Under the pieces are notes generated by a model that worked only from the letters and a program-made list of their open reading frames with translations, did not search any database and had not been told where the DNA came from. The position numbers and the translations under genes were made by a program. A stretch of 57,816 nucleotides of DNA, taken from assembly GCA_017631635.1 (NCBI GenBank), contig JAGBSX010000007.1, positions 1 to 57,816 of the forward strand, written 5' to 3'. Origin of the DNA: Clostridia bacterium (GTDB lineage Bacteria; Bacillota; Clostridia; Christensenellales; RUG350). Positions 1-57,816 of the stretch are shown piece by piece (within the stretch, counting starts at the first letter, position 1; each line of letters begins with the position of its first letter).

Positions 1-56
1 CCTTCTGGAATGGGAGCACCACACACAACGCATACTTCTTCATTAAATTTTTCCAT
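1..56 (-). CDS. Partial zinc-ribbon protein (N-terminus only)
   Basis: The minus strand opens at an ATG at 56 and reads MEKFNEEVCVVCGAPIPEG before the window edge, so only the first 18 complete residues are visible. The CxxCGAPI motif is a typical half of a zinc ribbon seen at the start of many small clostridial membrane or regulatory proteins. The Shine-Dalgarno is weak (GGGCTAA, about 6 bases upstream). The 466 bases upstream contain the recombinase-associated repeats and a leftward promoter at 275-303, so this gene is the natural target of that promoter. Function cannot be assigned from this fragment. Confidence 0.5.
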   Translation of the reverse strand, partial: MEKFNEEVCVVCGAPIPE

Positions 57-178
57 AATATTTAGCCCATATAATTATATAGTCGTTTAGATGTTTTTGT
101 AGCAAACACAACACCTAGGCCATAAAAAATACTCCCATACAAGGAGTAGCTAACACAGGCCACAACTCAAAAACAACG

Positions 179-195
179 TAACGCTTGTTATGTTG
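179..195. repeat. Recombinase-associated repeat, copy 1
   Basis: TAACGCTTGTTATGTTG. Its first 15 bases recur exactly as a direct repeat at 213-227, a 34-bp period, and all 17 match the reverse complement of the copy near 471-488. Copy 1 lacks the first bases of the left arm seen in the other two (ACGTAAC instead of ACATAAC). Confidence 0.8.
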
Positions 196-209
196 CCCCC
201 AATTGTAAC

Positions 210-227
210 ACATAACGCTTGTTATGT
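210..227. repeat. Recombinase-associated inverted repeat, left (IRL)
   Basis: ACATAACGCTTGTTATGT is exactly the reverse complement of 471-488. Each copy is itself a perfect palindrome of 7-bp arms (ACATAAC/GTTATGT) around a 4-bp centre GCTT. That shape resembles a short site-specific recombinase or dimeric-regulator site. The asymmetric centre gives the site a direction. Confidence 0.8.
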
Positions 228-274
228 ATTCAAACATTGCTTATTGTAATGTAAAGAACTTTTTTCGAGACATT

Positions 275-303
275 ATAATAGCATAATTCATATAATTATG
301 CAA
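275..303 (-). promoter_or_regulatory. Leftward sigma-A promoter inside the repeat-bounded segment
   Basis: Read on the minus strand: -35 TTGCAT (298-303), a 17-bp spacer, then -10 TATTAT (275-280) with an extended TGC just upstream. The spacer region holds an 8-bp palindrome, GCATAATT (281-288) and AATTATGC (294-301), which could be an operator. The promoter points toward the zinc-ribbon gene starting at 56. Confidence 0.6.
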
Positions 304-350
304 GCGATTATCCTACATATATAAGAAGTTTTTTAATAATTTTTATTTTT

Positions 351-420
351 TGCATAGTGAAAAAAGCCGTTTCTATCAACTCTGATTCGATTTGAAAAGG
401 AAAGGCTATTTTGCTATGCA
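351..420. other. Imperfect long inverted repeat, possible terminator
   Basis: TGCATAG (351-357) pairs with CTATGCA (414-420), and an inner AGCC (365-368) pairs with GGCT (404-407). A T-run follows on the plus strand (422-427). It lies inside the possible invertible segment and could act as a terminator in one orientation only. Confidence 0.4.
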
Positions 421-470
421 ATTTTTTATCTTAAGTTTCTCATAAACGAAGTTCTCATTTGATTTTTACA

Positions 471-488
471 ACATAACAAGCGTTATGT
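471..488. repeat. Recombinase-associated inverted repeat, right (IRR)
   Basis: ACATAACAAGCGTTATGT, the exact reverse complement of 210-227. It lies 34 bases beyond the stop of the tyrosine recombinase gene. With IRL it bounds a 243-bp segment (228-470) that contains the leftward promoter. Confidence 0.8.
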
Positions 489-522
489 TATAAGGGCGGC
501 GTAAGTCGGTCTTTTTTTTTAT

Positions 523-1362
523 TTAAATAATCAATCGCATATTTTCCATTTTGCGCTTGTGTTCCGTGGCAGTAGTAATAATATAAATTCTAGTTGTGTT
601 TATGCTGGTATGACCTAAAATATCTGCTAGTTTTGCAATATCTTTTTCTATTCCATAAAAAGTTCTAGCAAATAAGTGGCGGAGATTGTGTGGAAATACT
701 TTACTCGGTGACACGCCAGCATCTTTGCATAATGCTTTCATATCTCTCCAAATATTATGTCGACTTACGGGTTTTCCGTTTTTCGTTATAAATATTGCCC
801 CGCTTTGTATTCCACGCTCCTTTATATATCGTAAAAGTTTTTTTCTCAATTCTTCTACAATAAAAATGCGCCGATTCTTCCCTTTACAATTCACGAACGC
901 TTCGCCTTTTTTCACCGCCTCAACTGTGATATATTGCAACTCACTAACTCTAATACCAGTGCCACATATCGTTTGTATAATCAAATTAAGTCTTTCGTTT
1001 CCATTCTTTCGAGACGCCTGTACAAGTCGAATATAATCCGCCTTTGATAGTTCCTTTTCTTCGGGACAGAAAGCGGATTTTTGTATTTTATATTGTTTTA
1101 CAAACAAATCGTACCACCCGCAAAAACGAAAAAAGACGTTGACTGCCGCAATCATTGAATTTGCACTTGTCACAGCGTGCGAACTTATGAGTGCATTTTT
1201 ATAATCTAATACAATACTCTTAACTACTTCTCTATTTCCCACAAACTCATAAAACGTTCTCATATCGTGCAAATACTTTTCAATAGTTGCGTTGCTTCGT
1301 TCTTCACACACTAAATAGTCTTCAAATTGTCGTAATTTCTCTTGATTTAATTGTCTTTTCAT
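523..1362 (-). CDS. Tyrosine recombinase (XerC/XerD/integrase family)
   Basis: Site-specific recombinase of 279 residues. The N-terminal SAM-like core-binding domain covers roughly residues 7-90 and the catalytic domain 105-270. All catalytic positions are visible: Arg138 (GTGIRVSEL), Lys in CKGKNR near 160-162, His225 and Arg228 (PHNLRHL), His251 (LGHTS) and Tyr260 (RIY). It should therefore be active. It is compact, without the arm-binding domain of large phage integrases, as in Xer proteins and DNA invertases. Leucine is mostly TTA, whereas the housekeeping genes favour CTA, which hints at foreign origin. Its 3' end faces three copies of an 18-bp palindromic repeat, the probable substrate. 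Alternatives are an integrase remnant of a mobile island or an integron-like integrase; no integron-specific insertion was recognised. Confidence 0.93.
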   Translation of the reverse strand: MKRQLNQEKLRQFEDYLVCEERSNATIEKYLHDMRTFYEFVGNREVVKSIVLDYKNALISSHAVTSANSMIAAVNVFFRFCGWYDLFVKQYKIQKSAFCPEEKELSKADYIRLVQASRKNGNERLNLIIQTICGTGIRVSELQYITVEAVKKGEAFVNCKGKNRRIFIVEELRKKLLRYIKERGIQSGAIFITKNGKPVSRHNIWRDMKALCKDAGVSPSKVFPHNLRHLFARTFYGIEKDIAKLADILGHTSINTTRIYIITTATEHKRKMENMRLII

Positions 1363-1435
1363 TTTAGTCCTCCATATATAGTTTTCTATAATTATTTTAC
1401 TATAAACAGAATTTAATGCATTAAATTATTGCATT

Positions 1436-1474
1436 ACAAAAAAGAAAAATCAGACTCCAATTTGGAATCTGATT
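1436..1474 (-). terminator. Hairpin terminator
   Basis: Stem AATCAGA/TCTGATT with an inner CCAA/TTGG. On the minus strand it is followed by TTTCTTTTTT. It gives a second stop for leftward transcripts from glcK, before the recombinase gene. Confidence 0.65.
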
Positions 1475-1520
1475 GTTTCTCCGCTTGAAAGTGCAATTTC
1501 CTATAAATTTTTAATATTTC

Positions 1521-1539
1521 AAAAAATCCCTTATAGGGA
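1521..1539 (-). terminator. Rho-independent terminator of manA-glcK
   Basis: Minus-strand stem TCCCT-ATA-AGGGA followed by six T residues, 29 bases after the glcK stop. Confidence 0.65.
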
Positions 1540-1567
1540 ACGCCTTTTGCGTGGTTTTTTGTTTTAA

Positions 1568-2512
1568 TTAATTTAACATTAATAATGCTGCAGCACCTAT
1601 AAAGCCAGCATCATTACCCAAGGTGGCAGGTTGTATGACTACTCTGGGATTTATATCTCCACCATACGAATATTTGTCTACCATACGCCTGATAGGTTCT
1701 AGTAAATAATCGCCTTGATAAGACACTCCACCACCTATCATCACTATCTCGGGTCTAAATATATTGACTGCATCTATGATGGCTTCTGCTAGATATCTTT
1801 GGTAATTTGCCACTACCTCTTGAGCAGTCTTATCTCCTAGACGAGCATAATCAAAACAAGTCTTGCCATTGACCTCATCAAGAGGCACTTCTCTCATCAT
1901 AGTATCAGGATTTTTCTCAATAGCACGACGAGTGTCTCTAATTAGCGCAGTCGCAGATGCATATGCTTCTATACATCCTCTCCTACCACAAGTACACAAC
2001 TCTCCATCCATCATGATACTCATATGCCCCATCTCTGCGCCTGCAGAATTGTTGCCAAGTAGCAATTTGCCATCTATCACGATACCTGCACCCACTCCTG
2101 TACCTAGAGTAAATAAGACGGTATTATTGTATCCTTTGCCTGCTCCAAATTTTGTCTCTCCTAGCGCAGCGCAATTTGCATCGTTGCCCATATGTATCTC
2201 TACGTCACACCACTTGGAAAACTCTTGCCTGATAGGAATTTGTCTCCAGCCGAAGTTGTTGGCATACGCTACCACACCAGTCTCGTCATCAATAGTACCT
2301 GGAATACCTATACCTACTCCACTCACTTCGGCTCTACTCAGTCCCGCATCTGCTAGCAACTTTAGGTAGAAGTTAGCCCAATCTTTGATAATCTCGCTAT
2401 GTGGTCTACCTACACCTGTAGGGATACTGTCTTTGATAAGTATTTTGCCCGTCTCGTCGATTATTCCACCCTTTACAAAAGTGCCACCTACGTCCAGTCC
2501 TACGTAATACAT
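1568..2512 (-). CDS. glcK: ROK-family glucokinase
   Basis: Phosphorylates glucose, or a related hexose or hexosamine, with ATP in the cytosol. Residues 7-11 form the DVGGT phosphate loop, Asp111 in GNDAN is the catalytic base, and EMGH (160-163) with CTCGRRGCIE (173-182) forms the ROK zinc motif. The 314-aa length is normal. The start is fixed by GGAGG eight bases upstream. It follows the manA pseudogene by only 10 bases under the same promoter, so it should still be expressed although its partner is broken. ROK kinases and ROK repressors share a fold, but there is no N-terminal helix-turn-helix here, so kinase is the better reading. Exact sugar specificity is not visible. Confidence 0.92.
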   Translation of the reverse strand: MYYVGLDVGGTFVKGGIIDETGKILIKDSIPTGVGRPHSEIIKDWANFYLKLLADAGLSRAEVSGVGIGIPGTIDDETGVVAYANNFGWRQIPIRQEFSKWCDVEIHMGNDANCAALGETKFGAGKGYNNTVLFTLGTGVGAGIVIDGKLLLGNNSAGAEMGHMSIMMDGELCTCGRRGCIEAYASATALIRDTRRAIEKNPDTMMREVPLDEVNGKTCFDYARLGDKTAQEVVANYQRYLAEAIIDAVNIFRPEIVMIGGGVSYQGDYLLEPIRRMVDKYSYGGDINPRVVIQPATLGNDAGFIGAAALLMLN

Positions 2513-2522
2513 AATATCCTCC

Positions 2523-3453
2523 TTAGACTGTGGTAAATATCATTGTAAAATTGCCGTTCATAGTGACAGCGCAATTTGCAGGCAAGAAGTATGTCTGTCC
2601 TGCTTCAAACTTCATATCATACTCTTCAAATACGCCTCTCCATCAAGTATGGTAATGGCTACGAATTCGTCATACAATACAAATGTGCTGTCCTTCACTT
2701 CATATTTGCAAGTCTTAAAATACTTGCATTCTGCGATTACCGTCTTTATTATATTGCCGATAGCGACAGGGCTAGGTTGGACATATTCGATACTGTCTAG
2801 ATTTGAGACCTCTATCGCCTTGTCAACGTGAAGTTCTCTCTGCTTGCCGTCTGCTCCCACTCTAGCATAGTCGTACACTCTATACGTGACGTCGGAATTT
2901 TGTTGCACCTCACATATGGTCAACCCAGCACCGATAGCGTGCACCGTACCTGCATTTATCATAAATATATCACCTGCTTTGACCTCTATAAAATTCAGCA
3001 AATCGGTGATAGTATTATTCTCTATCGCCTGTTTATATTCTTCTTTTGTAATCTTATTCTTAAAACCGCATTATATGCCAGCACCTTCATCTGCATCCAT
3101 TACGTACCATACTTAGGTCTTTCCGTATTGTCCTTCGTTTGCTAACGCGTATTCATCCGAAGGATGCACTTGTATAGATAGAGGTGTCTTAGCGTCGATA
3201 AATTTGATAAGTACGGGAAACATTTCAAAAGATTTTGCATTATCACCCAAAAAATCAGGATTATTTGCCAAAATCTCATCAAATCTCATACCTTTGTAGA
3301 TGCCGTTGTCTGCCACACTCATACCGTTTTTGTGCAGAGACAATTCCCAAGATTCTGCTACAATATCAGTAGTGCCCTTATCCATTTTTTTAATTATGTA
3401 CCGCCCCAGATATTATCTTTGCAAGCGGGTTTGATAAGTATAGGATATAACAT
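2523..3453 (-). pseudogene. manA: Mannose-6-phosphate isomerase pseudogene (class I, short form)
   Basis: ManA interconverts mannose-6-phosphate and fructose-6-phosphate. About 310 codons can be reconstructed, the usual length for the short Firmicutes form. It begins MLYPILIKPACKDNIWGGT behind GGAG and ends FTTV-TAA just before glcK. It is broken by: an in-frame TAA after WGGT (3394-3396); one base missing in the following A-run (near 3385-3391); TAA after GQYGKT (3113-3115); another in-frame TAA about 50 bases later after DADEGAGI; and one base missing after ILDGE (near 2640). Cupin metal-site motifs (IQVHPSDEYA, INAGTVHAIGAG, EVQQNSD) survive in pieces. Five lesions make a sequencing error unlikely as the sole cause. 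Promoter, Shine-Dalgarno and operon position remain intact. Confidence 0.85.
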
Positions 3454-3480
3454 AACTACTCCATATATTTTGATAATATG

Positions 3481-3509
3481 ATTATACAATTTTCTATACA
3501 ATAAGTCAA
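3481..3509 (-). promoter_or_regulatory. Sigma-A promoter of manA-glcK
   Basis: Minus strand: -35 TTGACT (3504-3509), 17-bp spacer, -10 TATAAT (3481-3486), 28 bases before the manA start codon. Confidence 0.75.
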
Positions 3510-3528
3510 TAGTCCTGCTACCTTTATG

Positions 3529-3559
3529 AAAAAATACCGAGCATTTGCTCGGTATTTTT
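3529..3559 (-). terminator. Rho-independent terminator
   Basis: Stem AATACCGAGCA/TGCTCGGTATT with a 2-base loop and A/T runs on both sides. It ends the small-peptide gene transcript and separates it from the manA promoter. It could work in both directions. Confidence 0.8.
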
Positions 3560-3565
3560 GGGGAT

Positions 3566-3718
3566 TTACTTGTTTGCAAGTTTTCTCATTTTTGTATCAA
3601 TCATTTCTCTTCCACGATTGACAAGTTTGCGAACACTATCGTTGCTTTCGGTAATAACAGCACCTGCCAACATACCTATTAGCAAACCTGCAACCAAAAT
3701 CTTAACACTATTATTCAT
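3566..3718 (-). CDS. Small YtxH-like membrane peptide (50 aa)
   Basis: Fifty residues starting MNNSVKILVAGLLIGMLAGA behind a perfect AGGAGG. One glycine- and leucine-rich transmembrane segment (about residues 5-22) is followed by a charged, helical, Lys/Arg-rich tail ending KMRKLANK. This matches the layout of short YtxH/YtxG-type proteins, single-pass and peripheral to the membrane, usually of unknown role. It lies 49 bases downstream of the cysteine desulfurase stop and is probably co-transcribed with it. A strong terminator follows. No catalytic motif is present. Confidence 0.8.
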   Translation of the reverse strand: MNNSVKILVAGLLIGMLAGAVITESNDSVRKLVNRGREMIDTKMRKLANK

Positions 3719-3767
3719 AAGTACATCCTCCTGCTATTAGATTGTGCAGAAGGACAAACTTTATTCG

Positions 3768-4931
3768 TCAAATATTTGCAGTAGTATCTATTGTCCTAAA
3801 TGCAACTTTTGACCTGTAATTAGATATAATATCAGATAGCAGTTGATAGAGTTTGTCAACCTCGTCTAGTGTGTTATATTTGTACAAACTAATACGCACA
3901 CTACCATTAACCTCTTCATCAGACTTGCCCATAGCCACCAAGGTACGTGACGGATCATCCATACCTGCCGAACACGCAGAACCTATAGATATAGCGACGC
4001 CTTTTAGATCGAGTAGTTGTACCATCAATTTATTTGGCACACCTTTGACGTATATATTGACAATACCTGATTGTCTAGGAGCAGTTCCGTTGATATGAAC
4101 TCCGTCAATATTAGTCAACTTTTCTATCAACGCACTCGAGAGCATATCCACAAGTGGCATATAATACTCCTCTTCTTGACTATAATTCAATGCTTGAGCC
4201 ATGCCTACTATAGCAGGGGTATTGTACGTACCACTCCTATAGCCACTCTCTTGGTCTCCACCCGTCATATATGCCGAAAGTTTTACGTTGTTTGATACAA
4301 ATAAAGCACCTACACCCTTTGGACCACCAAACTTGTGAGCAGACATACTCATCATATCTACTCCCATCTTTTCCAAGTCGATAGGCATATGTCCTACTGC
4401 TTGCACACTATCGGTATGAACTAATATTCCTCTAGTCTTTGCCAAGGAGACTATCTGGTCAATAGGCTGAACACATCCCGTCTCATTATTAACTAGCATA
4501 ATGCTAATCAACTTAGTATCAGGTCTAATCAAATCCTCCAATCGCGACAAGTCAACGTGGCCGTCAACATTGACAGGGGCAAAAGATACCTCGTATCCCT
4601 CTTTCTCTAGAGCAAGCGCAGTATTATATACAGAATCATGCTCGATACTAGACACTATGAGGTGTCCTCTATCGTAGTTGTGCATGACACCTCTGAGCGC
4701 CATATTATTCGACTCTGTACCACCTGCTGTAAAATATATCTCACTATGCCTACAATTTAGTATACGCGAGATAGTGTCTCTAGCCTCTTCTATGGCTTGA
4801 TACGCCATGTCTCCACAGGTATGAGTACTAGAAGCATTGGCATACACATCACAAAAGTAGGGTGTCATCTTATCAAACACTCTCTTATCTAATTGTGTAG
4901 TTGATGCGTTGTCAAAATATATAAAATTCAC
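3768..4931 (-). CDS. Cysteine desulfurase, NifS/IscS class
   Basis: PLP enzyme that takes sulfur from cysteine to make a persulfide for Fe-S cluster assembly or tRNA thiolation. N-terminal YFDNASTT, ESNNMALRG and IEHDSV (substrate and cofactor loop), Schiff-base lysine in SAHKFGGPKG, and the catalytic cysteine in the GSACSAG loop are all present, as in group I enzymes. It has 387 residues, the normal length. The start is a GTG at 4931, seven bases after the aspS stop; the Shine-Dalgarno is poor, so translational coupling to aspS is likely. No iscU-like scaffold or mnmA follows in this window, so the sulfur acceptor is not identified. It could be IscS-, NifS- or tRNA-thiolation-type. Confidence 0.93.
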   Translation of the reverse strand: MNFIYFDNASTTQLDKRVFDKMTPYFCDVYANASSTHTCGDMAYQAIEEARDTISRILNCRHSEIYFTAGGTESNNMALRGVMHNYDRGHLIVSSIEHDSVYNTALALEKEGYEVSFAPVNVDGHVDLSRLEDLIRPDTKLISIMLVNNETGCVQPIDQIVSLAKTRGILVHTDSVQAVGHMPIDLEKMGVDMMSMSAHKFGGPKGVGALFVSNNVKLSAYMTGGDQESGYRSGTYNTPAIVGMAQALNYSQEEEYYMPLVDMLSSALIEKLTNIDGVHINGTAPRQSGIVNIYVKGVPNKLMVQLLDLKGVAISIGSACSAGMDDPSRTLVAMGKSDEEVNGSVRISLYKYNTLDEVDKLYQLLSDIISNYRSKVAFRTIDTTANI

Positions 4932-4938
4932 TATCTAT

Positions 4939-6720
4939 TTACTCTACTGTCTTGATATTGATATTTAGTTCATCTAATTGCTTGGTGTCTACTACGTTTG
5001 GAGCATCACTCATCAAGCAAGAGGCATTTTGCACCTTTGGGAAAGCGATTACGTCTTTGATTGAATCTGTATTTGTGAGGAGCATTACCAATCTGTCTAG
5101 ACCAAATGCAAGTCCTGCATGAGGTGGTGCGCCATATCTAAATGCATCTACAAAATATCCGAATCTAGCGTTGATGACGTCTTCGGTCAAACCTAGCACC
5201 TCAAACATCTTTTGTTGCATATCTCTACGGTGTATACGCACGCTACCACCACCAGCCTCTTGTCCATTGATAACTAGGTCGTAAGCACGAGAACGCACGC
5301 GCTCAGGATCAGTATCTATATACTGCAAATCTTCTTCGTATGGCATAGTGAAAGGATGGTGTACTGACATAAATCTATTTTCCTCATCACTCCACTCTAG
5401 TAGTGGGAATTCTGTAATCCACAATACGTCATATATACTCTTGTCATATATATTGTACTTGTTGGCTAGATATAGTCGTAGTTCGCCTAGGACTTTGTAG
5501 GTGACGTCCCTCTTGTCTGCTATGACAAATATCACGTCTCCAGTCTCAGCGCCCATAGCCTCATATATAGCATCTCTCTCTTCATCTGTGAGATACTTCA
5601 AAAATGAAGATGATGTTTGGTCAGGTCTGAGTGCTATCCAAGCGACACCCTTAGCGCCAAAGGTCTTGACTACTTCTCCTACGGCATCTATATCCTTTCT
5701 GCTCATCTTGTCAGCAAAGCCCTTGGCATTAATCGCTTGTACCATACCGTGATTAACTCCACCGATAGACAATGCATTTGCAAATACGGCAAAAGTAGAA
5801 TTTTTGACAATATTACTGATGTCCTTTAGTTCGAGTCCAAATCTAGTGTCAGGCTTGTCACTACCGTATCTAGACATAGCCTCTTTGTAGGTCATACGAC
5901 GGAATTTGCCATCAAATTGATATCCTATAGCCTTGTTAAATATATCCTTGATGAGGTCTTCGGTGACGTCCATTACGTCGTTTTCATCCCTGATAAAAGA
6001 CATCTCTATATCAATTTGAGTAAATTCAGGTTGTCTATTTGCTCTAAGGTCCTCATCTCTAAAGCATCTAGCGATTTGATAGTATCTATCTACACCTGCT
6101 ATCATCAAAAGTTGCTTAAACAACTGTGGAGACTGTGGCAAAGCATAGAACTCCCCTGGGTGCACTCTGCTAGGCACTAGATAGTCTCTAGCACCCTCTG
6201 GTGTAGACTTGCCTAGTATAGGCGTCTCTACGTCAATAAATCCTTCATTAGCCAAAAAATCTCTCGCAATTTTTGAGATTTTGTCTCTCATTAGGAGATT
6301 GTTGAGTAGAGATGGTCTACGCAAATCTAGATATCTGTATTTCAGTCTCAATGCTTCACCAGCATTAGCGTCGTCAGATATGACAAATGGAGTAGTCTCT
6401 GCTACGGACAGTATCTCTATCTCGTTAGCAATAATCTCTATCTCTCCAGTAGGGATATTTTTGTTGACGTTAGTACCTCTAGATACGACAGTACCCTTGA
6501 CGTATACTACATACTCATTTCGAATAGTGGAGGCTATCTCCATAAGTTCTGCATTGTCGCTTATAGAAAATTGTACTATACCCGTTCTATCTCTGAGGTC
6601 TGCAAAAAACAAACTACCCAAATTGCGATACTTGGCTATCCAACCACATATAGCAACTTCTTTGCCAATATCTTGAGCATTAAACTCTCCACACATCTTG
6701 GTACGATTTAATCTAGTCAT
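4939..6720 (-). CDS. aspS: Aspartyl-tRNA synthetase
   Basis: Class II synthetase that charges tRNA-Asp. At 593 aa it is the long bacterial type: an N-terminal OB-fold anticodon domain (about 1-110), a catalytic core with the bacterial GAD insertion (about 290-420), and class II motif 2 near FRDEDLRANRQPEFTQID and motif 3 near GLAFGLDRLVML. Whether it is discriminating or non-discriminating cannot be told without knowing whether gatCAB is present. It starts two bases after the hisS stop and is translationally coupled. The hisS-aspS order is common in Bacillota. No T-box precedes either gene here. Confidence 0.98.
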   Translation of the reverse strand: MTRLNRTKMCGEFNAQDIGKEVAICGWIAKYRNLGSLFFADLRDRTGIVQFSISDNAELMEIASTIRNEYVVYVKGTVVSRGTNVNKNIPTGEIEIIANEIEILSVAETTPFVISDDANAGEALRLKYRYLDLRRPSLLNNLLMRDKISKIARDFLANEGFIDVETPILGKSTPEGARDYLVPSRVHPGEFYALPQSPQLFKQLLMIAGVDRYYQIARCFRDEDLRANRQPEFTQIDIEMSFIRDENDVMDVTEDLIKDIFNKAIGYQFDGKFRRMTYKEAMSRYGSDKPDTRFGLELKDISNIVKNSTFAVFANALSIGGVNHGMVQAINAKGFADKMSRKDIDAVGEVVKTFGAKGVAWIALRPDQTSSSFLKYLTDEERDAIYEAMGAETGDVIFVIADKRDVTYKVLGELRLYLANKYNIYDKSIYDVLWITEFPLLEWSDEENRFMSVHHPFTMPYEEDLQYIDTDPERVRSRAYDLVINGQEAGGGSVRIHRRDMQQKMFEVLGLTEDVINARFGYFVDAFRYGAPPHAGLAFGLDRLVMLLTNTDSIKDVIAFPKVQNASCLMSDAPNVVDTKQLDELNINIKTVE

Positions 6721-6721
6721 A

Positions 6722-7975
6722 TCAGTTTACCTTCTTCTCAATGTAATTAATCAAATCTGCTATCTTGACAAGTTGTGTCTCACCTATTTGCATATCCTTG
6801 ATAGAGACAGCGTCTTGTTTCAATTCGTCCTCTCCTAGTATACCTACAAATCTAACCCCTAGTTTGCCTGCATACTTCATCTGGGCCTTTAGCGAACGGC
6901 CTATATGGTCGGTGTCGGCGCTTATACCTGCCTCACGTAGCATAGCCGTGAGACTGATGGCCTTGTCATAATACTCTTGCATAGGTGCGAAATATATAGT
7001 AGGCACGTTTGGTGTGGCACTATCTATCAAATCAGCATTGGCGACCTGCAACAATCTCTCTATACCCATACCAAAGCCAACGGCAGGAGTAGGCTTGCCA
7101 CCTATTTGTTCTAGTAGACCATTGTATCTACCACCACCACAAACGGTGAGTCCTACGTCTTCGGCTACAAATTCGAATACCGTACCTGTATAATAATCAA
7201 GTCCTCTGACTATATCTGCCTTGACGGTGTAGAGAATATTCATCAAATCAAGAGTGTGTTTTAACTTGTCAAAATGATCCTTGCAATCTCCACACAAATA
7301 ATCCAATATGCGAGGAGCACTCTTGGTAACGAGTTTGCACTTATCTTCTTTGCAATCCAATATACGGAGGGGATTTTTGTCAAATCTCTCTTTGCATTGA
7401 GGACACATACTATCTAGACTATTAGCCAAATAAGTTCTCAAAGCCTCATTGTATTTCTTGCGACAGTCGGCACAGCCTATACTATTTATATAGAGTTTTA
7501 CGTTTGCCACTTGCATAGATTCTAGCATATCTTTGGCTATAGATATAACTTCGGCATCTGTGTATGCTGATGCAGAACCATATATCTCGACTCCAAATTG
7601 ATGATGTTCTCTCAATCTGCCACTTTGTGGATTTTCATAACGAAATACAGGTGTCTCATAATACATCTTGACAGGCATAACTCCTGCACTATCTAGACCA
7701 TTTTCGATAAATGATCTGGCGACACAGGCAGTACCCTCTGGCTTGAGAGTGATACTTCTATCAGCCTTATCCAAAAAGGTGTACATTTCTTTGTTGACAA
7801 TGTCAGTAGTGTCTCCTACACCTCTCAAAAACAATTCTGTATGCTCAAATATAGGAGTGCGAATCTCGTTGAGAGCATACTTTTTGGCTAGTTTTTTGAT
7901 ATTTTCTTCAACCAAATGCCATTTTGCACTATTGCTAGGCAATACGTCTTTGGTACCCTTTGGTATCTTTATCAT
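6722..7975 (-). CDS. hisS: Histidyl-tRNA synthetase
   Basis: Class II synthetase that charges tRNA-His; cytosolic homodimer. It has 417 aa. Visible landmarks are motif 1 near the N-terminus, motif 2 around MYYETPVFRYENPQSGR with the following REHHQFG, the histidine-binding RGLDYYTGTVFE, and a C-terminal Rossmann-like anticodon-binding domain (from about 325). It sits nine bases after hslU, with GAGG ahead of the ATG. It is a true HisS rather than HisZ, because the histidine-binding motifs and anticodon domain are both present. Confidence 0.98.
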   Translation of the reverse strand: MIKIPKGTKDVLPSNSAKWHLVEENIKKLAKKYALNEIRTPIFEHTELFLRGVGDTTDIVNKEMYTFLDKADRSITLKPEGTACVARSFIENGLDSAGVMPVKMYYETPVFRYENPQSGRLREHHQFGVEIYGSASAYTDAEVISIAKDMLESMQVANVKLYINSIGCADCRKKYNEALRTYLANSLDSMCPQCKERFDKNPLRILDCKEDKCKLVTKSAPRILDYLCGDCKDHFDKLKHTLDLMNILYTVKADIVRGLDYYTGTVFEFVAEDVGLTVCGGGRYNGLLEQIGGKPTPAVGFGMGIERLLQVANADLIDSATPNVPTIYFAPMQEYYDKAISLTAMLREAGISADTDHIGRSLKAQMKYAGKLGVRFVGILGEDELKQDAVSIKDMQIGETQLVKIADLINYIEKKVN

Positions 7976-7984
7976 AAATTCCTC

Positions 7985-9295
7985 TTATATAATATATTTC
8001 TTGATATTCATACTCATCATAGCATTACCTACTCGTGATTCGACGTATTGCTTGTCTATGATGACTTCTTGGCTAATCTCTCCACACGCCTCAAAAGATA
8101 GTTGTTCTAATACTTTCTCCATGACGGTGTGCAATCTTCTTGCGCCTATGTTTTCGTTGGTGTTATTCTCCATCTCTGCTATAGAGGCAATAGTCTCGAT
8201 AGCCTCATCAGTAAACTTGAGGTCTACCATATCAACACCTAGCATAGATGCATATTGACGTATAATTGCGTTGTCTGGCTGGGTGAGTATCTTGACAAAA
8301 TCATCTTTGGTGAGATTGTCGAGTTCCACCTTGACTGGAAATCTACCTTGCAATTCTGGTATCAAATCTTGCACCTTGGATATATGAAATGCACCTGCAG
8401 CGATAAATAATATATAATCGGTACGTATCATACCGTATTTGGTCTGCACGTTGCATCCCTCTACTATCGGCAAAATATCTCTCTGCACGCCTTCTCTAGA
8501 TACGTCTGGTCCACTACCCTTTTTGGCAGCACCTGCTATCTTGTCAATCTCATCTATAAATATGATGCCTTGACTCTCTGCACGCTTGATAGCCTCACTA
8601 TTGACACTATCAGCATCTATGAGTTTATCTGACTCTTCTTGGATGATTATCTCTCTAGCCTCTTTGACAGTAACCCTACGTTTTTTCTTGCGCTTTGGCA
8701 TCATACCATCAAATATGTTGCCTATGCTTATCTCCATACCAGCACCTGCAGGCATATCAATCTTGGGAGCAAATGCTACCTCCATCTCCACGGTCACGTT
8801 GTCAAGTCTGCCAGCACGAAGTTCGGAGAGGATATCCTCCTTGATGAGGGCATCTGCCTTGTCTGGAGCAGATTGCTTGTATATAGGCAATAGCATATTT
8901 ACTATGCGAGTCTCCATTATATCGGTAGCCTTGTACTCTACGTCCTTGAGTCTCTCTTCTTTGACCATATGGACAGCGGCTTCTACCAAATCTCTAATCA
9001 TAGACTCAACGTCTCTACCTACGTAGCCTACTTCTGTAAACTTGGTAGCCTCTACCTTGATAAAAGGTGCTTTGACAAGTTTGGCTAGTCTTCTAGCAAT
9101 CTCTGTCTTACCTACACCGGTAGGTCCTTTGAGTATGATATTTTTGGGAGTGATTTCTTCTTGCTCTGCTAGTGGCAATTTGGAGCGACGATATCTATTT
9201 CGTAGAGCGACAGCCACAGCCTTCTTGGCTTCGGCTTGACCTATGATATATCTATCTAATTCTTGTACTATCTGTTTGGGCGTTAGTTCCATCAT
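7985..9295 (-). CDS. hslU: ATP-dependent protease ATPase subunit HslU
   Basis: AAA+ unfoldase of the HslUV (ClpYQ) protease. It forms hexamers that thread proteins into HslV. Starts [20 protein letters not shown]; contains the Walker [10 protein letters not shown], pore motif GYVGRD, the family-specific I-domain, Walker B FIDEIDKI, and the C-terminal helix that activates HslV. The C-terminus here ends SMNIKKYII. The first ATG (9295) overlaps the HslV stop by ATGA; a second ATG three bases later (9292) has better spacing from GGAGG, so either may be used. The partner hslV lies immediately upstream, as in most Bacillota. Confidence 0.97.
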
Positions 9296-9825
9296 AGCAC
9301 CTCCACAGTAATATGATCGTTGGTAAATACACACAATTCACCTGCTATCTCTAGAGATTTGCGTGCTATATCCTCTGCTGACAAAGTAGTATTCTTTGCT
9401 AATGCTCTAGCAGCAGCGAGAGCATAATTGCCACCACTACCTATAGCACAGACCTCTCCGTCTGGGTCTATTACCTCACCAGAGCCTGATACTATGAGCA
9501 TATTGTCTCTATCTGCTACTATCAGTAATGCCTCCAACTTTCTAGGCATCTTGTCATTACGCCATAGTTGAGCGAGTTCTACAGCACTACGCATTAAATT
9601 GCCCGAATACTTTTGGAGCATTTCTTCAAATTTTTCGCTCAATGCAAATGCATCTGACACCGATCCTGCGTATCCCATGAGGGCCTTGCCGTCATATATT
9701 CTCTTGACTTTGACAGCAGTACCCTTGAGTATCACACTCTCGCCCATGGTGACTTGACCGTCTCCTGCTATGGCTACTTGTCCGTCTCTCTTGACGGCAC
9801 ATATAGTAGTTCCTCTAAATTCCAT
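9292..9825 (-). CDS. hslV: ATP-dependent protease peptidase subunit HslV
   Basis: Proteasome-like threonine protease forming a double hexamer with HslU. The ATG at 9825 follows GGAGG; the protein is 177 aa. It begins [16 protein letters not shown], so the catalytic Thr6 lies behind a five-residue propeptide, as in several Clostridia; cleavage should expose it. The following AGDGQVTMG strand and the C-terminal NDHITVEVL are typical. It differs from the Bacillus ClpQ form, which uses an N-terminal serine. It overlaps trmFO upstream by tight spacing (one base between stop and start) and hslU by four bases. Confidence 0.96.
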
Positions 9826-9826
9826 A

Positions 9827-11131
9827 TTAATCCTCCATATACGATACAACCTCTAGCATATCACGAATAGCACGAGCACTATAAGCAAGTTTTCTCGCAG
9901 ATTTGTCTCTGATATGCTCTTCTAATTCGGGCAGAATGCCAAAATTAGCATTCATAGGTTGAAAATCTTCATTTTCATATGATATATACCTAGTGAGTGC
10001 TCCAATTATTGAGGTGTTAGGCAAATTTAACTGCTTGCCTTCGTTTCTCAAATGTATAGAGATAGCGCTCACCAAACCACTCATAGCGCTCTCCACGTAT
10101 CCTTCTACTCCACTCAACTGACCTGCTATGTATATATGGTCGTCACGCTTAAGAGAAAAATCGCTATTTAGACAAGTAGGAGCATTGACGTATGTATTTC
10201 GGTGCATCACTCCATACTTGACAAATTCGGCATTTTGCAAGCCTGGTATCATCGAAAATACTCTCTTTTGTTCTCCCCATCTGAGATTTGTCTGAAATCC
10301 TACTAGGTTGTACATAGTAGCACTCATATCATCTTGTCTAAGTTGCACCACAGCATAAGGTCTACGCCCCGTGTGAGGGTCGGTAAGCCCTACTGGCTTG
10401 AGAGGTCCATATCTAAGTGTATCAGCACCTCTCTTCGCCATAATCTCAATAGGCATACAACTCTCAAATATTTCCCTCTTCTCAAATTCGTGCAAATTAG
10501 ACACTTCTGCCTTAACTAATTCGTCGTAAAAAGCGAGATATTCGTCTTTCTCCATAGGGCAGTTGATATAATCAGCGCCACCTTTATCATATCTGCTTTG
10601 GCGAAAAGCTCTAGTCATATCTATAGTCTCTGCAGATACTATAGGGGCTGCCGCATCAAAAAAGTGTAGTGCGTCTCCTGTATATTCTGTGAGAGCCTCT
10701 GCCAATCGGCTAGACGTGAGAGGTCCTGTCGCTATGATAAGATAATCGTACCCTGTATAGTCTAGATCTACTATCTCTTGGCTAACGACGTTAATATTTG
10801 GATGGTTTCTAATGCGTGAGTCTATCTTATCGCTGAATTCTTGTCTAGACACCGACAATGCTCCACCTGCAGGTACTTTTGTCTCATCTGCTACATCTAG
10901 CACGATAGATCCAAACATCCTCATCTCAGCTTTGAGCAGTCCTGATGCAGTAGAGAGATCATCACTCTTTAGACTATTGCTACACACTAGTTCTCCTAGC
11001 GTATCTGCGTGATGAGCAGGAGTCTTGGCGTATGGTTTCATATCGTACAAATCTATTTGATGTCCACGATTTGCCAAGTACCAAGCACTTTCTACGCCTG
11101 CCAATCCACCACCAACTATCTTAATCTTCAT
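9827..11131 (-). CDS. trmFO: Methylenetetrahydrofolate-tRNA-(uracil-5-)-methyltransferase TrmFO
   Basis: Folate- and FAD-dependent enzyme that makes ribothymidine-54 in the T-loop of tRNAs. It starts [20 protein letters not shown], where GGGLAG is the FAD-binding loop; CSNSLKSDD and the [23 protein letters not shown], and [11 protein letters not shown] segments are TrmFO signatures that separate it from GidA/MnmG. Length is 434 aa. The ATG at 11131 overlaps topA by 11 bases; an in-frame extension upstream lies inside topA and is not expected to be used. Placement between topA and hslV is the standard Firmicutes order, here without xerC or codY. Confidence 0.97.
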
Positions 11132-13214
11132 CTGATTCTTCGCCACCTTTAGCAAGTACCACGTATTGACAAGTCTTTTTGGTGCATTCGTATTGTGTCG
11201 CGCCTTTGACCACCTTGACACGCATAGGCGAACCGCATTTCGCACAAGTTACGGGGGCAGGCACATCCCACGACACATAATTGCATGCAGGATATCCCGA
11301 ACAACCTACGAAAGCATTTCCTTTTTTAGAGGTTTTTTTGTACAAATCTTTGCCACATATAGGACATTTACCCACAGGTTTATCAAATGGTTTGATATTT
11401 TTGCACTCTGGGAAGTTTGGACATGCCAAAAACTTACCGTACTTGCCCTCTTTGATGACCATATTAGCGCCACACTTGTCGCATTTGACGTCGCTAATCT
11501 CGTCCTTCATTTTGTAATTGGCATTATCATTTCGAGCAGACAACAATTTTGATATAAATCCTGGATAAAAGTCTGCTATAATCTTTTGCCACTCTACGCC
11601 CTCTTCTATTTTGTCAAGTTTGACCTCCATATCGGCAGTAAACTTATAATCCATAATGTCTACAAAATACTTTTGCATAGTATCGCAGACTATCTCTCCT
11701 AATTCTGTAGGAGATATACTCTTTTTATCCTTCTTCTCGGTGTATTCTCTCTTGGACAATACTGACAAAATACTAGCGTAAGTACTAGGTCTACCGATAC
11801 CGTTTTCTTCCATAGCCTTGACTAGAGATGCATCCGTATATCTCTGTGGTGGCTTGGTAAACTTCTGCTCTGGTTTTAGAGAGTTGAGACTCAACACGTC
11901 GCCTTCTTGAATATTTGGCAACATATTAGCCGAATCTTCTTCGTCAGGGTTAGAATATACGGCAGTATATCCAGCGAAAGTCTTGGTCTTGCCTCCCACC
12001 TTAAATCCATAGTCCTCGTCACCCCTTTTGGCAGAGACTCTGACATTGAGAGTATCATAGGTAGCATCAGTCATTTGACTAGCCAAAAATCTATCGTAAA
12101 TCAGTTTGTACAAACGATACTCGGCAGTAGGAATTTTGCCCTTGAGACTCTCTGGGGTACGATTGACGTCTATAGGTCTGATAGCCTCGTGAGCATCTTG
12201 GGCATCATTTTTTGACTTGTAAAAATTAGGTGTCTTTGGTACGTACTTGTCGCCATATTTACCCGCTATAAAATTGCGTGCAGAATATTGTGCCTCTGTA
12301 GCAATTCTCACGCTATCAGTACGCATATAGGTAATCAATGCGACTTGTCCTTCTCCCTCTACGGGTACGCCTTCGTACAACTTTTGCGCCACCTGCATAA
12401 CTTGAGGAGCAGTCATATTCAATTTTGTAGAACCGTCCTGAGTCATGGTGGAGGTAGTAAATGGTGGTTGAGGATGAGACTTGGATACACCTCTCTTGAC
12501 ACTATCTACTATATAGGTAGCGCCATTGACCACGCTTAATACTTCATCCATTTGCCCCTTGGAGGTTATCTTTATCTTCTTGCCACCTCTATCTTGCAGA
12601 GTGGCCTTGATATCTATCCCCTCACTATGGAGCATAGCAGTCAAAGTCCAGTATTCTTCTGGCACAAATGCACTAATCTCCCTCTCTCTCTCAACTATCA
12701 TCTTGAGAGCAACTGACTGAACTCTGCCACCACTTAGTTTGGGACGATTAATCTTGCGACTAAGTAATGGTGATAAATTGTATCCTACCAATCTATCTAG
12801 CACGCGTCTAGCCTGTTGCGCATCTACCAATCGTTTGTCAATCTTGCGTGGATTTTGTAGCGCATCTAGTACGGCGCGCTTGGATATTTCATTAAATACT
12901 ATGCGTATCTCTTCGTCAGGCAAACCTAGTACGGTCTGCAAATGCCAAGATATAGCCTCTCCCTCACGGTCCGGGTCGGTCGCTAGGTATACTCCGTCAG
13001 CATTTTTGACTGCATCTTTGATAGAATTAATCAATGCCTTGTGGTCGGCAGTAATGATATATTTAGGCAAAAAGTTATTGTCTACGTCTATGCCCATCTC
13101 TCTCTCTGGCAAGTCGCATACGTGTCCCTTTGATGCCATAATCTTGTAATCTTTGCCCAAATATTTTTGAATTGTGACCGCCTTGTGAGGTGATTCTACT
13201 ATAATTAACTTCAT
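11121..13214 (-). CDS. topA: DNA topoisomerase I
   Basis: Type IA topoisomerase that relaxes negative supercoils. Toprim domain at the N-terminus (VESPHKA, then ATDPDREGEAISWH near 78-91), active-site Tyr296 in ALITYMRTDS, and three C-terminal four-cysteine zinc ribbons (from about residue 570; CDKCG, CPICG and CAKCG knuckles). The third keeps its cysteines with an unusual short second half, CTKKTC. Length is 697 aa, normal. It lies 12 bases after dprA and overlaps trmFO. Confidence 0.98.
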   Translation of the reverse strand: MKLIIVESPHKAVTIQKYLGKDYKIMASKGHVCDLPEREMGIDVDNNFLPKYIITADHKALINSIKDAVKNADGVYLATDPDREGEAISWHLQTVLGLPDEEIRIVFNEISKRAVLDALQNPRKIDKRLVDAQQARRVLDRLVGYNLSPLLSRKINRPKLSGGRVQSVALKMIVEREREISAFVPEEYWTLTAMLHSEGIDIKATLQDRGGKKIKITSKGQMDEVLSVVNGATYIVDSVKRGVSKSHPQPPFTTSTMTQDGSTKLNMTAPQVMQVAQKLYEGVPVEGEGQVALITYMRTDSVRIATEAQYSARNFIAGKYGDKYVPKTPNFYKSKNDAQDAHEAIRPIDVNRTPESLKGKIPTAEYRLYKLIYDRFLASQMTDATYDTLNVRVSAKRGDEDYGFKVGGKTKTFAGYTAVYSNPDEEDSANMLPNIQEGDVLSLNSLKPEQKFTKPPQRYTDASLVKAMEENGIGRPSTYASILSVLSKREYTEKKDKKSISPTELGEIVCDTMQKYFVDIMDYKFTADMEVKLDKIEEGVEWQKIIADFYPGFISKLLSARNDNANYKMKDEISDVKCDKCGANMVIKEGKYGKFLACPNFPECKNIKPFDKPVGKCPICGKDLYKKTSKKGNAFVGCSGYPACNYVSWDVPAPVTCAKCGSPMRVKVVKGATQYECTKKTCQYVVLAKGGEESDED

Positions 13215-13226
13215 TTATAAACTTCC

Positions 13227-14312
13227 CTAAATCTCGTAATAATTTCCACTATTTTTCTTGACTATACCACATATTTCCATACGAGTAAGCAACGAATTTA
13301 ACTCTGGCACACTCAAGCCCGTCATCTGCAGTATTTCGTCAAAGTGCATTTCGCCTTTCTCAAGTTCTATGATTATCTTTTGCTCCATAAAGTCAAGTTG
13401 CATAACAGTCACTTCTTGTTCATCCTCGTAATCTGCTATCATACCTAGTCGATACAAAATATCGTTGACTTCCGTCACTAGACCACCTTGAACATGTTTT
13501 AGCCTATTGTTCGACCCTCTACAAAACCTCGAGGTGATAGGACCTGGTACTATGAATACTTCTCTATCTTGCTCTAGAGCATAATCTATGGTGATGAGTG
13601 CGCCACTCTTCTCTCCAGCCTCTGTCACCAGCACTCCACTACTCAATCCACTAATTATCCTATTTCTCTCTGGAAATTGAAAACCATTTGGAGGAGTGCC
13701 AGGTATATATTCACTTACTAGTAGTCCTTTATCTGCTATCTTTCGATACAACTCTTTGTGTTCGGGTGGATATATTATATCCAATCCAGACGCTAGTACT
13801 GCGATAGTATCTGCCTTGAGATTGAGGGCAGTATTGTGCGCTATATAATCTATACCTCTGGCCATACCGCTGACTATAGTAAAACCTGCTTTGACTAGGT
13901 CTACTACAAACTTTTCGGTAGTCTCTACTCCGTATCGAGAGCAATCTCTAGTACCTACCACACCTATATTGTTTGATTTGAGCAATTCTAATCTGCCCTT
14001 GCAATATATCACTAGAGGTGGAGGAGTTATCTCCATAAGTAATCCAGGATACGTATCGCTATATATAGTCACGGCGACTATGTTTAGTTCGTCTAGTCTG
14101 TCTAGCAGACTTGGCAACGTCTCCTTAGCCTGGATAAGATCATTGTACATAGACTCGTTGACGTGTTCAAGCACCTCTGCCTTTTTGTCGGCAAGGTTTA
14201 GATACATATCGTGTGGGGACTCAAACAACTCCAACGATTTGTACTTCTTGAGAGTCGGTATAGTCGTCACACTATTTAACCATATACACGCTTGTTCGTC
14301 TAGAGTATACAT
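13227..14312 (-). CDS. dprA: DNA processing protein DprA
   Basis: Protects incoming single-stranded DNA and loads RecA during natural transformation. The Rossmann-like core is recognisable from GVVGTRDCSRYG, SGMARGIDYIAH, LASGLDIIYPPEH and SEYIPGTPP. The C-terminal 60 residues form a winged-helix DML1-like domain. It has 361 aa with AGGAG seven bases before the ATG. It follows the YifB/ComM gene, a typical pairing: both act on transforming DNA. Natural competence itself cannot be inferred, because dprA is kept in many bacteria not known to be competent. Confidence 0.95.
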   Translation of the reverse strand: MYTLDEQACIWLNSVTTIPTLKKYKSLELFESPHDMYLNLADKKAEVLEHVNESMYNDLIQAKETLPSLLDRLDELNIVAVTIYSDTYPGLLMEITPPPLVIYCKGRLELLKSNNIGVVGTRDCSRYGVETTEKFVVDLVKAGFTIVSGMARGIDYIAHNTALNLKADTIAVLASGLDIIYPPEHKELYRKIADKGLLVSEYIPGTPPNGFQFPERNRIISGLSSGVLVTEAGEKSGALITIDYALEQDREVFIVPGPITSRFCRGSNNRLKHVQGGLVTEVNDILYRLGMIADYEDEQEVTVMQLDFMEQKIIIELEKGEMHFDEILQMTGLSVPELNSLLTRMEICGIVKKNSGNYYEI

Positions 14313-14321
14313 ATTTCTCCT

Positions 14322-15854
14322 TTATAGATAATATTTGCGGTCCAATGACCTGTACTGTATAGCCTCGGCTATATTTGCCTCTGATATATTTTCATTACCA
14401 TCAATATCTGCTATCGTACGAGCAACTTTGAGAATACGTGATCCTGCTCTAGCGCTCAATTTGAGTTTGTCAAATGCCATTTGCATTAGTTTCTCACCTG
14501 CTGGAGATATGCGACAATGCTTGTCTATCAAACGATTGGTCATAGCAGCATTGGTAAATATTCCCTCATCTTTGTATCTATCGGCTTGTATCTGCCTAGC
14601 CCTATCCACTCTAACTTTGATTTGAGCAGAGGTCTCTAGTTGAGTAGTGTCTTTTAGGTTTTCGTAAGAGACGCCATCTACCTCTATATGCAAATCTATT
14701 CTGTCGAGTAGTGGACCAGATAGTTTTGATAGATATTTGTGAATTTGTTGAGTAGTACATGTGCAAGGATGTTTCTTCGAACCATAATTACCACAAGGAC
14801 AAGGATTCATACTCGCTATCATCATAAATCTAGCAGGGTATTCGATAGTACCTATTGCTCTAGAGACGCTAATCACACCATCTTCTAAAGGTTGACGTAG
14901 TATCTCTAGCGATTGTCTGCTATATTCTGGCAATTCATCTAAGAACAATACACCATTGTGAGCCATACTTATCTCTCCTGGTCTACAATGCGCGCCACCA
15001 CCCGTCAATGCTACAGTTGTAGCAGTATGGTGAGGAGTTCTAAACGGACGATTTAATACTATGCCGGTCTTCTCATCAAGCGCACCTGCTACGGAGTGTA
15101 TCTTGGTCACAGTCAAAGCCTCTTCAAAAGACATCTGAGGCATAATAGATGGCACACACTTGGCTAGCATAGTTTTTCCTGCACCTGGAGGTCCTATCAT
15201 AAGTACGTTGTGTCCACCTGCCACGGCAATCTCCAAGGCTCTCTTGGCGATACTCTGACCTTTGACTTCTGAAAAGTCTACGCCGTACGCATTGGTCACT
15301 CTACGACTTTCGTATTCGGTATGCTCAACAGGAGTTATAGTAGACGTACCATTGAGCATATCAACCACCTCGTTGAGATTTGAGACAGGATAAGCCTCTA
15401 TACCTTCTACGTATTTAGCCTCGTTCTCGTTGGCTTTTGGTATCAAAAACTTAGTATATCCTTGTTGATAAGCCGATATAAGTATAGGCATGACTCCATT
15501 GACGTGGCGCAACGTACCGTCTAGTGGCAACTCTCCTATTATCACGTAATCCTTGTAGGTGGAGGTAGTGATTTGGTCAGATGCTACTAGTATTCCTACT
15601 GCTATAGCCAAATCAAACAATGGACCTTCCTTCTTGGTGTCCGCAGGAGCAAGGTTGACGACTATCCTCTTGACAGGATAAGCGAGCCCACTATTTTTGA
15701 TAGAGGCTCTTATTCTCTCTCTACTCTCTTTGACTGCAGTATCTCCTAATCCAACCGTTTCGTAGGCAGGTAGACCATTGCTAATGTCTACCTCTACGTC
15801 TACGTCGTACCCCTTGATACCTGTCAAAGAATAACTTTTTGTCTTTGCTAACAT
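14322..15854 (-). CDS. comM: YifB/ComM family Mg-chelatase-like AAA+ ATPase
   Basis: 510-aa AAA+ protein: an N-terminal Lon-protease-S16-like domain (about 20-150), ATPase with Walker A GPPGAGKTMLAKC and Walker B VLFLDELPEY, and the C-terminal Mg-chelatase subunit C-like region ending SLDRKYYL. In proteobacteria ComM is a helicase that drives branch migration during natural transformation; by family it probably does the same here. It sits upstream of dprA with a nine-base gap. The Shine-Dalgarno is weak, but the gene starts four bases after its upstream neighbour stops, so it may be coupled. Confidence 0.93.
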   Translation of the reverse strand: MLAKTKSYSLTGIKGYDVDVEVDISNGLPAYETVGLGDTAVKESRERIRASIKNSGLAYPVKRIVVNLAPADTKKEGPLFDLAIAVGILVASDQITTSTYKDYVIIGELPLDGTLRHVNGVMPILISAYQQGYTKFLIPKANENEAKYVEGIEAYPVSNLNEVVDMLNGTSTITPVEHTEYESRRVTNAYGVDFSEVKGQSIAKRALEIAVAGGHNVLMIGPPGAGKTMLAKCVPSIMPQMSFEEALTVTKIHSVAGALDEKTGIVLNRPFRTPHHTATTVALTGGGAHCRPGEISMAHNGVLFLDELPEYSRQSLEILRQPLEDGVISVSRAIGTIEYPARFMMIASMNPCPCGNYGSKKHPCTCTTQQIHKYLSKLSGPLLDRIDLHIEVDGVSYENLKDTTQLETSAQIKVRVDRARQIQADRYKDEGIFTNAAMTNRLIDKHCRISPAGEKLMQMAFDKLKLSARAGSRILKVARTIADIDGNENISEANIAEAIQYRSLDRKYYL

Positions 15855-15857
15855 TAA

Positions 15858-17924
15858 TTATTTTACCTTATTAGATTTGTCGAATATTTTACCTATAAGA
15901 GGAATTTGGGTATAACTACGCATAGGTTTGAATTGCTTTAGATGATTTTGCATAGTTATATCAAATACCAAGTAGGTCAAATAAATTGTATTAATTATAT
16001 TTAGCACGCCTGCTATGACGTAACCTGCGTCCAACACTTTTGACAATTCTGTGACAGATATGAGAGCCTGCGCTCCAAACATACCAGTACCTGATGCTAA
16101 ATAAATTAGGTTAAATGAGAATATCACCACGTATATCGCAAACACTCCAAATACCCTACGCTCCATAGTCACTATAGAGTAAATTAGTAGTAGAGCGAGT
16201 ATAGGTAGCATACTGCCTATGGTAGCACCGGTAGCAAATACTGCCAAGCCTGCCATAGCAAATGCTGATAGCAATAATAGTTCGGTACGATTTTTGTTCT
16301 TGAAATATACAAATATCGAAAATGCTGCCATAAGCGCCAACAATATATAATTGAGTATCGCGGATGTGGTGCTGACAGTTCTAGCAGTTAGACCAAATAT
16401 AGAATATAGGTTTGCAAAATAACTGGTATAACTAACCTTGGCTGTAAATGTCGTGGAGAAATATTGTGTAAACATAGCCACAGGGTTCGTTCTGAGCAGA
16501 CTCCATACGAGTGGTAGATATACTAGCATACTTGCTATAAATGCGAATACTGCGCATAGTATAATTGTCTTGCGATATTCGGGTTGGTTGATAGCGATAT
16601 ATATAGCAAATGCAACTAGTATAGGCAATAGGTATAGCGCACTCATAGAGGTCAACATAGCAGTCGTAAAGGTGATAGTCAATGGCACGAATTTCTTGTC
16701 AAGCAAGAAGTATAGGGACAACATTAACAACGTCGCTAGTATTGAGTCCATACTACCCCATATAGCAGTAGCGCCTAGTATCGCTGGTACAAATGCCCAA
16801 AGTGCGGCAACCAAGGTGGATATCGTCTTGTTGACAAACTTGCGTGATATTGCGTATAGCAGATAGATAGCAACTATATCACAGATGATAGCAGGTATCT
16901 TGAACATAAAATAGATGCCAAGACTATCTAGCCCCATCAACTTGCCTAGCCCTCCAAATAGATAGACTAGATATACATATATAGGCAACACTCCTGAATT
17001 TGAATAGTTAGCATAGAAAGCAGTCAATCCATTGGTCATCATATTTGTTAGCCACGATTGGTAAACTCCCATATCGTTTGGACCTGTGGTAAATAGAGCC
17101 AATAGAACTCTAACTATGAGGGCTACAGCCATAATGATAGCCATAGGACCTATCTTTGACCATAGAGTAGGTCTACTATCTTCATGCAAATCTTTGTTCT
17201 TGCGAATAACGTAATAAGCACCTAGTACAAATGCTACTGTGAGCAACGTAACAGGTATGATTATCCAAGGCGCATAATCAGAAGCCGTCTTGACGATAGA
17301 AGAATCGTATATAGAATATACCTTCTTATTGGTAGGTATAGTAGATAGATCGTCTACTTTTTCAAATTTGATATCATCAAAAGACGCCTCACCTATAGCC
17401 TCTTGATTCTTTGCACCTACGGATAGCATAATAGAGACGTATTCTTTGTCCTCAACGTCAACGTATACTACAAAGGAGGTGCTACCATTTTGCTCCCACA
17501 TTTTATCAGCAGTTTGTTTTTGATCCCATCTGAGATTGAGGTTATCCAAAAATGCTATGTGAGCACCTACAAACGTGCTATTATTTCCTTGAGTAATAGC
17601 CTTGTCAACCTTGTATTGACCCGACAACTTGTATACACTATTTTTTTCAACTTTGACAGTTTGATATGCGTATGACCAAGCACTAGAATTGTTGTCAATC
17701 TTTAGAGAATAAGATCCACTATTGCTAGTAGTGTTTGATGCTTTGATGACACTATCGCTAGCACCTAGTACGTAGGTCCAGCCTTCTGCTTGTCCTTCAC
17801 CAACAGTCTCAAATCCACCGTTAAGCAAAGTATCGTTGGCTTCGACCGTCTCAGAACAAGATGCTGAAAAGATCAAACTCATACAACAAACTATAACTAA
17901 AAGTATGCTAAATAATTTCTTCAT
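15858..17924 (-). CDS. Lipoprotein-like carbohydrate-binding module fused to GT-C membrane glycosyltransferase
   Basis: 688 aa from the ATG at 17924, chosen because GAGGG lies seven bases upstream; an in-frame ATG 12 bases earlier would swallow that ribosome site. Residues about 1-25 are a signal peptide ending in a lipobox-like SASC. About 30-190 is a beta-rich domain resembling CBM4/9 modules (GGFETVG, SYSLKIDN, YKLSGQYKV, ASFDDIKFE). A transmembrane segment near 220 follows, then about ten more helices. DMGVYQSWLTNMM after the first helix of that set resembles the acidic loop of GT-C glycosyltransferases using lipid-linked sugars (GT39/DUF2029-like). It probably transfers or binds sugar at the outer face. 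Substrate unknown. It has its own promoter. Confidence 0.75.
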   Translation of the reverse strand: MKKLFSILLVIVCCMSLIFSASCSETVEANDTLLNGGFETVGEGQAEGWTYVLGASDSVIKASNTTSNSGSYSLKIDNNSSAWSYAYQTVKVEKNSVYKLSGQYKVDKAITQGNNSTFVGAHIAFLDNLNLRWDQKQTADKMWEQNGSTSFVVYVDVEDKEYVSIMLSVGAKNQEAIGEASFDDIKFEKVDDLSTIPTNKKVYSIYDSSIVKTASDYAPWIIIPVTLLTVAFVLGAYYVIRKNKDLHEDSRPTLWSKIGPMAIIMAVALIVRVLLALFTTGPNDMGVYQSWLTNMMTNGLTAFYANYSNSGVLPIYVYLVYLFGGLGKLMGLDSLGIYFMFKIPAIICDIVAIYLLYAISRKFVNKTISTLVAALWAFVPAILGATAIWGSMDSILATLLMLSLYFLLDKKFVPLTITFTTAMLTSMSALYLLPILVAFAIYIAINQPEYRKTIILCAVFAFIASMLVYLPLVWSLLRTNPVAMFTQYFSTTFTAKVSYTSYFANLYSIFGLTARTVSTTSAILNYILLALMAAFSIFVYFKNKNRTELLLLSAFAMAGLAVFATGATIGSMLPILALLLIYSIVTMERRVFGVFAIYVVIFSFNLIYLASGTGMFGAQALISVTELSKVLDAGYVIAGVLNIINTIYLTYLVFDITMQNHLKQFKPMRSYTQIPLIGKIFDKSNKVK

Positions 17925-17960
17925 ATAATCCCTCATTTTAGAGTAATATTGTACTATTAT

Positions 17961-17989
17961 ATTTTATCCTAAAATACATTTTTTCACAA
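17961..17989 (-). promoter_or_regulatory. Sigma-A promoter of the CBM/GT-C gene
   Basis: Minus strand -35 TTGTGA (17984-17989), 17-bp spacer, -10 TAAAAT (17961-17966), about 36 bases before the start codon. This promoter probably also drives the yifB-dprA-topA block downstream. Confidence 0.65.
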
Positions 17990-18081
17990 GTAAATTGAGG
18001 GTTATTTCATATTTTTTCACAACAAATAGCATAATTTTTTACTCATTAGATATACACAGGCAAATATCTCCTTTTTTTGCA

Positions 18082-18107
18082 CAAAAAAAGAGTACCATAG
18101 GTACTCT
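18082..18107 (-). terminator. Rho-independent terminator of rplS
   Basis: Minus-strand stem AGAGTACC-TAT-GGTACTCT followed by a T-run, just after the rplS stop. Confidence 0.85.
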
Positions 18108-18114
18108 CTTTTTA

Positions 18115-18459
18115 TTATTTAACCTCTTTGAGTCTAGCAGCCTTACCCTTACGATCACGTAGGTAATACAACTTAGCACGTCTAGCCTTACCATGACGAA
18201 CTATCTCGATGTGGTCAATCTTTGGTGAGTGCATAGGGAAAGTTCTATCCACACCTACACCATAAGACAATCTTCTCACTACGAAAGTCTCTCTCAAACC
18301 ACCGTTCTTGCGTGCGATAACTACACCCTCAAATGCTTGTAGTCTCTCACGAGTACCCTCGACAACCTTAACGAATACCTTAACGGTATCACCGATACGT
18401 ATCTCGGGCAAATCAGTTCTAATTGCTTCTTTCTCAATAGCATCTATAATGTTTGCCAT
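18115..18459 (-). CDS. rplS: 50S ribosomal protein L19
   Basis: 114-aa L19, at the 30S/50S interface. Starts [20 protein letters not shown] behind GGAGG and ends ARLKEVK; the [10 protein letters not shown] and [13 protein letters not shown] signatures are clear. A longer in-frame extension to 18561 has no ribosome site and would cross the promoter, so it is rejected. In many Bacillota rplS lies directly after trmD; here it has its own promoter and terminator and lies beyond the rnhB-yraN block, so transcription is separate. Confidence 0.98.
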
Positions 18460-18507
18460 ATTTAATTCCTCCAAAATTAGCGAATCTATCGCATTGATAA
18501 CGTGGTG

Positions 18508-18536
18508 ATTATACCACATATTTTGCATATCTCCAA
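18508..18536 (-). promoter_or_regulatory. rplS promoter and short leader
   Basis: Minus strand -35 TTGGAG (18531-18536), 17-bp spacer with extended TGG, -10 TATAAT (18508-18513). The roughly 42-base leader contains a small GCGA/TCGC hairpin ahead of GGAGG, which could be a minimal L19-type leader. Confidence 0.7.
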
Positions 18537-18587
18537 ATGTTTTTAGGGGGTATTTTTGCAATTTTTTAATTTTTTTGCAAAATTAGC

Positions 18588-18926
18588 CTAAAAAGCATCC
18601 TCTATATGCGATACTTCTCCCCTCAACACCTCAACTACGTCAAATCTATATTCTTCGTTCTTTTTGCCAAGATGTGCTTGGTAAAAACTAGCACAACGGC
18701 GTATAGTATTGGCCTTGTATGTGGTGATAGACTCTATAGGTCTACCAAAATTTTCATTTTCTCTAGACTTCACCTCGACAAAAACAACTAGATTTCCTCT
18801 AGACACTATCAAGTCAATCTCACCTAGTGGACAACGAAAATTTTCTTTGAGTATGGTGTATCCCTTTTTCTTGAGGTATTCTCTAGCGATTACCTCTCCT
18901 TGCACGCCAATTTTTCTAGTATTCAT
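18588..18926 (-). CDS. yraN: UPF0102 family protein YraN
   Basis: 112-aa protein with the restriction-endonuclease-like nuclease fold: GEVIAREYLKKKGY near the N-terminus, then GEIDLIV (Asp) and VFVEVKSRE (Glu-x-Lys), the pattern of a PD-(D/E)xK active site. The family is almost universal but its substrate is not established; DNA processing is presumed. The start overlaps the rnhB stop by ATGA, the usual coupling between these two genes. Confidence 0.93.
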   Translation of the reverse strand: MNTRKIGVQGEVIAREYLKKKGYTILKENFRCPLGEIDLIVSRGNLVVFVEVKSRENENFGRPIESITTYKANTIRRCASFYQAHLGKKNEEYRFDVVEVLRGEVSHIEDAF

Positions 18927-19555
18927 CTGACATCCTCATATTTGTAGGTGATATCTACAAAATTTCCTATGAAAGTTTTGCGATGAATTTTGGTAGGTCC
19001 ATACTCTTTGAGCGCTTCAACATGTACTTTTGTACCATAGCCCTTATTTTTCTCAAATTGATATTGAGGATACTTGGCATCATACTCTCTCATCAATCTA
19101 TCTCTAGTGACTTTTGCCAATATTGATGCGGCTGCCACGTTGTAGGAGGTAGCATCTCCCTTTATAATACTGCGTTGTTGATAATCGCAATTCAATTTGA
19201 CTGCATCTATAAGTACCAAGTCTGGCGATACGCTCAACTTGGAGAGCGCCTCAATCATAGCAGACTTGGTAGCCTCTAGGATATTTAGCCTATCTATAGT
19301 CATGTTGTCTACTAGCACTATCGAATAACTAATAGCCTTGTCTAGTATAATGTCGTATAGAGCCTCCCTCTTCTTTTCGGAGAGTTTTTTGCTGTCGTTG
19401 ATGCCATCTATCATGTCGTCTAGAGGCATTATTACACAACCTACCGATACAGGTCCTGCCAAAGGTCCTCTACCAGCCTCATCTATACCGCATATATATT
19501 TGTATCCCTCTAGGGATATCTGTTTGTCGTATTCAAACAAATCTATAGTCTTCAT
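18923..19555 (-). CDS. rnhB: Ribonuclease HII
   Basis: Cuts RNA in RNA-DNA hybrids and removes single ribonucleotides from DNA. The first two metal ligands are Asp25 and Glu26 in GIDEAGRGPLAGPV. The later Asp in LVLIDAVKLN and the SILAKVTRDR segment complete the site. 210 aa, typical. It overlaps rbgA by four bases upstream and yraN by four bases downstream. Confidence 0.97.
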   Translation of the reverse strand: MKTIDLFEYDKQISLEGYKYICGIDEAGRGPLAGPVSVGCVIMPLDDMIDGINDSKKLSEKKREALYDIILDKAISYSIVLVDNMTIDRLNILEATKSAMIEALSKLSVSPDLVLIDAVKLNCDYQQRSIIKGDATSYNVAAASILAKVTRDRLMREYDAKYPQYQFEKNKGYGTKVHVEALKEYGPTKIHRKTFIGNFVDITYKYEDVR

Positions 19556-20388
19556 TCTAGAGCCACCTTGCCCATACGTTGTTTTCTAAAATCATCTAAT
19601 ACTGCCGTGGCGGTGCGATCATAATCATAATCCCCACCTTTTAATATAAAGCCCCTAGATTTGGCTATACTCTCATATATCTCAATAGGCAAACTATCAG
19701 CAGAAATAGATATATTATATCTATTTTCTAGTATGTCAGGTCTAGACGCCATCATATCTTTGATAAATTCGAGACACAATTCTTCTTTGCCTACTACGTC
19801 ATCCTTGATGCAACCTATGTATGCCAAATGTTTGGCGTATTCTTGATTTTCAAAAGAAGGCCATAGCGTACCTGGAGTATCCAGCACGTCGATATATTCA
19901 GAGACACTCACCCATTGTTTTCCTCTAGTGACACCTGGTCTATTGCCGGTGATAGTCCTCTTTGATCCACATAGACTATTGATAAGAGTAGATTTGCCTG
20001 TATTGGGCACACCTATTACCATAGCCCTCAAAGTCTTTCGCAATCCTTTGGCTTTGAAATGTTCTATCTTGTCTTGCAAAATAGTAGTGAGTCCTACTAT
20101 GACGTCTCTAGCAAATCTCGAGGTGGTACTATTGGTCGTGACCACAACCTTCCCCTCACTCTTTAGATCTGCGACTATCCTGTCCATATCACTAGTCTCT
20201 ATGGTATCCACTTTGTTGAGGACGTATAGTCTAGGCTTATTAGCGCCTATCTTCTCAAAAGATGGATTAAAACAAGCCTTATATGCCCTGCTATCAAGCA
20301 CGTAAATAATGGCGTCTACTAATTTGACGTCTTCTTCCATACGGCGAATAGCCTTGGTCATATGTCCTGGATACCATTGTATATGCAT
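19552..20388 (-). CDS. rbgA: Ribosome biogenesis GTPase RbgA (YlqF)
   Basis: Circularly permuted GTPase needed for late 50S assembly. The order of motifs shows the permutation: G4 NKVD at 58-61 comes before G1 GVPNTGKST (127-135) and G3 DTPG (about 171-174). The N-terminal MHIQWYPGHM is a family hallmark, and the C-terminal domain binds rRNA. 278 aa, as in Bacillus. The ATG follows the trmD stop by one base; rnhB follows, as in Bacillus. Confidence 0.97.
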   Translation of the reverse strand: MHIQWYPGHMTKAIRRMEEDVKLVDAIIYVLDSRAYKACFNPSFEKIGANKPRLYVLNKVDTIETSDMDRIVADLKSEGKVVVTTNSTTSRFARDVIVGLTTILQDKIEHFKAKGLRKTLRAMVIGVPNTGKSTLINSLCGSKRTITGNRPGVTRGKQWVSVSEYIDVLDTPGTLWPSFENQEYAKHLAYIGCIKDDVVGKEELCLEFIKDMMASRPDILENRYNISISADSLPIEIYESIAKSRGFILKGGDYDYDRTATAVLDDFRKQRMGKVALE

Positions 20389-20389
20389 A

Positions 20390-21064
20390 TTAATCCTCGT
20401 CGTTTAGCAAATCAGGTCTACGTTCTCTAGTTATCTCAATACTCTTGAGTCTGCGCCACTCTGCTATCTTTTGGTGATTGCCACTCAACAATACTTCCGG
20501 CACTTTTAGTCCTTTATATTCGGCAGGTCTAGTGTACTGTGGATATTCTAGTAGTGGCACGGTAAAACTCTCTTCTTCTAGTGAAGTGCTACTACCTAGC
20601 ACCCCCTCTATATGTCTCATAGTAGCATTGACGACCACCATAGCAGCCAAATCACCACTAGTTAGCACGTAGTCACCTATACTTATCTCTTCGTCGATAT
20701 ACAGTTCGATTACTCTCTCGTCAATTCCCTCATAACTACCACAGAGTATCAATAAATCTTGTTGCGCTAGTTGTTTGGATTTCGCTTGGGTAAAAGGTAT
20801 GCCCTTGGGAGACATATATATACGGCGCATTTTGTGCATAGGGTCTATATCATCTATAGCGTCTGCGATAGGTTGTATAGCTATTAGCATACCTGCACCT
20901 CCACCAAAAGGCGCATCATCTACGTGCTTGTGCTTGTCGGTAGAATAATCTCTAATGTTGGTAATATGCAAGTCAACTAGTCCCTTCTCTACGGCACTAC
21001 CTATGATACCTTGATATAGCGGAGTATAACTATCAGGAAATAGAGTCAATATCTCAATCTTCAT
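20390..21064 (-). CDS. trmD: tRNA (guanine-N1)-methyltransferase TrmD
   Basis: SPOUT enzyme that makes m1G37 next to the anticodon and so prevents frameshifting. The start MKIEILTLFPDSY, the DDAPFGGGAGM loop, the LCGSYEGIDERV strand and the IGDYVLTSGDLAAM knot are all present; the usual LTGGE is LTSGD here, a mild variation. 224 aa is slightly short but complete. It overlaps rimM by 11 bases. Confidence 0.97.
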   Translation of the reverse strand: MKIEILTLFPDSYTPLYQGIIGSAVEKGLVDLHITNIRDYSTDKHKHVDDAPFGGGAGMLIAIQPIADAIDDIDPMHKMRRIYMSPKGIPFTQAKSKQLAQQDLLILCGSYEGIDERVIELYIDEEISIGDYVLTSGDLAAMVVVNATMRHIEGVLGSSTSLEEESFTVPLLEYPQYTRPAEYKGLKVPEVLLSGNHQKIAEWRRLKSIEITRERRPDLLNDED

Positions 21065-21572
21065 CGTCTACTACCGTGACCTCCTCAAATCTAGTCTTGT
21101 CCACATATATTCGTCTCGCCTCTACGTCTACCTCTGTGATTACTCCGTCTCCTGCTGGAAACATCAGTTCCTCACCTTCGGTATCTAGGACGTATACGTC
21201 TGCAGCGCCATACTGCAATATCTCACGTACTATACCTACGACCTTATTCTCCAAAATGACCTGACAGCCTATCAAATCTACTAGATAATAATGTCCTTCT
21301 TTTGGCTTGACTGCGTCTTGTCTATCTATACCGACCATCTCATCACGCAAACTTTCAGCCAAATTTCTATCGTCAATACCCTCTAATTTGACATATGCAA
21401 ACGCATTATCTACACGCACAGAAAGCACATTGAGCCTTGCTCCTGTGCTTTCTATGATTAGATATTTCATCTTCTTGAACCTAGAGAGATCTTCGGTATA
21501 AGGCGATATCTTCACCTCACCTCTTACCCCCTGAGGTTTGAGAACTTTGCCGACTATAATGTGGGCATTCAT
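21054..21572 (-). CDS. rimM: 16S rRNA processing protein RimM
   Basis: Assembly factor for the 30S head that binds S19. 172 aa from the ATG at 21572, which overlaps the khpA stop as ATGA; a TTG three codons earlier is possible but lies inside khpA. The N-terminal GKVLKPQGVRGEVKI strand and the C-terminal PRC-barrel (YYLVDLIGCQV, LMFPAGDGVITEVD) are typical. The tail is very acidic (VVDDED). It is coupled to both neighbours. Confidence 0.95.
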   Translation of the reverse strand: MNAHIIVGKVLKPQGVRGEVKISPYTEDLSRFKKMKYLIIESTGARLNVLSVRVDNAFAYVKLEGIDDRNLAESLRDEMVGIDRQDAVKPKEGHYYLVDLIGCQVILENKVVGIVREILQYGAADVYVLDTEGEELMFPAGDGVITEVDVEARRIYVDKTRFEEVTVVDDED

Positions 21573-21802
21573 TTTTCGCAAATTTCCAAAGAATACTTCT
21601 TACCAGACTTGTAAGACGCACTCTTGAGTACAGTACGGATAGACTTAGCTATCTTGCCTTGTTTACCTATTACTTTGCCCATTTGACTTTGGGGCAAAGT
21701 GACGGTAATCTCTATCTGCGAACCCTTGTCCTCTTCTACGATAGTCACGTCCGACATATCGTCAACAAGATGTTGGATTAGGTATTCTACTAAATCACGC
21801 AT
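21569..21802 (-). CDS. khpA: KH-domain RNA-binding protein KhpA (YlqC)
   Basis: 77-aa single type II KH domain with the GxxG loop in VIGKQGKIAKSIRTVL. KhpA binds RNA, with KhpB, and affects cell division and small-RNA biology in Firmicutes. It begins MRDLVEYLIQHLVDD, and lies ten bases after rpsP in the usual rpsP-khpA-rimM-trmD order. Confidence 0.95.
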   Translation of the reverse strand: MRDLVEYLIQHLVDDMSDVTIVEEDKGSQIEITVTLPQSQMGKVIGKQGKIAKSIRTVLKSASYKSGKKYSLEICEK

Positions 21803-21812
21803 AAATTACTCC

Positions 21813-22052
21813 TTATAGAGCGCCGTTGTTCTTTAGTATAGCTCTGACAGTATCTGTAGGTTGAGCACCCTTGGATATCCAATCTTTTGCCTTCTCTACG
21901 TCCAACTTAACTTCGGCAGGATTCTTCTTAGGATTGTAGTATCCTACTTGGTCTACGTACTCACCATCTCTTGCCTTGCGTGAATCCATAACTACTATAC
22001 GGTAAAAAGGATTCTTCTTCGCACCTAGTCTTGTCAATCTGATTTTTAGCAT
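21813..22052 (-). CDS. rpsP: 30S ribosomal protein S16
   Basis: 79-aa S16. It opens [21 protein letters not shown] and carries the [13 protein letters not shown] signature. GGAGG sits six bases upstream of the ATG. It follows ffh by 44 bases of AT-rich spacer with a T-run but no stable hairpin, so read-through from ffh is likely. Confidence 0.98.
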
Positions 22053-22096
22053 AATAATACCTCCATAAAATTATAAACTTTTGTATTTTTTTTATT

Positions 22097-23425
22097 TTAT
22101 CTAAAACCACCCATACCAAATGGCAATTTCATACCTCTACCATTTTTGAGTTGTTTCATCATCTGTTTTGTTTGCTCAAATTGTTTGAGCAGTTGGTTGA
22201 CCTCTTGCACGGTAGTACCACTACCTTTGGCTATACGCTGACGGTGAGACCCTTTGATAACGTCTGGGTTTTTGCGCTCGCGTGGAGTCATAGATTGAAT
22301 AATCGCTTTGATACGACTTATCTTGCTCTCATCTATGTCATCAGGATTAAATCTACTCATACCCGGTATCATGGATAGCAGACCTTGCATACCACCCATA
22401 TTTTTGATAGATTCAAACTGTACTAGATAGTCGTCCAAGGTAAAAGAATTCTCCCTAAACTTCTTCTCCATCTCTATAGCATCTTGCTCACTTATGGCAT
22501 TTTGGGCTTTCTCTATGAGAGTGAGTACGTCTCCCATACCTAGTATGCGTGATGCCATACGGTCAGGATAAAATGGCTCTATATCAGACATCTTCTCTCC
22601 GATACCAACCATCTTGATAGGCTTGCCTGTGACAGCCTTGATAGACAATGCTGCACCACCTCTAGTGTCGCTATCCATCTTGGTCATAATCACGCCCGTG
22701 ATATCTATAGCCTCGTCAAACGCCTTGGCCACCGTGACGGCATCTTGACCTGTCATAGAGTCTACTACTAGTAGCGTCTCAATAGGATTGACGGCACTCT
22801 TGACAGCTTTGAGTTCGTCCATCAACTTGTCGTCTATATGCAATCTACCTGCAGTATCTATAATAACCGTGTCTATACCTAGCCTAGTCGCCTCTTTGAT
22901 AGCATTTTTGGCAGTATTTACAGGAGAATTTGTACCTTCTTCGTATACGGGAACGTCAATATTTTTACCTACGACTTGCAATTGTTTGATAGCGGCAGGG
23001 CGATATATATCGCAGGCTACTAACATAGGCTTTTTGCCTTGTTTGCGTAGATGTAGTCCTAGTTTGCCACACATAGTAGTCTTACCAGCACCTTGTAGTC
23101 CACACATCAATATCACCGTGGGTGGAGATGGACTGACGGCTATCTTGGAGACTTGACCTCCCATCAATGCCGTGAGTTCCTCATTGACTATCTTGATGAC
23201 CTGTTGATCTGGAGTAAGACTCTTGAGAATATCTTCGCCACTAGCCTTCTCACTAACTCTAGCAATAAAATCTTTCACCACAGAGAAATTGACGTCAGCC
23301 TCAAGTAGCGCTATGCGCACCTCTCTCATGGCTTGTCTAATCTCTAGGTCGGTAAGTTTGCCTTTATTCTTGAGTTTAGAAAAAACGTGATTAAGTTTTT
23401 CGCTGAGAGAAGAAAATAATCCCAT
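22097..23425 (-). CDS. ffh: Signal recognition particle protein Ffh
   Basis: Binds SRP RNA and signal sequences of nascent membrane proteins. N domain (about 1-85), G domain with GLQGAGKTTMCGKLG, DTAGRLHID and TKMDSDTRGG, and a methionine-rich M domain from about 300 with GMQGLLSMIPGMSRF and TPRERKNPDVIKGSHRQRIAKG, which binds 4.5S/6S RNA. 442 aa. Its receptor ftsY lies two genes upstream. Confidence 0.98.
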   Translation of the reverse strand: MGLFSSLSEKLNHVFSKLKNKGKLTDLEIRQAMREVRIALLEADVNFSVVKDFIARVSEKASGEDILKSLTPDQQVIKIVNEELTALMGGQVSKIAVSPSPPTVILMCGLQGAGKTTMCGKLGLHLRKQGKKPMLVACDIYRPAAIKQLQVVGKNIDVPVYEEGTNSPVNTAKNAIKEATRLGIDTVIIDTAGRLHIDDKLMDELKAVKSAVNPIETLLVVDSMTGQDAVTVAKAFDEAIDITGVIMTKMDSDTRGGAALSIKAVTGKPIKMVGIGEKMSDIEPFYPDRMASRILGMGDVLTLIEKAQNAISEQDAIEMEKKFRENSFTLDDYLVQFESIKNMGGMQGLLSMIPGMSRFNPDDIDESKISRIKAIIQSMTPRERKNPDVIKGSHRQRIAKGSGTTVQEVNQLLKQFEQTKQMMKQLKNGRGMKLPFGMGGFR

Positions 23426-23434
23426 ATCTACTCC

Positions 23435-23758
23435 TTATATCAAACTCCTGAGTATCGCAATCTCTTGCTTTAATTCATCAGACATATCTAGAGACATCAC
23501 CCTAGCAAACGCATCTTCTACTACGTCACTCTTGGCTACCAATCCTAGTTTTGCCTCATAATCTAGCAAAATCTTGTCTACTCTGACTATAGTGTCTCTA
23601 ACAGCCTGGCGTGATATATCTCCGTGTTGCTCGGATATTTCCTTGAGAGACATATCCATATCGTAGTACATCGACGCTATGTCGCGTTGGTTATCTGTGA
23701 GCAAATCTCCATAAACCTCTAGCAATCTGCCCATTTCTATTTTTTTGTCAATTTTCAT
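23435..23758 (-). CDS. ylxM: YlxM family DNA-binding protein (putative SRP regulator)
   Basis: 107-aa helix-turn-helix protein that resembles sigma-70 region 4: YGDLLTDNQRDIASMYYDMDMSLKEISEQHGDISRQAVRDTI. YlxM is found beside ffh throughout Bacillota, and in streptococci it binds SRP components. Its ATG has no Shine-Dalgarno; instead TTATTTTT and a 12-bp hairpin come directly before it (23767-23798). That palindrome overlaps the -10 of the promoter at 23793-23821, so autoregulation is plausible. Confidence 0.9.
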   Translation of the reverse strand: MKIDKKIEMGRLLEVYGDLLTDNQRDIASMYYDMDMSLKEISEQHGDISRQAVRDTIVRVDKILLDYEAKLGLVAKSDVVEDAFARVMSLDMSDELKQEIAILRSLI

Positions 23759-23766
23759 AAAAATAA

Positions 23767-23821
23767 TACACTGTAAAGCAAATTTCCTTTACAGTGTACA
23801 ACTAGTTTGAATATTTGTCAA
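23767..23821 (-). promoter_or_regulatory. ylxM-ffh promoter overlapped by a 12-bp inverted repeat
   Basis: Minus strand -35 TTGACA (23816-23821), 17-bp spacer, -10 TACACT (23793-23798). The -10 is the outer part of one arm of a perfect palindrome: TACACTGTAAAG (23767-23778), 8-base loop, CTTTACAGTGTA (23787-23798). The palindrome could be an operator, or the terminator of the upstream ftsY transcript, or both. Confidence 0.65.
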
Positions 23822-23836
23822 GCGTTTTTCACTATT

Positions 23837-24730
23837 TTATAAAATAGCATCTACAAAACTTTCTGCATCAAAATCTTCTATATCGTCTATACCCTCTCCC
23901 ACGCCTACGTGTACGATAGGTACGTCTCTCTCTCCACATATCGCTATGACGACGCCACCTTTGGCTGTGCCGTCTAGTTTGGTAAGGACGATACCGTCTA
24001 TATCTACACACTCATCAAACGCCTCTATTTGAGATACTGCATTTTGACCTACGGTAGCATCTACTACTATATAACTGCGCACGTCTGCCTCTGCCCACTC
24101 TCTACCGATTACTCTATAAATCTTACCCAATTCACTCATTAGGTTTTTCTTATTTTGCAATCTACCTGCAGTATCTACTAGTAGGATATCTATATCATGG
24201 GCTTTCGCTGATTGTATAGCATCATATACAACTGCAGCGGGATCTGCGCCTTCTTCGTGCTTGATTACCCTGACACCTGCTCTATCTCCCCATACACACA
24301 ACTGTTCGGCAGCAGCGGCTCTAAAAGTATCTGCAGCCGCCATCATCACCTTTAGCCCCTGTTTCTTAAACTTGTGTGCTAGTTTTCCTACGGTGGTAGT
24401 CTTGCCAGTACCGTTGACTCCAGTCATTAATATTACAGTAGGATATTGTAATGGAGATATCTCATAATCAATCCTCTCTAGTATAAAATCTCTGAGCATA
24501 TCTTTAATAACGGCTGGATCTTTTACACGATTATTGATTACTTCTTCTCTCAATTGCTCCACTATTTCTACAGATGTAGTGACGCCCACGTCGGCAGATA
24601 TCAGGCAGTTCTCCATCTCTTCAAAAAATTCGTCATTGATTACTTTTTTGTTAAACAATTCAAAGAGTTTATTGCCGATTGCTTGTTTTGTTTTTGCCAA
24701 TTTTTCGGCAATTAGTTGAAATATTCCCAT
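23837..24730 (-). CDS. ftsY: Signal recognition particle receptor FtsY
   Basis: SRP GTPase receptor at the inner membrane. 297 aa, the NG core only, without the acidic A domain of Escherichia coli FtsY. GVNGTGKTTTVGKLA is the P-loop; DTAGRLQNK and TKLDGTAKGG complete the GTPase site. Two orthologous GTPases, ftsY and ffh, flank ylxM here. Transcription ends in the hairpin region before ylxM. Confidence 0.97.
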   Translation of the reverse strand: MGIFQLIAEKLAKTKQAIGNKLFELFNKKVINDEFFEEMENCLISADVGVTTSVEIVEQLREEVINNRVKDPAVIKDMLRDFILERIDYEISPLQYPTVILMTGVNGTGKTTTVGKLAHKFKKQGLKVMMAAADTFRAAAAEQLCVWGDRAGVRVIKHEEGADPAAVVYDAIQSAKAHDIDILLVDTAGRLQNKKNLMSELGKIYRVIGREWAEADVRSYIVVDATVGQNAVSQIEAFDECVDIDGIVLTKLDGTAKGGVVIAICGERDVPIVHVGVGEGIDDIEDFDAESFVDAIL

Positions 24731-24746
24731 GCTATCTCCTATGATA

Positions 24747-24768
24747 ATAGCCGTATCGCTACGGCTAA
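24747..24768 (-). terminator. Hairpin after the esterase gene
   Basis: Stem TAGCCGTA/TACGGCTA with a 4-base loop between the esterase stop (24776) and ftsY start. The T-run is short (TTAT), so termination may be partial and ftsY may be co-transcribed with the operon upstream. Confidence 0.55.
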
Positions 24769-24775
24769 TATTACG

Positions 24776-25621
24776 TTATTTGTTGTCGTAAGTTATCTTT
24801 AGACCTATTTTTTTCAAAAAAGCTATACTCTCATCTAGCCAACCTTGGTTCTCCACTCTAATAGCAAGTGGATTATCCTCGGACACTACTATCTCATTAT
24901 GTAGCGAGCCACCGTGACCTCCATATGGATATATCTTCATCTCAAATGGCACACCATATCTGGCTAGTTGAGTAGCATATCTCAACGAATTCTCTACAGG
25001 GACGGTTTGGTCATCTGAACAATGCCAAATGTAGCAAGGTGGAGTATTTGAATCCACTCTTAGGTCTGTAGACAAGTTGGTATGGTCCTCACCTTCGCAA
25101 CCAGATAGATTATTCATACTACCCATATGAGCGATAGCAGGATCAGATGAGATAACTGGATAGCACAATATAGCACCGTCAGGTCTACAATCGTCTCCTA
25201 TCTTGTCTAGGACTATTTGTTCATTGTACATAGTAGCACACATGCTAGCCAAATGTCCGCCTGCCGAATAACCCATGACTACTAGAGCATTTGGTTTGGT
25301 ATGCCACTCTAAGCAGTTTGCACGAATGATATGCATAGCACCACACACCTCTAGTAGTTGTGTAGGATAGTGCTTGTCAGAAGTCGACACAGTCGAATAC
25401 CTCAGCACAAATACGTTGTATCCTGCACCTAGATATCTCAAAGCAACAGGCTCTGCCTCTCTATTTGACGTAAATGAATATCCGCCACCTGGACACATCA
25501 ATATAGTTGGATACAGCCTATTAGCATCTACTTCGGTAAGGGGTGTGTTGACAAACGCCTCTACGTACGCGTCGGTATCTATGTCCAAATAATCGGTCAA
25601 TTTAAAAACAAAAGTACGCAT
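24776..25621 (-). CDS. Alpha/beta hydrolase, esterase/lipase type
   Basis: 281-aa alpha/beta hydrolase with no signal peptide, so cytosolic. Oxyanion-hole MCPGGGYSFTSNREAEPVA, nucleophile Ser in VMGYSAGGHLAS, Asp in HCSDDQTVPVE and His in YPYGGHG make the full triad. The strand order and HGGG-like GGGY motif match the acetyl-xylan esterase/hormone-sensitive-lipase groups (BD-FAE type) seen in gut Bacillota, often acting on acylated oligosaccharides. Substrate cannot be read. It is downstream of DegV and the rRNA methyltransferase and shares their promoter. Confidence 0.85.
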   Translation of the reverse strand: MRTFVFKLTDYLDIDTDAYVEAFVNTPLTEVDANRLYPTILMCPGGGYSFTSNREAEPVALRYLGAGYNVFVLRYSTVSTSDKHYPTQLLEVCGAMHIIRANCLEWHTKPNALVVMGYSAGGHLASMCATMYNEQIVLDKIGDDCRPDGAILCYPVISSDPAIAHMGSMNNLSGCEGEDHTNLSTDLRVDSNTPPCYIWHCSDDQTVPVENSLRYATQLARYGVPFEMKIYPYGGHGGSLHNEIVVSEDNPLAIRVENQGWLDESIAFLKKIGLKITYDNK

Positions 25622-25638
25622 AATTAATCTTCAAATAT

Positions 25639-26502
25639 TTATCTATTATTGCCTATAAATACCACACCTAGGGTGTCTGGTCCACAATGCGCAGCGATAA
25701 CTGGACCTATTATTTGAGTCCAAATCTCAGCATCTGGATATTGTTGCTTAATCTTGGACACCAATAAATCAGAGTCATTAGGACAATCTGCGTTAACTAC
25801 TACTATAGGATATTTGTTTGGCTCTGCTATATTGTCAGTTATATACTTAAGTAGTTCGTTGATAGCAAGTTTGCGACCACGACACTTCTTGACTACAGAT
25901 AGTTTACCCTCGTCATCTACTTTGATAAAAGGCTTGAGGTCAAGTAGCGACCCAAACGTAGCAGCGACGGTAGACAATCTGCCACCACGCGCTAAATGAT
26001 ACAAATCATTGACGATAAACGCTGTGCAAGCCTTGGGTGACAACTCCTCTAGGAATTTGACTGTCTCATCTATAGTATGCCCTTCGTTAAAATATTTGAC
26101 GGCTAGATATACTTGTAGTCCTGCGCCTAGGCAAATTGACTTGGTATCAAATCTAACAAATCTCGCATCAGGATACTTCGCGCTCAATTCATCTATAGCA
26201 GTCTGCATATAGTTGAATGTGCCACTCATTTGAGTAGAGAATGATATATAGAGTATCTCCTCTCCTTGAGCAAAATATGGTTCGAATATTTCTTTGTAAT
26301 TTTCGCTATTTAGTGCTGCGGTGGTTATCTGAACCTTTGCTCTAAGATTGTCGTAAAACTCTCTAAAATCAGTACCTTCACCGCAATCTGCCATACGCTC
26401 TTCACCATTGACTAGATATGGCATACTTATCATTTTGACACCTATTTCTTCTACTTTATCATACCATAGTTCGCAATCGGTATCCGTAAAAATCACACTC
26501 AT
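25639..26502 (-). CDS. DegV family fatty-acid-binding protein
   Basis: 287 aa. DegV proteins bind free fatty acids and hand them to the fatty acid kinase FakA. Landmarks are TDTDCELW at the start, the ITTAALNSENY loop, the SFSTQMSGTFN lipid-contacting segment, and ARGGRLST. No fakA (DAK2) is in the window. It follows the TrmH-type gene with only a stop-start gap. Confidence 0.93.
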   Translation of the reverse strand: MSVIFTDTDCELWYDKVEEIGVKMISMPYLVNGEERMADCGEGTDFREFYDNLRAKVQITTAALNSENYKEIFEPYFAQGEEILYISFSTQMSGTFNYMQTAIDELSAKYPDARFVRFDTKSICLGAGLQVYLAVKYFNEGHTIDETVKFLEELSPKACTAFIVNDLYHLARGGRLSTVAATFGSLLDLKPFIKVDDEGKLSVVKKCRGRKLAINELLKYITDNIAEPNKYPIVVVNADCPNDSDLLVSKIKQQYPDAEIWTQIIGPVIAAHCGPDTLGVVFIGNNR

Positions 26503-26503
26503 T

Positions 26504-27346
26504 TTAATCTCTCCTCATCAGTTTTTTTGATACAGCCTCGTATACGAGGACTGTCGCTGCTACCCCTACGTTTAACGAATCGCATTTGCCTAGCATTGGA
26601 ATAGCGGTCAATGCTAGAGGATATTCATACCATTGTCTAGAAATACCATATCTCTCGCTACCCATAACGAAAGCAGTAGGTCCTTCAAATGACTCTTCAT
26701 AATAAAATCTCTCAGCCCTAGTATCTGCCAAATAAGTAGTATAACCATATCTATTCAATAGAGAATAGCACTCTTGTACACTATCAAATTCGTATATAGG
26801 GACTGTAAGTATAGCGCCTAATGAGCCCTTGATAAGTTTGGGGTGAGTGAGTCTAGCCTTGCGATTGCATATAAATACAGCCTCTACTCCAGCCCCGTCA
26901 GCCATACGCACCATAGTACCGATATTGCCAGGTATCTCCACACCGTCAAGCACAAGTACTACACCGTCCGATTGAGGTCTAAAATCCTCTACTCTATAGA
27001 CGGGCAACTGCGCCACGCACAACAATCCGTCAGGTTTCTCCCTCTCGCTAAGTTTCAAAAACGTCTTGGCTGAGACTTCATAACATTCTGGACTGATACT
27101 TGATATTTGCTCTGCTACACTAGCAACCTCTGCGGTGTGCATAAACTCTCTACATATCACAAATGCTCTCACCTTGACAGCATTATCAAGTATCAATTTG
27201 TGCGTAAATATTCCCTCGGCGACAAACAATCTATCAGGGTTTGGCTTGGAGTTGATAATCAAGCTCTTCACCCACTTGATCGTAGGATTTTGCTCTCCTA
27301 TCGCTCTATATTTTGACTCGTCTATCCTGACTATCTCGTTCGCCAT
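26504..27346 (-). CDS. TrmH/SpoU family RNA methyltransferase
   Basis: 280 aa. N-terminal substrate-binding domain (NPTIKWVKSLI through PECYEVSAKTFLKLS), then a SPOUT knot with VLDGVEIPGNIGTMVRMADG, VMGSERYGIS and IPMLGKCDSLNVGVAATVL, the three SpoU motifs. It should 2'-O-methylate rRNA or tRNA; the target is not visible. A paralogue with 245 aa occurs at 55381-56118. The start follows a GGTGGTAGGCA ribosome site. Confidence 0.92.
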   Translation of the reverse strand: MANEIVRIDESKYRAIGEQNPTIKWVKSLIINSKPNPDRLFVAEGIFTHKLILDNAVKVRAFVICREFMHTAEVASVAEQISSISPECYEVSAKTFLKLSEREKPDGLLCVAQLPVYRVEDFRPQSDGVVLVLDGVEIPGNIGTMVRMADGAGVEAVFICNRKARLTHPKLIKGSLGAILTVPIYEFDSVQECYSLLNRYGYTTYLADTRAERFYYEESFEGPTAFVMGSERYGISRQWYEYPLALTAIPMLGKCDSLNVGVAATVLVYEAVSKKLMRRD

Positions 27347-27380
27347 TGCCTACCACCTAGATTATCTATCATACATTTGT

Positions 27381-27410
27381 ATTATATCATAGTAAATTTG
27401 AAAAAATCAA
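27381..27410 (-). promoter_or_regulatory. Sigma-A promoter of the methyltransferase-DegV-esterase operon
   Basis: Minus strand -35 TTGATT (27405-27410), 18-bp spacer, extended TGA and -10 TATAAT (27381-27386), about 35 bases before the ATG. Confidence 0.65.
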
Positions 27411-27450
27411 GTATATGTATATATTTTTTATATATCTCATATTATAGCGT

Positions 27451-27747
27451 ATGGATACTATATATACTGTCAAAAATGGCGATTCTCTCAAAGAAATAGC
27501 CCTCAAATTTCACACTACTCCAACTATCATCTCCAAAGACAACAACTTGACTATATCTCCTTACCCTGGTATGCGTCTAATCATACGTGAGGCAGGGATA
27601 TTACATTACGTCAAGCCATTTGAAAAACTATCAAGCATAGCAAAAAAATACGACGTCTCCGTGGAGAATATCATTAGCAAAAACAATCTCGTCACTCCCG
27701 AACTATTCGTAGGTCAAATACTCTCTATACCCAAGGAGAATTTATGA
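27451..27747 (+). CDS. Two-LysM-domain protein without signal peptide
   Basis: 98 aa, nearly all two LysM peptidoglycan-binding domains (about 4-47 and 52-95): YTVKNGDSLKEIALKF and YVKPFEKLSSIAKKYDVS. No signal peptide or transmembrane segment, so it is not obviously exported. Spore-coat and cortex-associated LysM proteins can lack a signal because they are made in the mother cell. It overlaps the SpoVB-type flippase by ATGA, so the two are made together. The ATG has no Shine-Dalgarno; TATTAT lies eight bases upstream, so the message may be leaderless. Confidence 0.85.
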   Translation: MDTIYTVKNGDSLKEIALKFHTTPTIISKDNNLTISPYPGMRLIIREAGILHYVKPFEKLSSIAKKYDVSVENIISKNNLVTPELFVGQILSIPKENL

Positions 27748-29210
27748 AAAAGATAATCAAAACGGTCTTCTTCGTCACTTCTATATCAGTATTCACTAGA
27801 TTGCTAGGTTTTTTCTTTAGGATATATCTATCTAGGACGATAGGAGCAGAGTCACTAGGACTGTACCAAATATCTATGTCTATCGTAGCGTTGCTCGCTA
27901 CCTTTACGGCAGGACTACCACTCACACTCTCACGCAAAACGTCAGAGTGTATCGCATCTAGAGATATCAAGTCAAACAGTTCTTTGGTATCTTCTACTCT
28001 CACGATAGGGCTAATAGTTTGTACAATTTTATTTGTGACAGCGCATTTATTAGAGCCATATATCGGCAACATATTTAGCGACCAACAATGCAAGCCTATT
28101 TTCTATATACTGCTCCCAACTATATTTACCACTTGTATAATATCTACTATACGCTCGTGGTTTTGGGGACAAAAGAAATTTTTGGTATTTTCCCTAACCG
28201 AAATGGTAGAAGAAATATCTCGCATAGTATTAGGCGTCCTTATAATCAATCAAATAATATTTTCATTTGAACAAGTAGATGGTACTGCTATATCTTTTGT
28301 CGTATCAGACGTACTGTGTACGATTATGATGATAATTGTATTTTTTAGCCTAGGAGGAGTACTATCAAAGCCAAATGATATCAAGCCTATCATATCGGCG
28401 TCTACTCCTATCACGGGAGTACGACTATACAGTTCTCTAGTACAATCGCTGATAGCCACTATACTCCCTAGTATGCTCATATCAATAGGGCTGTCATCTA
28501 GCGAGGCTCTTAGTGATTATGGCAGACTAATGGGCATGGCCATACCGATTCTGTATGCACCTGCCGCGTTAACCGGCTCAATAGCAGTAGTACTAGTGCC
28601 TGAGGCTGCATCAGATAGAATATCAGGCAATATCAAAGGTCTCAAGGATAAGGTGGAGAGGTCTATCAACGTATCGATATTGTTCGCCTGTTTATTTTAT
28701 ATAATATTCGTACCTTTTGGCGAGCAAATAGGTGAAATACTCTATAGTGATAGTGTGGCGGGTAGATATATATCCTATTCAGCGATATTGATGCTACCTC
28801 TCAATATCAACCAAATCACTACCTCTCTGCTCAACTCAATCGCCGAAGAAAAAAAGACCTTGCTCCACTATGCAATAGGGTCAATCTTCTTGATAGCGTC
28901 GATACTAATCTTGCCAAAATACGTAGGAGTGATGTCTCTGACTATCGGTATGACCTTGTGCTTTAGCGTCACTTCTATACTCAATCTCCTCACTTTGCGT
29001 AAGAAGATAAACATATCTTTTGGATACGTCTTTACGATTTTATTCTTCTTCATAGGTGGAGGTTTGTCGATATATCTAGGGCAATTTATGATGAATATAC
29101 TCATTAGTGTCGTACCTACTTTGATAGCGTTGATAGGTGGTGGTGTGATGGCTCTAACTATGTTTTTGCTATCATCTTATCTAATGGGATATTACGACAT
29201 AATCAAATAG
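27744..29210 (+). CDS. spoVB: SpoVB/MurJ-type lipid-linked oligosaccharide flippase
   Basis: 488-aa integral membrane protein with about 14 transmembrane helices, of the MOP superfamily. The opening KTVFFVTSISVFTRLLGFFFRIYLSRTIGAE is the sporulation protein B/polysaccharide flippase start (RLLGFFFRI). It should flip lipid II or a related lipid-linked sugar. In Bacillus SpoVB is needed for spore cortex; vegetative paralogues exist, so sporulation is only suggested. It is translationally coupled to the LysM gene and ends inside the hairpin at 29207-29230. Confidence 0.85.
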   Translation: MKKIIKTVFFVTSISVFTRLLGFFFRIYLSRTIGAESLGLYQISMSIVALLATFTAGLPLTLSRKTSECIASRDIKSNSSLVSSTLTIGLIVCTILFVTAHLLEPYIGNIFSDQQCKPIFYILLPTIFTTCIISTIRSWFWGQKKFLVFSLTEMVEEISRIVLGVLIINQIIFSFEQVDGTAISFVVSDVLCTIMMIIVFFSLGGVLSKPNDIKPIISASTPITGVRLYSSLVQSLIATILPSMLISIGLSSSEALSDYGRLMGMAIPILYAPAALTGSIAVVLVPEAASDRISGNIKGLKDKVERSINVSILFACLFYIIFVPFGEQIGEILYSDSVAGRYISYSAILMLPLNINQITTSLLNSIAEEKKTLLHYAIGSIFLIASILILPKYVGVMSLTIGMTLCFSVTSILNLLTLRKKINISFGYVFTILFFFIGGGLSIYLGQFMMNILISVVPTLIALIGGGVMALTMFLLSSYLMGYYDIIK

Positions 29211-29230
29211 AGACGGCGTACCGTCTCTAT
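29207..29230. terminator. Bidirectional terminator
   Basis: Perfect 10-bp stem ATAGAGACGG/CCGTCTCTAT with CGTA loop between the convergent spoVB and GH36 genes. The spoVB stop codon lies within the left arm. Confidence 0.85.
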
Positions 29231-29233
29231 TAT

Positions 29234-30838
29234 TTAATCTTTGACTATAGTCCAGTCGTATTCGACCTTCTCGCCGTTTATCTTCCACTTAGTAGGAGTC
29301 TTAGTGTCTAGCCAATCTAAAGGCTCTAATATATCCATTTGCTCGCTATTTATCGCAAATGCATCTTTGACTGCTTGATATTCATTATCATCAAGGTCTC
29401 CTGCTTTGACAGATACAAATAGTGGAGTGCCACTATGAGCAAGTAGGTGCAACCATTGACTATTGTTTTTCCAACTAATATTTCCTGGTATCACACCGAC
29501 ACAATCAGCATCGGCATCAAAGAATATACCATTTTGCGCTAATCTAAAGGCTAGTGTATTTACTCCAAAGTCTCTAGTACGCGCAAAGTTTAGCCCACTA
29601 GTATCATCACCTATCCTAGAACACTCAGCATAACCTACTATCAAATGCCCTATCGTATTGCACCCTATTATGATAGTATCCTCTCCTGCCTCATCTTTGA
29701 TTACTCGATACATATTGAGTATAATCTCAGCAGTAGTATGGTGATGGTCTCTAAAAGACCAATCTCCACTAGTAATCTTGGTAGACATACTCCTGCCAAA
29801 TCTACCAAATATATCATAGGTAGTGAAGTCGTGTTTGATAAGGGTAAATCCCCAACTCTTGATACGCCTAATATCTTGTCTAATATATTCTAAGGTCTCA
29901 GGTACAGATGGGTCTAATAGGTCTATATCCTTGGTATCATCATACGCATCTAATTCTTCAAAAGCCGTACGATGCGATACGTCAAATCGCATATTAGGGG
30001 TGATAGACTCATCTTCATTTTTCAAAAATCTCACCCAGATACCAGCCTTGAGGTCGTAGGACTTGATAGCATTGACTAGTTCGGTCATATCTCCAAACTT
30101 TTCGTTGGGAATCCAAGGACCTCTGCAAGTTTTTGGTTGCCAACAATCGTCTATGACTAGATAAGGTCTATTGTCTAGTCCCTCGCACAATCCTGCTAGA
30201 TATTTTGCATCTGCTATGGTCTGCTCTCTGTCGCTGATGCCATAAGCATAATACCAATTGTTAAATCCATATATAGGCTCTTTGGCGAATATACCCAAAT
30301 CATCTGCCATCAATCTACAAAAGTCTCTATGCGCTAGATAGACGTTACCCTCATAGATATCTCTCACGACAGTCGCCACGTGTAGCAATCTCTCTTTAAG
30401 CACGACACCTCTAGTACCACACCTGACGTCACACTCTAGAGTAATGCTATCTCCACTGATAGTCCAATGGCATATAGAGTTTGGTCTCACCTTGACACCT
30501 ACTCCTATAGTAGTATCCGTATCAGTAGCCAACAGGTACCAAGGATATCTACGTGCAAATGTGATATCTGCCCAATATAGGTCTGCATAAGTTCTCTCAA
30601 AGGCATCATTCATATACCTAAATTCGTTGCCAAGATGAGCATTGTTCCATCGTAGTCTCAAGTATTTGATAGGGGTCTCGTCGGCACTCATATCAATGCG
30701 TATACTTTTGTCCCCTATGAATTCGAAGCCTATCTCTATATCTCCGACCTTGCCATAAGTACCTTGAACGAGAGGTGTTTCTATACCATATTCAGTCTCT
30801 ATCTCAATAGTGTCTGGCAATCTAATCTGATCAAACAT
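29234..30838 (-). CDS. GH36-like glycoside hydrolase (alpha-galactosidase-type)
   Basis: 534 aa from the ATG at 30838 behind GGAGG. N-terminal beta domain, then a TIM barrel. FNNWYYAYGIS, VIDDCWQPK and LKAGIWVRFL are clan GH-D signatures. The likely nucleophile is the Asp of LIKHDFTTYD and the acid/base is the Asp pair in SRIGDDTSG. No signal peptide, so it acts on imported oligosaccharide. Specificity could be alpha-galactoside, alpha-N-acetylgalactosaminide or another alpha-linked sugar. It lies downstream of the hexuronate operon but has its own promoter. Confidence 0.85.
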   Translation of the reverse strand: MFDQIRLPDTIEIETEYGIETPLVQGTYGKVGDIEIGFEFIGDKSIRIDMSADETPIKYLRLRWNNAHLGNEFRYMNDAFERTYADLYWADITFARRYPWYLLATDTDTTIGVGVKVRPNSICHWTISGDSITLECDVRCGTRGVVLKERLLHVATVVRDIYEGNVYLAHRDFCRLMADDLGIFAKEPIYGFNNWYYAYGISDREQTIADAKYLAGLCEGLDNRPYLVIDDCWQPKTCRGPWIPNEKFGDMTELVNAIKSYDLKAGIWVRFLKNEDESITPNMRFDVSHRTAFEELDAYDDTKDIDLLDPSVPETLEYIRQDIRRIKSWGFTLIKHDFTTYDIFGRFGRSMSTKITSGDWSFRDHHHTTAEIILNMYRVIKDEAGEDTIIIGCNTIGHLIVGYAECSRIGDDTSGLNFARTRDFGVNTLAFRLAQNGIFFDADADCVGVIPGNISWKNNSQWLHLLAHSGTPLFVSVKAGDLDDNEYQAVKDAFAINSEQMDILEPLDWLDTKTPTKWKINGEKVEYDWTIVKD

Positions 30839-30860
30839 AACGTATCCTCCACATATTGAT

Positions 30861-30889
30861 ATTATAACACACCCACTATCAAAACGCAA
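30861..30889 (-). promoter_or_regulatory. GH36 gene promoter
   Basis: Minus strand -35 TTGCGT (30884-30889), 17-bp spacer, -10 TATAAT (30861-30866), about 23 bases before the ATG. The Shine-Dalgarno GGAGG follows. Confidence 0.7.
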
Positions 30890-30936
30890 TAAAAAAAGCG
30901 TAAATTGTTTGACATTTTTTCAACAATTTACGCTTA
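30890..30936 (-). terminator. Terminator of the uxu operon
   Basis: Long hairpin AAGCGTAAATTGTT/AACAATTTACGCTT with a small internal mismatch, then seven T on the minus strand. It directly precedes the GH36 promoter. Confidence 0.85.
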
Positions 30937-30944
30937 ATTATTAT

Positions 30945-31709
30945 CTAGAACAACCCTCTTGCTTTGATATTGTCAAAACTTATTTTTAGAGACTCAAAGG
31001 GGTCTCTACCGTTGCAATTATCTTGCTCGACTGCCACCCACTTGACGTCTCTCTTGAGCAATTCTTGGTAGATAGCCATATAATCTATCTCACCCTCAAA
31101 TATCTCTGCCATGAGAGGCTCTCCTCCTACACGTTTGAGATCCTTGAAGTGCACTACTTCGTGATATCGTCCTTCATAATCTCTCATATAATATAGAGGA
31201 TTGACACCTGCACGGTATATCCAATAAAAGTCTGGTAAGAAATTGAACTTGAGGGGGTCGGTATTATCTCGGAGATACTGCATTACCATGAAGTTTTTCC
31301 CCTCGACCTGCTTAAATTCGTGATCGTGGTTGTGATAGACAAACTTCATACCGTTAGCATATATCTTATCTACTACGGGACTAATCTTGTCCATAAATTC
31401 GTTGATACTATCCATAGTAGGCTCAAACTTAAACATCCCTAGCCCTATAGTGTCCGTGCCTATCATTTGGTGTTCTTCGATAACTCTATCTAGGTCGTTT
31501 AGCAACCTATCCATCTTGGTATGAGTACAACAAACATCTAACTCAAGGTCTTTGAGCACTTGGGATAACCACTCAAACCTAAACTGTCCAAATCCAGACA
31601 CCTGCACAGCATCATAGCCAATTTTCTTTATCTTTTCTAAGGTTTTGGCTATGCTCCCTTCATCTTTGCAAAATTCTCTAACAGTATATAACTGTGCTGC
31701 TAATCTCAT
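30945..31709 (-). CDS. Sugar phosphate isomerase/epimerase (xylose-isomerase-like TIM barrel)
   Basis: 254-aa AP-endonuclease-2/xylose-isomerase-like TIM barrel. LAAQLYTVREFCKDEG, GYDAVQVSG, FVYHNHDHEF, NFLPDFYWIYRAG, VVHFKDLK and WVAVEQDNCNG give the metal-binding His, Asp, His and Glu pattern. Members isomerise, epimerise or dehydrate sugars, including 3-keto sugars and inosose. It is the last gene of the uxuA-containing operon, three bases after uxuB. Exact substrate unknown. Confidence 0.85.
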   Translation of the reverse strand: MRLAAQLYTVREFCKDEGSIAKTLEKIKKIGYDAVQVSGFGQFRFEWLSQVLKDLELDVCCTHTKMDRLLNDLDRVIEEHQMIGTDTIGLGMFKFEPTMDSINEFMDKISPVVDKIYANGMKFVYHNHDHEFKQVEGKNFMVMQYLRDNTDPLKFNFLPDFYWIYRAGVNPLYYMRDYEGRYHEVVHFKDLKRVGGEPLMAEIFEGEIDYMAIYQELLKRDVKWVAVEQDNCNGRDPFESLKISFDNIKARGLF

Positions 31710-31711
31710 CT

Positions 31712-32542
31712 TTATACTCCGCTATATGCAGAAAAACCACCGTCAACAGGTATACTAGTGCCGGTGACAAATCCACTAGCCTCATCACAAGCAAGCCATA
31801 GTAGAGTACCTATCAAATCACTAATTTCTCCAAATTTGCGCATAGGAGTACCACCCAATATCTTGCCGGTACGCGCAGTAGGAGTACCGTCTTCGTTGTA
31901 TAGAAGCTTTTGATTTTGGTTGGTGACAAAAAATCCTGGCGCTATAGCATTACACCTAATATTCATAGGTGCAAAATGTACTGCCAACCATTGTGTGAAA
32001 TTGGCAACACCAGCCTTGGCTGCGCTATAAGCAGGTATTTTGGTGAGTGGTCTATAGGCATTCATAGAAGATATATTGATGATATTACCACCATTTTCTA
32101 GCATGTCTTGAGCGAATACTTGTGTCACCAAAAATGCTGTGGTTATATTGATGTCAAATACAAACTTGAGCCCACTCTCCTCTAGGTCAAAGAAAGTCTT
32201 GACACCTTGCAAATCTGGTGTCATATACTCATTGTCAGTAGTAGCACGAGGATTGTTGCCACCTGCTCCGTTAATCAACATATTAACCTTGCCAAACTTT
32301 TCGTTGATGATAGTTTTTGCCTCCACGATACTACTCTTGTCTAGACAGTTTGCCTTGACACCGATAGCATTTTCACCTATAGATGTAGCCACAGCCTTGG
32401 CAGCCTCTTCATTGATATCTAGTAGTGCTACTTTAGCGCCACATTCTGCTAGCGCTCTAGCCATTTCGCTACATATGATACCACCTGCACCTGTGATAGC
32501 GACTACTTTATCTTTCAAATCTACGTTAAATGGTAATTTCAT
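31712..32542 (-). CDS. uxuB: SDR-type D-mannonate oxidoreductase (fructuronate reductase)
   Basis: 276-aa short-chain dehydrogenase. GAGGIICSEMA is the nucleotide loop, NGAGG and the catalytic Ser-Tyr-Lys set (ISSMNAYRPL, then YSAAKAG) are intact, and the C-terminal GTSIPVDGGFSAYSGV is the usual end. It starts LPFNVDLKDKVVAITGAGG, very like the Bacillus YjmF/UxuB group, which reduces fructuronate to mannonate. Position directly after uxuA supports that assignment over other SDR functions. Confidence 0.85.
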   Translation of the reverse strand: MKLPFNVDLKDKVVAITGAGGIICSEMARALAECGAKVALLDINEEAAKAVATSIGENAIGVKANCLDKSSIVEAKTIINEKFGKVNMLINGAGGNNPRATTDNEYMTPDLQGVKTFFDLEESGLKFVFDINITTAFLVTQVFAQDMLENGGNIINISSMNAYRPLTKIPAYSAAKAGVANFTQWLAVHFAPMNIRCNAIAPGFFVTNQNQKLLYNEDGTPTARTGKILGGTPMRKFGEISDLIGTLLWLACDEASGFVTGTSIPVDGGFSAYSGV

Positions 32543-32545
32543 AAC

Positions 32546-33586
32546 TTATTTTATCTCCTTTTCTATTGCTTCGAACAAACCATTGAGGTATGCTGCTCCC
32601 AACGCTCTGTCGTATAGACCATAACCAGGTTTTCCGTCTTCTCCCCATATATTTCTGCCGTGGTCAGGACGAACGTATCCGTCAAATCCACCCTCTACTA
32701 GAGCCTTGACGATAGCATATATATCTAGACTACCTGCCGAGGTCAAATGTCCAGCCTCGGTGAAATCCAACTCGCCAGAATATCTAAGTTGTCTAATGTG
32801 CGCAAAGCCTATCCTGCCCATAGACGCATACTCTTTCGCCATTTTGACTAGGTCGTTAAATCTACCTGCACCTAGAGAACCTGTACAGAAAGTAATGCCA
32901 TTGTGCTTGTTTGGGACAGCCTCAAACAACTTCTTATAACTCTCTTCACTAGTAATTATACGAGGTAGTCCAAACATATCCCATGGTGGATCATCTGGGT
33001 GAATAGCCATATTGATACCAGTCTCATCACAGGCAGGCATAATCTCTTGCAAAAAGTATACTAGGTTTTCAAACAACTTTTCTTTGGTAATCCCCTTGTA
33101 TTCATCTAGCAAGTTGTTTAATTCGTCGGTGGTATAACTCTCATCCCAACCTGGCAGATGCAAATTTCTAGGGTCTAATCTCATCAATTCTTCGTGATTG
33201 TAAGATAGGGAATTTGAGCCATCTTTATCCATGGTCTTGAGATTAGTTCGCAACCAATCGAATACAGGCATAAAGTTGTAGCATATGCACTTAACTCCAG
33301 CCTTGCCTAGATTGATAATATTTTGATAATAAGCATCTATATACTTATCGCGAGTAGGTTTGCCTAATTTGATGTCCTCGTGTACAGGCACGCTCTCGAT
33401 AACTTCCATCTCCAAGCCTTTTTCTTCGCATAGAGACTTTAGTCTAAGAATCTTATCCATAGGCCACACTTCGCCTACAGGCACGTCGTATACTGCCGTG
33501 ACTACACCACTCATATTTGGTATTTGTTTGATGTACTCTAGAGGTATACTATCTCCCTCTCCGTACCATCTAAAGGTCATTTTCAT
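32546..33586 (-). CDS. uxuA: Mannonate dehydratase
   Basis: Converts D-mannonate to 2-keto-3-deoxygluconate in glucuronate breakdown. 346 aa: MTFRWYGEGDSIPLEYIKQI opening, CYNFMPVFDWLRTNL, AIHPDDPPWDMFGLPRI, GITFCTGSLGAG, HIRQLRYSG and RPDHGRNIWGE supply the metal-binding His, Cys and His residues. It overlaps the Gfo/Idh gene upstream by four bases. The kdgK/kdgA genes for the next steps are not in the window. Confidence 0.97.
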   Translation of the reverse strand: MKMTFRWYGEGDSIPLEYIKQIPNMSGVVTAVYDVPVGEVWPMDKILRLKSLCEEKGLEMEVIESVPVHEDIKLGKPTRDKYIDAYYQNIINLGKAGVKCICYNFMPVFDWLRTNLKTMDKDGSNSLSYNHEELMRLDPRNLHLPGWDESYTTDELNNLLDEYKGITKEKLFENLVYFLQEIMPACDETGINMAIHPDDPPWDMFGLPRIITSEESYKKLFEAVPNKHNGITFCTGSLGAGRFNDLVKMAKEYASMGRIGFAHIRQLRYSGELDFTEAGHLTSAGSLDIYAIVKALVEGGFDGYVRPDHGRNIWGEDGKPGYGLYDRALGAAYLNGLFEAIEKEIK

Positions 33587-34575
33587 AAGTTTTCCTCCAA
33601 TAATATTTTATTTCCATTTGATGCATACGCAGATAATATCATACGCATGACTTTTGCGCCCTCTACACCATTTATCCAAAACGGCTTATCATCTCTTAAT
33701 TTTTCATAAAAGTCCTTGATGAGGATATAGTGTCCTCCTCCCCAACATTGTTTGCCGACAGATGCATTTTGTTCTTCTGTGGAGATATACTCACCGTCTA
33801 CTATGACGTGGTCGGGGTGTAGCACTATCTTGCTATCATTTGTCGCTAGCATTATCTGTACTGGGAACATACTAGTAGCACAGTTGGTACAATAAAAATT
33901 CAAATTAGCACCACTATCGTATTCGTAGGTAGCCATCAAGGTATCTTCTACCTCTATGATTCCCTTTAACATATCGGTAGCATAATGAGCAGTCACGCTA
34001 GTAGGCTCACCCATATACCATTGTAGCAAATCTAGGGTATGTAGAGCCTGATTGATAAGCGCGCCACCACCTTCGGTAGCCCACTTGCCTTTCCACTCAT
34101 TACCCTCATAATACTTGAATCCTCTATTCCAAGCAACCATACCTACGCCTGCTATCACTTCTTTGCCATCTAGTAGTTGTTTGACTTTGACGTTTGAGGG
34201 ATTGTATCTATTTTGTAGACAGACTGCTAGTTTGCCACTAGCCCTTCTCTCCGCATCTAGTATACGCTCTATATCATCTAGTTTGGTACATAGAGGCTTT
34301 TCCACTAGTACGTCATAGCCATTGTCTAGCGAATATATAGTCATCTCTGCATGGAGATAATGTGGAGTACATATGTGTACTACGTCTATATCTTCACTAT
34401 CTAGCATTTGTCTATAGTCGGTATATATGGCACAATCTAGATGAAATTTATCTTTGAGTATAGTTGCTTTTTCTACGTCTATATCTGCAAGCGCTACTAT
34501 TCTACCACCGGTCTTTAGCACGCTATCTACGTGTACGTAGGATATAGCACCACAACCTATTATACAAGTATTCAT
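33583..34575 (-). CDS. Gfo/Idh/MocA family oxidoreductase
   Basis: 330 aa. N-terminal Rossmann fold (CIIGCGAISYVHVDSVL), then EKPLCT with the conserved lysine, and the C-terminal alpha/beta domain with GGGALINQALHTLDLLQW, where the His is the usual catalytic-loop residue. It oxidises or reduces a sugar or polyol with NAD(P). It sits between uxuA and a frameshifted paralogue; the pair may once have formed successive steps on one substrate. Confidence 0.92.
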   Translation of the reverse strand: MNTCIIGCGAISYVHVDSVLKTGGRIVALADIDVEKATILKDKFHLDCAIYTDYRQMLDSEDIDVVHICTPHYLHAEMTIYSLDNGYDVLVEKPLCTKLDDIERILDAERRASGKLAVCLQNRYNPSNVKVKQLLDGKEVIAGVGMVAWNRGFKYYEGNEWKGKWATEGGGALINQALHTLDLLQWYMGEPTSVTAHYATDMLKGIIEVEDTLMATYEYDSGANLNFYCTNCATSMFPVQIMLATNDSKIVLHPDHVIVDGEYISTEEQNASVGKQCWGGGHYILIKDFYEKLRDDKPFWINGVEGAKVMRMILSAYASNGNKILLEENL

Positions 34576-34577
34576 AA

Positions 34578-35752
34578 TTATGCTTTGTTAAACGTCTTGG
34601 ACATGTCAACGTTTCTAATGACGTCCTCTACGACTTTTTCTTTGCTCGTGGCTATTCTTTTGTTGAGTTCTTCTAGATACAAATCGTCGTCGATAGGTAG
34701 TTCTACCATCTTGTCAAGCCAAGTAGATAGTAGCATAGCATCCATTAGTTGGACACCGTTGATACCCTCTCTACCATCTACGTATAGAGGTTCTATACCT
34801 AGTATCGCCTTGGCGAAGTTGGATATGATACCCATATGTTGAGGGCTATTGCCGTCAGTCTCCACCTCATATGTCTCACTATCAGGTCTACCAAATCCAC
34901 CTGTCCAAGTAGCATTAAACTCTCTCTCATCCATAGCGAGTTTGGTATACGTCACCTTGCCATTTTCGCACAAAAGCGTACCCTTTGTACCACTTATCTC
35001 TAGTCTATTAGCACCTGGCCAATCTGCAGTAGAGGTGACAAATACACCGGTAGCGCCGTTGGGATACTCTAGATACGCAGTCACGTCATCCTCTACCTCT
35101 ATATCGTGCCATTTGCCAAAATGACAAAATGCTCTGACTTTGCTAGGTTTGAGTCCCGTCACCCATTGTATAAGGTCTAGTTGATGTGGACATTGATTGA
35201 ATAGTACTCCACCACCCTCACCTTTCCAAGTAGCACGCCAAGCACTACTATCGTAGTATGATTGAGATCTGTACCAATTTGTAATTAACCAAGTGATACG
35301 CTTGATATCTCCTACTGCGCCTTGCTCAATCATTTCATGCATTTTTCGATATACAGCATCCGTACGTTGATTGAACATTACGGTAAATAGTTTGTCCGAA
35401 TTTGTAGCAACTTCATTGAGTTGTTTAACCTGCTTGGTATAAACTCCCTCTGGCTTTTCGCATATAGTATGTATGCCATGATTTAGAGCAGATATACATA
35501 TCTCAGGATGCAAATAGTGTGGAGTGGCGACTATGACTGCGTCGATATCCCCCGATTTGTACATATCCTCATAATTTTCATAAAAATTTAGTTTTGCATC
35601 AGGCAATCTTGCTTGCAACGCCTCATACTCTTAGGGTTGACGTCGCATACTGCAGTTAGTTCAAACAATTCGTCCTTGGCATTAAATATTCTATCGGCGT
35701 GATTGCCGCCCATATTGCCTATACCTACTATACCAAATCTAACTTTTTTCAT
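34578..35752 (-). pseudogene. Gfo/Idh/MocA oxidoreductase with a single-base frameshift
   Basis: The gene begins at 35752 with MKKVRFGIVGIGNMGGNHAD behind AAAGGGG and reads to VCDVNPK, where one base is missing near 35630. The remaining frame (EYEALQARLPDAK and on) then carries EKPEGVYTK, GGGVLFNQCPHQLDLIQW and the rest to FNKA. With one base restored it is 391 codons, complete and otherwise clean. This may be a recent mutation, a slippage site or a sequence error; if real, the Rossmann NAD-binding domain is lost. Confidence 0.8.
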
Positions 35753-35755
35753 AAT

Positions 35756-36613
35756 TTACCCCTTTGTCCATGCGTCGCCTACTTCTACGTAGCCACATTT
35801 TATTAATAATTCTTTTAGAGATTTTACTGCGAAGTCAAAAGCCTCTTCGTTGGTATCAAACTTAAATTTGTTCTTCATCTCTTCGCCGTCTATCTCTGCA
35901 TATCCTTCAAACACCTTGAGATGAGGCTCTAGCGTCAATACTGTATCCCTGTCAATGAGGTTTAGCATCTTGTCTATCTTGCCGTCTCCATATCCAGCAG
36001 GTACTAATAGGTCCGTGGAGGTGTCGACGTCTTTGATATGATAGTACTCTGCTCTATCTGCAGTCATAGACATACATTTGTCTATATCTTCGCCACATTG
36101 TAGATAGTTGGCAGGGTCGTATACGTAGCATAGTCCATCTACATTGTCTAGCAAATGTAGGATTCTCTCAGGTGAATCTCCGTAGATATGTTTTTCATTT
36201 TCGTGACAAAGTAATATACCTCTAGTGGTAGCCTCCTTCACCATGATAGATAGCATAGATACTACTTTGTCTGCGTATTTGTCATACTCGCTAGTGAAAA
36301 AACTAAACATACGCACACGTTTAGCCCCAAATATCTCACACAAGTCTAGTACGTGTCTGACTACTTGCATATATTCGTCAATATCTACCCCTACGTCTAC
36401 CTTTCCTAGTGGAGAACCTATCGACCATACCTCTATGCCGTAGTTGTCCAACTTACGCTTGTATTCGTACGCTTGATCTAGAGTCATATCTTTGACGTTC
36501 ATCCCGTCTAGAGAACGTAGTTCTATATAAGGGATATTGTTCTTGACAAGAGCCTCGATTTGCTTGTCAAAATTATTAGAATATTCATCTGCAAATGCCG
36601 ATAATTTAATCAT
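35756..36613 (-). CDS. Sugar phosphate isomerase/epimerase (TIM barrel)
   Basis: 285-aa xylose-isomerase-like barrel. IKLSAFADEYSNNFDKQIEAL, PYIELRSLDG, LLCHENEKHIYGD, CYVYDPANYL, YYHIKDVD and TLEPHL supply the metal ligands. It is the first gene of the uxu operon, next to the divergent AraC gene. The ADEYS opening is common among enzymes acting on inositol, keto-sugars or sugar acids. Substrate unknown. Confidence 0.85.
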   Translation of the reverse strand: MIKLSAFADEYSNNFDKQIEALVKNNIPYIELRSLDGMNVKDMTLDQAYEYKRKLDNYGIEVWSIGSPLGKVDVGVDIDEYMQVVRHVLDLCEIFGAKRVRMFSFFTSEYDKYADKVVSMLSIMVKEATTRGILLCHENEKHIYGDSPERILHLLDNVDGLCYVYDPANYLQCGEDIDKCMSMTADRAEYYHIKDVDTSTDLLVPAGYGDGKIDKMLNLIDRDTVLTLEPHLKVFEGYAEIDGEEMKNKFKFDTNEEAFDFAVKSLKELLIKCGYVEVGDAWTKG

Positions 36614-36642
36614 TATACCCGTCCTCTCCTATCTATATATCA

Positions 36643-36720
36643 ATTATAACACCATAAAAATGCAAATTCAATGTAATATATACTAAAATGTTTGCATTTT
36701 TTACTTAGGTATGTTAAAAT
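36643..36720. promoter_or_regulatory. Divergent promoters and inverted-repeat operator, araC-uxu
   Basis: Minus strand: -35 TTGAAT (36666-36671), 17 bp, -10 TATAAT (36643-36648). Plus strand: -35 TTGCAT (36692-36697), 17 bp, -10 TAAAAT (36715-36720). A perfect 11-bp inverted repeat, AAAAATGCAAA (36656-36666) and TTTGCATTTTT (36691-36701), spaced 24 bp, touches both -35 boxes. It is the probable binding site of the AraC-family regulator. Confidence 0.75.
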
Positions 36721-36738
36721 CGGTTTGTTGAGGTAATT

Positions 36739-37518
36739 ATGTATTCGTTTAAGTTTGACAAATTTAGTTTTTCTAGACATATAGATGAACATCCATCTTC
36801 CAAAAATTTTGACAGACATACTCACAATGAGTATGAGATGTTGTGTTTTTTTGAGGGTGAGGCAAACTACAACGTAGAAGGTAAAATCTCCCGTTTGCAA
36901 GCAGGAGACGTAGTTATCATACCTACGGGGGCTTATCACAATCTATCTCTACTAGCCGACTGCAAATATGATAGATTATTGTTTTACTTTGACCGTGATA
37001 TACTCCCCTTAGAGATAATGGACAAATTGGACTCTTTGCCATTTGTAATAAGCACCTCAGAGTATAGCCGAATATCAAATATATTTAGCCGTGTCAACTA
37101 CTATTCTACCGTATATCCTCAATCGGACGTAGAAATACTAGTAGAAAACTTGCTCAAAGAACTCATCATCAATCTAACTCATATAGCGGATAACACTACC
37201 TACAAGCACGAATACAATGCCACCGTAGGCAAAATAATACAGTACGTAGCCGACCACGTGAGAGAAAAAATCGAACTAGAAGATATAGCCTCTCACCTAT
37301 ATCTATCCAAATCTCATATCCAAAATATATTCTGCGAATATATGGGTATCGGTCTCAAGTCGTATATCATCACCAAGAAGATATATCAAGCCCAACAACT
37401 CATCAACTCAGGTGTCAAGGCAGGAGACGTATGTGCTATATGTGGATTTAATGATTATTCTTCATTTTATAGAGCATATCGCAAGGTGCTAGGTATCACA
37501 CCTACCAAATCAAAATAA
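36739..37518 (+). CDS. AraC family transcriptional regulator
   Basis: 259 aa. N-terminal cupin sensor (about 15-100): FDRHTHNEYEMLCFFEGEANY, LQAGDVVIIPTGAYHNL. The C-terminal two-HTH AraC domain (about 160-257) has LEDIASHLYLSKSHIQNIFCEYMG and GDVCAICGFNDYSSFYRAYRKVLGITP. It is divergent from the sugar-acid operon and likely activates it on hexuronate or a related ligand through the inverted repeat between them. Confidence 0.95.
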   Translation: MYSFKFDKFSFSRHIDEHPSSKNFDRHTHNEYEMLCFFEGEANYNVEGKISRLQAGDVVIIPTGAYHNLSLLADCKYDRLLFYFDRDILPLEIMDKLDSLPFVISTSEYSRISNIFSRVNYYSTVYPQSDVEILVENLLKELIINLTHIADNTTYKHEYNATVGKIIQYVADHVREKIELEDIASHLYLSKSHIQNIFCEYMGIGLKSYIITKKIYQAQQLINSGVKAGDVCAICGFNDYSSFYRAYRKVLGITPTKSK

Positions 37519-37528
37519 TCAAACTGAT

Positions 37529-37556
37529 AATCACCGTATAATCGGTGATTTTTTTT
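37529..37556 (+). terminator. araC terminator
   Basis: Stem AATCACCG/CGGTGATT, 6-base loop, eight T. It follows the AraC stop by ten bases. Confidence 0.9.
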
Positions 37557-37560
37557 ATTA

Positions 37561-37584
37561 AAAAAGAGTGCCGTGTGGCACTCT
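37561..37584 (-). terminator. XRE gene terminator (twin stem copy 1)
   Basis: Stem AGAGTGCC-GTGT-GGCACTCT with T-run on the minus strand. The 20-base stem-loop is identical to 38388-38407. Confidence 0.85.
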
Positions 37585-37588
37585 AAAA

Positions 37589-37906
37589 TTATTTTGTATG
37601 AGAATTTTGGACAAAAGATAAGAGTCCTTGCTTGGCAGGTTCGGACAATTCTCTATAATATTTCAATAGACATTTTTCATCATTTGATATAGCGCTTGAG
37701 ACAGATTGAATATAATCGTCACTATTCCCTATCAAATAATCTACTGATACCGAAAAGTACTCTGCGAGCGCTATAAGTTGCTCAATAGAAGGTTGAGTCC
37801 TCTCATTTTCCCAATTATTGTACGTACCTTGGCTAACGTTCATAATTTTGGCTATATCTCTTTGAGATAAGCCCTCTCCTGTACGAAGTTCAAACAATCT
37901 AATCAT
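37589..37906 (-). CDS. XRE family transcriptional regulator
   Basis: 105 aa with an N-terminal HTH (about 9-62): GEGLSQRDIAKIMNVSQGTYNNWENERTQPSIEQLIALAEYF and then the VSVDYLIGNSDD continuation typical of Xre repressors. The C-terminal 35 residues form a short helical tail. It is divergent from the zinc-ribbon gene across two near-identical AT-rich operator-like sites. Probable autoregulator; ligand unknown. Confidence 0.92.
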   Translation of the reverse strand: MIRLFELRTGEGLSQRDIAKIMNVSQGTYNNWENERTQPSIEQLIALAEYFSVSVDYLIGNSDDYIQSVSSAISNDEKCLLKYYRELSEPAKQGLLSFVQNSHTK

Positions 37907-37953
37907 AATCCTACCTCTCTAAATAAAAATATCAAAAAACCTATTCAAAAGTA

Positions 37954-38008
37954 TTGACAAATTAAGTTTTTTAATCTATAATATTGTCAATGATTAGATT
38001 TTTTAATC
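37954..38008 (+). promoter_or_regulatory. Consensus promoter with two XRE operator-like repeats
   Basis: -35 TTGACA (37954-37959), 17-bp spacer, -10 TATAAT (37977-37982). ATTAAGTTTTTTAAT (37961-37975) lies in the spacer and GATTAGATTTTTTAATC (37992-38008) just downstream; both are inverted repeats and share TTTTTTAAT. Repressor binding at both would block the promoter. Confidence 0.75.
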
Positions 38009-38024
38009 AAAAAGGAGGTTTTAT

Positions 38025-38336
38025 ATGTTTTGCAAAAATTGTGGTAATGAAGTTAGCGACAGAGCAGTAGTTTGCCCAAAGTGTGGTTGTGCTACAAATG
38101 GCAATAGTAATACTGAGATTGATTCCCCAAGCACAGGTTTTAACGTACTAGGATTTTTCTTTCCATTGATAGGTTTAATTTTGTATCTAGTATGGAAAAA
38201 TGAATATCCTCTCCGTGCCAAAGGTATCGGAAAATGGTCATTGATTAGCGTAATAATTTCAATCGTTATATACGTAATATATTTCGCATTGATAGGTGCT
38301 GCTCTTGGCGGACTCGCTGGTGGATATTATTATTAA
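38025..38336 (+). CDS. Zinc-ribbon membrane protein
   Basis: 103 aa. An N-terminal zinc ribbon, FCKNCGNEVSDRAVVCPKCG (residues 2-21), is followed by a polar linker, then two or three hydrophobic segments (about 44-62 and 72-100) ending in a glycine- and tyrosine-rich tail. This resembles the zinc-ribbon plus DUF4190/TM2-like layout common in Clostridia. AGGAGG precedes the ATG. Function is unknown; control by the XRE regulator is likely from the operators in front. Confidence 0.85.
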   Translation: MFCKNCGNEVSDRAVVCPKCGCATNGNSNTEIDSPSTGFNVLGFFFPLIGLILYLVWKNEYPLRAKGIGKWSLISVIISIVIYVIYFALIGAALGGLAGGYYY

Positions 38337-38339
38337 GAA

Positions 38340-38368
38340 AAAACTACCGAAAATGTCGGTAGTTTTTT
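38340..38368 (+). terminator. Terminator of the zinc-ribbon gene
   Basis: Stem ACTACCGA/TCGGTAGT, 5-base loop, T-run. Confidence 0.9.
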
Positions 38369-38383
38369 ATTGTCGAATATAAA

Positions 38384-38411
38384 AATAAGAGTGCCGTGTG
38401 GCACTCTTATT
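38384..38411 (-). terminator. Terminator of the creatinase/creatininase remnant (twin stem copy 2)
   Basis: 12-bp stem AATAAGAGTGCC/GGCACTCTTATT with GTGT loop; the core equals 37565-37584. Confidence 0.85.
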
Positions 38412-38412
38412 T

Positions 38413-39500
38413 TTATACTATTGCGTTGTTTAGGTATTCTAGAGATTTATCTACCATTTCTTTGCCTATCTCCATACTAGCCTCTCTAGCACTCTCCGTG
38501 AACCAATGCTTGATATCGTCTATACGGTCAAGTTTGATACAATCTGGATATAGAGCCATGAGTATACTACTCTCATACTTACCTGCGTGGTCGTATCCGG
38601 TAGCATTTTGGACGGCAGTAGACATAGTAGGTATGACCTTAATCCAACTAAACGGATATCTAGACAGAATTGTACTAGATCTCTACGCTCTCCCTCGAGT
38701 TTGCCCATGACTACTGGTAGTCCGATAGATGGAGAATATCCGTCTATCTTGGCAGAAAGATTGAGTTGAACGATATCGTTGCGACCTATCTCTCTATATG
38801 AACTACGGCTGATAGCGTGACGAGTACTCTCCTCACTAAATACGTACATAGGTAGACCTTCGTACTCAGCACCGTTCTCGTATATAACTCTCTGGGCTAC
38901 ACCTACCATTTGTAGTTCGTTGACACCTGGCTTTAGTTGACGAATAACTTCGTCAGTAGCCAACTCTATGATTCTAAATCCTTCTCTCAAGCAAGCTATC
39001 TCATTCTCACTCTTGATAGAACGTAGTGCTACCATTATGTCGTTGCACTTGACTATCTCAGCCTTAGGATAGCACTCATTGAGTCCATCTATGATAGGCA
39101 AAGTACACTCTACGTATGAGCCTAGACCTATCTTGATGTTCTCACCAGTCACACCCAAAGACTTGAATACTTCGTTGAAGGTGCTAGCCTGCAATTCTGG
39201 GTAAGAAGGATCGGCAGACTCTCTAAACTCGCGAAGTACGAATACTTTGTCAATCTTGCTACGATCTTTGCCAAATATAGCAGATTCAGGACCTACCAAC
39301 AATGCAGCATCTCCATTTGCAGCGATAGCCACACCTGCTCTCTCGAACAACGGCCAAAAACCAGAGAAGTATCTAGCATTTGCGTAGTCGCTCTCGGTAG
39401 ATACAACTACCATCACGTCTAGTCCACGGTCAGCCACCATCTTGGCAGCCTTCTTGATACGCTCTTGGTACTCATAATCAGGTATACAAATTCTTCCCAT
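38413..39500 (-). pseudogene. Creatinase-like M24 protein joined by deletion to a creatininase C-terminus
   Basis: From 39500 the frame encodes about 280 residues of a creatinase/prolidase-like protein (MGRICIPDYEYQERI, then YFSGFWPLFERAGVA, and the pita-bread fold with LRSIKSENEIACLREG) up to DLVQFCLD near 38660. The sequence then changes frame and reads YPFSWIKVIPTMSTAV, DHAGKYESSILMALYP and on to LEYLNNAIV, the last quarter of a creatininase-family amidohydrolase. About 110 residues of the first and roughly 150 of the second are missing, so a single out-of-frame deletion near 38655-38662 fused two adjacent genes. The M24 part shows NLSAKIDGY instead of the usual metal-binding Asp pattern, as in creatinase-like members. 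Confidence 0.8.
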
Positions 39501-39660
39501 AAATTTTACCTCACTAGTATTTAATTATTTGACTTGTATTGAATAATTTTATTCAATTCCATTTTACTACTATTTGTTGCAAAAGTATTTGTACTTTTAT
39601 AAAAATTTTTTGTACTTTTGTAAACTGTTGAACAATTTATGTGAATTTTGCGACTATAAA

Positions 39661-39690
39661 TAAAAAAAAGCAGAATATTCTCTGCTTTTT
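39661..39690 (-). terminator. arsR-like gene terminator
   Basis: Stem AAAAAGCAGA/TCTGCTTTTT with 6-base loop and a T-run on the minus strand. The remaining spacer between 39501 and 39755 shows no gene; it is AT-rich. Confidence 0.8.
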
Positions 39691-39755
39691 GGATATACAT
39701 CTCATACCAACGACATAAATATATTGTACGCACGCACCTACACGCGCATACAATA

Positions 39756-40088
39756 CTACTTCGTCAAAGTAGCCTGTCTAACACCTGCTAGCATTATATC
39801 GTGCAAATATTTGCTACCGATAGAGTACACTACCACCTTGCCTATGCGATTTGATTTGACAAATCCTACGTCCCTAAGATACTTGAGTTGATGAGATATA
39901 GTAGTCTGGTTGATTGATAATATCTCGGACATATCTCCTACACACATATCCGTGATTGATAAGGCTGAGAGCATCTTGACTCTAGTAGGGTCTGATAGAG
40001 CATCAAATACTCTAGTCAGACTAGATATCTCATTGTTGTCAGGGAGATAATATTGTACCGTTCCTCTAGTGATAGTGTCTATTAGCAT
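39756..40088 (-). CDS. ArsR/SmtB family transcriptional regulator
   Basis: 110 aa from the ATG at 40088, seven bases after AAAGG; a TTG two codons earlier is the alternative. Winged helix: VFDALSDPTRVKMLSALSITD, then SEILSINQTTISHQLKYLRDVGFV and GKVVVYSI. The alpha-3 metal site of ArsR or CadC (ELCVCDL) is CVGDMS here, so one cysteine is missing and metal sensing is doubtful. It is divergent from the 55-aa membrane peptide and may control it. Confidence 0.9.
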   Translation of the reverse strand: MLIDTITRGTVQYYLPDNNEISSLTRVFDALSDPTRVKMLSALSITDMCVGDMSEILSINQTTISHQLKYLRDVGFVKSNRIGKVVVYSIGSKYLHDIMLAGVRQATLTK

Positions 40089-40190
40089 ACGCAAACCTTT
40101 TTTCTTTTATGATACTACACAAAAAAAATCGAAAAAAGTATAACATTTTCACATTGACACGCATATTGTAATATATATAGGAGGACTACT

Positions 40191-40358
40191 ATGCTCAACA
40201 ATATAGTCTATATACTCATCATACTCATACTATTATTTAGTTCTAACGGAAATTTTAATAGAGGAGGATTGTGTATGCTCTTGTTTAGTATACTAGGCAT
40301 ATTCTTCTGCTCTAGAGGGACTTGCTCAAATATCATCCCTGTCACTACTACCGTTTGA
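40191..40358 (+). CDS. 55-aa membrane peptide
   Basis: Short reading frame behind a perfect AGGAGG (five-base gap). A hydrophobic helix (residues 4-17) is followed by a polar stretch with NGNFNRGG, a second hydrophobic helix (27-40) and a Cys/Ser/Thr tail CSRGTCSNIIP. A -35-like TTGACA is at 40154-40159. The gene runs convergently into the last 33 bases of the minus-strand membrane gene at 40326. It is too short for the usual gene callers. Function unknown. Confidence 0.65.
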   Translation: MLNNIVYILIILILLFSSNGNFNRGGLCMLLFSILGIFFCSRGTCSNIIPVTTTV

Positions 40359-40871
40359 TGTAGATTTGGCAAAATATGATAGTATGGTATCGTATACCCT
40401 TTGCAATATATAATCGTACACGACTGCAAATACTGCGACCATAATAGCAAGTATAGGATAGCCTATCTCAAATCCTAACTTGTCAAAATCGATGACTATC
40501 ATACCCTTGAATACTTCGTAAAATATGTAAAATAAGATACTGACGTAGACTACTTTCATCAAAATAACGACTATCTTGCTCAACTTGACGTCTCTCAATA
40601 ATACAGTCGCCAAGGTAAATAGTCCACTAAATAGAATATAGTACAAGCAAAAAGGTAGTCCTGTGAGTAGTGTTGTCACTATCGACACGGCTATATAGGA
40701 TAATACACCCTCTCTCTTTGCTCCCCTAGCCATAGGTATCATTAGGCAAACAGATGCTATCGCCTGCAGAGATATAGTCACAGGGTCTATCACAAAAGAT
40801 AGATAGACAAATACTATCTGTAATGCCGAAAATATGCCTACTAGGGCAATATTGTACGAACTAGTCTTCAT
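40326..40871 (-). CDS. Multi-pass membrane protein (ECF S-component-like)
   Basis: 181 aa with about five transmembrane helices: NIALVGIFSALQIVFVYLSF opens as in ECF-transporter S components and related DUF2232-like proteins. ARGAKREGVLSYIAVS follows the second helix. The C-terminal 20 residues are polar and acidic. No ECF ATPase is adjacent. It is the last gene of a DUF5685-J-like-membrane set, starting one base after the J-like stop, which suggests a shared role. Transport of a small substrate is only a guess. Confidence 0.6.
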   Translation of the reverse strand: MKTSSYNIALVGIFSALQIVFVYLSFVIDPVTISLQAIASVCLMIPMARGAKREGVLSYIAVSIVTTLLTGLPFCLYYILFSGLFTLATVLLRDVKLSKIVVILMKVVYVSILFYIFYEVFKGMIVIDFDKLGFEIGYPILAIMVAVFAVVYDYILQRVYDTILSYFAKSTSNGSSDRDDI

Positions 40872-41501
40872 TTAGCAACATCTAATAAGGTCAAATCCCA
40901 TGCACTCGCAACAACAGTCCATACATATGAGATTTGAGCAACAATTCATAGCCGAATCAAAGTTGTCATTGTTGTTAGGTCTTTGATAACTGCGTGAATA
41001 ATGGGTATCTTGTTGATATCCTTGATTTTTGCCCATTACGACGTGAATACGATTGAGGGCTTCTTTGTACTTTTGGTTATTGGGGTCCATCATAATAGCG
41101 TCATTGAGTTGTTTTTCGGACTCTATATGCCAACCTCTCTTGTAGTATACTACTGCCTGTAGATAATGCCACTCTGCACTACGCGAAGGGATAGCATCAA
41201 GTTTGGATTGAGCCTCGTCAAATCTGCCTTGTTTGATATCCTCGCTGATTTTTTGTAGCATATCTTCACTAGACTCTATCTTGACTCGCGAATCTAGTAT
41301 ATCCATAGCCTCTGTGTATGCTTGTCTAAGGATAGATATCTTGCGAGCAGCCTCTGCACCCACTTCTCCCTCTTTGAATACGTCTTCTTGATATTTGGAT
41401 TTCTCTCTCTCAAAAGCATCCTTGACATCTTGCTGTGTAGCAGTCGCTTCGTTAAGCCCAAAAATTAAAAACGGATTTTTTCCTTCTTCGTACCCTTGCA
41501 T
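40872..41501 (-). CDS. J-like and TPR protein with a cysteine-rich tail
   Basis: 209 aa. Residues 10-70 match a degenerate J-domain: NPFLIFGLNEATATQQDVKDAF and the AYTEAMDILD helix, but the HPD motif is absent (KYQEDVFKEG). A TPR-like pair follows (about 80-155; AEWHYLQAVVYYKRGW). The last 30 residues are CCSNLICMDCCCECM and CC, with about ten cysteines, a possible metal-binding or palmitoyl-like patch. It overlaps the DUF5685 gene by 37 bases and is coupled to it. Confidence 0.8.
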   Translation of the reverse strand: MQGYEEGKNPFLIFGLNEATATQQDVKDAFEREKSKYQEDVFKEGEVGAEAARKISILRQAYTEAMDILDSRVKIESSEDMLQKISEDIKQGRFDEAQSKLDAIPSRSAEWHYLQAVVYYKRGWHIESEKQLNDAIMMDPNNQKYKEALNRIHVVMGKNQGYQQDTHYSRSYQRPNNNDNFDSAMNCCSNLICMDCCCECMGFDLIRCC

Positions 41502-42346
41502 TGTTCACCTCTAAATATTTCCCTCGTTCTAGCGGGGATTCCCATATATATAGTATTAGTCAATATTCCTTCACTTATTTTGACGTCTATCTTGTCGTAG
41601 GCTATTCGCATACTGTTGATAATCGCATTGAATATTGCTTTTAATTCTTCTTCGTGTCTGGTCTTGTATGCGACCAAATCTCCATTGTAATCATCAAACG
41701 CATTGAGAAATACGTTGAAATTACTATTTTTGTAATCGTCGTCCAAGTCGTCCAAAGCATCTATGAGATACACCCACTTCCCTAACTGATATAGTAGAGT
41801 GGTCTCATCTTCGCTAAGTGTTCTAAACTCACTACCTAGCCCCACCATAATCCTACCAAAAGTATCGCTCACTTTGTCCACAGAGTTCTCGTTCGACACT
41901 TCATATTCTCTGAGTTTTGTATATTCTTCTCTAACTAGAGCCTCTAGTGAGGGGTATTTTTCACACGCACGGCGATAACTTCTCTTTAGTACACTACGCG
42001 CTAGTTTTCTAAATTTGTGTCCACCGTCTATGATATCGTCTTGCACTTTGTAGTAAAGCAATATATTGCTCATCTCTACCACCTGCTTGGTTATATCGTC
42101 ACGGCGAATCATCTGACTACGTCTAAAGGGGTGCAATATACAATTTTCTGTATCAAACTGCACCTCTACCTCCATAAGATTGTGCGCAAATGCGTTGAGA
42201 AAAACATAGTCGTATGAGGTAGAAAATCTCATCAATTGACCACAATTTGAGCCTATCGACTTGCATATACCACAATAATATGCCTTAAACTCATAGTAGT
42301 CCTTGATATACATATTCGGCTTGTCTGGTAATACGTACCCGTACAT
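41465..42346 (-). CDS. DUF5685 family protein
   Basis: 293 aa. The opening MYGYVLPDKPNMYIKDYYEF and YYCGICKSIG is the DUF5685 signature, with a Cys pair that may bind metal. The remainder is all-alpha, reminiscent of prenyl-synthase-like folds (YDYVFLNAFAH, DALDDLDDDYKN). Its role is unknown. AAGGAG precedes the start. The same order (DUF5685, J-like, membrane protein) suggests a conserved unit. Confidence 0.85.
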   Translation of the reverse strand: MYGYVLPDKPNMYIKDYYEFKAYYCGICKSIGSNCGQLMRFSTSYDYVFLNAFAHNLMEVEVQFDTENCILHPFRRSQMIRRDDITKQVVEMSNILLYYKVQDDIIDGGHKFRKLARSVLKRSYRRACEKYPSLEALVREEYTKLREYEVSNENSVDKVSDTFGRIMVGLGSEFRTLSEDETTLLYQLGKWVYLIDALDDLDDDYKNSNFNVFLNAFDDYNGDLVAYKTRHEEELKAIFNAIINSMRIAYDKIDVKISEGILTNTIYMGIPARTREIFRGEQCKGTKKEKIRF

Positions 42347-42354
42347 ATATCTCC

Positions 42355-43353
42355 TTATTTCTTGGCTACAAAGCCTACTTTGTCATATACCTTTTTCAAC
42401 GTGACAGAGGCAATTTCGCTAGCCTTGTCAGCACCCTTGTATGCGATATCTAGCAAATATGCTTTGTCGTTAATCAATCTATCATATTCCTCTCTAATAG
42501 GACGTAGTCTCTCAACTACTGCGTCGGCAGTACGCATCTTGAGAGTACCGTAACCTTGTCCTTCAAATTCTAATTCTGCGTCCACAATACTCTTGCCAGT
42601 CATAGCAGAATATATGGTGATTAGATTTGATACGCCCGGCTTGTCTTGAGGAGAGTATGCTATCCTATTGTCACTATCGGTGACAGCCTTCTTAAATTTT
42701 TTGATAATGCTATCGCTATCTTCTATGATAGAGATTGTAGCATTTGCATTAGAGTCAGATTTGCTCATCTTGGCTACTGGGTCTTGGAGAGAATAAACCT
42801 TAGCGCCATAACTAGGTATAAATGGCTCTGGCACTACGAAAGTGTCTCCGTAGGCATTGTTAAATCTAATGGCGATATCTCGTGCCAATTCTACGTGTTG
42901 CTTTTGGTCGACGCCTACTGGGACTAGCGCAGTATCATATAGCAATATATCCGACGCCATTAGTACAGGATAATCCATAAGCCCCATATTTAGGTTGGTT
43001 TGATGTTTGGCAGACTTGTCCTTGAACTGAGTCATGCGAGACAATTCTCCTATGTACGAATTGCAATTGAGCACCCAAGTAAGTTCGGCGTGTTCGTGCA
43101 CGTGTGATTGAAAGAACATAGTGCTCTTCTCTGGAGATAGTCCACACGCTATATATTGCGCCAAAAACGACATAGCACGTTCTCTCAACTGTGCAGGGTC
43201 TTGTCTTACTGTGATAGAGTGCATATCTACTACGCAATATATACAATTGTATTCTTCTTGAAATTTGAGCCAATTGTCAATAGCACCTATATAATTTCCT
43301 ATTGTGATACAACCTGTAGGTTGTATTCCGCTAAAAATTCTCTTCTTGTCCAT
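42355..43353 (-). CDS. trpS: Tryptophanyl-tRNA synthetase
   Basis: Class I synthetase charging tRNA-Trp. 332 aa. The HIGH equivalent is PTGCITIGNYIGA, the KMSKS loop is KMSKSDSN, and VDMHSIT and VGVDQKQHVELARDIA are typical of the bacterial short form. No T-box or trp leader precedes it; it appears to be read from the long upstream operon. Confidence 0.98.
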   Translation of the reverse strand: MDKKRIFSGIQPTGCITIGNYIGAIDNWLKFQEEYNCIYCVVDMHSITVRQDPAQLRERAMSFLAQYIACGLSPEKSTMFFQSHVHEHAELTWVLNCNSYIGELSRMTQFKDKSAKHQTNLNMGLMDYPVLMASDILLYDTALVPVGVDQKQHVELARDIAIRFNNAYGDTFVVPEPFIPSYGAKVYSLQDPVAKMSKSDSNANATISIIEDSDSIIKKFKKAVTDSDNRIAYSPQDKPGVSNLITIYSAMTGKSIVDAELEFEGQGYGTLKMRTADAVVERLRPIREEYDRLINDKAYLLDIAYKGADKASEIASVTLKKVYDKVGFVAKK

Positions 43354-43366
43354 ATATAATCCTCTC

Positions 43367-44953
43367 TTATAATATCACGTTATAATCAGTTTTATTGAGT
43401 AAATCTTGGTGATGTGTGATAAGTATCACGGTTTTGCCGATATTTTTGATATTCTCTATCATCTGTCTCTCGGTATTGACGTCGAGTGCAGAAGTAGCCT
43501 CGTCTAGTAGCAAAATTTGTCTATCCATAGCCAGCGCTCTAGCGACACACAATCTCTGCACTTGACCTTCACTAAGTCCATATCCTCGCTCACCTACGTA
43601 TGTATCTAGTCCATTGTCCAAAGTGTCTACTAGTTGATCCAAGCAACATATCCTCAATATATCTCGCACCTTCTCGTCACTAATATCTTCGTTGAAGAAC
43701 TTGACGTTGTCCCTGATAGTACCAGAAAACACCATATTACCTTGAGGGACGTATGCGAATAACGCTAGTCTATTGGAGATATCCACACCTTCGCTATTTA
43801 CGACAATCTCTCCACTAGTAGGCTCGTACAATCCCATTATCAATTTGATAAGCGTGGTCTTGCCTGCGCCAGACTCTCCTGCTATACCTACGAAATCTCC
43901 CTTATTGATAGTCATAGATAAGCCTGATATGACAGGGGTATTTTCTTCGTATGAGTAGGACACCTCTCTCAACGTCATCTTATCAAAAGTAATATCCTCG
44001 GCTCTCATATCTACCACGTCAGGCAATCTAGTCAATTCGTCTATTCTCTTCTTGCTAACTCTCATCTTGGATAGCCTGCTCACTAGAGATGGCAGAGACT
44101 TGATAGGAGTTTGAAATTGCAGTACCAACTGTAGCAACGCTATCATACTACCGTAAGTAATCGCACCTGAACTCACCGAATCAGCACCTGCGCACATCAC
44201 TAGGTAATATATACCCATTATTCCAGCGTAGGTCACCACGTTCATAGTGACTGATATGATAGCGAGCATTAGTTTGTAATGGTGATTGTCTCGTTGGATA
44301 GTATCAAATCTTTGATACACCTTATCCTCGACACCTACACCTCTCATCAGAGACATATTTTGGATAGATTCACTAAAAAATGCTCTTGATATAGATTCGC
44401 TCTCTTGTATTTGCTTGTGTCGCTTAAAGACCACGCGTCCATATAGTACAGACAACAAATACACTATAGGCAACAAAACAATCATAGCATAGGCAAAGAT
44501 AGGCTCTATTATGTATAGTATGACTATCGAATACACTACCTTGACGATAGCGTGACACAAAGAAGGTATGGCATCTACCAAGCCGTTGGTGTATATGGCT
44601 GAGTCTGAAAATGCTCTGTTTAGCAAATCTCCACTATGGTATGAGGCAATCGTCCTAATATCTTTGGTAAATATCGCTCTAAGCACACTTGCCCTCATAC
44701 TCAACGACGTCTTGATGTCCGTGATAGACGATAGATACGCATTGAACGCCATAGCAATAATCATAGACACTATAAGGATAGCGTAATTTATCAAAGCATC
44801 AGCGACCTTTTCACCCAAAAAGACAGCGTCTATCAGTTGTCTAGTAGCCAACGTGGTAGATACTGTGAGCAATCCTACCAAAACTGCAGTCAAAGTAATG
44901 AAAACAAGTTTTAGATATAGATATTTAGTTGAAAACGTCGAATATTTTTTCAA
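43367..44953 (-). CDS. ABC transporter, fused permease and ATPase
   Basis: 528 aa with a TTG start that overlaps the S26-peptidase stop (TTGA). Six transmembrane helices (about 10-290) are followed by an ATPase: Walker A GESGAGKTTLIK, Q-loop VPQGNMVF, signature GYGLSEGQVQRLC, Walker B ILLLDEATSALD. The signature is LSEGQ rather than LSGGQ. No N-terminal C39 peptidase domain is present, so leader removal must be separate, consistent with the adjacent S26-like peptidase. It probably exports the product of the hprK/pqqD/S26 module. Confidence 0.9.
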   Translation of the reverse strand: MKKYSTFSTKYLYLKLVFITLTAVLVGLLTVSTTLATRQLIDAVFLGEKVADALINYAILIVSMIIAMAFNAYLSSITDIKTSLSMRASVLRAIFTKDIRTIASYHSGDLLNRAFSDSAIYTNGLVDAIPSLCHAIVKVVYSIVILYIIEPIFAYAMIVLLPIVYLLSVLYGRVVFKRHKQIQESESISRAFFSESIQNMSLMRGVGVEDKVYQRFDTIQRDNHHYKLMLAIISVTMNVVTYAGIMGIYYLVMCAGADSVSSGAITYGSMIALLQLVLQFQTPIKSLPSLVSRLSKMRVSKKRIDELTRLPDVVDMRAEDITFDKMTLREVSYSYEENTPVISGLSMTINKGDFVGIAGESGAGKTTLIKLIMGLYEPTSGEIVVNSEGVDISNRLALFAYVPQGNMVFSGTIRDNVKFFNEDISDEKVRDILRICCLDQLVDTLDNGLDTYVGERGYGLSEGQVQRLCVARALAMDRQILLLDEATSALDVNTERQMIENIKNIGKTVILITHHQDLLNKTDYNVIL

Positions 44954-45402
44954 ACCTTACCTCTATTTATTTTGGACATTAATTTGTATAATTTCCCTCT
45001 ACTTTTGAGTACTCTAGTCACCCAAAATACGTACGTTTTGTACCAACACTCTTTGAGAGTATGATTTATTCCTTTTCTAACGAAACTAGTCACTTCGCCT
45101 AGAACTTGGGAGGAGTGTATCTTTTCCAACGTGGTTTGATTATCTCCGACGACATAGATATCGTCACCTTTGACACGGTATACTCTATGTAGCACATAAT
45201 CACCGTTTTGTCGTCGATAATAGACTATCTTTCCCCTCTTGATACTCTCAATAGGGCTAAGTACCACGCTGTCTCTACCACCTACGAATAATGGCAACAT
45301 GCTCACACCAGTCACGACAAAAGATACTTCTTTGCCTTCATTTAGTTGGTCGGCTATGACGCCACTCAATCCAGCGACTTTGACTGTATCTACGTTAGAC
45401 AT
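44950..45402 (-). CDS. Signal-peptidase-like S24/S26 serine peptidase
   Basis: 150 aa. FVVTGVSMLPLF carries the catalytic Ser (SMLP) and GDYVLHRVYRV with YVVGDNQTTLEKI the GDN box of S26 peptidases; the Lys may lie in KRGKIVYYRRQN. There is no N-terminal transmembrane anchor. Such soluble S24/S26 proteins are frequent beside PqqD-type proteins and peptide exporters and are candidate leader peptidases. Overlaps PqqD by eight bases. Confidence 0.8.
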   Translation of the reverse strand: MSNVDTVKVAGLSGVIADQLNEGKEVSFVVTGVSMLPLFVGGRDSVVLSPIESIKRGKIVYYRRQNGDYVLHRVYRVKGDDIYVVGDNQTTLEKIHSSQVLGEVTSFVRKGINHTLKECWYKTYVFWVTRVLKSRGKLYKLMSKINRGKV

Positions 45403-45658
45403 CTATCGCACCTGCTCGTACTAATTCTTCGATATATTCACTCACGTCTTGGCGAATATCTTCTACCGATACGTTGTACTCACTAGCAATACTGCTCAAA
45501 ACTTCTTCTAGAGTATGCTCAGTCTTTAGGTAATCCCAGATGAACCCACCTGTTTCGTTGAGTGTCAATACCTTGTGCATAGATACTTCTCCCTCTATAG
45601 GGACTAATACCAACATGTCGGCTATATTTCTCAATTGATACTTGTTATTAATCTTCAT
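45395..45658 (-). CDS. PqqD-like RRE peptide-binding protein
   Basis: 87 aa from the ATG at 45658 (11 bases inside the kinase-like gene, with AGAGG upstream). KYQLRNIADMLVLVPI is the RRE beta strand set and LTLNETGGFIWDYLKTEHTLEEVLSSI the winged-helix part of PqqD proteins, which bind the leader of ribosomally made peptides. The C-terminal YIEELVRAGAIDV is typical. No radical SAM enzyme is in this window, so the chemistry it would serve is unclear. Confidence 0.88.
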   Translation of the reverse strand: MKINNKYQLRNIADMLVLVPIEGEVSMHKVLTLNETGGFIWDYLKTEHTLEEVLSSIASEYNVSVEDIRQDVSEYIEELVRAGAIDV

Positions 45659-46508
45659 TAAAAATCCTCTCAAAAGCAATATTTAGAGTGTCAACACTCA
45701 TATTTGCACCTAATACGTAGGTAGGTATATTGTGATAGATATTGCCGACACTCTCCAAAGTAGCCAACGTCGTAGCATTGAAGGGGTATACGTAAGATTG
45801 AGACAAATACTTACTCCTTCTCTCATCCATAGGCAATACGTTTATGCTAGGAGTATCGCTACGTGTCAAAAAAACTACTGCCTTGAGCATAGCATAATCA
45901 TTTTGATGAACAAAAGACTTGCCACTCCACGGATTACCATACACCCTAAAGCCATCTTCGACAGGCAATATCATAGGACAATCATCATTAAGTATGATAG
46001 CGCCTTTGTGCTCTACCCACATACTGGCGTGCGTAGATTTGCCAGTACCAGATGGCGCAGATACGAGTACTGCCTCTCCACGGTAAGATATAGCCGAAGA
46101 GTGCAAGAACACGTATCCTCTATGGCAAGCCACTATACGCACAACCTCTCCTATCATATTGAAACATCTCACGTCAATAGGAGCACCACCTATCGGCTCT
46201 AAATCTATGCAAGTGATATTTGCACAGGTCAAATCACCAGATATCTCTATAAAAGAGGTGACTTCTCCACTATCTTCTAGTACGTCGTATAGCACGTAAT
46301 CTCCTCTCTTGCTATAGCCGTATCTGCGATAATACTTCTCCCTGATTATATCTACGTCTGGTATATCTATACTTGTCTTGACGTTGACTTTTATATCAAT
46401 ATCAACCTTATCCGTAGAGCAAATTTCATATTTTTGCATATTACGAATTACAGCGTCACCGCTGTAATTCGTGGCAATATTCATATCTGCTATACGGTAA
46501 TAATTCAT
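45648..46508 (-). CDS. HPr-kinase-like P-loop protein
   Basis: 286 aa. Walker A SAPSGTGKSTHASMW (about 150-164), LNDDCPMI (metal-binding Asp pair) and GNPWSGKSF match the HPr kinase/PEPCK-like fold found in lasso-peptide and other RiPP clusters, where the enzyme phosphorylates the peptide. The N-terminal 130 residues lack the normal HprK receiver domain. It ends overlapped with PqqD and starts overlapping the DUF4380 stop, so the four genes are translationally linked. Confidence 0.82.
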   Translation of the reverse strand: MNYYRIADMNIATNYSGDAVIRNMQKYEICSTDKVDIDIKVNVKTSIDIPDVDIIREKYYRRYGYSKRGDYVLYDVLEDSGEVTSFIEISGDLTCANITCIDLEPIGGAPIDVRCFNMIGEVVRIVACHRGYVFLHSSAISYRGEAVLVSAPSGTGKSTHASMWVEHKGAIILNDDCPMILPVEDGFRVYGNPWSGKSFVHQNDYAMLKAVVFLTRSDTPSINVLPMDERRSKYLSQSYVYPFNATTLATLESVGNIYHNIPTYVLGANMSVDTLNIAFERIFNED

Positions 46509-47407
46509 TATTTAGAATATTTCTCCAACAATTCTAGTATAGTCTTCTCATCTTTGCTATCAGGACACTCTATACCGTCAAACAAAGACCACTTTTCTTC
46601 GTGCTCTACAGCCTCGTCGTGTGCTAGTTGGTACATAGGAGATAGGCTCTCCATCTCCAACATATCGCTATTGGTAAACGTCTCAAAAGAACAGTTGCCG
46701 TCTGGATAATACGCATCATTGTCGTGGGTATGTTTCTTGACAAACAATTGGTTGTGTACAAAATATCCTACTACACCAGCAGTATTTTGCATACCAAACT
46801 TAAATTTACGAGTAGCGTTGGTATCCTGCTTGACCGTAATGACGTCATTTCCCCAATATACTCTGCTGTCTGCCATTATGGTATAAGGCCAAAGTGTCAA
46901 ACTACGATCGCTGAGTAGTTGGTCATAATCCCCTCTCACTACAGGTATAGCCTCCATACCACCTGGACATAGTACGCTTAGAGCCCAAGCAGCACACTCT
47001 ATCTCCCAATAATTGCGATTGATGACGGTATGCTTAATAGTCATCTCTCCATTGTCGTCCATGGTGATTTGCATGCGCTTTTCGATACCTATGCTATCTT
47101 CGTACTGGATAGTGGATACTCCATTGTCGATAAGTTCGTAATCGATAGGACTATTGTCTGGTACGTAAGAACGTACTGCTAGTTCTGGAGAGTGCCATAG
47201 ACGGTGTCCACCATAGTTAACCCACTCTTCTTGTCCACTAGTACCTAGCAAACTCTCGTCGTTTTGCATAATATTCTCTTTGCCTACAAAACCGTATCTC
47301 ATCACACGTGGACCTACCTCAGTAGTGACCACAGCCTCTATGATACCATTTGTGATATATACACAATCTTTCCAACCCTTGTATTCGTCCAAATAAACTT
47401 TAACCAT
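46508..47407 (-). CDS. DUF4380-like beta-sandwich protein (galactose-mutarotase-like)
   Basis: 299 aa. NGIIEAVVTTEVGPRVMRYGF, YGGHRLWHSPE and the strand-rich C-terminus fit the DUF4380/galactose-mutarotase-like superfamily, which binds carbohydrate. No signal peptide. AAAGGAG precedes the start. Possible role: sugar epimerisation or recognition. It is coupled downstream to the kinase-like gene, but may just be an operon neighbour. Confidence 0.75.
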   Translation of the reverse strand: MVKVYLDEYKGWKDCVYITNGIIEAVVTTEVGPRVMRYGFVGKENIMQNDESLLGTSGQEEWVNYGGHRLWHSPELAVRSYVPDNSPIDYELIDNGVSTIQYEDSIGIEKRMQITMDDNGEMTIKHTVINRNYWEIECAAWALSVLCPGGMEAIPVVRGDYDQLLSDRSLTLWPYTIMADSRVYWGNDVITVKQDTNATRKFKFGMQNTAGVVGYFVHNQLFVKKHTHDNDAYYPDGNCSFETFTNSDMLEMESLSPMYQLAHDEAVEHEEKWSLFDGIECPDSKDEKTILELLEKYSK

Positions 47408-47422
47408 AATTTTTCTCCTTTT

Positions 47423-48925
47423 TTAGTATTGTATATTTCCATCGTCAATCGGTGGTACGTTATCATCTTGTGGTGGTGCTAGAGAGTCGTCCATAGGAGG
47501 TACGTACTCCTCTTGCAAAGGCGCATTAGTAGTATTCTCACTATTCTTAGGAGCGCTTTTCTTAACCTCCTCCTCTCTAATCTCTGCTCTAGTAAGTTCT
47601 CTAAAGGATACTGTTTCACCAGAGAATTTGAGAGGTATCTCTCCTTGTGGTCCATTACGATGCTTGGCTATCTTGAGAGTCACCAACTTGTCCGAAGAAG
47701 TCTCGTTTCTATCTTGAGGAGACAAGAATATAACGATATCTGCGTCTTGCTCGATAGAACCAGAATCTCTTAGGTCAAATAGTTGTAGACCACCTTCGTC
47801 ACTATTACGTTTAGCACCGGCACGGTTGACCTGTGATAGCAACAATACTGGCACTTTGAGTTCCATAGCCATCATCTTGAGTGTACGAGTGATAGAACCT
47901 ATTTCTTGTTGACGGCTCTCTGCACTCCTACCGTTGGTAGTAGCACCTAGCATAAGTTGTAGATAGTCTATCATGACTAGGTCTAGTCCCTTATCTTTCT
48001 TGAGACGACGACACTTGGCTACGATCTCGTTTGGATTGGCCTCCATACTCTCGTCTATGTATATCTCTCCTACGCTAGTCAGCACCTTCTTGGCTGCCCA
48101 CAATTTCTTGAAGTCGGTATCTCTATCTAGAGTACCACTAGTAGCCCTCTGCATGCTTACTCCACTAACTGAACACAACATACGTTGAGCCAACTGTACA
48201 GATGACATTTCTAGAGCGAATACAGCGGCTATTCTCTTTTGCTTTTCGTCGGTGACTGCATTAGCCACTATATTCATAGCCAAAGAAGTCTTACCTATAC
48301 CAGGGCTAGCAGCCAATATAATAAGGTCAGACTTTTGCAAACCTTTGGTCATTTGGTCAAAGGTAGGCAATCCTGTCATAATACCTCTCATAGATTGAGG
48401 ATCTCTAGTTATTTGCTCCATACGGTCTAGGGCCTCGCCTAGAGCATTATCAATGGATACTAGATCTCCTCTATCTTCCCTCTTGTTGATATCAAATATC
48501 ATCTTCTCTGCACTAAGTAGCGTACCTCTGGCATCAGTACTCTCGTATGCCTCTTTGATAATCTCTTGGGAAGTGTGTATGATAGACCTGCGTAGAGCAT
48601 CTCTACGCACTAGTTCCGAATAATCCTTGACATTGGCGGCAGATGGCACGATACGTGTCAACTCTGTCACGTAAGGAATACCTCCCACCTCATCTAACTT
48701 GCCCATATTGTCCAAAGTATCTGTCAAGGTGATAAAGTCTATGTTTTTGTTTGCCTTGACTAGAGTAATCATAGCCTCAAATATAGTACGATGGGCATTG
48801 ATATAAAAGTCTGACGGTGTATGCCTACCTGTCAATTCCAATGCTACGTTGTTGTCTATCAATATGCAACCTAATAGACATTGTTCGGCTTCTCTATTGT
48901 TTGGCATTATTCTGGGTTGTTCCAT
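47423..48925 (-). CDS. dnaB: Replicative DNA helicase DnaB
   Basis: 500 aa from the ATG at 48925 behind GGAG; a longer frame to 49012 overlaps the lipoprotein gene and is not preferred. N-terminal primase-binding domain (NREAEQCLLGCILIDN), linker, then RecA-like core: Walker A AASPGIGKTSLAMN, DLVMIDYLQLM, LLLSQVNRAG. The C-terminal 60 residues are low-complexity and proline-rich (PPMDDS, PPQDD, PPIDD). No rplI neighbour, though it is common elsewhere. Confidence 0.96.
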   Translation of the reverse strand: MEQPRIMPNNREAEQCLLGCILIDNNVALELTGRHTPSDFYINAHRTIFEAMITLVKANKNIDFITLTDTLDNMGKLDEVGGIPYVTELTRIVPSAANVKDYSELVRRDALRRSIIHTSQEIIKEAYESTDARGTLLSAEKMIFDINKREDRGDLVSIDNALGEALDRMEQITRDPQSMRGIMTGLPTFDQMTKGLQKSDLIILAASPGIGKTSLAMNIVANAVTDEKQKRIAAVFALEMSSVQLAQRMLCSVSGVSMQRATSGTLDRDTDFKKLWAAKKVLTSVGEIYIDESMEANPNEIVAKCRRLKKDKGLDLVMIDYLQLMLGATTNGRSAESRQQEIGSITRTLKMMAMELKVPVLLLSQVNRAGAKRNSDEGGLQLFDLRDSGSIEQDADIVIFLSPQDRNETSSDKLVTLKIAKHRNGPQGEIPLKFSGETVSFRELTRAEIREEEVKKSAPKNSENTTNAPLQEEYVPPMDDSLAPPQDDNVPPIDDGNIQY

Positions 48926-48927
48926 AA

Positions 48928-49608
48928 TTAATCTCCTATGTGTTTTCTTCTTATTATGAGATATGGTATCAGGAAGGATGCTATCCCTACTATCGCTATG
49001 AGGATATACCATATCAAGTTGTTGAGAGTCGTTTGGCTGATGACTACCTCTATGCTATCTACCTGCGACAAGGTGTACTGCCACTCGTGTATATAATTGC
49101 CACTAACGGTAGTAAAATTGTCACAGTTGGTAGTGATAGACTTGTAATCTGTAATATATCTATAACTACACTCCATACCGTATATATATTCGCTACTCAC
49201 ACCTATAGTGGATAGGTTGTCCATAAGATACTTGGCAAAATCGCTGTCCAAATATGTGTATTGAGACAACTTTGAGGTGGTCGTTATCTTTTGATATAGC
49301 AAAGTATATTCGTAGACGGTATTCTCATCACCTCTGCTAGTACTGTCGCTATGATAATTCGACTTGCGTAGCGAGAGGACGCCATTGAGATATGAGTTTT
49401 GCTCAAATCCTACAGTAGCAAAATATTCTACTATAACACTTGCAAACCTATCACGGATATCATCATCCAAGTCTTCTAAACTTATGCTGACTACTTCGGT
49501 ACTTTGTCTAGTACCATAGGTCTTGGAGTGCTGTATCGACTGCGCACAACCACTCTGTCCTACGACTAGCAAGGGTATGAGTATTGATAATAATATCTTC
49601 TTAATCAT
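48928..49608 (-). CDS. Putative lipoprotein with C-terminal membrane anchor
   Basis: 226 aa, no family recognised. It begins with a signal peptide ending in the lipobox VVGQSGCAQ, has a soluble domain of alternating strands (VVSISLEDLDDDIRDRF, VEYFATVGF), and ends with a transmembrane helix WYILIAIVGIASFLIPYLII and basic tail. It overlaps pepF by eight bases and precedes dnaB. A possible cell-envelope role; no catalytic motif. Confidence 0.6.
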   Translation of the reverse strand: MIKKILLSILIPLLVVGQSGCAQSIQHSKTYGTRQSTEVVSISLEDLDDDIRDRFASVIVEYFATVGFEQNSYLNGVLSLRKSNYHSDSTSRGDENTVYEYTLLYQKITTTSKLSQYTYLDSDFAKYLMDNLSTIGVSSEYIYGMECSYRYITDYKSITTNCDNFTTVSGNYIHEWQYTLSQVDSIEVVISQTTLNNLIWYILIAIVGIASFLIPYLIIRRKHIGD

Positions 49609-51391
49609 CTAAACTCTTGAGTTGTATGAGAGTATCCTCAAATACTTTCATAGCAGTCTTAAATACTTCTTTGGTGGATACCAAATCCAAACCTGCTACT
49701 GCCAAAGTCTCTAGAGGTGTCTTGCTACCACCTATTGACAAAAACTCTTTGTACTTCTCTAGCGCACCCTCTTCACCTCTAAATATCCTGTCTGCGATAG
49801 TCACGGCACATATCATACCAGTCGCATACTTGTACACGTAAAATGCTGAATAGAAATGAGGTATACGAGCCCACTCGTATCTAATCAAATCGTCGCTAAC
49901 TACCGATTTGCCATAGTATTGTCTATTTAGTCTATGGTATTCATCACTCATTACTTCCCAAGTCAAAGGTTGACCTTGCTCCACCTTTTCGTGAGAAAAT
50001 TTCTCAAATTCCGAAAACATAGTTTGTCTAAATATCGTCGTACGGAACATATCCAAAAAATACGACAATAGATATTTTTTGAGTTTCTTGTCCTCGGTAG
50101 ATGCCAATAGATATTTGATGAGCAAAACCTCGTTGACGGTAGATGCTATCTCTGCGACAAATATCTCGTAGTCGTGACACGCATATGGTTGCGCGTGCGA
50201 ACTATAATACGAGTGCATAGCGTGACCTAATTCGTGCGCTATGGTAAATACGTCGTGAGTAGTCTTGGTGTAATTAAATAATACGTATGGATGCACTCCA
50301 TACACTCCCCAGGAATATGCACCACTTCTCTTGCCTTTGTTCTCATATACGTCTACCCAACCGTCTGTCAGGGCTGTATTGATGACGGAGATATAATCCT
50401 CTCCCATCACACCTAGCGCTTTCTTGACCAAATCGCAAGCATCCTCGTACTCTAGTTTGATATCAGCACCTTCGCAAATAGGCACGTACATATCGTACAT
50501 ATGGAGTTTGTCGTATCCTAGAGCCTTTTTGCGATATGCTACGTATGAGTGGAGAGTCTTGAGTGCTCCATGGATAGAAGATAGCAAATTTGTATACACT
50601 TTGGGGTTGATATCCTCTCTAGATAGCGCCTTGGCCATAGCAGATTTGTATCCTCTAGCCTCTGCGTAAAACACGTCTTTTTTTACACTACCAGAATATA
50701 CTGCAGATATAGTATTGATTATATCCTTGTATGCTCCAAACATAGAGGTAAACGCACGCTTACGCACTTTGCGATCAGGAGACTGCAAAAAGTACGAATA
50801 TCTACCGTGAGACATATCCATATCTCCCTCTGGAGTCTTGACCTTGTCCCACTTGATATCTACGTTGTCTATCATGGAAAATATGTTTTCAAATCCACCA
50901 CTAAAACTGCCGACTTTGGAGAGGATTTTCTCTTCCTTCTCACTGAGGATATGTCTCTTGTCTTTAATAATCTTCTTTAGATAAGGAGCATATGCCACAA
51001 ATTCACTCTTGCTGGCTATATCGGATAGTCTAGTAGTGCTAAATTTGGTCAATTCTGGAGTGATAAATGACGTAATCTCTCCAAACTTGACTGCTAATCT
51101 CTCTACTCTATCAGTCATGGCTTGGTACTTGGTATTTGATTCGTCAGTATGATAATGCATAGTTGCATAGGCTATGAGTCTACCAAACTTTTTGGACAAA
51201 TCACTCTCTAAGTCTAGACACTCTAGTAGCGACGATTCGTCTGCTAGTTTGCCTTGATAACCAATCAACTCTTGCATGCGAGTGGATATCTGGCTATACA
51301 AGTCCTCCCAGTCGTCATCACTAGCCACCAAGTCGGTGAGTCTCCACTTGTACTTCGCATCTATACTGTCTCGATTTATTAGTTTTTGCAT
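49601..51391 (-). CDS. pepF: Oligoendopeptidase F
   Basis: Cytosolic M3B metallopeptidase that cuts 7-17 residue peptides. 596 aa; zinc motif HELGH at 386-390 with the downstream Glu about 24 residues on, after YACHDYEIFVAEIAST. WGVYGVHPYVLFNYTKT precedes it as in the family. GGTGAGGAG and a stop three bases upstream set the start. It is often near peptide export and signal-peptide turnover genes. Confidence 0.96.
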   Translation of the reverse strand: MQKLINRDSIDAKYKWRLTDLVASDDDWEDLYSQISTRMQELIGYQGKLADESSLLECLDLESDLSKKFGRLIAYATMHYHTDESNTKYQAMTDRVERLAVKFGEITSFITPELTKFSTTRLSDIASKSEFVAYAPYLKKIIKDKRHILSEKEEKILSKVGSFSGGFENIFSMIDNVDIKWDKVKTPEGDMDMSHGRYSYFLQSPDRKVRKRAFTSMFGAYKDIINTISAVYSGSVKKDVFYAEARGYKSAMAKALSREDINPKVYTNLLSSIHGALKTLHSYVAYRKKALGYDKLHMYDMYVPICEGADIKLEYEDACDLVKKALGVMGEDYISVINTALTDGWVDVYENKGKRSGAYSWGVYGVHPYVLFNYTKTTHDVFTIAHELGHAMHSYYSSHAQPYACHDYEIFVAEIASTVNEVLLIKYLLASTEDKKLKKYLLSYFLDMFRTTIFRQTMFSEFEKFSHEKVEQGQPLTWEVMSDEYHRLNRQYYGKSVVSDDLIRYEWARIPHFYSAFYVYKYATGMICAVTIADRIFRGEEGALEKYKEFLSIGGSKTPLETLAVAGLDLVSTKEVFKTAMKVFEDTLIQLKSLDD

Positions 51392-51393
51392 AT

Positions 51394-51990
51394 TTACTCC
51401 TCACCTATTATGCCTAGTCCCGTGCTAGACTCTATCGAATCAATTATTTTATTTAGAGTCTCGTCGTCCAATCTCTCTTGGTGCGTCTCGTATGATCTCA
51501 TCACTCTCATCACTTGAGTAAAAGATACCCTTTGTCCTATCTCAATCTGTGGCATAGTACTAAATGTGTCCCACAGTATCCTAGTCACTTCTGCTAGTCC
51601 CTTATGGTCCTTGCCCTTGTAAAATAGCATATCGTGATACTCTATACCGTCTTTGAGAATAGTCTCGGTGTCCATACCCAAAAAATATCCTATCTCCACG
51701 CTAGTATCTTGTGAAAGAATACTGCGAAGATTATTAAAATACCTCTTGGCAGGTTTGTAGGTAATAGAGATATATATAATCAACCAAATTATCCAAATCG
51801 CTAGCGTCAAAGAATTGATAATATAATACAAAGCATCAGTCTCTCCCCACTCTAACACCAACAACTTCGTTACAAAAATACCTGCGTTGATAAGTAATCC
51901 TATCACAATAGACAAGATTAGAATTAGTCTCACTTTGGTGTATTCTCTCTTGGTAGATTCGTAATATTCGTGTGTATAAAGATGAGTCAT
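51394..51990 (-). CDS. Two-helix membrane protein of unknown function
   Basis: 198 aa. Two transmembrane helices (about 21-43 and 57-78; LILILSIVIGLLINAGIF, SLTLAIWIIWLIIYISI), then a cytosolic domain with FLGMDTETILKDGIEYHDMLF and a helical tail ending GIIGEE. No Shine-Dalgarno is visible; the start was taken from the first ATG. It is the first gene of the pepF-dnaB-trpS operon. Family not recognised. Confidence 0.6.
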   Translation of the reverse strand: MTHLYTHEYYESTKREYTKVRLILILSIVIGLLINAGIFVTKLLVLEWGETDALYYIINSLTLAIWIIWLIIYISITYKPAKRYFNNLRSILSQDTSVEIGYFLGMDTETILKDGIEYHDMLFYKGKDHKGLAEVTRILWDTFSTMPQIEIGQRVSFTQVMRVMRSYETHQERLDDETLNKIIDSIESSTGLGIIGEE

Positions 51991-52030
51991 ATAGACTAAA
52001 TTACCCCACTATAATTAAAATATTTTAATT

Positions 52031-52059
52031 ATTATAACACCGTTTGCAAGTTTTTACAA
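52031..52059 (-). promoter_or_regulatory. Promoter of the pepF-dnaB-trpS operon
   Basis: Minus strand -35 TTGTAA (52054-52059), 17-bp spacer, -10 TATAAT (52031-52036), about 40 bases before 51990. Confidence 0.7.
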
Positions 52060-52145
52060 CATAAATTGCACCTTAATTTATAATTTTAGGAGTTTTTTTG
52101 CAAAAACTACACACAATAACATTGTAGCCAACCAAGGAGTGATTT

Positions 52146-52304
52146 ATGAAAATTAAAAAAATTAGAAAATTTATTCCAAATCAAACTGACGAAAGTAAGT
52201 CTGGCACTAACTACGGAGAAGGTCCTAGTTTTGATCCGTTAGGTTCATATACAGGAGTACCTTTCGTAGTAGAAGAGCCTATTCAGGACGCCGACGATCT
52301 CTAA
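52146..52304 (+). CDS. Orphan 52-aa peptide with a GSYTG and acidic tail
   Basis: Starts MKIKKIRKFIPNQ behind AAGGAG (seven-base gap), then an acidic-polar middle with FDPLGSYTGVPF and a C-terminal PIQDADDL. There is no signal peptide and no transmembrane segment; the basic head, Gly/Ser/Thr core and acidic tail have the style of a leader-and-core peptide or a short regulatory tail. It overlaps the convergent murC stop by three bases. Similar DPxGSYTG ... QDADDL peptides are recalled from Clostridia genomes but cannot be confirmed here. Function unknown. Confidence 0.7.
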   Translation: MKIKKIRKFIPNQTDESKSGTNYGEGPSFDPLGSYTGVPFVVEEPIQDADDL

Positions 52305-53617
52305 AGTTTGACCTTGAGAGGCATATCACCTGCACCAAGTAGCAACACAAAACTATCTTTGTCAACGTGAGCAACTATATCCTCACAAATGTGTGCCATA
52401 GGTAGATAAGTGACTTTTTTGAGACGAGAGACTAGACCTGTGTACAATTGATACGCACTAAGTCCGTCTGTCGGACTCTCTCTAGCAGGATATTCCTCTA
52501 CTATGACTACCTCGTCTGCCATATCAAAACAACCCAAAAATTCATCATACAACTGCAATGTACGAGAATAAGTATGAGGTTGAAAAACGGCGACTATTTT
52601 GGAGGTGGTCACCTGTCTTGCAGTAGCAAGCACGGCTTTGATTTCGCAGGGGTGGTGAGCATAATCCGAGACTACTTTTGCACCACTTGTAGTGGGCAAA
52701 TACTCAAAGCGTCTGAGAATTCCTCGATACTTTGATAATGTAGTAGACACACTACTAGCATCTACTCCTAGCCTTACGGCTACGGCGTAGGATACTAACG
52801 CGTTGGCTACGTTGTGTTTACCATACACCTTTAGACTTATCTCATCACCTCTCACCCCGTTAAATACCGGGGTAAATACATATCTACCATTTACATTTCT
52901 AACCTCGTCAGCAAAAATATCTTTGCCGACGGTTATAGAATTTTTGTCCACTAGACAACTCTCACCAAACACGCAAAATCCCTCGTCTATCACACTATTT
53001 GCAAACGCAACGAAAGTCTGCTTGACACTATCGATACTCTCATAACAATCCGGATGGTCAAAGTCAACGTTTAGCACGATAGCGACCTGTGGCTTTAGAG
53101 TGAGTAGGCTATGTTTATATTCGCACGCTTCGGTGATAAAATAATCGTATCCACCTGCCACACCTCCTACGCCTAGAGAGGTTAATTCTGCCCCCAAGTG
53201 ACAAGTCGGCGATAGCCCAGCGTCCATAAATATCTCGCTCAACATACCACTCACAGTACTCTTGCCGTGAGTACCCGCGACGGCTATCACTTGACGATAA
53301 TCTCTAGACAAATTAGCCAAAAACACGCTCCTCTCAACACACAAAATCCCCTTGGACCTAGCGAAACTCAACTCCTCGTCATCTAGAGGTATAGCGCCAG
53401 TATATACAACCAAATCAACGTCATCAAGCACGCTAATATCTGCTCCTATACATACACGAATACCCCTCTTCGTTAGGTACTCATAGCGATAATTGTACGA
53501 CATGTCCGAACCTGTCACCAATGGTACTTGACTAGAGCAAATGATAGCCAAAGAACTAAGGCTAGAGCCTAATATACCTATAAAATGAACGTGTGAAAAA
53601 CCTTCTAAATATTTCAT
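52301..53617 (-). CDS. murC: UDP-N-acetylmuramate-L-alanine ligase
   Basis: Adds L-Ala to UDP-MurNAc, the first peptide step of peptidoglycan. 438 aa. HFIGILGSSLSSLAIICS is the N-terminal domain, GTHGKSTVSGML the ATP loop, and DYAHHPCEIKAVL and FQPHTYSRTLQLYDEF the C-terminal signatures. No Shine-Dalgarno is visible before the ATG; TATCAT or CATAAT lies just upstream, so the mRNA could be leaderless. The residual spacer to spoVG (53618-53780) is AT-rich and holds nothing else seen. Confidence 0.95.
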   Translation of the reverse strand: MKYLEGFSHVHFIGILGSSLSSLAIICSSQVPLVTGSDMSYNYRYEYLTKRGIRVCIGADISVLDDVDLVVYTGAIPLDDEELSFARSKGILCVERSVFLANLSRDYRQVIAVAGTHGKSTVSGMLSEIFMDAGLSPTCHLGAELTSLGVGGVAGGYDYFITEACEYKHSLLTLKPQVAIVLNVDFDHPDCYESIDSVKQTFVAFANSVIDEGFCVFGESCLVDKNSITVGKDIFADEVRNVNGRYVFTPVFNGVRGDEISLKVYGKHNVANALVSYAVAVRLGVDASSVSTTLSKYRGILRRFEYLPTTSGAKVVSDYAHHPCEIKAVLATARQVTTSKIVAVFQPHTYSRTLQLYDEFLGCFDMADEVVIVEEYPARESPTDGLSAYQLYTGLVSRLKKVTYLPMAHICEDIVAHVDKDSFVLLLGAGDMPLKVKL

Positions 53618-53785
53618 ATATTATGATATGAAGGTCTGCAAAATATTGTGAAAATGCAAAAATCATTGGATTTCAATTTTTTGGCAAAAATTTTGTAAAA
53701 ATGCGATTTATTGACTAAAAAAACAAAAAAATGTGTGATTTTAAGCAAAAATAACGAAATTTTTTAAGAATTTTGCTAAAAATAT

Positions 53786-53814
53786 TTGCTACACGCTAAA
53801 AAATAGTTTATAAT
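53786..53814 (+). promoter_or_regulatory. spoVG promoter
   Basis: -35 TTGCTA (53786-53791), 17-bp spacer, -10 TATAAT (53809-53814). It looks sigma-A-like rather than sigma-H. Confidence 0.75.
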
Positions 53815-53862
53815 GTATCTAGTGTAGTGGGGTTTACACAATAATTAAGGTTGGTGAAAATT

Positions 53863-54138
53863 ATGATGATTACAGACGTTCGCATTAGAATTGTCAAGAA
53901 GGATGATGCCAAATTGAAGGCAGTTGCATCGATTACTATTGACGATTGCTTCGTAGTACACGACATCAAGGTTATCGAAGGGGCTGAAGGCAACTTCATC
54001 GCTATGCCAAGTCGCAAGACTCCAGAGGGCGAATACAAGGACATCGCACATCCTATCAAAGTGGCAACTAGAGAAGAAATAAAGAATCTAATTCTCTCCG
54101 CATACGCCAAAGCAGTAGCTGAAGCGGACGCAGAGTAA
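53863..54138 (+). CDS. spoVG: SpoVG RNA/DNA-binding regulator
   Basis: 91 aa from the ATG at 53863 behind [59 protein letters not shown] match SpoVG throughout. SpoVG binds nucleic acid and controls septation, capsule or virulence in different Bacillota, so it does not prove sporulation. An ATG at 53866 is an equally good start. Confidence 0.95.
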
Positions 54139-54174
54139 CAGTATTTAGCCCCATTACCTATATGAGTAAAAAAT

Positions 54175-54200
54175 CGGTATCGAAATGATACCGTTTTTTT
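54175..54200 (+). terminator. spoVG terminator
   Basis: Stem CGGTATC/GATACCG with GAAAT loop and seven T. Confidence 0.9.
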
Positions 54201-54344
54201 ATAAAAATAATTCTTCCCTTATCCTTGACGCTGAGTATATTTATCCACACGTCCCCCTATCGACATTTTAATATCTAACAAATAAAAAAAAGTTTGGGCA
54301 AATTTGCTGTTCCGTTAGGGATTTTTAGTTCGTATTAAAAATGT

Positions 54345-54386
54345 AGCCCACTATACTTCGCAAAAAGCGAAATATGGTGGGCTTTT
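54345..54386 (+). terminator. Terminator-like hairpin within the element
   Basis: AGCCCAC... CTTCGC (54345-54361), AAAAA loop, GCGAA ... GTGGGCT (54367-54383), then TTTT. Confidence 0.6.
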
Positions 54387-54414
54387 CTTATCCACAAAAG
54401 ATTAATTAATATAA

Positions 54415-54586
54415 GTTATATTTTTAGCCTCATGGCTAAAAGTGATATGCAAGTATCTTGCGTTATATTTTGACCTGTGGTCAAAGTTATATTATATTTG
54501 CCATAACTTACCCTGTGGGTAAATATAACTTTGCATAGCAAAATATAACTGCGAAAGCAATATAACTTGCCGATAGGCAAATATAG
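54415..54586. repeat. Nested array of mini-hairpins with GTTATAT/ATATAAC separators
   Basis: Seven short stems with 3-4-base loops: TTTTAGCC/GGCTAAAA (54422-54441), GCAAG/CTTGC (54449-54461), TTTGACC/GGTCAAA (54469-54485), TTACCC/GGGTAA (54508-54522), TTTGC/GCAAA (54530-54542), TGC/GCA (54550-54559), TTGCC/GGCAA (54567-54580). GTTATAT occurs three times on the left (54415, 54462, 54486) and ATATAAC three times on the right (54523, 54543, 54560), so the whole array is one large palindrome centred on the fourth stem. Confidence 0.75.
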
Positions 54587-54589
54587 TTG

Positions 54590-54622
54590 TGGCGTAACGA
54601 TAAATCCCTATCGCTACGCCAC
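54590..54622 (-). terminator. Stem next to yebC end
   Basis: GTGGCGTA-CGATA / TATCG-TACGCCAC around AATCCC; follows yebC by 21 bases. No strong T-run, so termination is uncertain. Confidence 0.5.
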
Positions 54623-54643
54623 TAATACCCAAACTTGTTTATT

Positions 54644-55369
54644 TTATTCTTCTTCCTCTTCTGGCAAGATAGCATTGTGATATACGTTTTGAACGTCGTC
54701 GTTGTCCTCTAGCATATCTATAAGTTTTAGGACACTATCCACTTTGTCTAGAGGGTCTACCATATCGTTGGCTACCATCTCTAGTTCTGCACTCTCTACC
54801 TTGAGGCCATTTGCCTCCAACGCATTTTTGACTGCCATCAATTCGGTAGGATTGCAGTATATACAAAATACCTCTCCCTCGTCTACCAAATCATCTGCGC
54901 CTGCCTCTAAAGCATACATCATCATATCCTCTTCGGAATAACTCTCCTTTTGCACTATGATGACGCCCTTGCGAGTAAATAGATAGGATACAGAGCCCAA
55001 TGCTCCACCCATTTTGTCAAATGCGTGTCTTACCTCACCACCCGTACGATTACGATTGTCGGTGAGAGTCTCCACTACAAATGCTGTACCTGCAGGTCCA
55101 AATCCTTCGTATACAATTTCTTCGAAATTGACCTTGTCTCCTTCGCCTGCTGCTTTCTTGATACTACGTTGGATATTGTCGTTTGGCATATTAGCCGCTT
55201 TGGCTTTGGTAATTACCATCTTGAGTTTGAAGTTGGTATCAGGGTTTGGTCCACCCATCTTGACAGCCATGGCTATCTCACGGCCTATTTTGGTAAATAC
55301 GTTTGACCTAGCCTTGTCAGCCTTGCCTTTTCTTGCTTGAATATTGTGCCATTTGCTATGTCCTGACAT
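54644..55369 (-). CDS. yebC: YebC/PmpR family transcriptional or translational factor
   Basis: 241 aa. SGHSKWHNIQARKGKADKARS is the signature start; GGRNRTGG-like TDNRNRTGGEVRHAFDK, the ALEAGADD and EEEE acidic tail are typical. YebC proteins bind DNA as regulators, and YebC2-type members act on ribosomes stalled at prolines. TAGGAGG gives a strong ribosome site. Starts 12 bases after the TrmH-type gene. Confidence 0.96.
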   Translation of the reverse strand: MSGHSKWHNIQARKGKADKARSNVFTKIGREIAMAVKMGGPNPDTNFKLKMVITKAKAANMPNDNIQRSIKKAAGEGDKVNFEEIVYEGFGPAGTAFVVETLTDNRNRTGGEVRHAFDKMGGALGSVSYLFTRKGVIIVQKESYSEEDMMMYALEAGADDLVDEGEVFCIYCNPTELMAVKNALEANGLKVESAELEMVANDMVDPLDKVDSVLKLIDMLEDNDDVQNVYHNAILPEEEEE

Positions 55370-55380
55370 ATGATTTCCTC

Positions 55381-56118
55381 CTATTTGTTGAGATAACGGA
55401 GCATATACATAGATATACCCCCTGCTACAGATGCGTTGAGAGACTCCATACCTTTGTCCATAGGCAACGACAGGGAGATATTAGCATTTTTTCTAAAAAT
55501 ATCACTAATACCGTGTGCCTCGCTACCTACGACTAGCGCCACATTATCTCCGTCGCATTTGTAGTCAAATATATTGTTGCCTGCCATATCTAATATGGCT
55601 ATATCGTGACCGACACTACGTAGACAAGATATCACCTCTGGGGCAGTACCTTCGTAGATATTCACTCCAAATATACCTCCCATAGATGCCCTCACGGCTT
55701 TGCCAGCATAGGGATCTGTGCTGTCTATGAGGTATACGTCTCTGTATCCCGTAGCAACGGCAGTACGTATAAGCGTACCCATATTGCCAGGATCGGTCAC
55801 ACCGTCCATAACTAGACATCTGCTACTAGGTGGCTTGATAGATAAGTCTGGGATATCGTATACACCTACCACTCCTTGAGGAGTGACTGTGCCACTTATC
55901 TTGGACAACTGCTCCTCACTCACCAAATAGCACTCTGTAGGAGAAGACTTGATTCCGTCTAGACAACTCTCTTGGGTGACTAGTAGCATACGAGCAGGTA
56001 TATCCAAATCCTTGATAAGATTGTATCCCTCAGCCAAAAACAAACCCTTTGCTCTACGCACGGATCTATCTTTGAGGGTAGATAATTCCTTGACTAACGC
56101 CTTGGTTGCAATCATCAT
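55381..56118 (-). CDS. TrmH/SpoU family RNA 2'-O-methyltransferase
   Basis: 245 aa: N-terminal substrate domain (STLKDRSVRRAKGLFLAEG), then VMDGVTDPGNMGTLIRTAVA, VVGSEAHGIS and LPMDKGMESLNASVAGGI. The three SpoU motifs form the trefoil knot. Downstream of rplT it is the usual Bacillota neighbour (YsgA-type), modifying rRNA. Paralogous to 26504-27346, about a quarter shorter in the N-terminal domain. Confidence 0.93.
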   Translation of the reverse strand: MMIATKALVKELSTLKDRSVRRAKGLFLAEGYNLIKDLDIPARMLLVTQESCLDGIKSSPTECYLVSEEQLSKISGTVTPQGVVGVYDIPDLSIKPPSSRCLVMDGVTDPGNMGTLIRTAVATGYRDVYLIDSTDPYAGKAVRASMGGIFGVNIYEGTAPEVISCLRSVGHDIAILDMAGNNIFDYKCDGDNVALVVGSEAHGISDIFRKNANISLSLPMDKGMESLNASVAGGISMYMLRYLNK

Positions 56119-56133
56119 AAGCGCACCTATTAT

Positions 56134-56161
56134 ACAAAATTAGCCTTCTACAGAAGGCTAA
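56134..56161 (-). terminator. Terminator of infC-rpmI-rplT
   Basis: Stem TTAGCCTTC/GAAGGCTAA with TACA loop followed by TTTT on the minus strand. Confidence 0.8.
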
Positions 56162-56171
56162 ATTGTACTAA

Positions 56172-56528
56172 TTATTTTGAAAGTTGAGCCTTGGCGGTCT
56201 CACAAAGTTTAGCAAATGCACTAGTGTCATTATAAGCCAAATCTGCAAGTATCTTACGGTTGAGGGTGATACCTGCTAGTTTTAGACCGTGCATTAGTTT
56301 GGAGTATGATAGACCATTGATACGAGCACCTGCATTGATACGTGCTATCCATAGTTGTCTAAAATCTCTCTTCTTGAGTTTACGTCCTACGTATGCGTAG
56401 GATTGAGACTTCATAACAGCCTCGCGTGCTACTCTGTATAGTTTGCTCTTCGCACCAAAATAACCTTTGGCTAGTTTAAATATTTTTCTACGCTTCTTAA
56501 CAGCGTTAACTCCTCTCTTAATTCTCAT
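56172..56528 (-). CDS. rplT: 50S ribosomal protein L20
   Basis: 118 aa. [22 protein letters not shown] and the [21 protein letters not shown] block are L20 signatures. L20 binds 23S rRNA early in assembly and its own leader mRNA. AGGAGG precedes the ATG. Sixteen bases after rpmI. Confidence 0.98.
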
Positions 56529-56544
56529 TGTCCACTACCTCCTA

Positions 56545-56739
56545 TTATGCATGAATCATTGACTTAATAGTGCTAGATATAGTAGCATCTACGTACGCTC
56601 CCTTTCTCAAGTGAGCTTTTCTCTTGCTGGATTTCTTGGTCAAGATATGGTTCTTACCGCAATGAGCCATCTTTACCAAACCACTCTTCTTCACGCGAAA
56701 ACGCTTCTTTGCGCCGCTGTGTGTCTTCATTTTAGGCAT
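56545..56739 (-). CDS. rpmI: 50S ribosomal protein L35
   Basis: 64 aa, basic; [20 protein letters not shown] and [17 protein letters not shown] are L35. GGAGG precedes the ATG. Middle gene of the infC operon. Confidence 0.98.
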
Positions 56740-56773
56740 AACTAAATTCCTCCAAAATATTATTCAATTAAAT

Positions 56774-57286
56774 TTATTTCTTTGCAGGTGAGAAAATCAT
56801 AGCGATAGTACGGCCTTCTTGTTGAGCCTTTTTCTCAACTATACCGTTTGAGCCTATCTTCTCTGCAAACGAATTCATAATCTCCATGGCAATCTCTGGG
56901 TGAGCCATCTGTCTACCCTTGAGCCTGATAGATGCGCGCACTCTATCGCCTGATAACAAAAACTTGATAGATTGCTTGGCTTTGACGTCTAGGTCGTGGT
57001 CATCTATAGTGGCTGATAGCCATATTTCTTTGAGTTCTACCACCTTTTGATTTTTGCGAGCCTCTTTCTCCTTCTTGATGAGTTCGAAACGATACTTGCC
57101 ATAATCCAAAAACTTACATACTGGTGGTACTGCTTGAGGAGATATCTTAACAAGATCTAGATTTCTCTCGTCAGCCATAGCATTTGCCTCGTCAGCAGAC
57201 ATAATGCCTAGCATCTCTCCCTTTTCGTCAATCACTCTAACCTCACGATCCCTAATCTGATCGTTGATTTGCAACTCTTTGATAAT
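56774..57286 (-). CDS. infC: Translation initiation factor IF-3
   Basis: 170 aa if started at ATT (57286), five bases after GGAGG: ATT-ATC-AAA-GAG-TTG reads as M-IKELQINDQIRDREV. A TTG 12 bases upstream (57298) would destroy the ribosome site by including it. ATT starts are a known hallmark of infC, where IF-3 represses initiation at its own non-canonical codon. NPDF-like signatures KFLDYGKYRFE and the C-terminal RPAQQEG-type KAQQEGRTIAMI are clear. Confidence 0.95.
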   Translation of the reverse strand: MIKELQINDQIRDREVRVIDEKGEMLGIMSADEANAMADERNLDLVKISPQAVPPVCKFLDYGKYRFELIKKEKEARKNQKVVELKEIWLSATIDDHDLDVKAKQSIKFLLSGDRVRASIRLKGRQMAHPEIAMEIMNSFAEKIGSNGIVEKKAQQEGRTIAMIFSPAKK

Positions 57287-57300
57287 CGTATCCTCCAATC

Positions 57301-57416
57301 AATAAAAAATGGATAACGCATAAAGTTATCCATCACCGAAAATACACGCTAGGTGTAAAACTTTCAACTGATAACCTGTCGGCTAGTACCGTAGGTGAGA
57401 ATAACTTCTGCTTTCG
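57301..57416 (-). promoter_or_regulatory. L20-type infC leader with attenuator
   Basis: The roughly 120-base leader has ACCGAAA (near 57411) able to pair with TTTTCGGT (near 57337), plus CAGAAGT, CTCACCTACGG and GCCGACAGG, the layout of L20 leaders. It ends in a terminator TGGATAAC/GTTATCCA (57310-57332) with a T-run that runs into the Shine-Dalgarno region. L20 binding should favour termination. Confidence 0.7.
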
Positions 57417-57422
57417 GTAGAT

Positions 57423-57451
57423 ATAATACCACCTCTATTATTATTTGTCAA
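57423..57451 (-). promoter_or_regulatory. infC operon promoter
   Basis: Minus strand -35 TTGACA (57446-57451), 17-bp spacer, extended TGG, -10 TATTAT (57423-57428). Confidence 0.8.
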
Positions 57452-57491
57452 ATGAAAATATGTGTTTTTTTGCTAAATTTTTGCTATTTTT

Positions 57492-57816
57492 TCATTCAAA
57501 TACCGTATTTAATATCTTTTTCACTCTATCTTCGATATATTCTCCTTCTCTCCACTTCTCAAGGTAATAAAATACTCTCTGTATGGTCATATCGCTATTG
57601 TCGTTGCCTACGTAATACCTAGCACGTTTTTGAGAAGGTTTTTTGAGATTGAGACTAATCATAAATGAGAGCAAGTCGTATTTATCCTCCTCGCTAGCAC
57701 CACCTTGATAAAATTCTTTGACTAATCCTATCAGCCACTCCCAATTTTTTCGTAACGGCAAAAAACTAAAATGATATATATCGTCTAGATGTATCTCATC
57801 TCTCTCTCGTATCGTC
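57492..57816 (-). CDS. Unknown protein, C-terminal part
   Basis: The frame is open from the right edge to a stop at 57492, about 107 residues. It includes EIHLDDIYHFSFLPLRKNWEWL and, later, YYLEKWREGEYIEDRVKKILNTVFE. A TTG at 57761 could be a start but the open frame beyond it argues for a truncated, longer gene. Tryptophan- and charge-rich, probably soluble and helical. No family recognised. Confidence 0.5.
   Translation of the reverse strand, partial: TIRERDEIHLDDIYHFSFLPLRKNWEWLIGLVKEFYQGGASEEDKYDLLSFMISLNLKKPSQKRARYYVGNDNSDMTIQRVFYYLEKWREGEYIEDRVKKILNTVFE

Follow-up and report, generated by a model that had tools for sequence, protein, structure and literature searches.

The stretch of DNA analysed here (the window, 57,816 nucleotides of a contig from a Clostridia bacterium) very probably carries a recombinase-linked invertible promoter switch. 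The locus is a clear addition to the many ON/OFF switches of one large family that occur in poorly studied Clostridia of the gut, each a self-contained unit with its own linked recombinase, and within this family the distance between the two recombination sites changes in steps of about one helical turn. The features of the window switch are the following.

1..56, minus strand: 5′ end of a zinc-ribbon gene, the presumed target; 18 codons up to base 1, where the contig ends
130..148, minus strand: terminator-like hairpin with T6, located in the leader that separates the switch from the target (0.2 expected in shuffles)
176..193, plus strand: third, tandem site copy, 17/18 identical, direct to 210-227 and 34 bp away
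210..227, plus strand: distal recombination site, the inverse of 471-488 without mismatch; 261 bp between the two site centres
228..470, no strand: putative invertible segment of 243 bp, in the assembly in the promoter-to-target (ON) orientation
275..303, minus strand: promoter TTGCAT-17-TATTAT with a TG-extended -10 box, pointing away from the recombinase, with 56 bp between the -10 end and the site centre
about 350..421, plus strand: strong hairpin followed by A-T6 (plus strand) inside the segment (z -4.8, 0/200 shuffles)
471..488, minus strand: proximal recombination site ACATAAC-GCTT-GTTATGT, inverted copy, fitting the family site ACATAAY-N4-RTTATGT
523..1362, minus strand: tyrosine recombinase (DNA invertase) of 279 aa, transcribed towards the switch; Pfam Phage_integrase (8e-26) and a SAM-like domain

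The original prediction had described an exact 18-bp inverted repeat around a short intergenic segment, and both copies and the 243 bp between them were found as given, 35 bp from the recombinase gene. The near-copy at 176-193 had been overlooked; this third site would permit an alternative inversion of 295 bp. When up to 3 mismatches were allowed, the window contained three matches to the 18-mer against 0.08 expected, which excludes chance. In the whole genome (59 contigs), only three matches with fewer than 3 mismatches were obtained, all at the switch locus, and two further matches with 3 mismatches equalled the number obtained with a reversed-pattern control. The 18-mer is thus not scattered over the genome as a regulator site, the outcome that had been named as speaking against a switch. 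The switch locus is present on one contig only.

The adjoining recombinase is intact, as had been claimed (open reading frame 1362-523), and its catalytic residues R138, K162, H225, R228, H251 and Y260 do not vary in 20 homologues. Just upstream of the gene, at 1429-1482 on the minus strand, a sub-threshold Rfam match to the SpF36 sRNA was noted (31.8 bits, cut-off 48). The predicted leftward promoter is present inside the segment at 303-275. Since its score alone is no better than that of shuffled AT-rich sequence, we do not base it on the score but on its position, as the 56 bp to the site centre are the modal spacing of the family.

Both hairpins and the truncation of the zinc-ribbon gene had escaped the first reading. 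The hairpin at about 350-421 resembles a terminator that points towards the recombinase in the present orientation and would point towards the target after inversion. The hairpin at 148-130 is a possible attenuator; an Rfam scan of the leader for a known RNA gave sub-threshold matches only. A continuation of the zinc-ribbon gene was not found, as no other contig of the genome holds the first 21 or 560 bases. Because the contig ends inside this gene and the terminator-like hairpin lies in between, it is uncertain whether the zinc-ribbon gene is the real or the only target. A TasA/SipW operon was also considered as the target in the window and rejected, since the genome has no cognate_SipW match.

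We propose that the recombinase would bind the two inverted palindromic sites, which would be paired by bending the approximately 250 bp in between into a short loop. Strand exchange inside the asymmetric centre GCTT would then invert the segment. With the promoter leftward (ON), RNA polymerase would read past the distal site into the co-directional neighbour, whereas with the promoter rightward (OFF) transcription would run into the recombinase gene from its 3′ side, while read-through would be stopped by the internal hairpin, now turned to the neighbour. The window was assembled in the away-facing ON state. That its own segment inverts in the source organism we infer from the anatomy of the locus and from the family.

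To define this family, homologues of the recombinase were sought in overlapping sets of 61, 396, 391, 398 and 150 genomes and in a collection of 84,980 species, which yielded more than 582 relatives, of which the best 80 were retained. Loci with less than 350 nt past the stop codon were left out. Also left out were L142, L079, L018 and L019 of the first set (the 80 relatives and the order-level set), where the best repeat was not the site, and L130, which is identical to L072; the second batch lost four duplicates of training segments and two further repeats, and the third batch seven repeats. Among the 80 relatives, 57 of the 64 evaluable loci had an inverted pair no more than 500 nt from the stop codon of the recombinase gene (one of them, L142, not being the site), as compared to 1/64 upstream and 0/64 in shuffled sequence. 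The order-level set showed the pair in 19/24 evaluable loci (L079 not being the site by that search) and in 0/24 of both the upstream and the shuffled controls. In two later batches, 77/83 and 55/63 loci had a pair. No pair was detected in some close homologues (7/64, 6/83 and 8/63 in the three batches) and in the most divergent order-level homologues L041, L046, L086, L090 and L091. The same cassette is carried by recombinase homologues of about 40-72% identity, including those of 60-72%; L092, L095 and L097 (70-72%) are among the nearest relatives found.

Identical 4-nt centres had been counted in 144/144 cassettes, but this was partly built in by the repeat finder, and the count was replaced by one based on the half-site motif only. 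Two ACATAAY-N4-RTTATGT sites more than 100 bp apart were found just past the recombinase stop in 138 of 163 evaluable distinct loci, whereas 408,389 nt of upstream flanks contained 2 motif matches. In 137 of these 138 two-site cassettes, both sites had the same centre when read in inverted order: 135 match in the inverted order only, 2 have palindromic centres, and L207 with its three sites fails. Between cassettes the centre spans 80 different 4-mers, and it is palindromic in 2/144. Judged by sequence, conserved arms with a free but matched crossover region correspond to the core site pattern of a tyrosine recombinase. Extra tandem sites were present in 22/144 related cassettes, and those close to an arm lay 30-34, 40-45 or 62-63 bp from it. 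In the cassette L163, tandem double sites at both ends form a 65-bp inverted repeat with four sites in all.

Nearly all segments of the family hold a match to a sigma-70-type promoter. For the 62 highest-scoring promoters of the first set, the spacing between -10 end and site centre formed clusters at 43-49 and 53-60 bp; the promoter-spacing counts exclude matches with a score of 10 or less and those lying less than 16 or more than 99 bp from the site. The two classes have no common sequence between promoter and site beyond the site itself. Short palindromes between the -10 box and the site were seen in L092, L101, L118, L082 and others, and these could be operators or 5′ RNA hairpins. The idea that promoter and terminator form a fixed opposed pair was rejected, as 19/33 is no better than chance. 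The G028 cassettes on C16, C51, C70, C71 and C142 lie at contig ends like that of the window; possibly, the assemblies were broken there by mixed orientations or repeats.

Both orientations of the segment were found among relatives. The segments of L092 and L095 align in the opposite strand (179 nt, 76%), whereas their distal flanks align in the same strand (632 nt, 73%), and the same arrangement was observed for L095 and L097. In L110 and L113, the segments align in the opposite strand (161 nt, 81%), with the recombinases collinear by construction. Since related segments are opposite between collinear flanks, the alignments indicate that inversion has happened within the cassette family. The promoter faces away from the recombinase in 47 of 162 scorable cassettes. 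A recombinase tree built from an earlier set of 130 showed 29 orientation changes, as compared to 33 in shuffles (range 26-38), and the orientation is therefore labile.

The first distal open reading frame is co-directional in 122 of 133 loci. Together with the matched inverted sites and the opposite segment orientations, this bears out the predicted layout of recombinase, invertible promoter and target gene as one that recurs. When 129 first genes were scanned, the most frequent matches were TetR_N (14), SPFH/Band 7 (7), leucine-rich repeats of the BspA type found in surface proteins (6), the prepilin motif (6), signal peptidase (5 in Pfam, up to 10 in NCBIfam), ResIII and DEAD helicases (4 each), camelysin (4) and zinc ribbon (3). 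With 3 of 129 first genes encoding a zinc ribbon, the zinc-ribbon gene of the window is not unusual. An N-terminal hydrophobic segment was present in 63/129 first genes by a simple heuristic used without a control set. In L092, L095 and L097 the first gene is TetR-like; Pfam TetR_N matched weakly in L092 and L095 and not in the shortened open reading frame of L097. A ResIII/DEAD helicase-like protein is the first gene past the switch in L043, L089 and L131, and in L043 and L089 it heads apparent polysaccharide loci with a glycosyltransferase, an ABC exporter and a sugar-nucleotide dehydrogenase, as read from the open reading frames. The genome G697 (family f67) has 14 copies of the recombinase family (loci including L247, L249, L251-L254 and L326-L330). 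Five of the six pilin-like first targets (L247, L249, L252-L254) are located in G697, the sixth being L080, and by its gene content this genome appears to hold a multi-switch pilin repertoire.

The sites are near-palindromic and sometimes tandem, and they might serve as operators, bound by an ordinary regulator or by the recombinase in that role, and flank a segment that does not invert; helical phasing, described below, is generally also typical of operator loops. We consider this very unlikely. The asymmetric centres are equal at both sites in 137/138 cassettes and yet comprise 80 4-mers between cassettes, which counts against operators because strand exchange demands the match and an operator does not. 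In addition, segments are inverted between relatives, and the 18-mer is confined to the switch locus. Even less probable, in our view, is an origin from a small mobile element, with the recombinase serving as its integrase and the repeats being what is left of the attachment sites. Many tyrosine recombinases are integrases, and the 14 copies in G697 would suit a mobile element. However, the sites are inverted and not direct, lie always 3′ of the gene and enclose a promoter, the targets are unrelated host operons, and no mobility genes were seen among the open reading frames of the window that were read. The direct attachment repeats around mobile genes that accompany a phage or mobile-element integrase were not found.

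We give appreciable weight, though less than an even chance, to a third explanation, by which the switch flips but the transcript stops at the hairpin at 148-130, so that the zinc-ribbon gene is under regulated attenuation or uncontrolled. Apart from this hairpin itself, inspection by eye showed that the L092 and L097 leaders, and less clearly that of L095, contain a comparable hairpin and T-run of different sequence, there followed by a GTAG-like palindrome. A published precedent is the flagellar switch of C. difficile, where Rho is reported to act. In contrast, a hairpin within 260 nt past the distal site was found in only 24/141 relatives, as compared to 11/141 on the other strand, and elsewhere in the family the gene follows directly, at a median distance of 71 nt.

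The RecV switches of C. difficile (flg and cmr) likewise have a segment inverted upstream of an operon and termination control past the switch. RecV is a tyrosine recombinase, and this one recombinase serves several distant switches, whereas each segment of the window family has its own adjoining recombinase. The Mpi-type invertible capsule promoters of Bacteroides drive surface operons, and a master invertase acts there on many unlinked promoters. Invertible promoters are common to both systems, but in the window family the recombinase is linked one to one. XerC, XerD and XerA belong to the same fold family, and the best solved relative of the window recombinase is the XerA-like 4a8e (1.5e-38). 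However, the window recombinase stayed below all Xer cut-offs (145 of 220, 113 of 330 and 105 of 335 bits; NCBIfam XerA 145 bits), and it has two inverted sites around a promoter and not a single dif.

The closest described group is inverton group 139 with 33 invertons, 32 of them from Clostridia, which is tied to the tyrosine recombinase (invertase) group 35 (Jin et al. 2025, PMC11892184). That paper measured orientation shifts of group 139 in Clostridium sp. D5 and Intestinimonas butyriciproducens, and the coordinates of the two printed loci give repeat offsets of 231 and 241 bp. Both offsets fall on peaks of the site-spacing distribution of the window family. As far as group 139 is described there, the likeness is one of architecture, with an adjoining tyrosine recombinase, and of repeat offsets. 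The named relatives of the window are mostly Clostridia. Probably, the window family and the group 139 family are the same. The main text of the paper gives no spacing rule and no tandem sites, and the words "helical" and "spacing" are absent from it.

In 192 cassettes, the site-to-site distance peaked at 228-232, 239-244, 249-254, 260-265, 271-274, 281-286 and 293-296 bp, near integral turns of 10.5 bp, and 148/192 were within a quarter turn of a common phase. The promoter-to-site distance peaked at 35, 46 and 57 bp, with 145/168 within a quarter turn. With the phase set in advance, the promoter-to-site distance gave u=6.77 (n=66) and u=4.33 (n=37) in separate batches. The site-to-site distance gave V=0.36, u=4.27 (n=71) in the second batch, where the phasing was weaker, and V=0.53, u=5.16 (n=48) in the third. 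Plain Rayleigh p-values were rejected as evidence, since a control distance, from the stop codon to the first site, reached a nominal 1.4e-4, because the relatedness of the cassettes inflates the statistic. Relatedness was handled with 95 neighbour pairs on disjoint paths of the recombinase tree. For the site-to-site distance, 58/95 pairs differed by 6-69 bp; they yielded V=0.444 and u=4.79, and with the period left free the best fit was 10.70 bp. For the promoter-to-site distance, 27 pairs gave u=2.25 with a period of 10.85, and for the control distance 47 pairs gave u=0.11. There is strong evidence that the site-to-site spacing steps by about one helical turn; for the promoter-to-site spacing, helical steps are suggested. 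The window fits this phasing with its 261 bp between the sites (295 bp if the third site is used) and its 56 bp between promoter and site.

The twist dependence of short DNA loops is established physics, LacR looping being an example. Whole-turn spacing with a best period of 10.7 bp implies that the sites pair directly across a short, torsionally stiff loop, and is a direct evolutionary sign of such twist-limited pairing. Our literature search turned up no description of natural invertons with phased spacing. The kind of switch itself is known, but its spacing rule in recombinase-linked invertons is probably new. Speculatively, and with doubt, we suggest that recombinase and RNA polymerase form one stereospecific assembly in which both sites, the tandem sites (3, 4 or 6 turns apart) and the promoter (35, 46 or 57 bp from -10 to site) lie on the same helix face. 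Transcription and inversion would then influence each other, and supercoiling would be sensed via the twist of the approximately 250-bp loop. Spacing changes make the recombinase-loop geometry and a possible coupling of transcription and inversion testable.

Elsewhere in the window, at 2612-3394 on the minus strand, a gene that reads like a phosphomannose isomerase is split over frames (open reading frames 3385-3113 and 3001-2612), which points to either a pseudogene or assembly errors.

Follow-up and report, generated by a model that had tools for sequence, protein, structure and literature searches.

The window, by which we mean the whole stretch of 57,816 nucleotides that was analysed, contains between the convergent genes spoVG and yebC an array of seven mini-hairpins and eight 7-base separators (54415-54587). 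The left four separators are GTKATAT (three GTTATAT and one GTGATAT) and the right four are three ATATAAC and one ATATAGT, so that the right-side type is ATATMAC/ATATAGT. The array is real and goes beyond chance: its core (54400-54600) folds as RNA with a minimum free energy z-score of -5.25 against shuffles, and the region 54284-54645 reaches z = -10.4 as RNA and -10.0 as DNA, no shuffle being equally good. The features of the locus are listed in Table 1.

Table 1. Features of the spoVG-yebC interval (hp, mini-hairpin)
Feature	Position	Strand	Basis
spoVG, upstream host gene, outside the element	53851-54138	+	PF04026, E 1.6e-34
Host-terminator left arm: A-tract and AAGTTTGGG, pairs with 54628-54636	54284-54298	+	Permutation test; closes predicted fold
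Dispersed element, ~311 nt	54316-54626	+	Homology extent among own-genome copies; flanks aligned by eye
Left end motif TAGGGATT, complementary to right-terminal-hairpin loop AATCCCTA	54316-54323	+	
Left terminal hairpin AGCCCACTATACTTCGC/GCGAAATATGGTGGGCT then TTTTCTT, terminator-like	54345-54383	+	Kept in copies
TTATCCACA, DnaA-box-like, conserved in many element copies	54388-54396	+	
Left half-array: GTTATAT, GTGATAT, GTTATAT, GTTATAT with hp1-hp3 between	54415-54492	+	Layout; covariation
Separator GTTATAT	54415-54421		
hp1	54422-54441		
Separator GTGATAT	54442-54448		
hp2	54449-54461		
Separator GTTATAT	54462-54468		
hp3	54469-54485		
Separator GTTATAT	54486-54492		
Centre segment TATATTTGCCATAAC	54493-54507		
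Centre TATATTTGCC, long-range partner of 54576-54585	54493-54502	+	Covariation across copies
Right half-array: hp4-hp7 with ATATAAC, ATATAAC, ATATAAC, ATATAGT	54508-54587	+	Layout; covariation
hp4	54508-54522		
Separator ATATAAC	54523-54529		
hp5	54530-54542		
Separator ATATAAC	54543-54549		
hp6	54550-54559		
Separator ATATAAC	54560-54566		
hp7	54567-54580		
GGCAAATATA, 3' strand of hp7 and separator; pairs within hp7 or with centre	54576-54585	+	
Separator ATATAGT	54581-54587		
Right terminal hairpin GTGGCGTAACGATA-AATCCC-TATCGCTACGCCAC	54589-54622	+	Kept in copies
Host-terminator right arm: CCCAAACTT and T-rich tract	54628-54645	+	
yebC, convergent host gene, outside the element	54644-55369	-	PF01709 and PF20772

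The seven mini-hairpins with mirrored 7-base separators described in the initial annotation are thus present and better than chance, by the fold z-scores and by a pattern control (see below), and several details of that description need correction. It counted three separators per side where there are four, GTGATAT on the left and ATATAGT on the right being included, and it placed the mirror axis in the TTACCC/GGGTAA stem, which is part of the right half, the axis lying in the centre segment. It also took the core (54415-54586) for the entire feature and overlooked both ends of the element, its terminal hairpins and the enclosing host terminator; homology among copies spans 54316-54626. Its view that the array is not CRISPR, REP or a known riboswitch stands, as there is no match to a known structured RNA at gathering score in the window (Rfam 15), which also rules out a stand-alone riboswitch or other known RNA. 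Its statement that the array matches no class does not, as we group it with the elements associated with IVP/S23p, the protein family of 23S rRNA intervening sequences.

The dispersed element and its copies

Judged from the homology among copies, the array is only the core of a dispersed element of ~311 nt. Full-length relatives have in common the order left end TAGGGATT, left terminal hairpin, TTATCCACA, left half-array, centre, right half-array and right terminal hairpin, and the loop of the latter, AATCCC, is complementary to the left end of the element. No IVP/S23p (PF05635) ORF is present in the window copy.

In the own genome (1.3 Mb) the core is matched 59 times and the extended sequence 62 times, with more than 20 long copies that are 74-95% identical and have unrelated flanks, which rules out a unique palindrome. 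As a control, the pattern of three forward separators has 82 matches in this genome and the reversed pattern none. The number of right-hand units differs between copies. Many own-genome contigs (C2, C5, C18, C39, C44, C45 and C53) end within arrays; the assembly thus seems to be broken by the repeats, and the true copy number is probably higher. Several variants were observed in the own genome: a larger branched hairpin, TTTTTCGAGAGAAAAATTC...TTTCTCTCGAAAAA, takes the place of hp3 in two copies (C18:19818-20036 and C33:5233-5451), copies on C8, C20, C22 and C24 have another inserted hairpin cluster in common, and three long arrays (C33:570-920, C54:4119-4304 and C3:9960-10190) consist of right-hand-type units only, with up to ~15 separators and without a left half.

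The triplet-separator pattern occurs in 32 of the 297 genomes of the order and is absent from the two nearest genomes (G001 and G002). Outside the order it was found in three of 199 genomes, where the matched sequences are unlike hairpin arrays by eye. In the GTDB species collection, the matches listed bear titles of gut and rumen Clostridia assemblies. Viral contigs (IMG/VR) gave no exact match to the hp7-type pattern, and a phage origin was discarded for the pattern searched.

Conservation of the structure

Covariation was analysed in 44 cores from the own genome, relatives and rumen or gut assemblies. In the seven hairpin slots 91-98% of the stem cells pair, compared with means of 49-89% when the 3' halves are redealt, and base changes on both sides of the stem were found in all six hairpin slots scored for them. 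Slot pairing above shuffles and both-sided changes support the initial proposal of selection on structure, and neither of the two outcomes that the annotation had set against its own reading, a unique array and stems devoid of compensatory changes, was found: there are many copies in the own genome and the stems covary.

In addition, a long-range helix can form between the centre TATATTTGCC and the 3' strand of hp7 with the separator after it (GGCAAATATA), and it covaries across copies (TATATTCGCC/GGCGAATATA, TATATTCGTTCC/GGAACGAATATA and GATATTTGCC/GGCAAATATC). This helix is not absolute, since it is broken in a minority of the own-genome copies (TATATTTACC). Because the 3' strand of hp7 can be used either by hp7 or by the centre, the long-range helix and hp7 are alternatives; this hints at a switch or at folding in two steps.

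Position of the copies in host genomes

The flanks of the window copy pair across the element (AAAAAAAAGTTTGGG ... CCCAAACTTGTTTATTTT). Although flanking sequences outside the element differ among copies, the two flanks of a copy pair with each other, the left one carrying an A-tract and the right one a T-tract: in 22 copies the pairing of matched flanks has a mean of -15.8 kcal/mol, compared with -10.5 kcal/mol for mismatched flanks, and none of 20,000 permutations was as low. Most full-length copies lie in the loop of a gene-specific intrinsic terminator, just 3' of a stop codon, with left ends mostly 27-75 nt past it. The simplest reading of these observations is insertion into the loops of pre-existing, often bidirectional terminators. 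Some copies are behind a complete terminator and not in its loop (C39:19451; L069, L070 and L112), and other subtypes of the element are directly 3' of a complete terminator, some of them following a tRNA gene.

Convergent gene pairs hold about half of the copies, compared with 2 of the 49 gene pairs in the window, and divergent pairs hold none; orientations were taken from automatic gene calls, which scored the window copy as tandem although it is convergent. Copies at other convergent gene ends, which the initial annotation had proposed to look for, therefore exist. The spoVG-yebC synteny is lost in the seven relatives compared, which offer no empty site for the window insertion. No constant target-site duplication was seen by eye; the repeated terminator half in L119 could be one. 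There is no rRNA match in the window (Rfam), and the window copy is not in an rRNA gene.

It is very improbable that these copies form a family of trans-acting structured non-coding RNAs, transcribed from their own loci and not mobile, in which the arrays would be protein-binding hairpins. Conservation of the >>>><<<< architecture over many genomes would fit such a family, as would the covariation, including that of the long-range helix that competes with hp7; however, dozens of dispersed copies per genome, in unrelated terminators and with gene-specific flanks, the variable number of right-hand units and the lack of an Rfam match in the window all argue against it.

Association with IVP genes in the order

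Next to two arrays in rumen or gut assemblies lies an ORF of 117 residues, with matches to TIGR02436 (6e-33) and PF05635 (3e-29 or better). IVP/S23p is a four-helix bundle of ~115 residues, for which we know of no catalytic activity; 2rld, whose structure is solved, is a relative. The own genome carries five IVP genes and one fragment. The intact gene (C3:35611-35958) is placed between a left and a right half-array, a layout also found in L064 and L054, and another copy (C52:40111), beside an array, is interrupted by a stop. In a second layout of gene-bearing elements the entire array is 5' of the IVP gene. The gene-bearing segment of ~640 bp is 82-95% identical between genomes or loci with different flanks and has abrupt ends.

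To avoid circularity, 94 IVP loci, picked in the 297 genomes of the order by protein similarity alone, were read. Inverted runs of the separator (6-mer) of at least 3+3 are present in 35% of these loci, compared with 1% of random regions (five cases, all of the same array kind) and 0% of shuffles; a weak 2+2 score is reached by 12% of random regions. Separator types differ by IVP subfamily (GTKATAT, GCGATAT, GTGATGY, ATGATG, RTGAAGY, RTGAATT, RTGAAAT, GTTATGA and GCTAAAT). When these types, labelled by eye from the flanks before tree building, are placed on the IVP tree, 13 changes are needed (minimum 9; shuffled mean 44; none of 200 shuffles as low), which indicates that the separators within an element all change as a set, along with the protein linked to them. 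The type of separator and the IVP protein are thus inherited as one unit, a co-inheritance that follows from linkage alone and is not proof of binding. At the level of genomes, an IVP gene is present in 21 of the 25 array-bearing genomes, compared with 75 of 297 overall (P = 1.4e-10, genomes being treated as independent). The IVP gene was not found in four array-bearing genomes (G030, G208, G243 and G264); arrays can therefore persist without a detectable IVP.

Other peculiarities of individual IVP loci can be mentioned. In L111 (5099-5491) and L084 (6211-6600) the gene-bearing element is followed by an ORF of ~130 residues without a Pfam match, with common sequence again beyond or beside it, which makes it a possible cargo. 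In L208, L224, L231, L245, L260, L263 and L270 the IVP stop overlaps the start of the next gene, as if the two were translationally coupled. Downstream genes as systematic cargo were considered and dropped, the picture being mixed and many of these genes being probably ordinary neighbours. In L187 the IVP gene has on each side nine near-perfect tandem hairpin units separated by GTGATG, much more regular than other arrays.

By inspection and alignment, the gene-bearing copies L009, L084 and L111 have the array, the right terminal hairpin and an end of the CATAGGGATT type in common with the gene-less ones. Ends shared with a gene-bearing partner, together with the many dispersed non-coding copies with unrelated flanks, are features of a MITE.

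Alternatively, the element could be the MITE of an ordinary transposase, for example of the IS200/IS605 or integrase type, with the IVP gene as cargo or accessory factor. Non-autonomous copies are indeed far more numerous than gene-bearing ones, subterminal hairpins recall single-strand transposons, and an rve-type integrase fragment lies beside one own-genome copy. Yet this fragment adjoins a single copy, and no transposase is common to the gene-bearing copies inspected, in which the common segment is the IVP gene only (plus one Pfam-less ORF in two copies); we consider this origin unlikely.

We find it quite unlikely that the element is primarily a host-serving 3'-end structure, that is an enlarged and recopied bidirectional terminator or mRNA-stabilising structure, domesticated and spread for the protection of transcript ends, with a purely historical link to IVP. 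The copies just 3' of stop codons, often between convergent genes, the terminator-like terminal hairpins and the enclosing terminator stem, the very stable fold (z about -10) and the maintenance of the structure by compensatory changes are all in favour of such a role. Intact IVP genes inside the same arrays, separator types that track the IVP protein, the 82-95% identity of gene-bearing copies despite unrelated flanks and the absence of the triplet pattern from the nearest genomes G001 and G002 speak against it, although they are compatible with a secondary benefit to the host.

IVP genes outside the order

IVP genes were also surveyed in 199 genomes of the phylum outside the order. Five are in 23S rRNA (L284, L289, L292, L296 and L302, recognised by conserved 23S motifs and for L284 also by Rfam), two are in RNase P RNA (L291 and L293) and others are intergenic; each of the seven RNA genes carries IVP in sense orientation. 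The L291 insertion occupies the apical loop of a hairpin in the RNase P RNA model, taken to be P12. The two RNase P RNA genes (L291:1229-2003 and L293:1229-2003 (minus)) come from two genomes of one genus; each has IVP in the hairpin loop and consequently spans 775 nt instead of about 370.

The flanks of the IVP genes outside the order contain inverted tandem repeats, for which a period of 7 is the best lag in 23 of 29 cases, compared with 67 of 600 controls (11%). In Coxiella, the intervening sequence (IVS), which occupies a former tetraloop site, carries heptameric repeats (GACAGAT) adjoining the S23p gene (PMC4990558). We infer homology between the heptamers of IVP loci and the 7-base separators of the window, which would be such heptamers spread apart by hairpins.

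Nature of the element and proposed mechanism

The feature of the window is quite probably a MITE-like copy without a gene, from a family of mobile elements centred on IVP/S23p. We file it as a gene-less derivative and not as a full member because it has no IVP ORF, though gene-bearing relatives have one. Its mobility is suggested by the dispersal; the loci read yielded no enzyme that could move the element, be it a transposase, a reverse transcriptase or another.

In the mechanism that we propose, the element would be recognised through its constant 7-mers, which would be homologous to the tandem heptamers on either side of IVP genes in 23S rRNA, and the variable hairpins would be spacers that hold the 7-mers unpaired and accessible in a folded single strand, either RNA or lagging-strand DNA. 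An IVP oligomer, supplied in trans, would bind the folded array of gene-less copies. The element would enter stable hairpins at their apical loops, in terminators, rRNA helices or RNase P RNA, aided by a host or trans-acting enzyme; these loops would be the sites where insertion does least harm, and the element's own terminator-like hairpin could restore termination for host genes.

More broadly, IVP/S23p proteins may define a class of minimal mobile elements that is large and has so far gone unrecognised. Its members would recognise 7-base repeats arrayed along a folded single strand, and their targets would be the apical loops of stable hairpins, as in terminators, 23S rRNA and RNase P RNA. 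Classical IVS of rRNA would then be only the visible tip of this class, and one bacterial order would have invented hairpin-spaced arrays and mass-produced gene-less copies; we put this forward tentatively, as possible rather than probable. IVS/IVP elements are already known, and the window type is a relative of that known kind. In the literature searched, with most subscription journals and all preprints outside its scope so that a prior description is possible, we found no description of gene-less, hairpin-spaced, terminator-borne relatives with dozens of copies, of the common 7-mer anatomy or of the RNase P site, and no paper tying heptamer arrays, IVP genes and terminators together. Where rRNA intervening sequences and their S23p protein come from and what they do has been called unclear, and their origin and mobility are left unexplained (PMC4990558). 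A common anatomy is offered here for S23p genes, inverted 7-mer arrays and insertion in hairpin loops of rRNA, RNase P RNA or terminators, and together with the dispersed gene-less copies it makes the old idea of mobility directly testable in gut Clostridia. It would also account for a conspicuous repeat that breaks genome assemblies.

Comparison with known systems

Excision from the transcript by RNase III is a criterion of the IVS/IVP class, as are inverted heptamer repeats and inverted complementary ends that extend a host hairpin; in the window copy the separators are inverted 7-nt repeats, and the complementary ends form an outer stem that closes the predicted fold. The 23S rRNA IVS with an S23p/IVP gene (PF05635, TIGR02436) resembles our element in its protein family, in hairpin-loop insertion and inverted complementary ends, in heptameric repeats adjoining the gene (Coxiella GACAGAT, PMC4990558) and in its patchy distribution. 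In contrast with this IVS, the window element is in a transcription terminator and not in rRNA, its 7-mers are spread apart by variable mini-hairpins, and it is a copy without a gene from a family with dozens of dispersed copies per genome.

Intergenic heptamer direct repeats (e.g. TAACTGA) have been described in Beggiatoaceae, Cyanobacteria and Bacteroidetes, where horizontal transfer is suspected by a mechanism that is not evident (PMC4679880). As described, they resemble the window element in being seven-base, intergenic and patchy in distribution, but they are direct tandem repeats with no reported link to IVP. A resemblance of PF05635 to Avd of diversity-generating retroelements has been noted (PMC10053308), and IVP matches the Avd model NF033474 at E 0.0027, below its cut-off, as a remote homologue; unlike a diversity-generating retroelement, the loci read showed neither a reverse transcriptase nor template or variable repeats. 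Finally, MITEs and repeats of the REP, REPIN or BOX type are, like the window element, short, non-coding and palindromic, with many dispersed intergenic copies; the window element differs from them in being a multi-hairpin array with constant 7-mer separators, and in that its linked gene encodes a four-helix bundle and not a RAYT or IS transposase.
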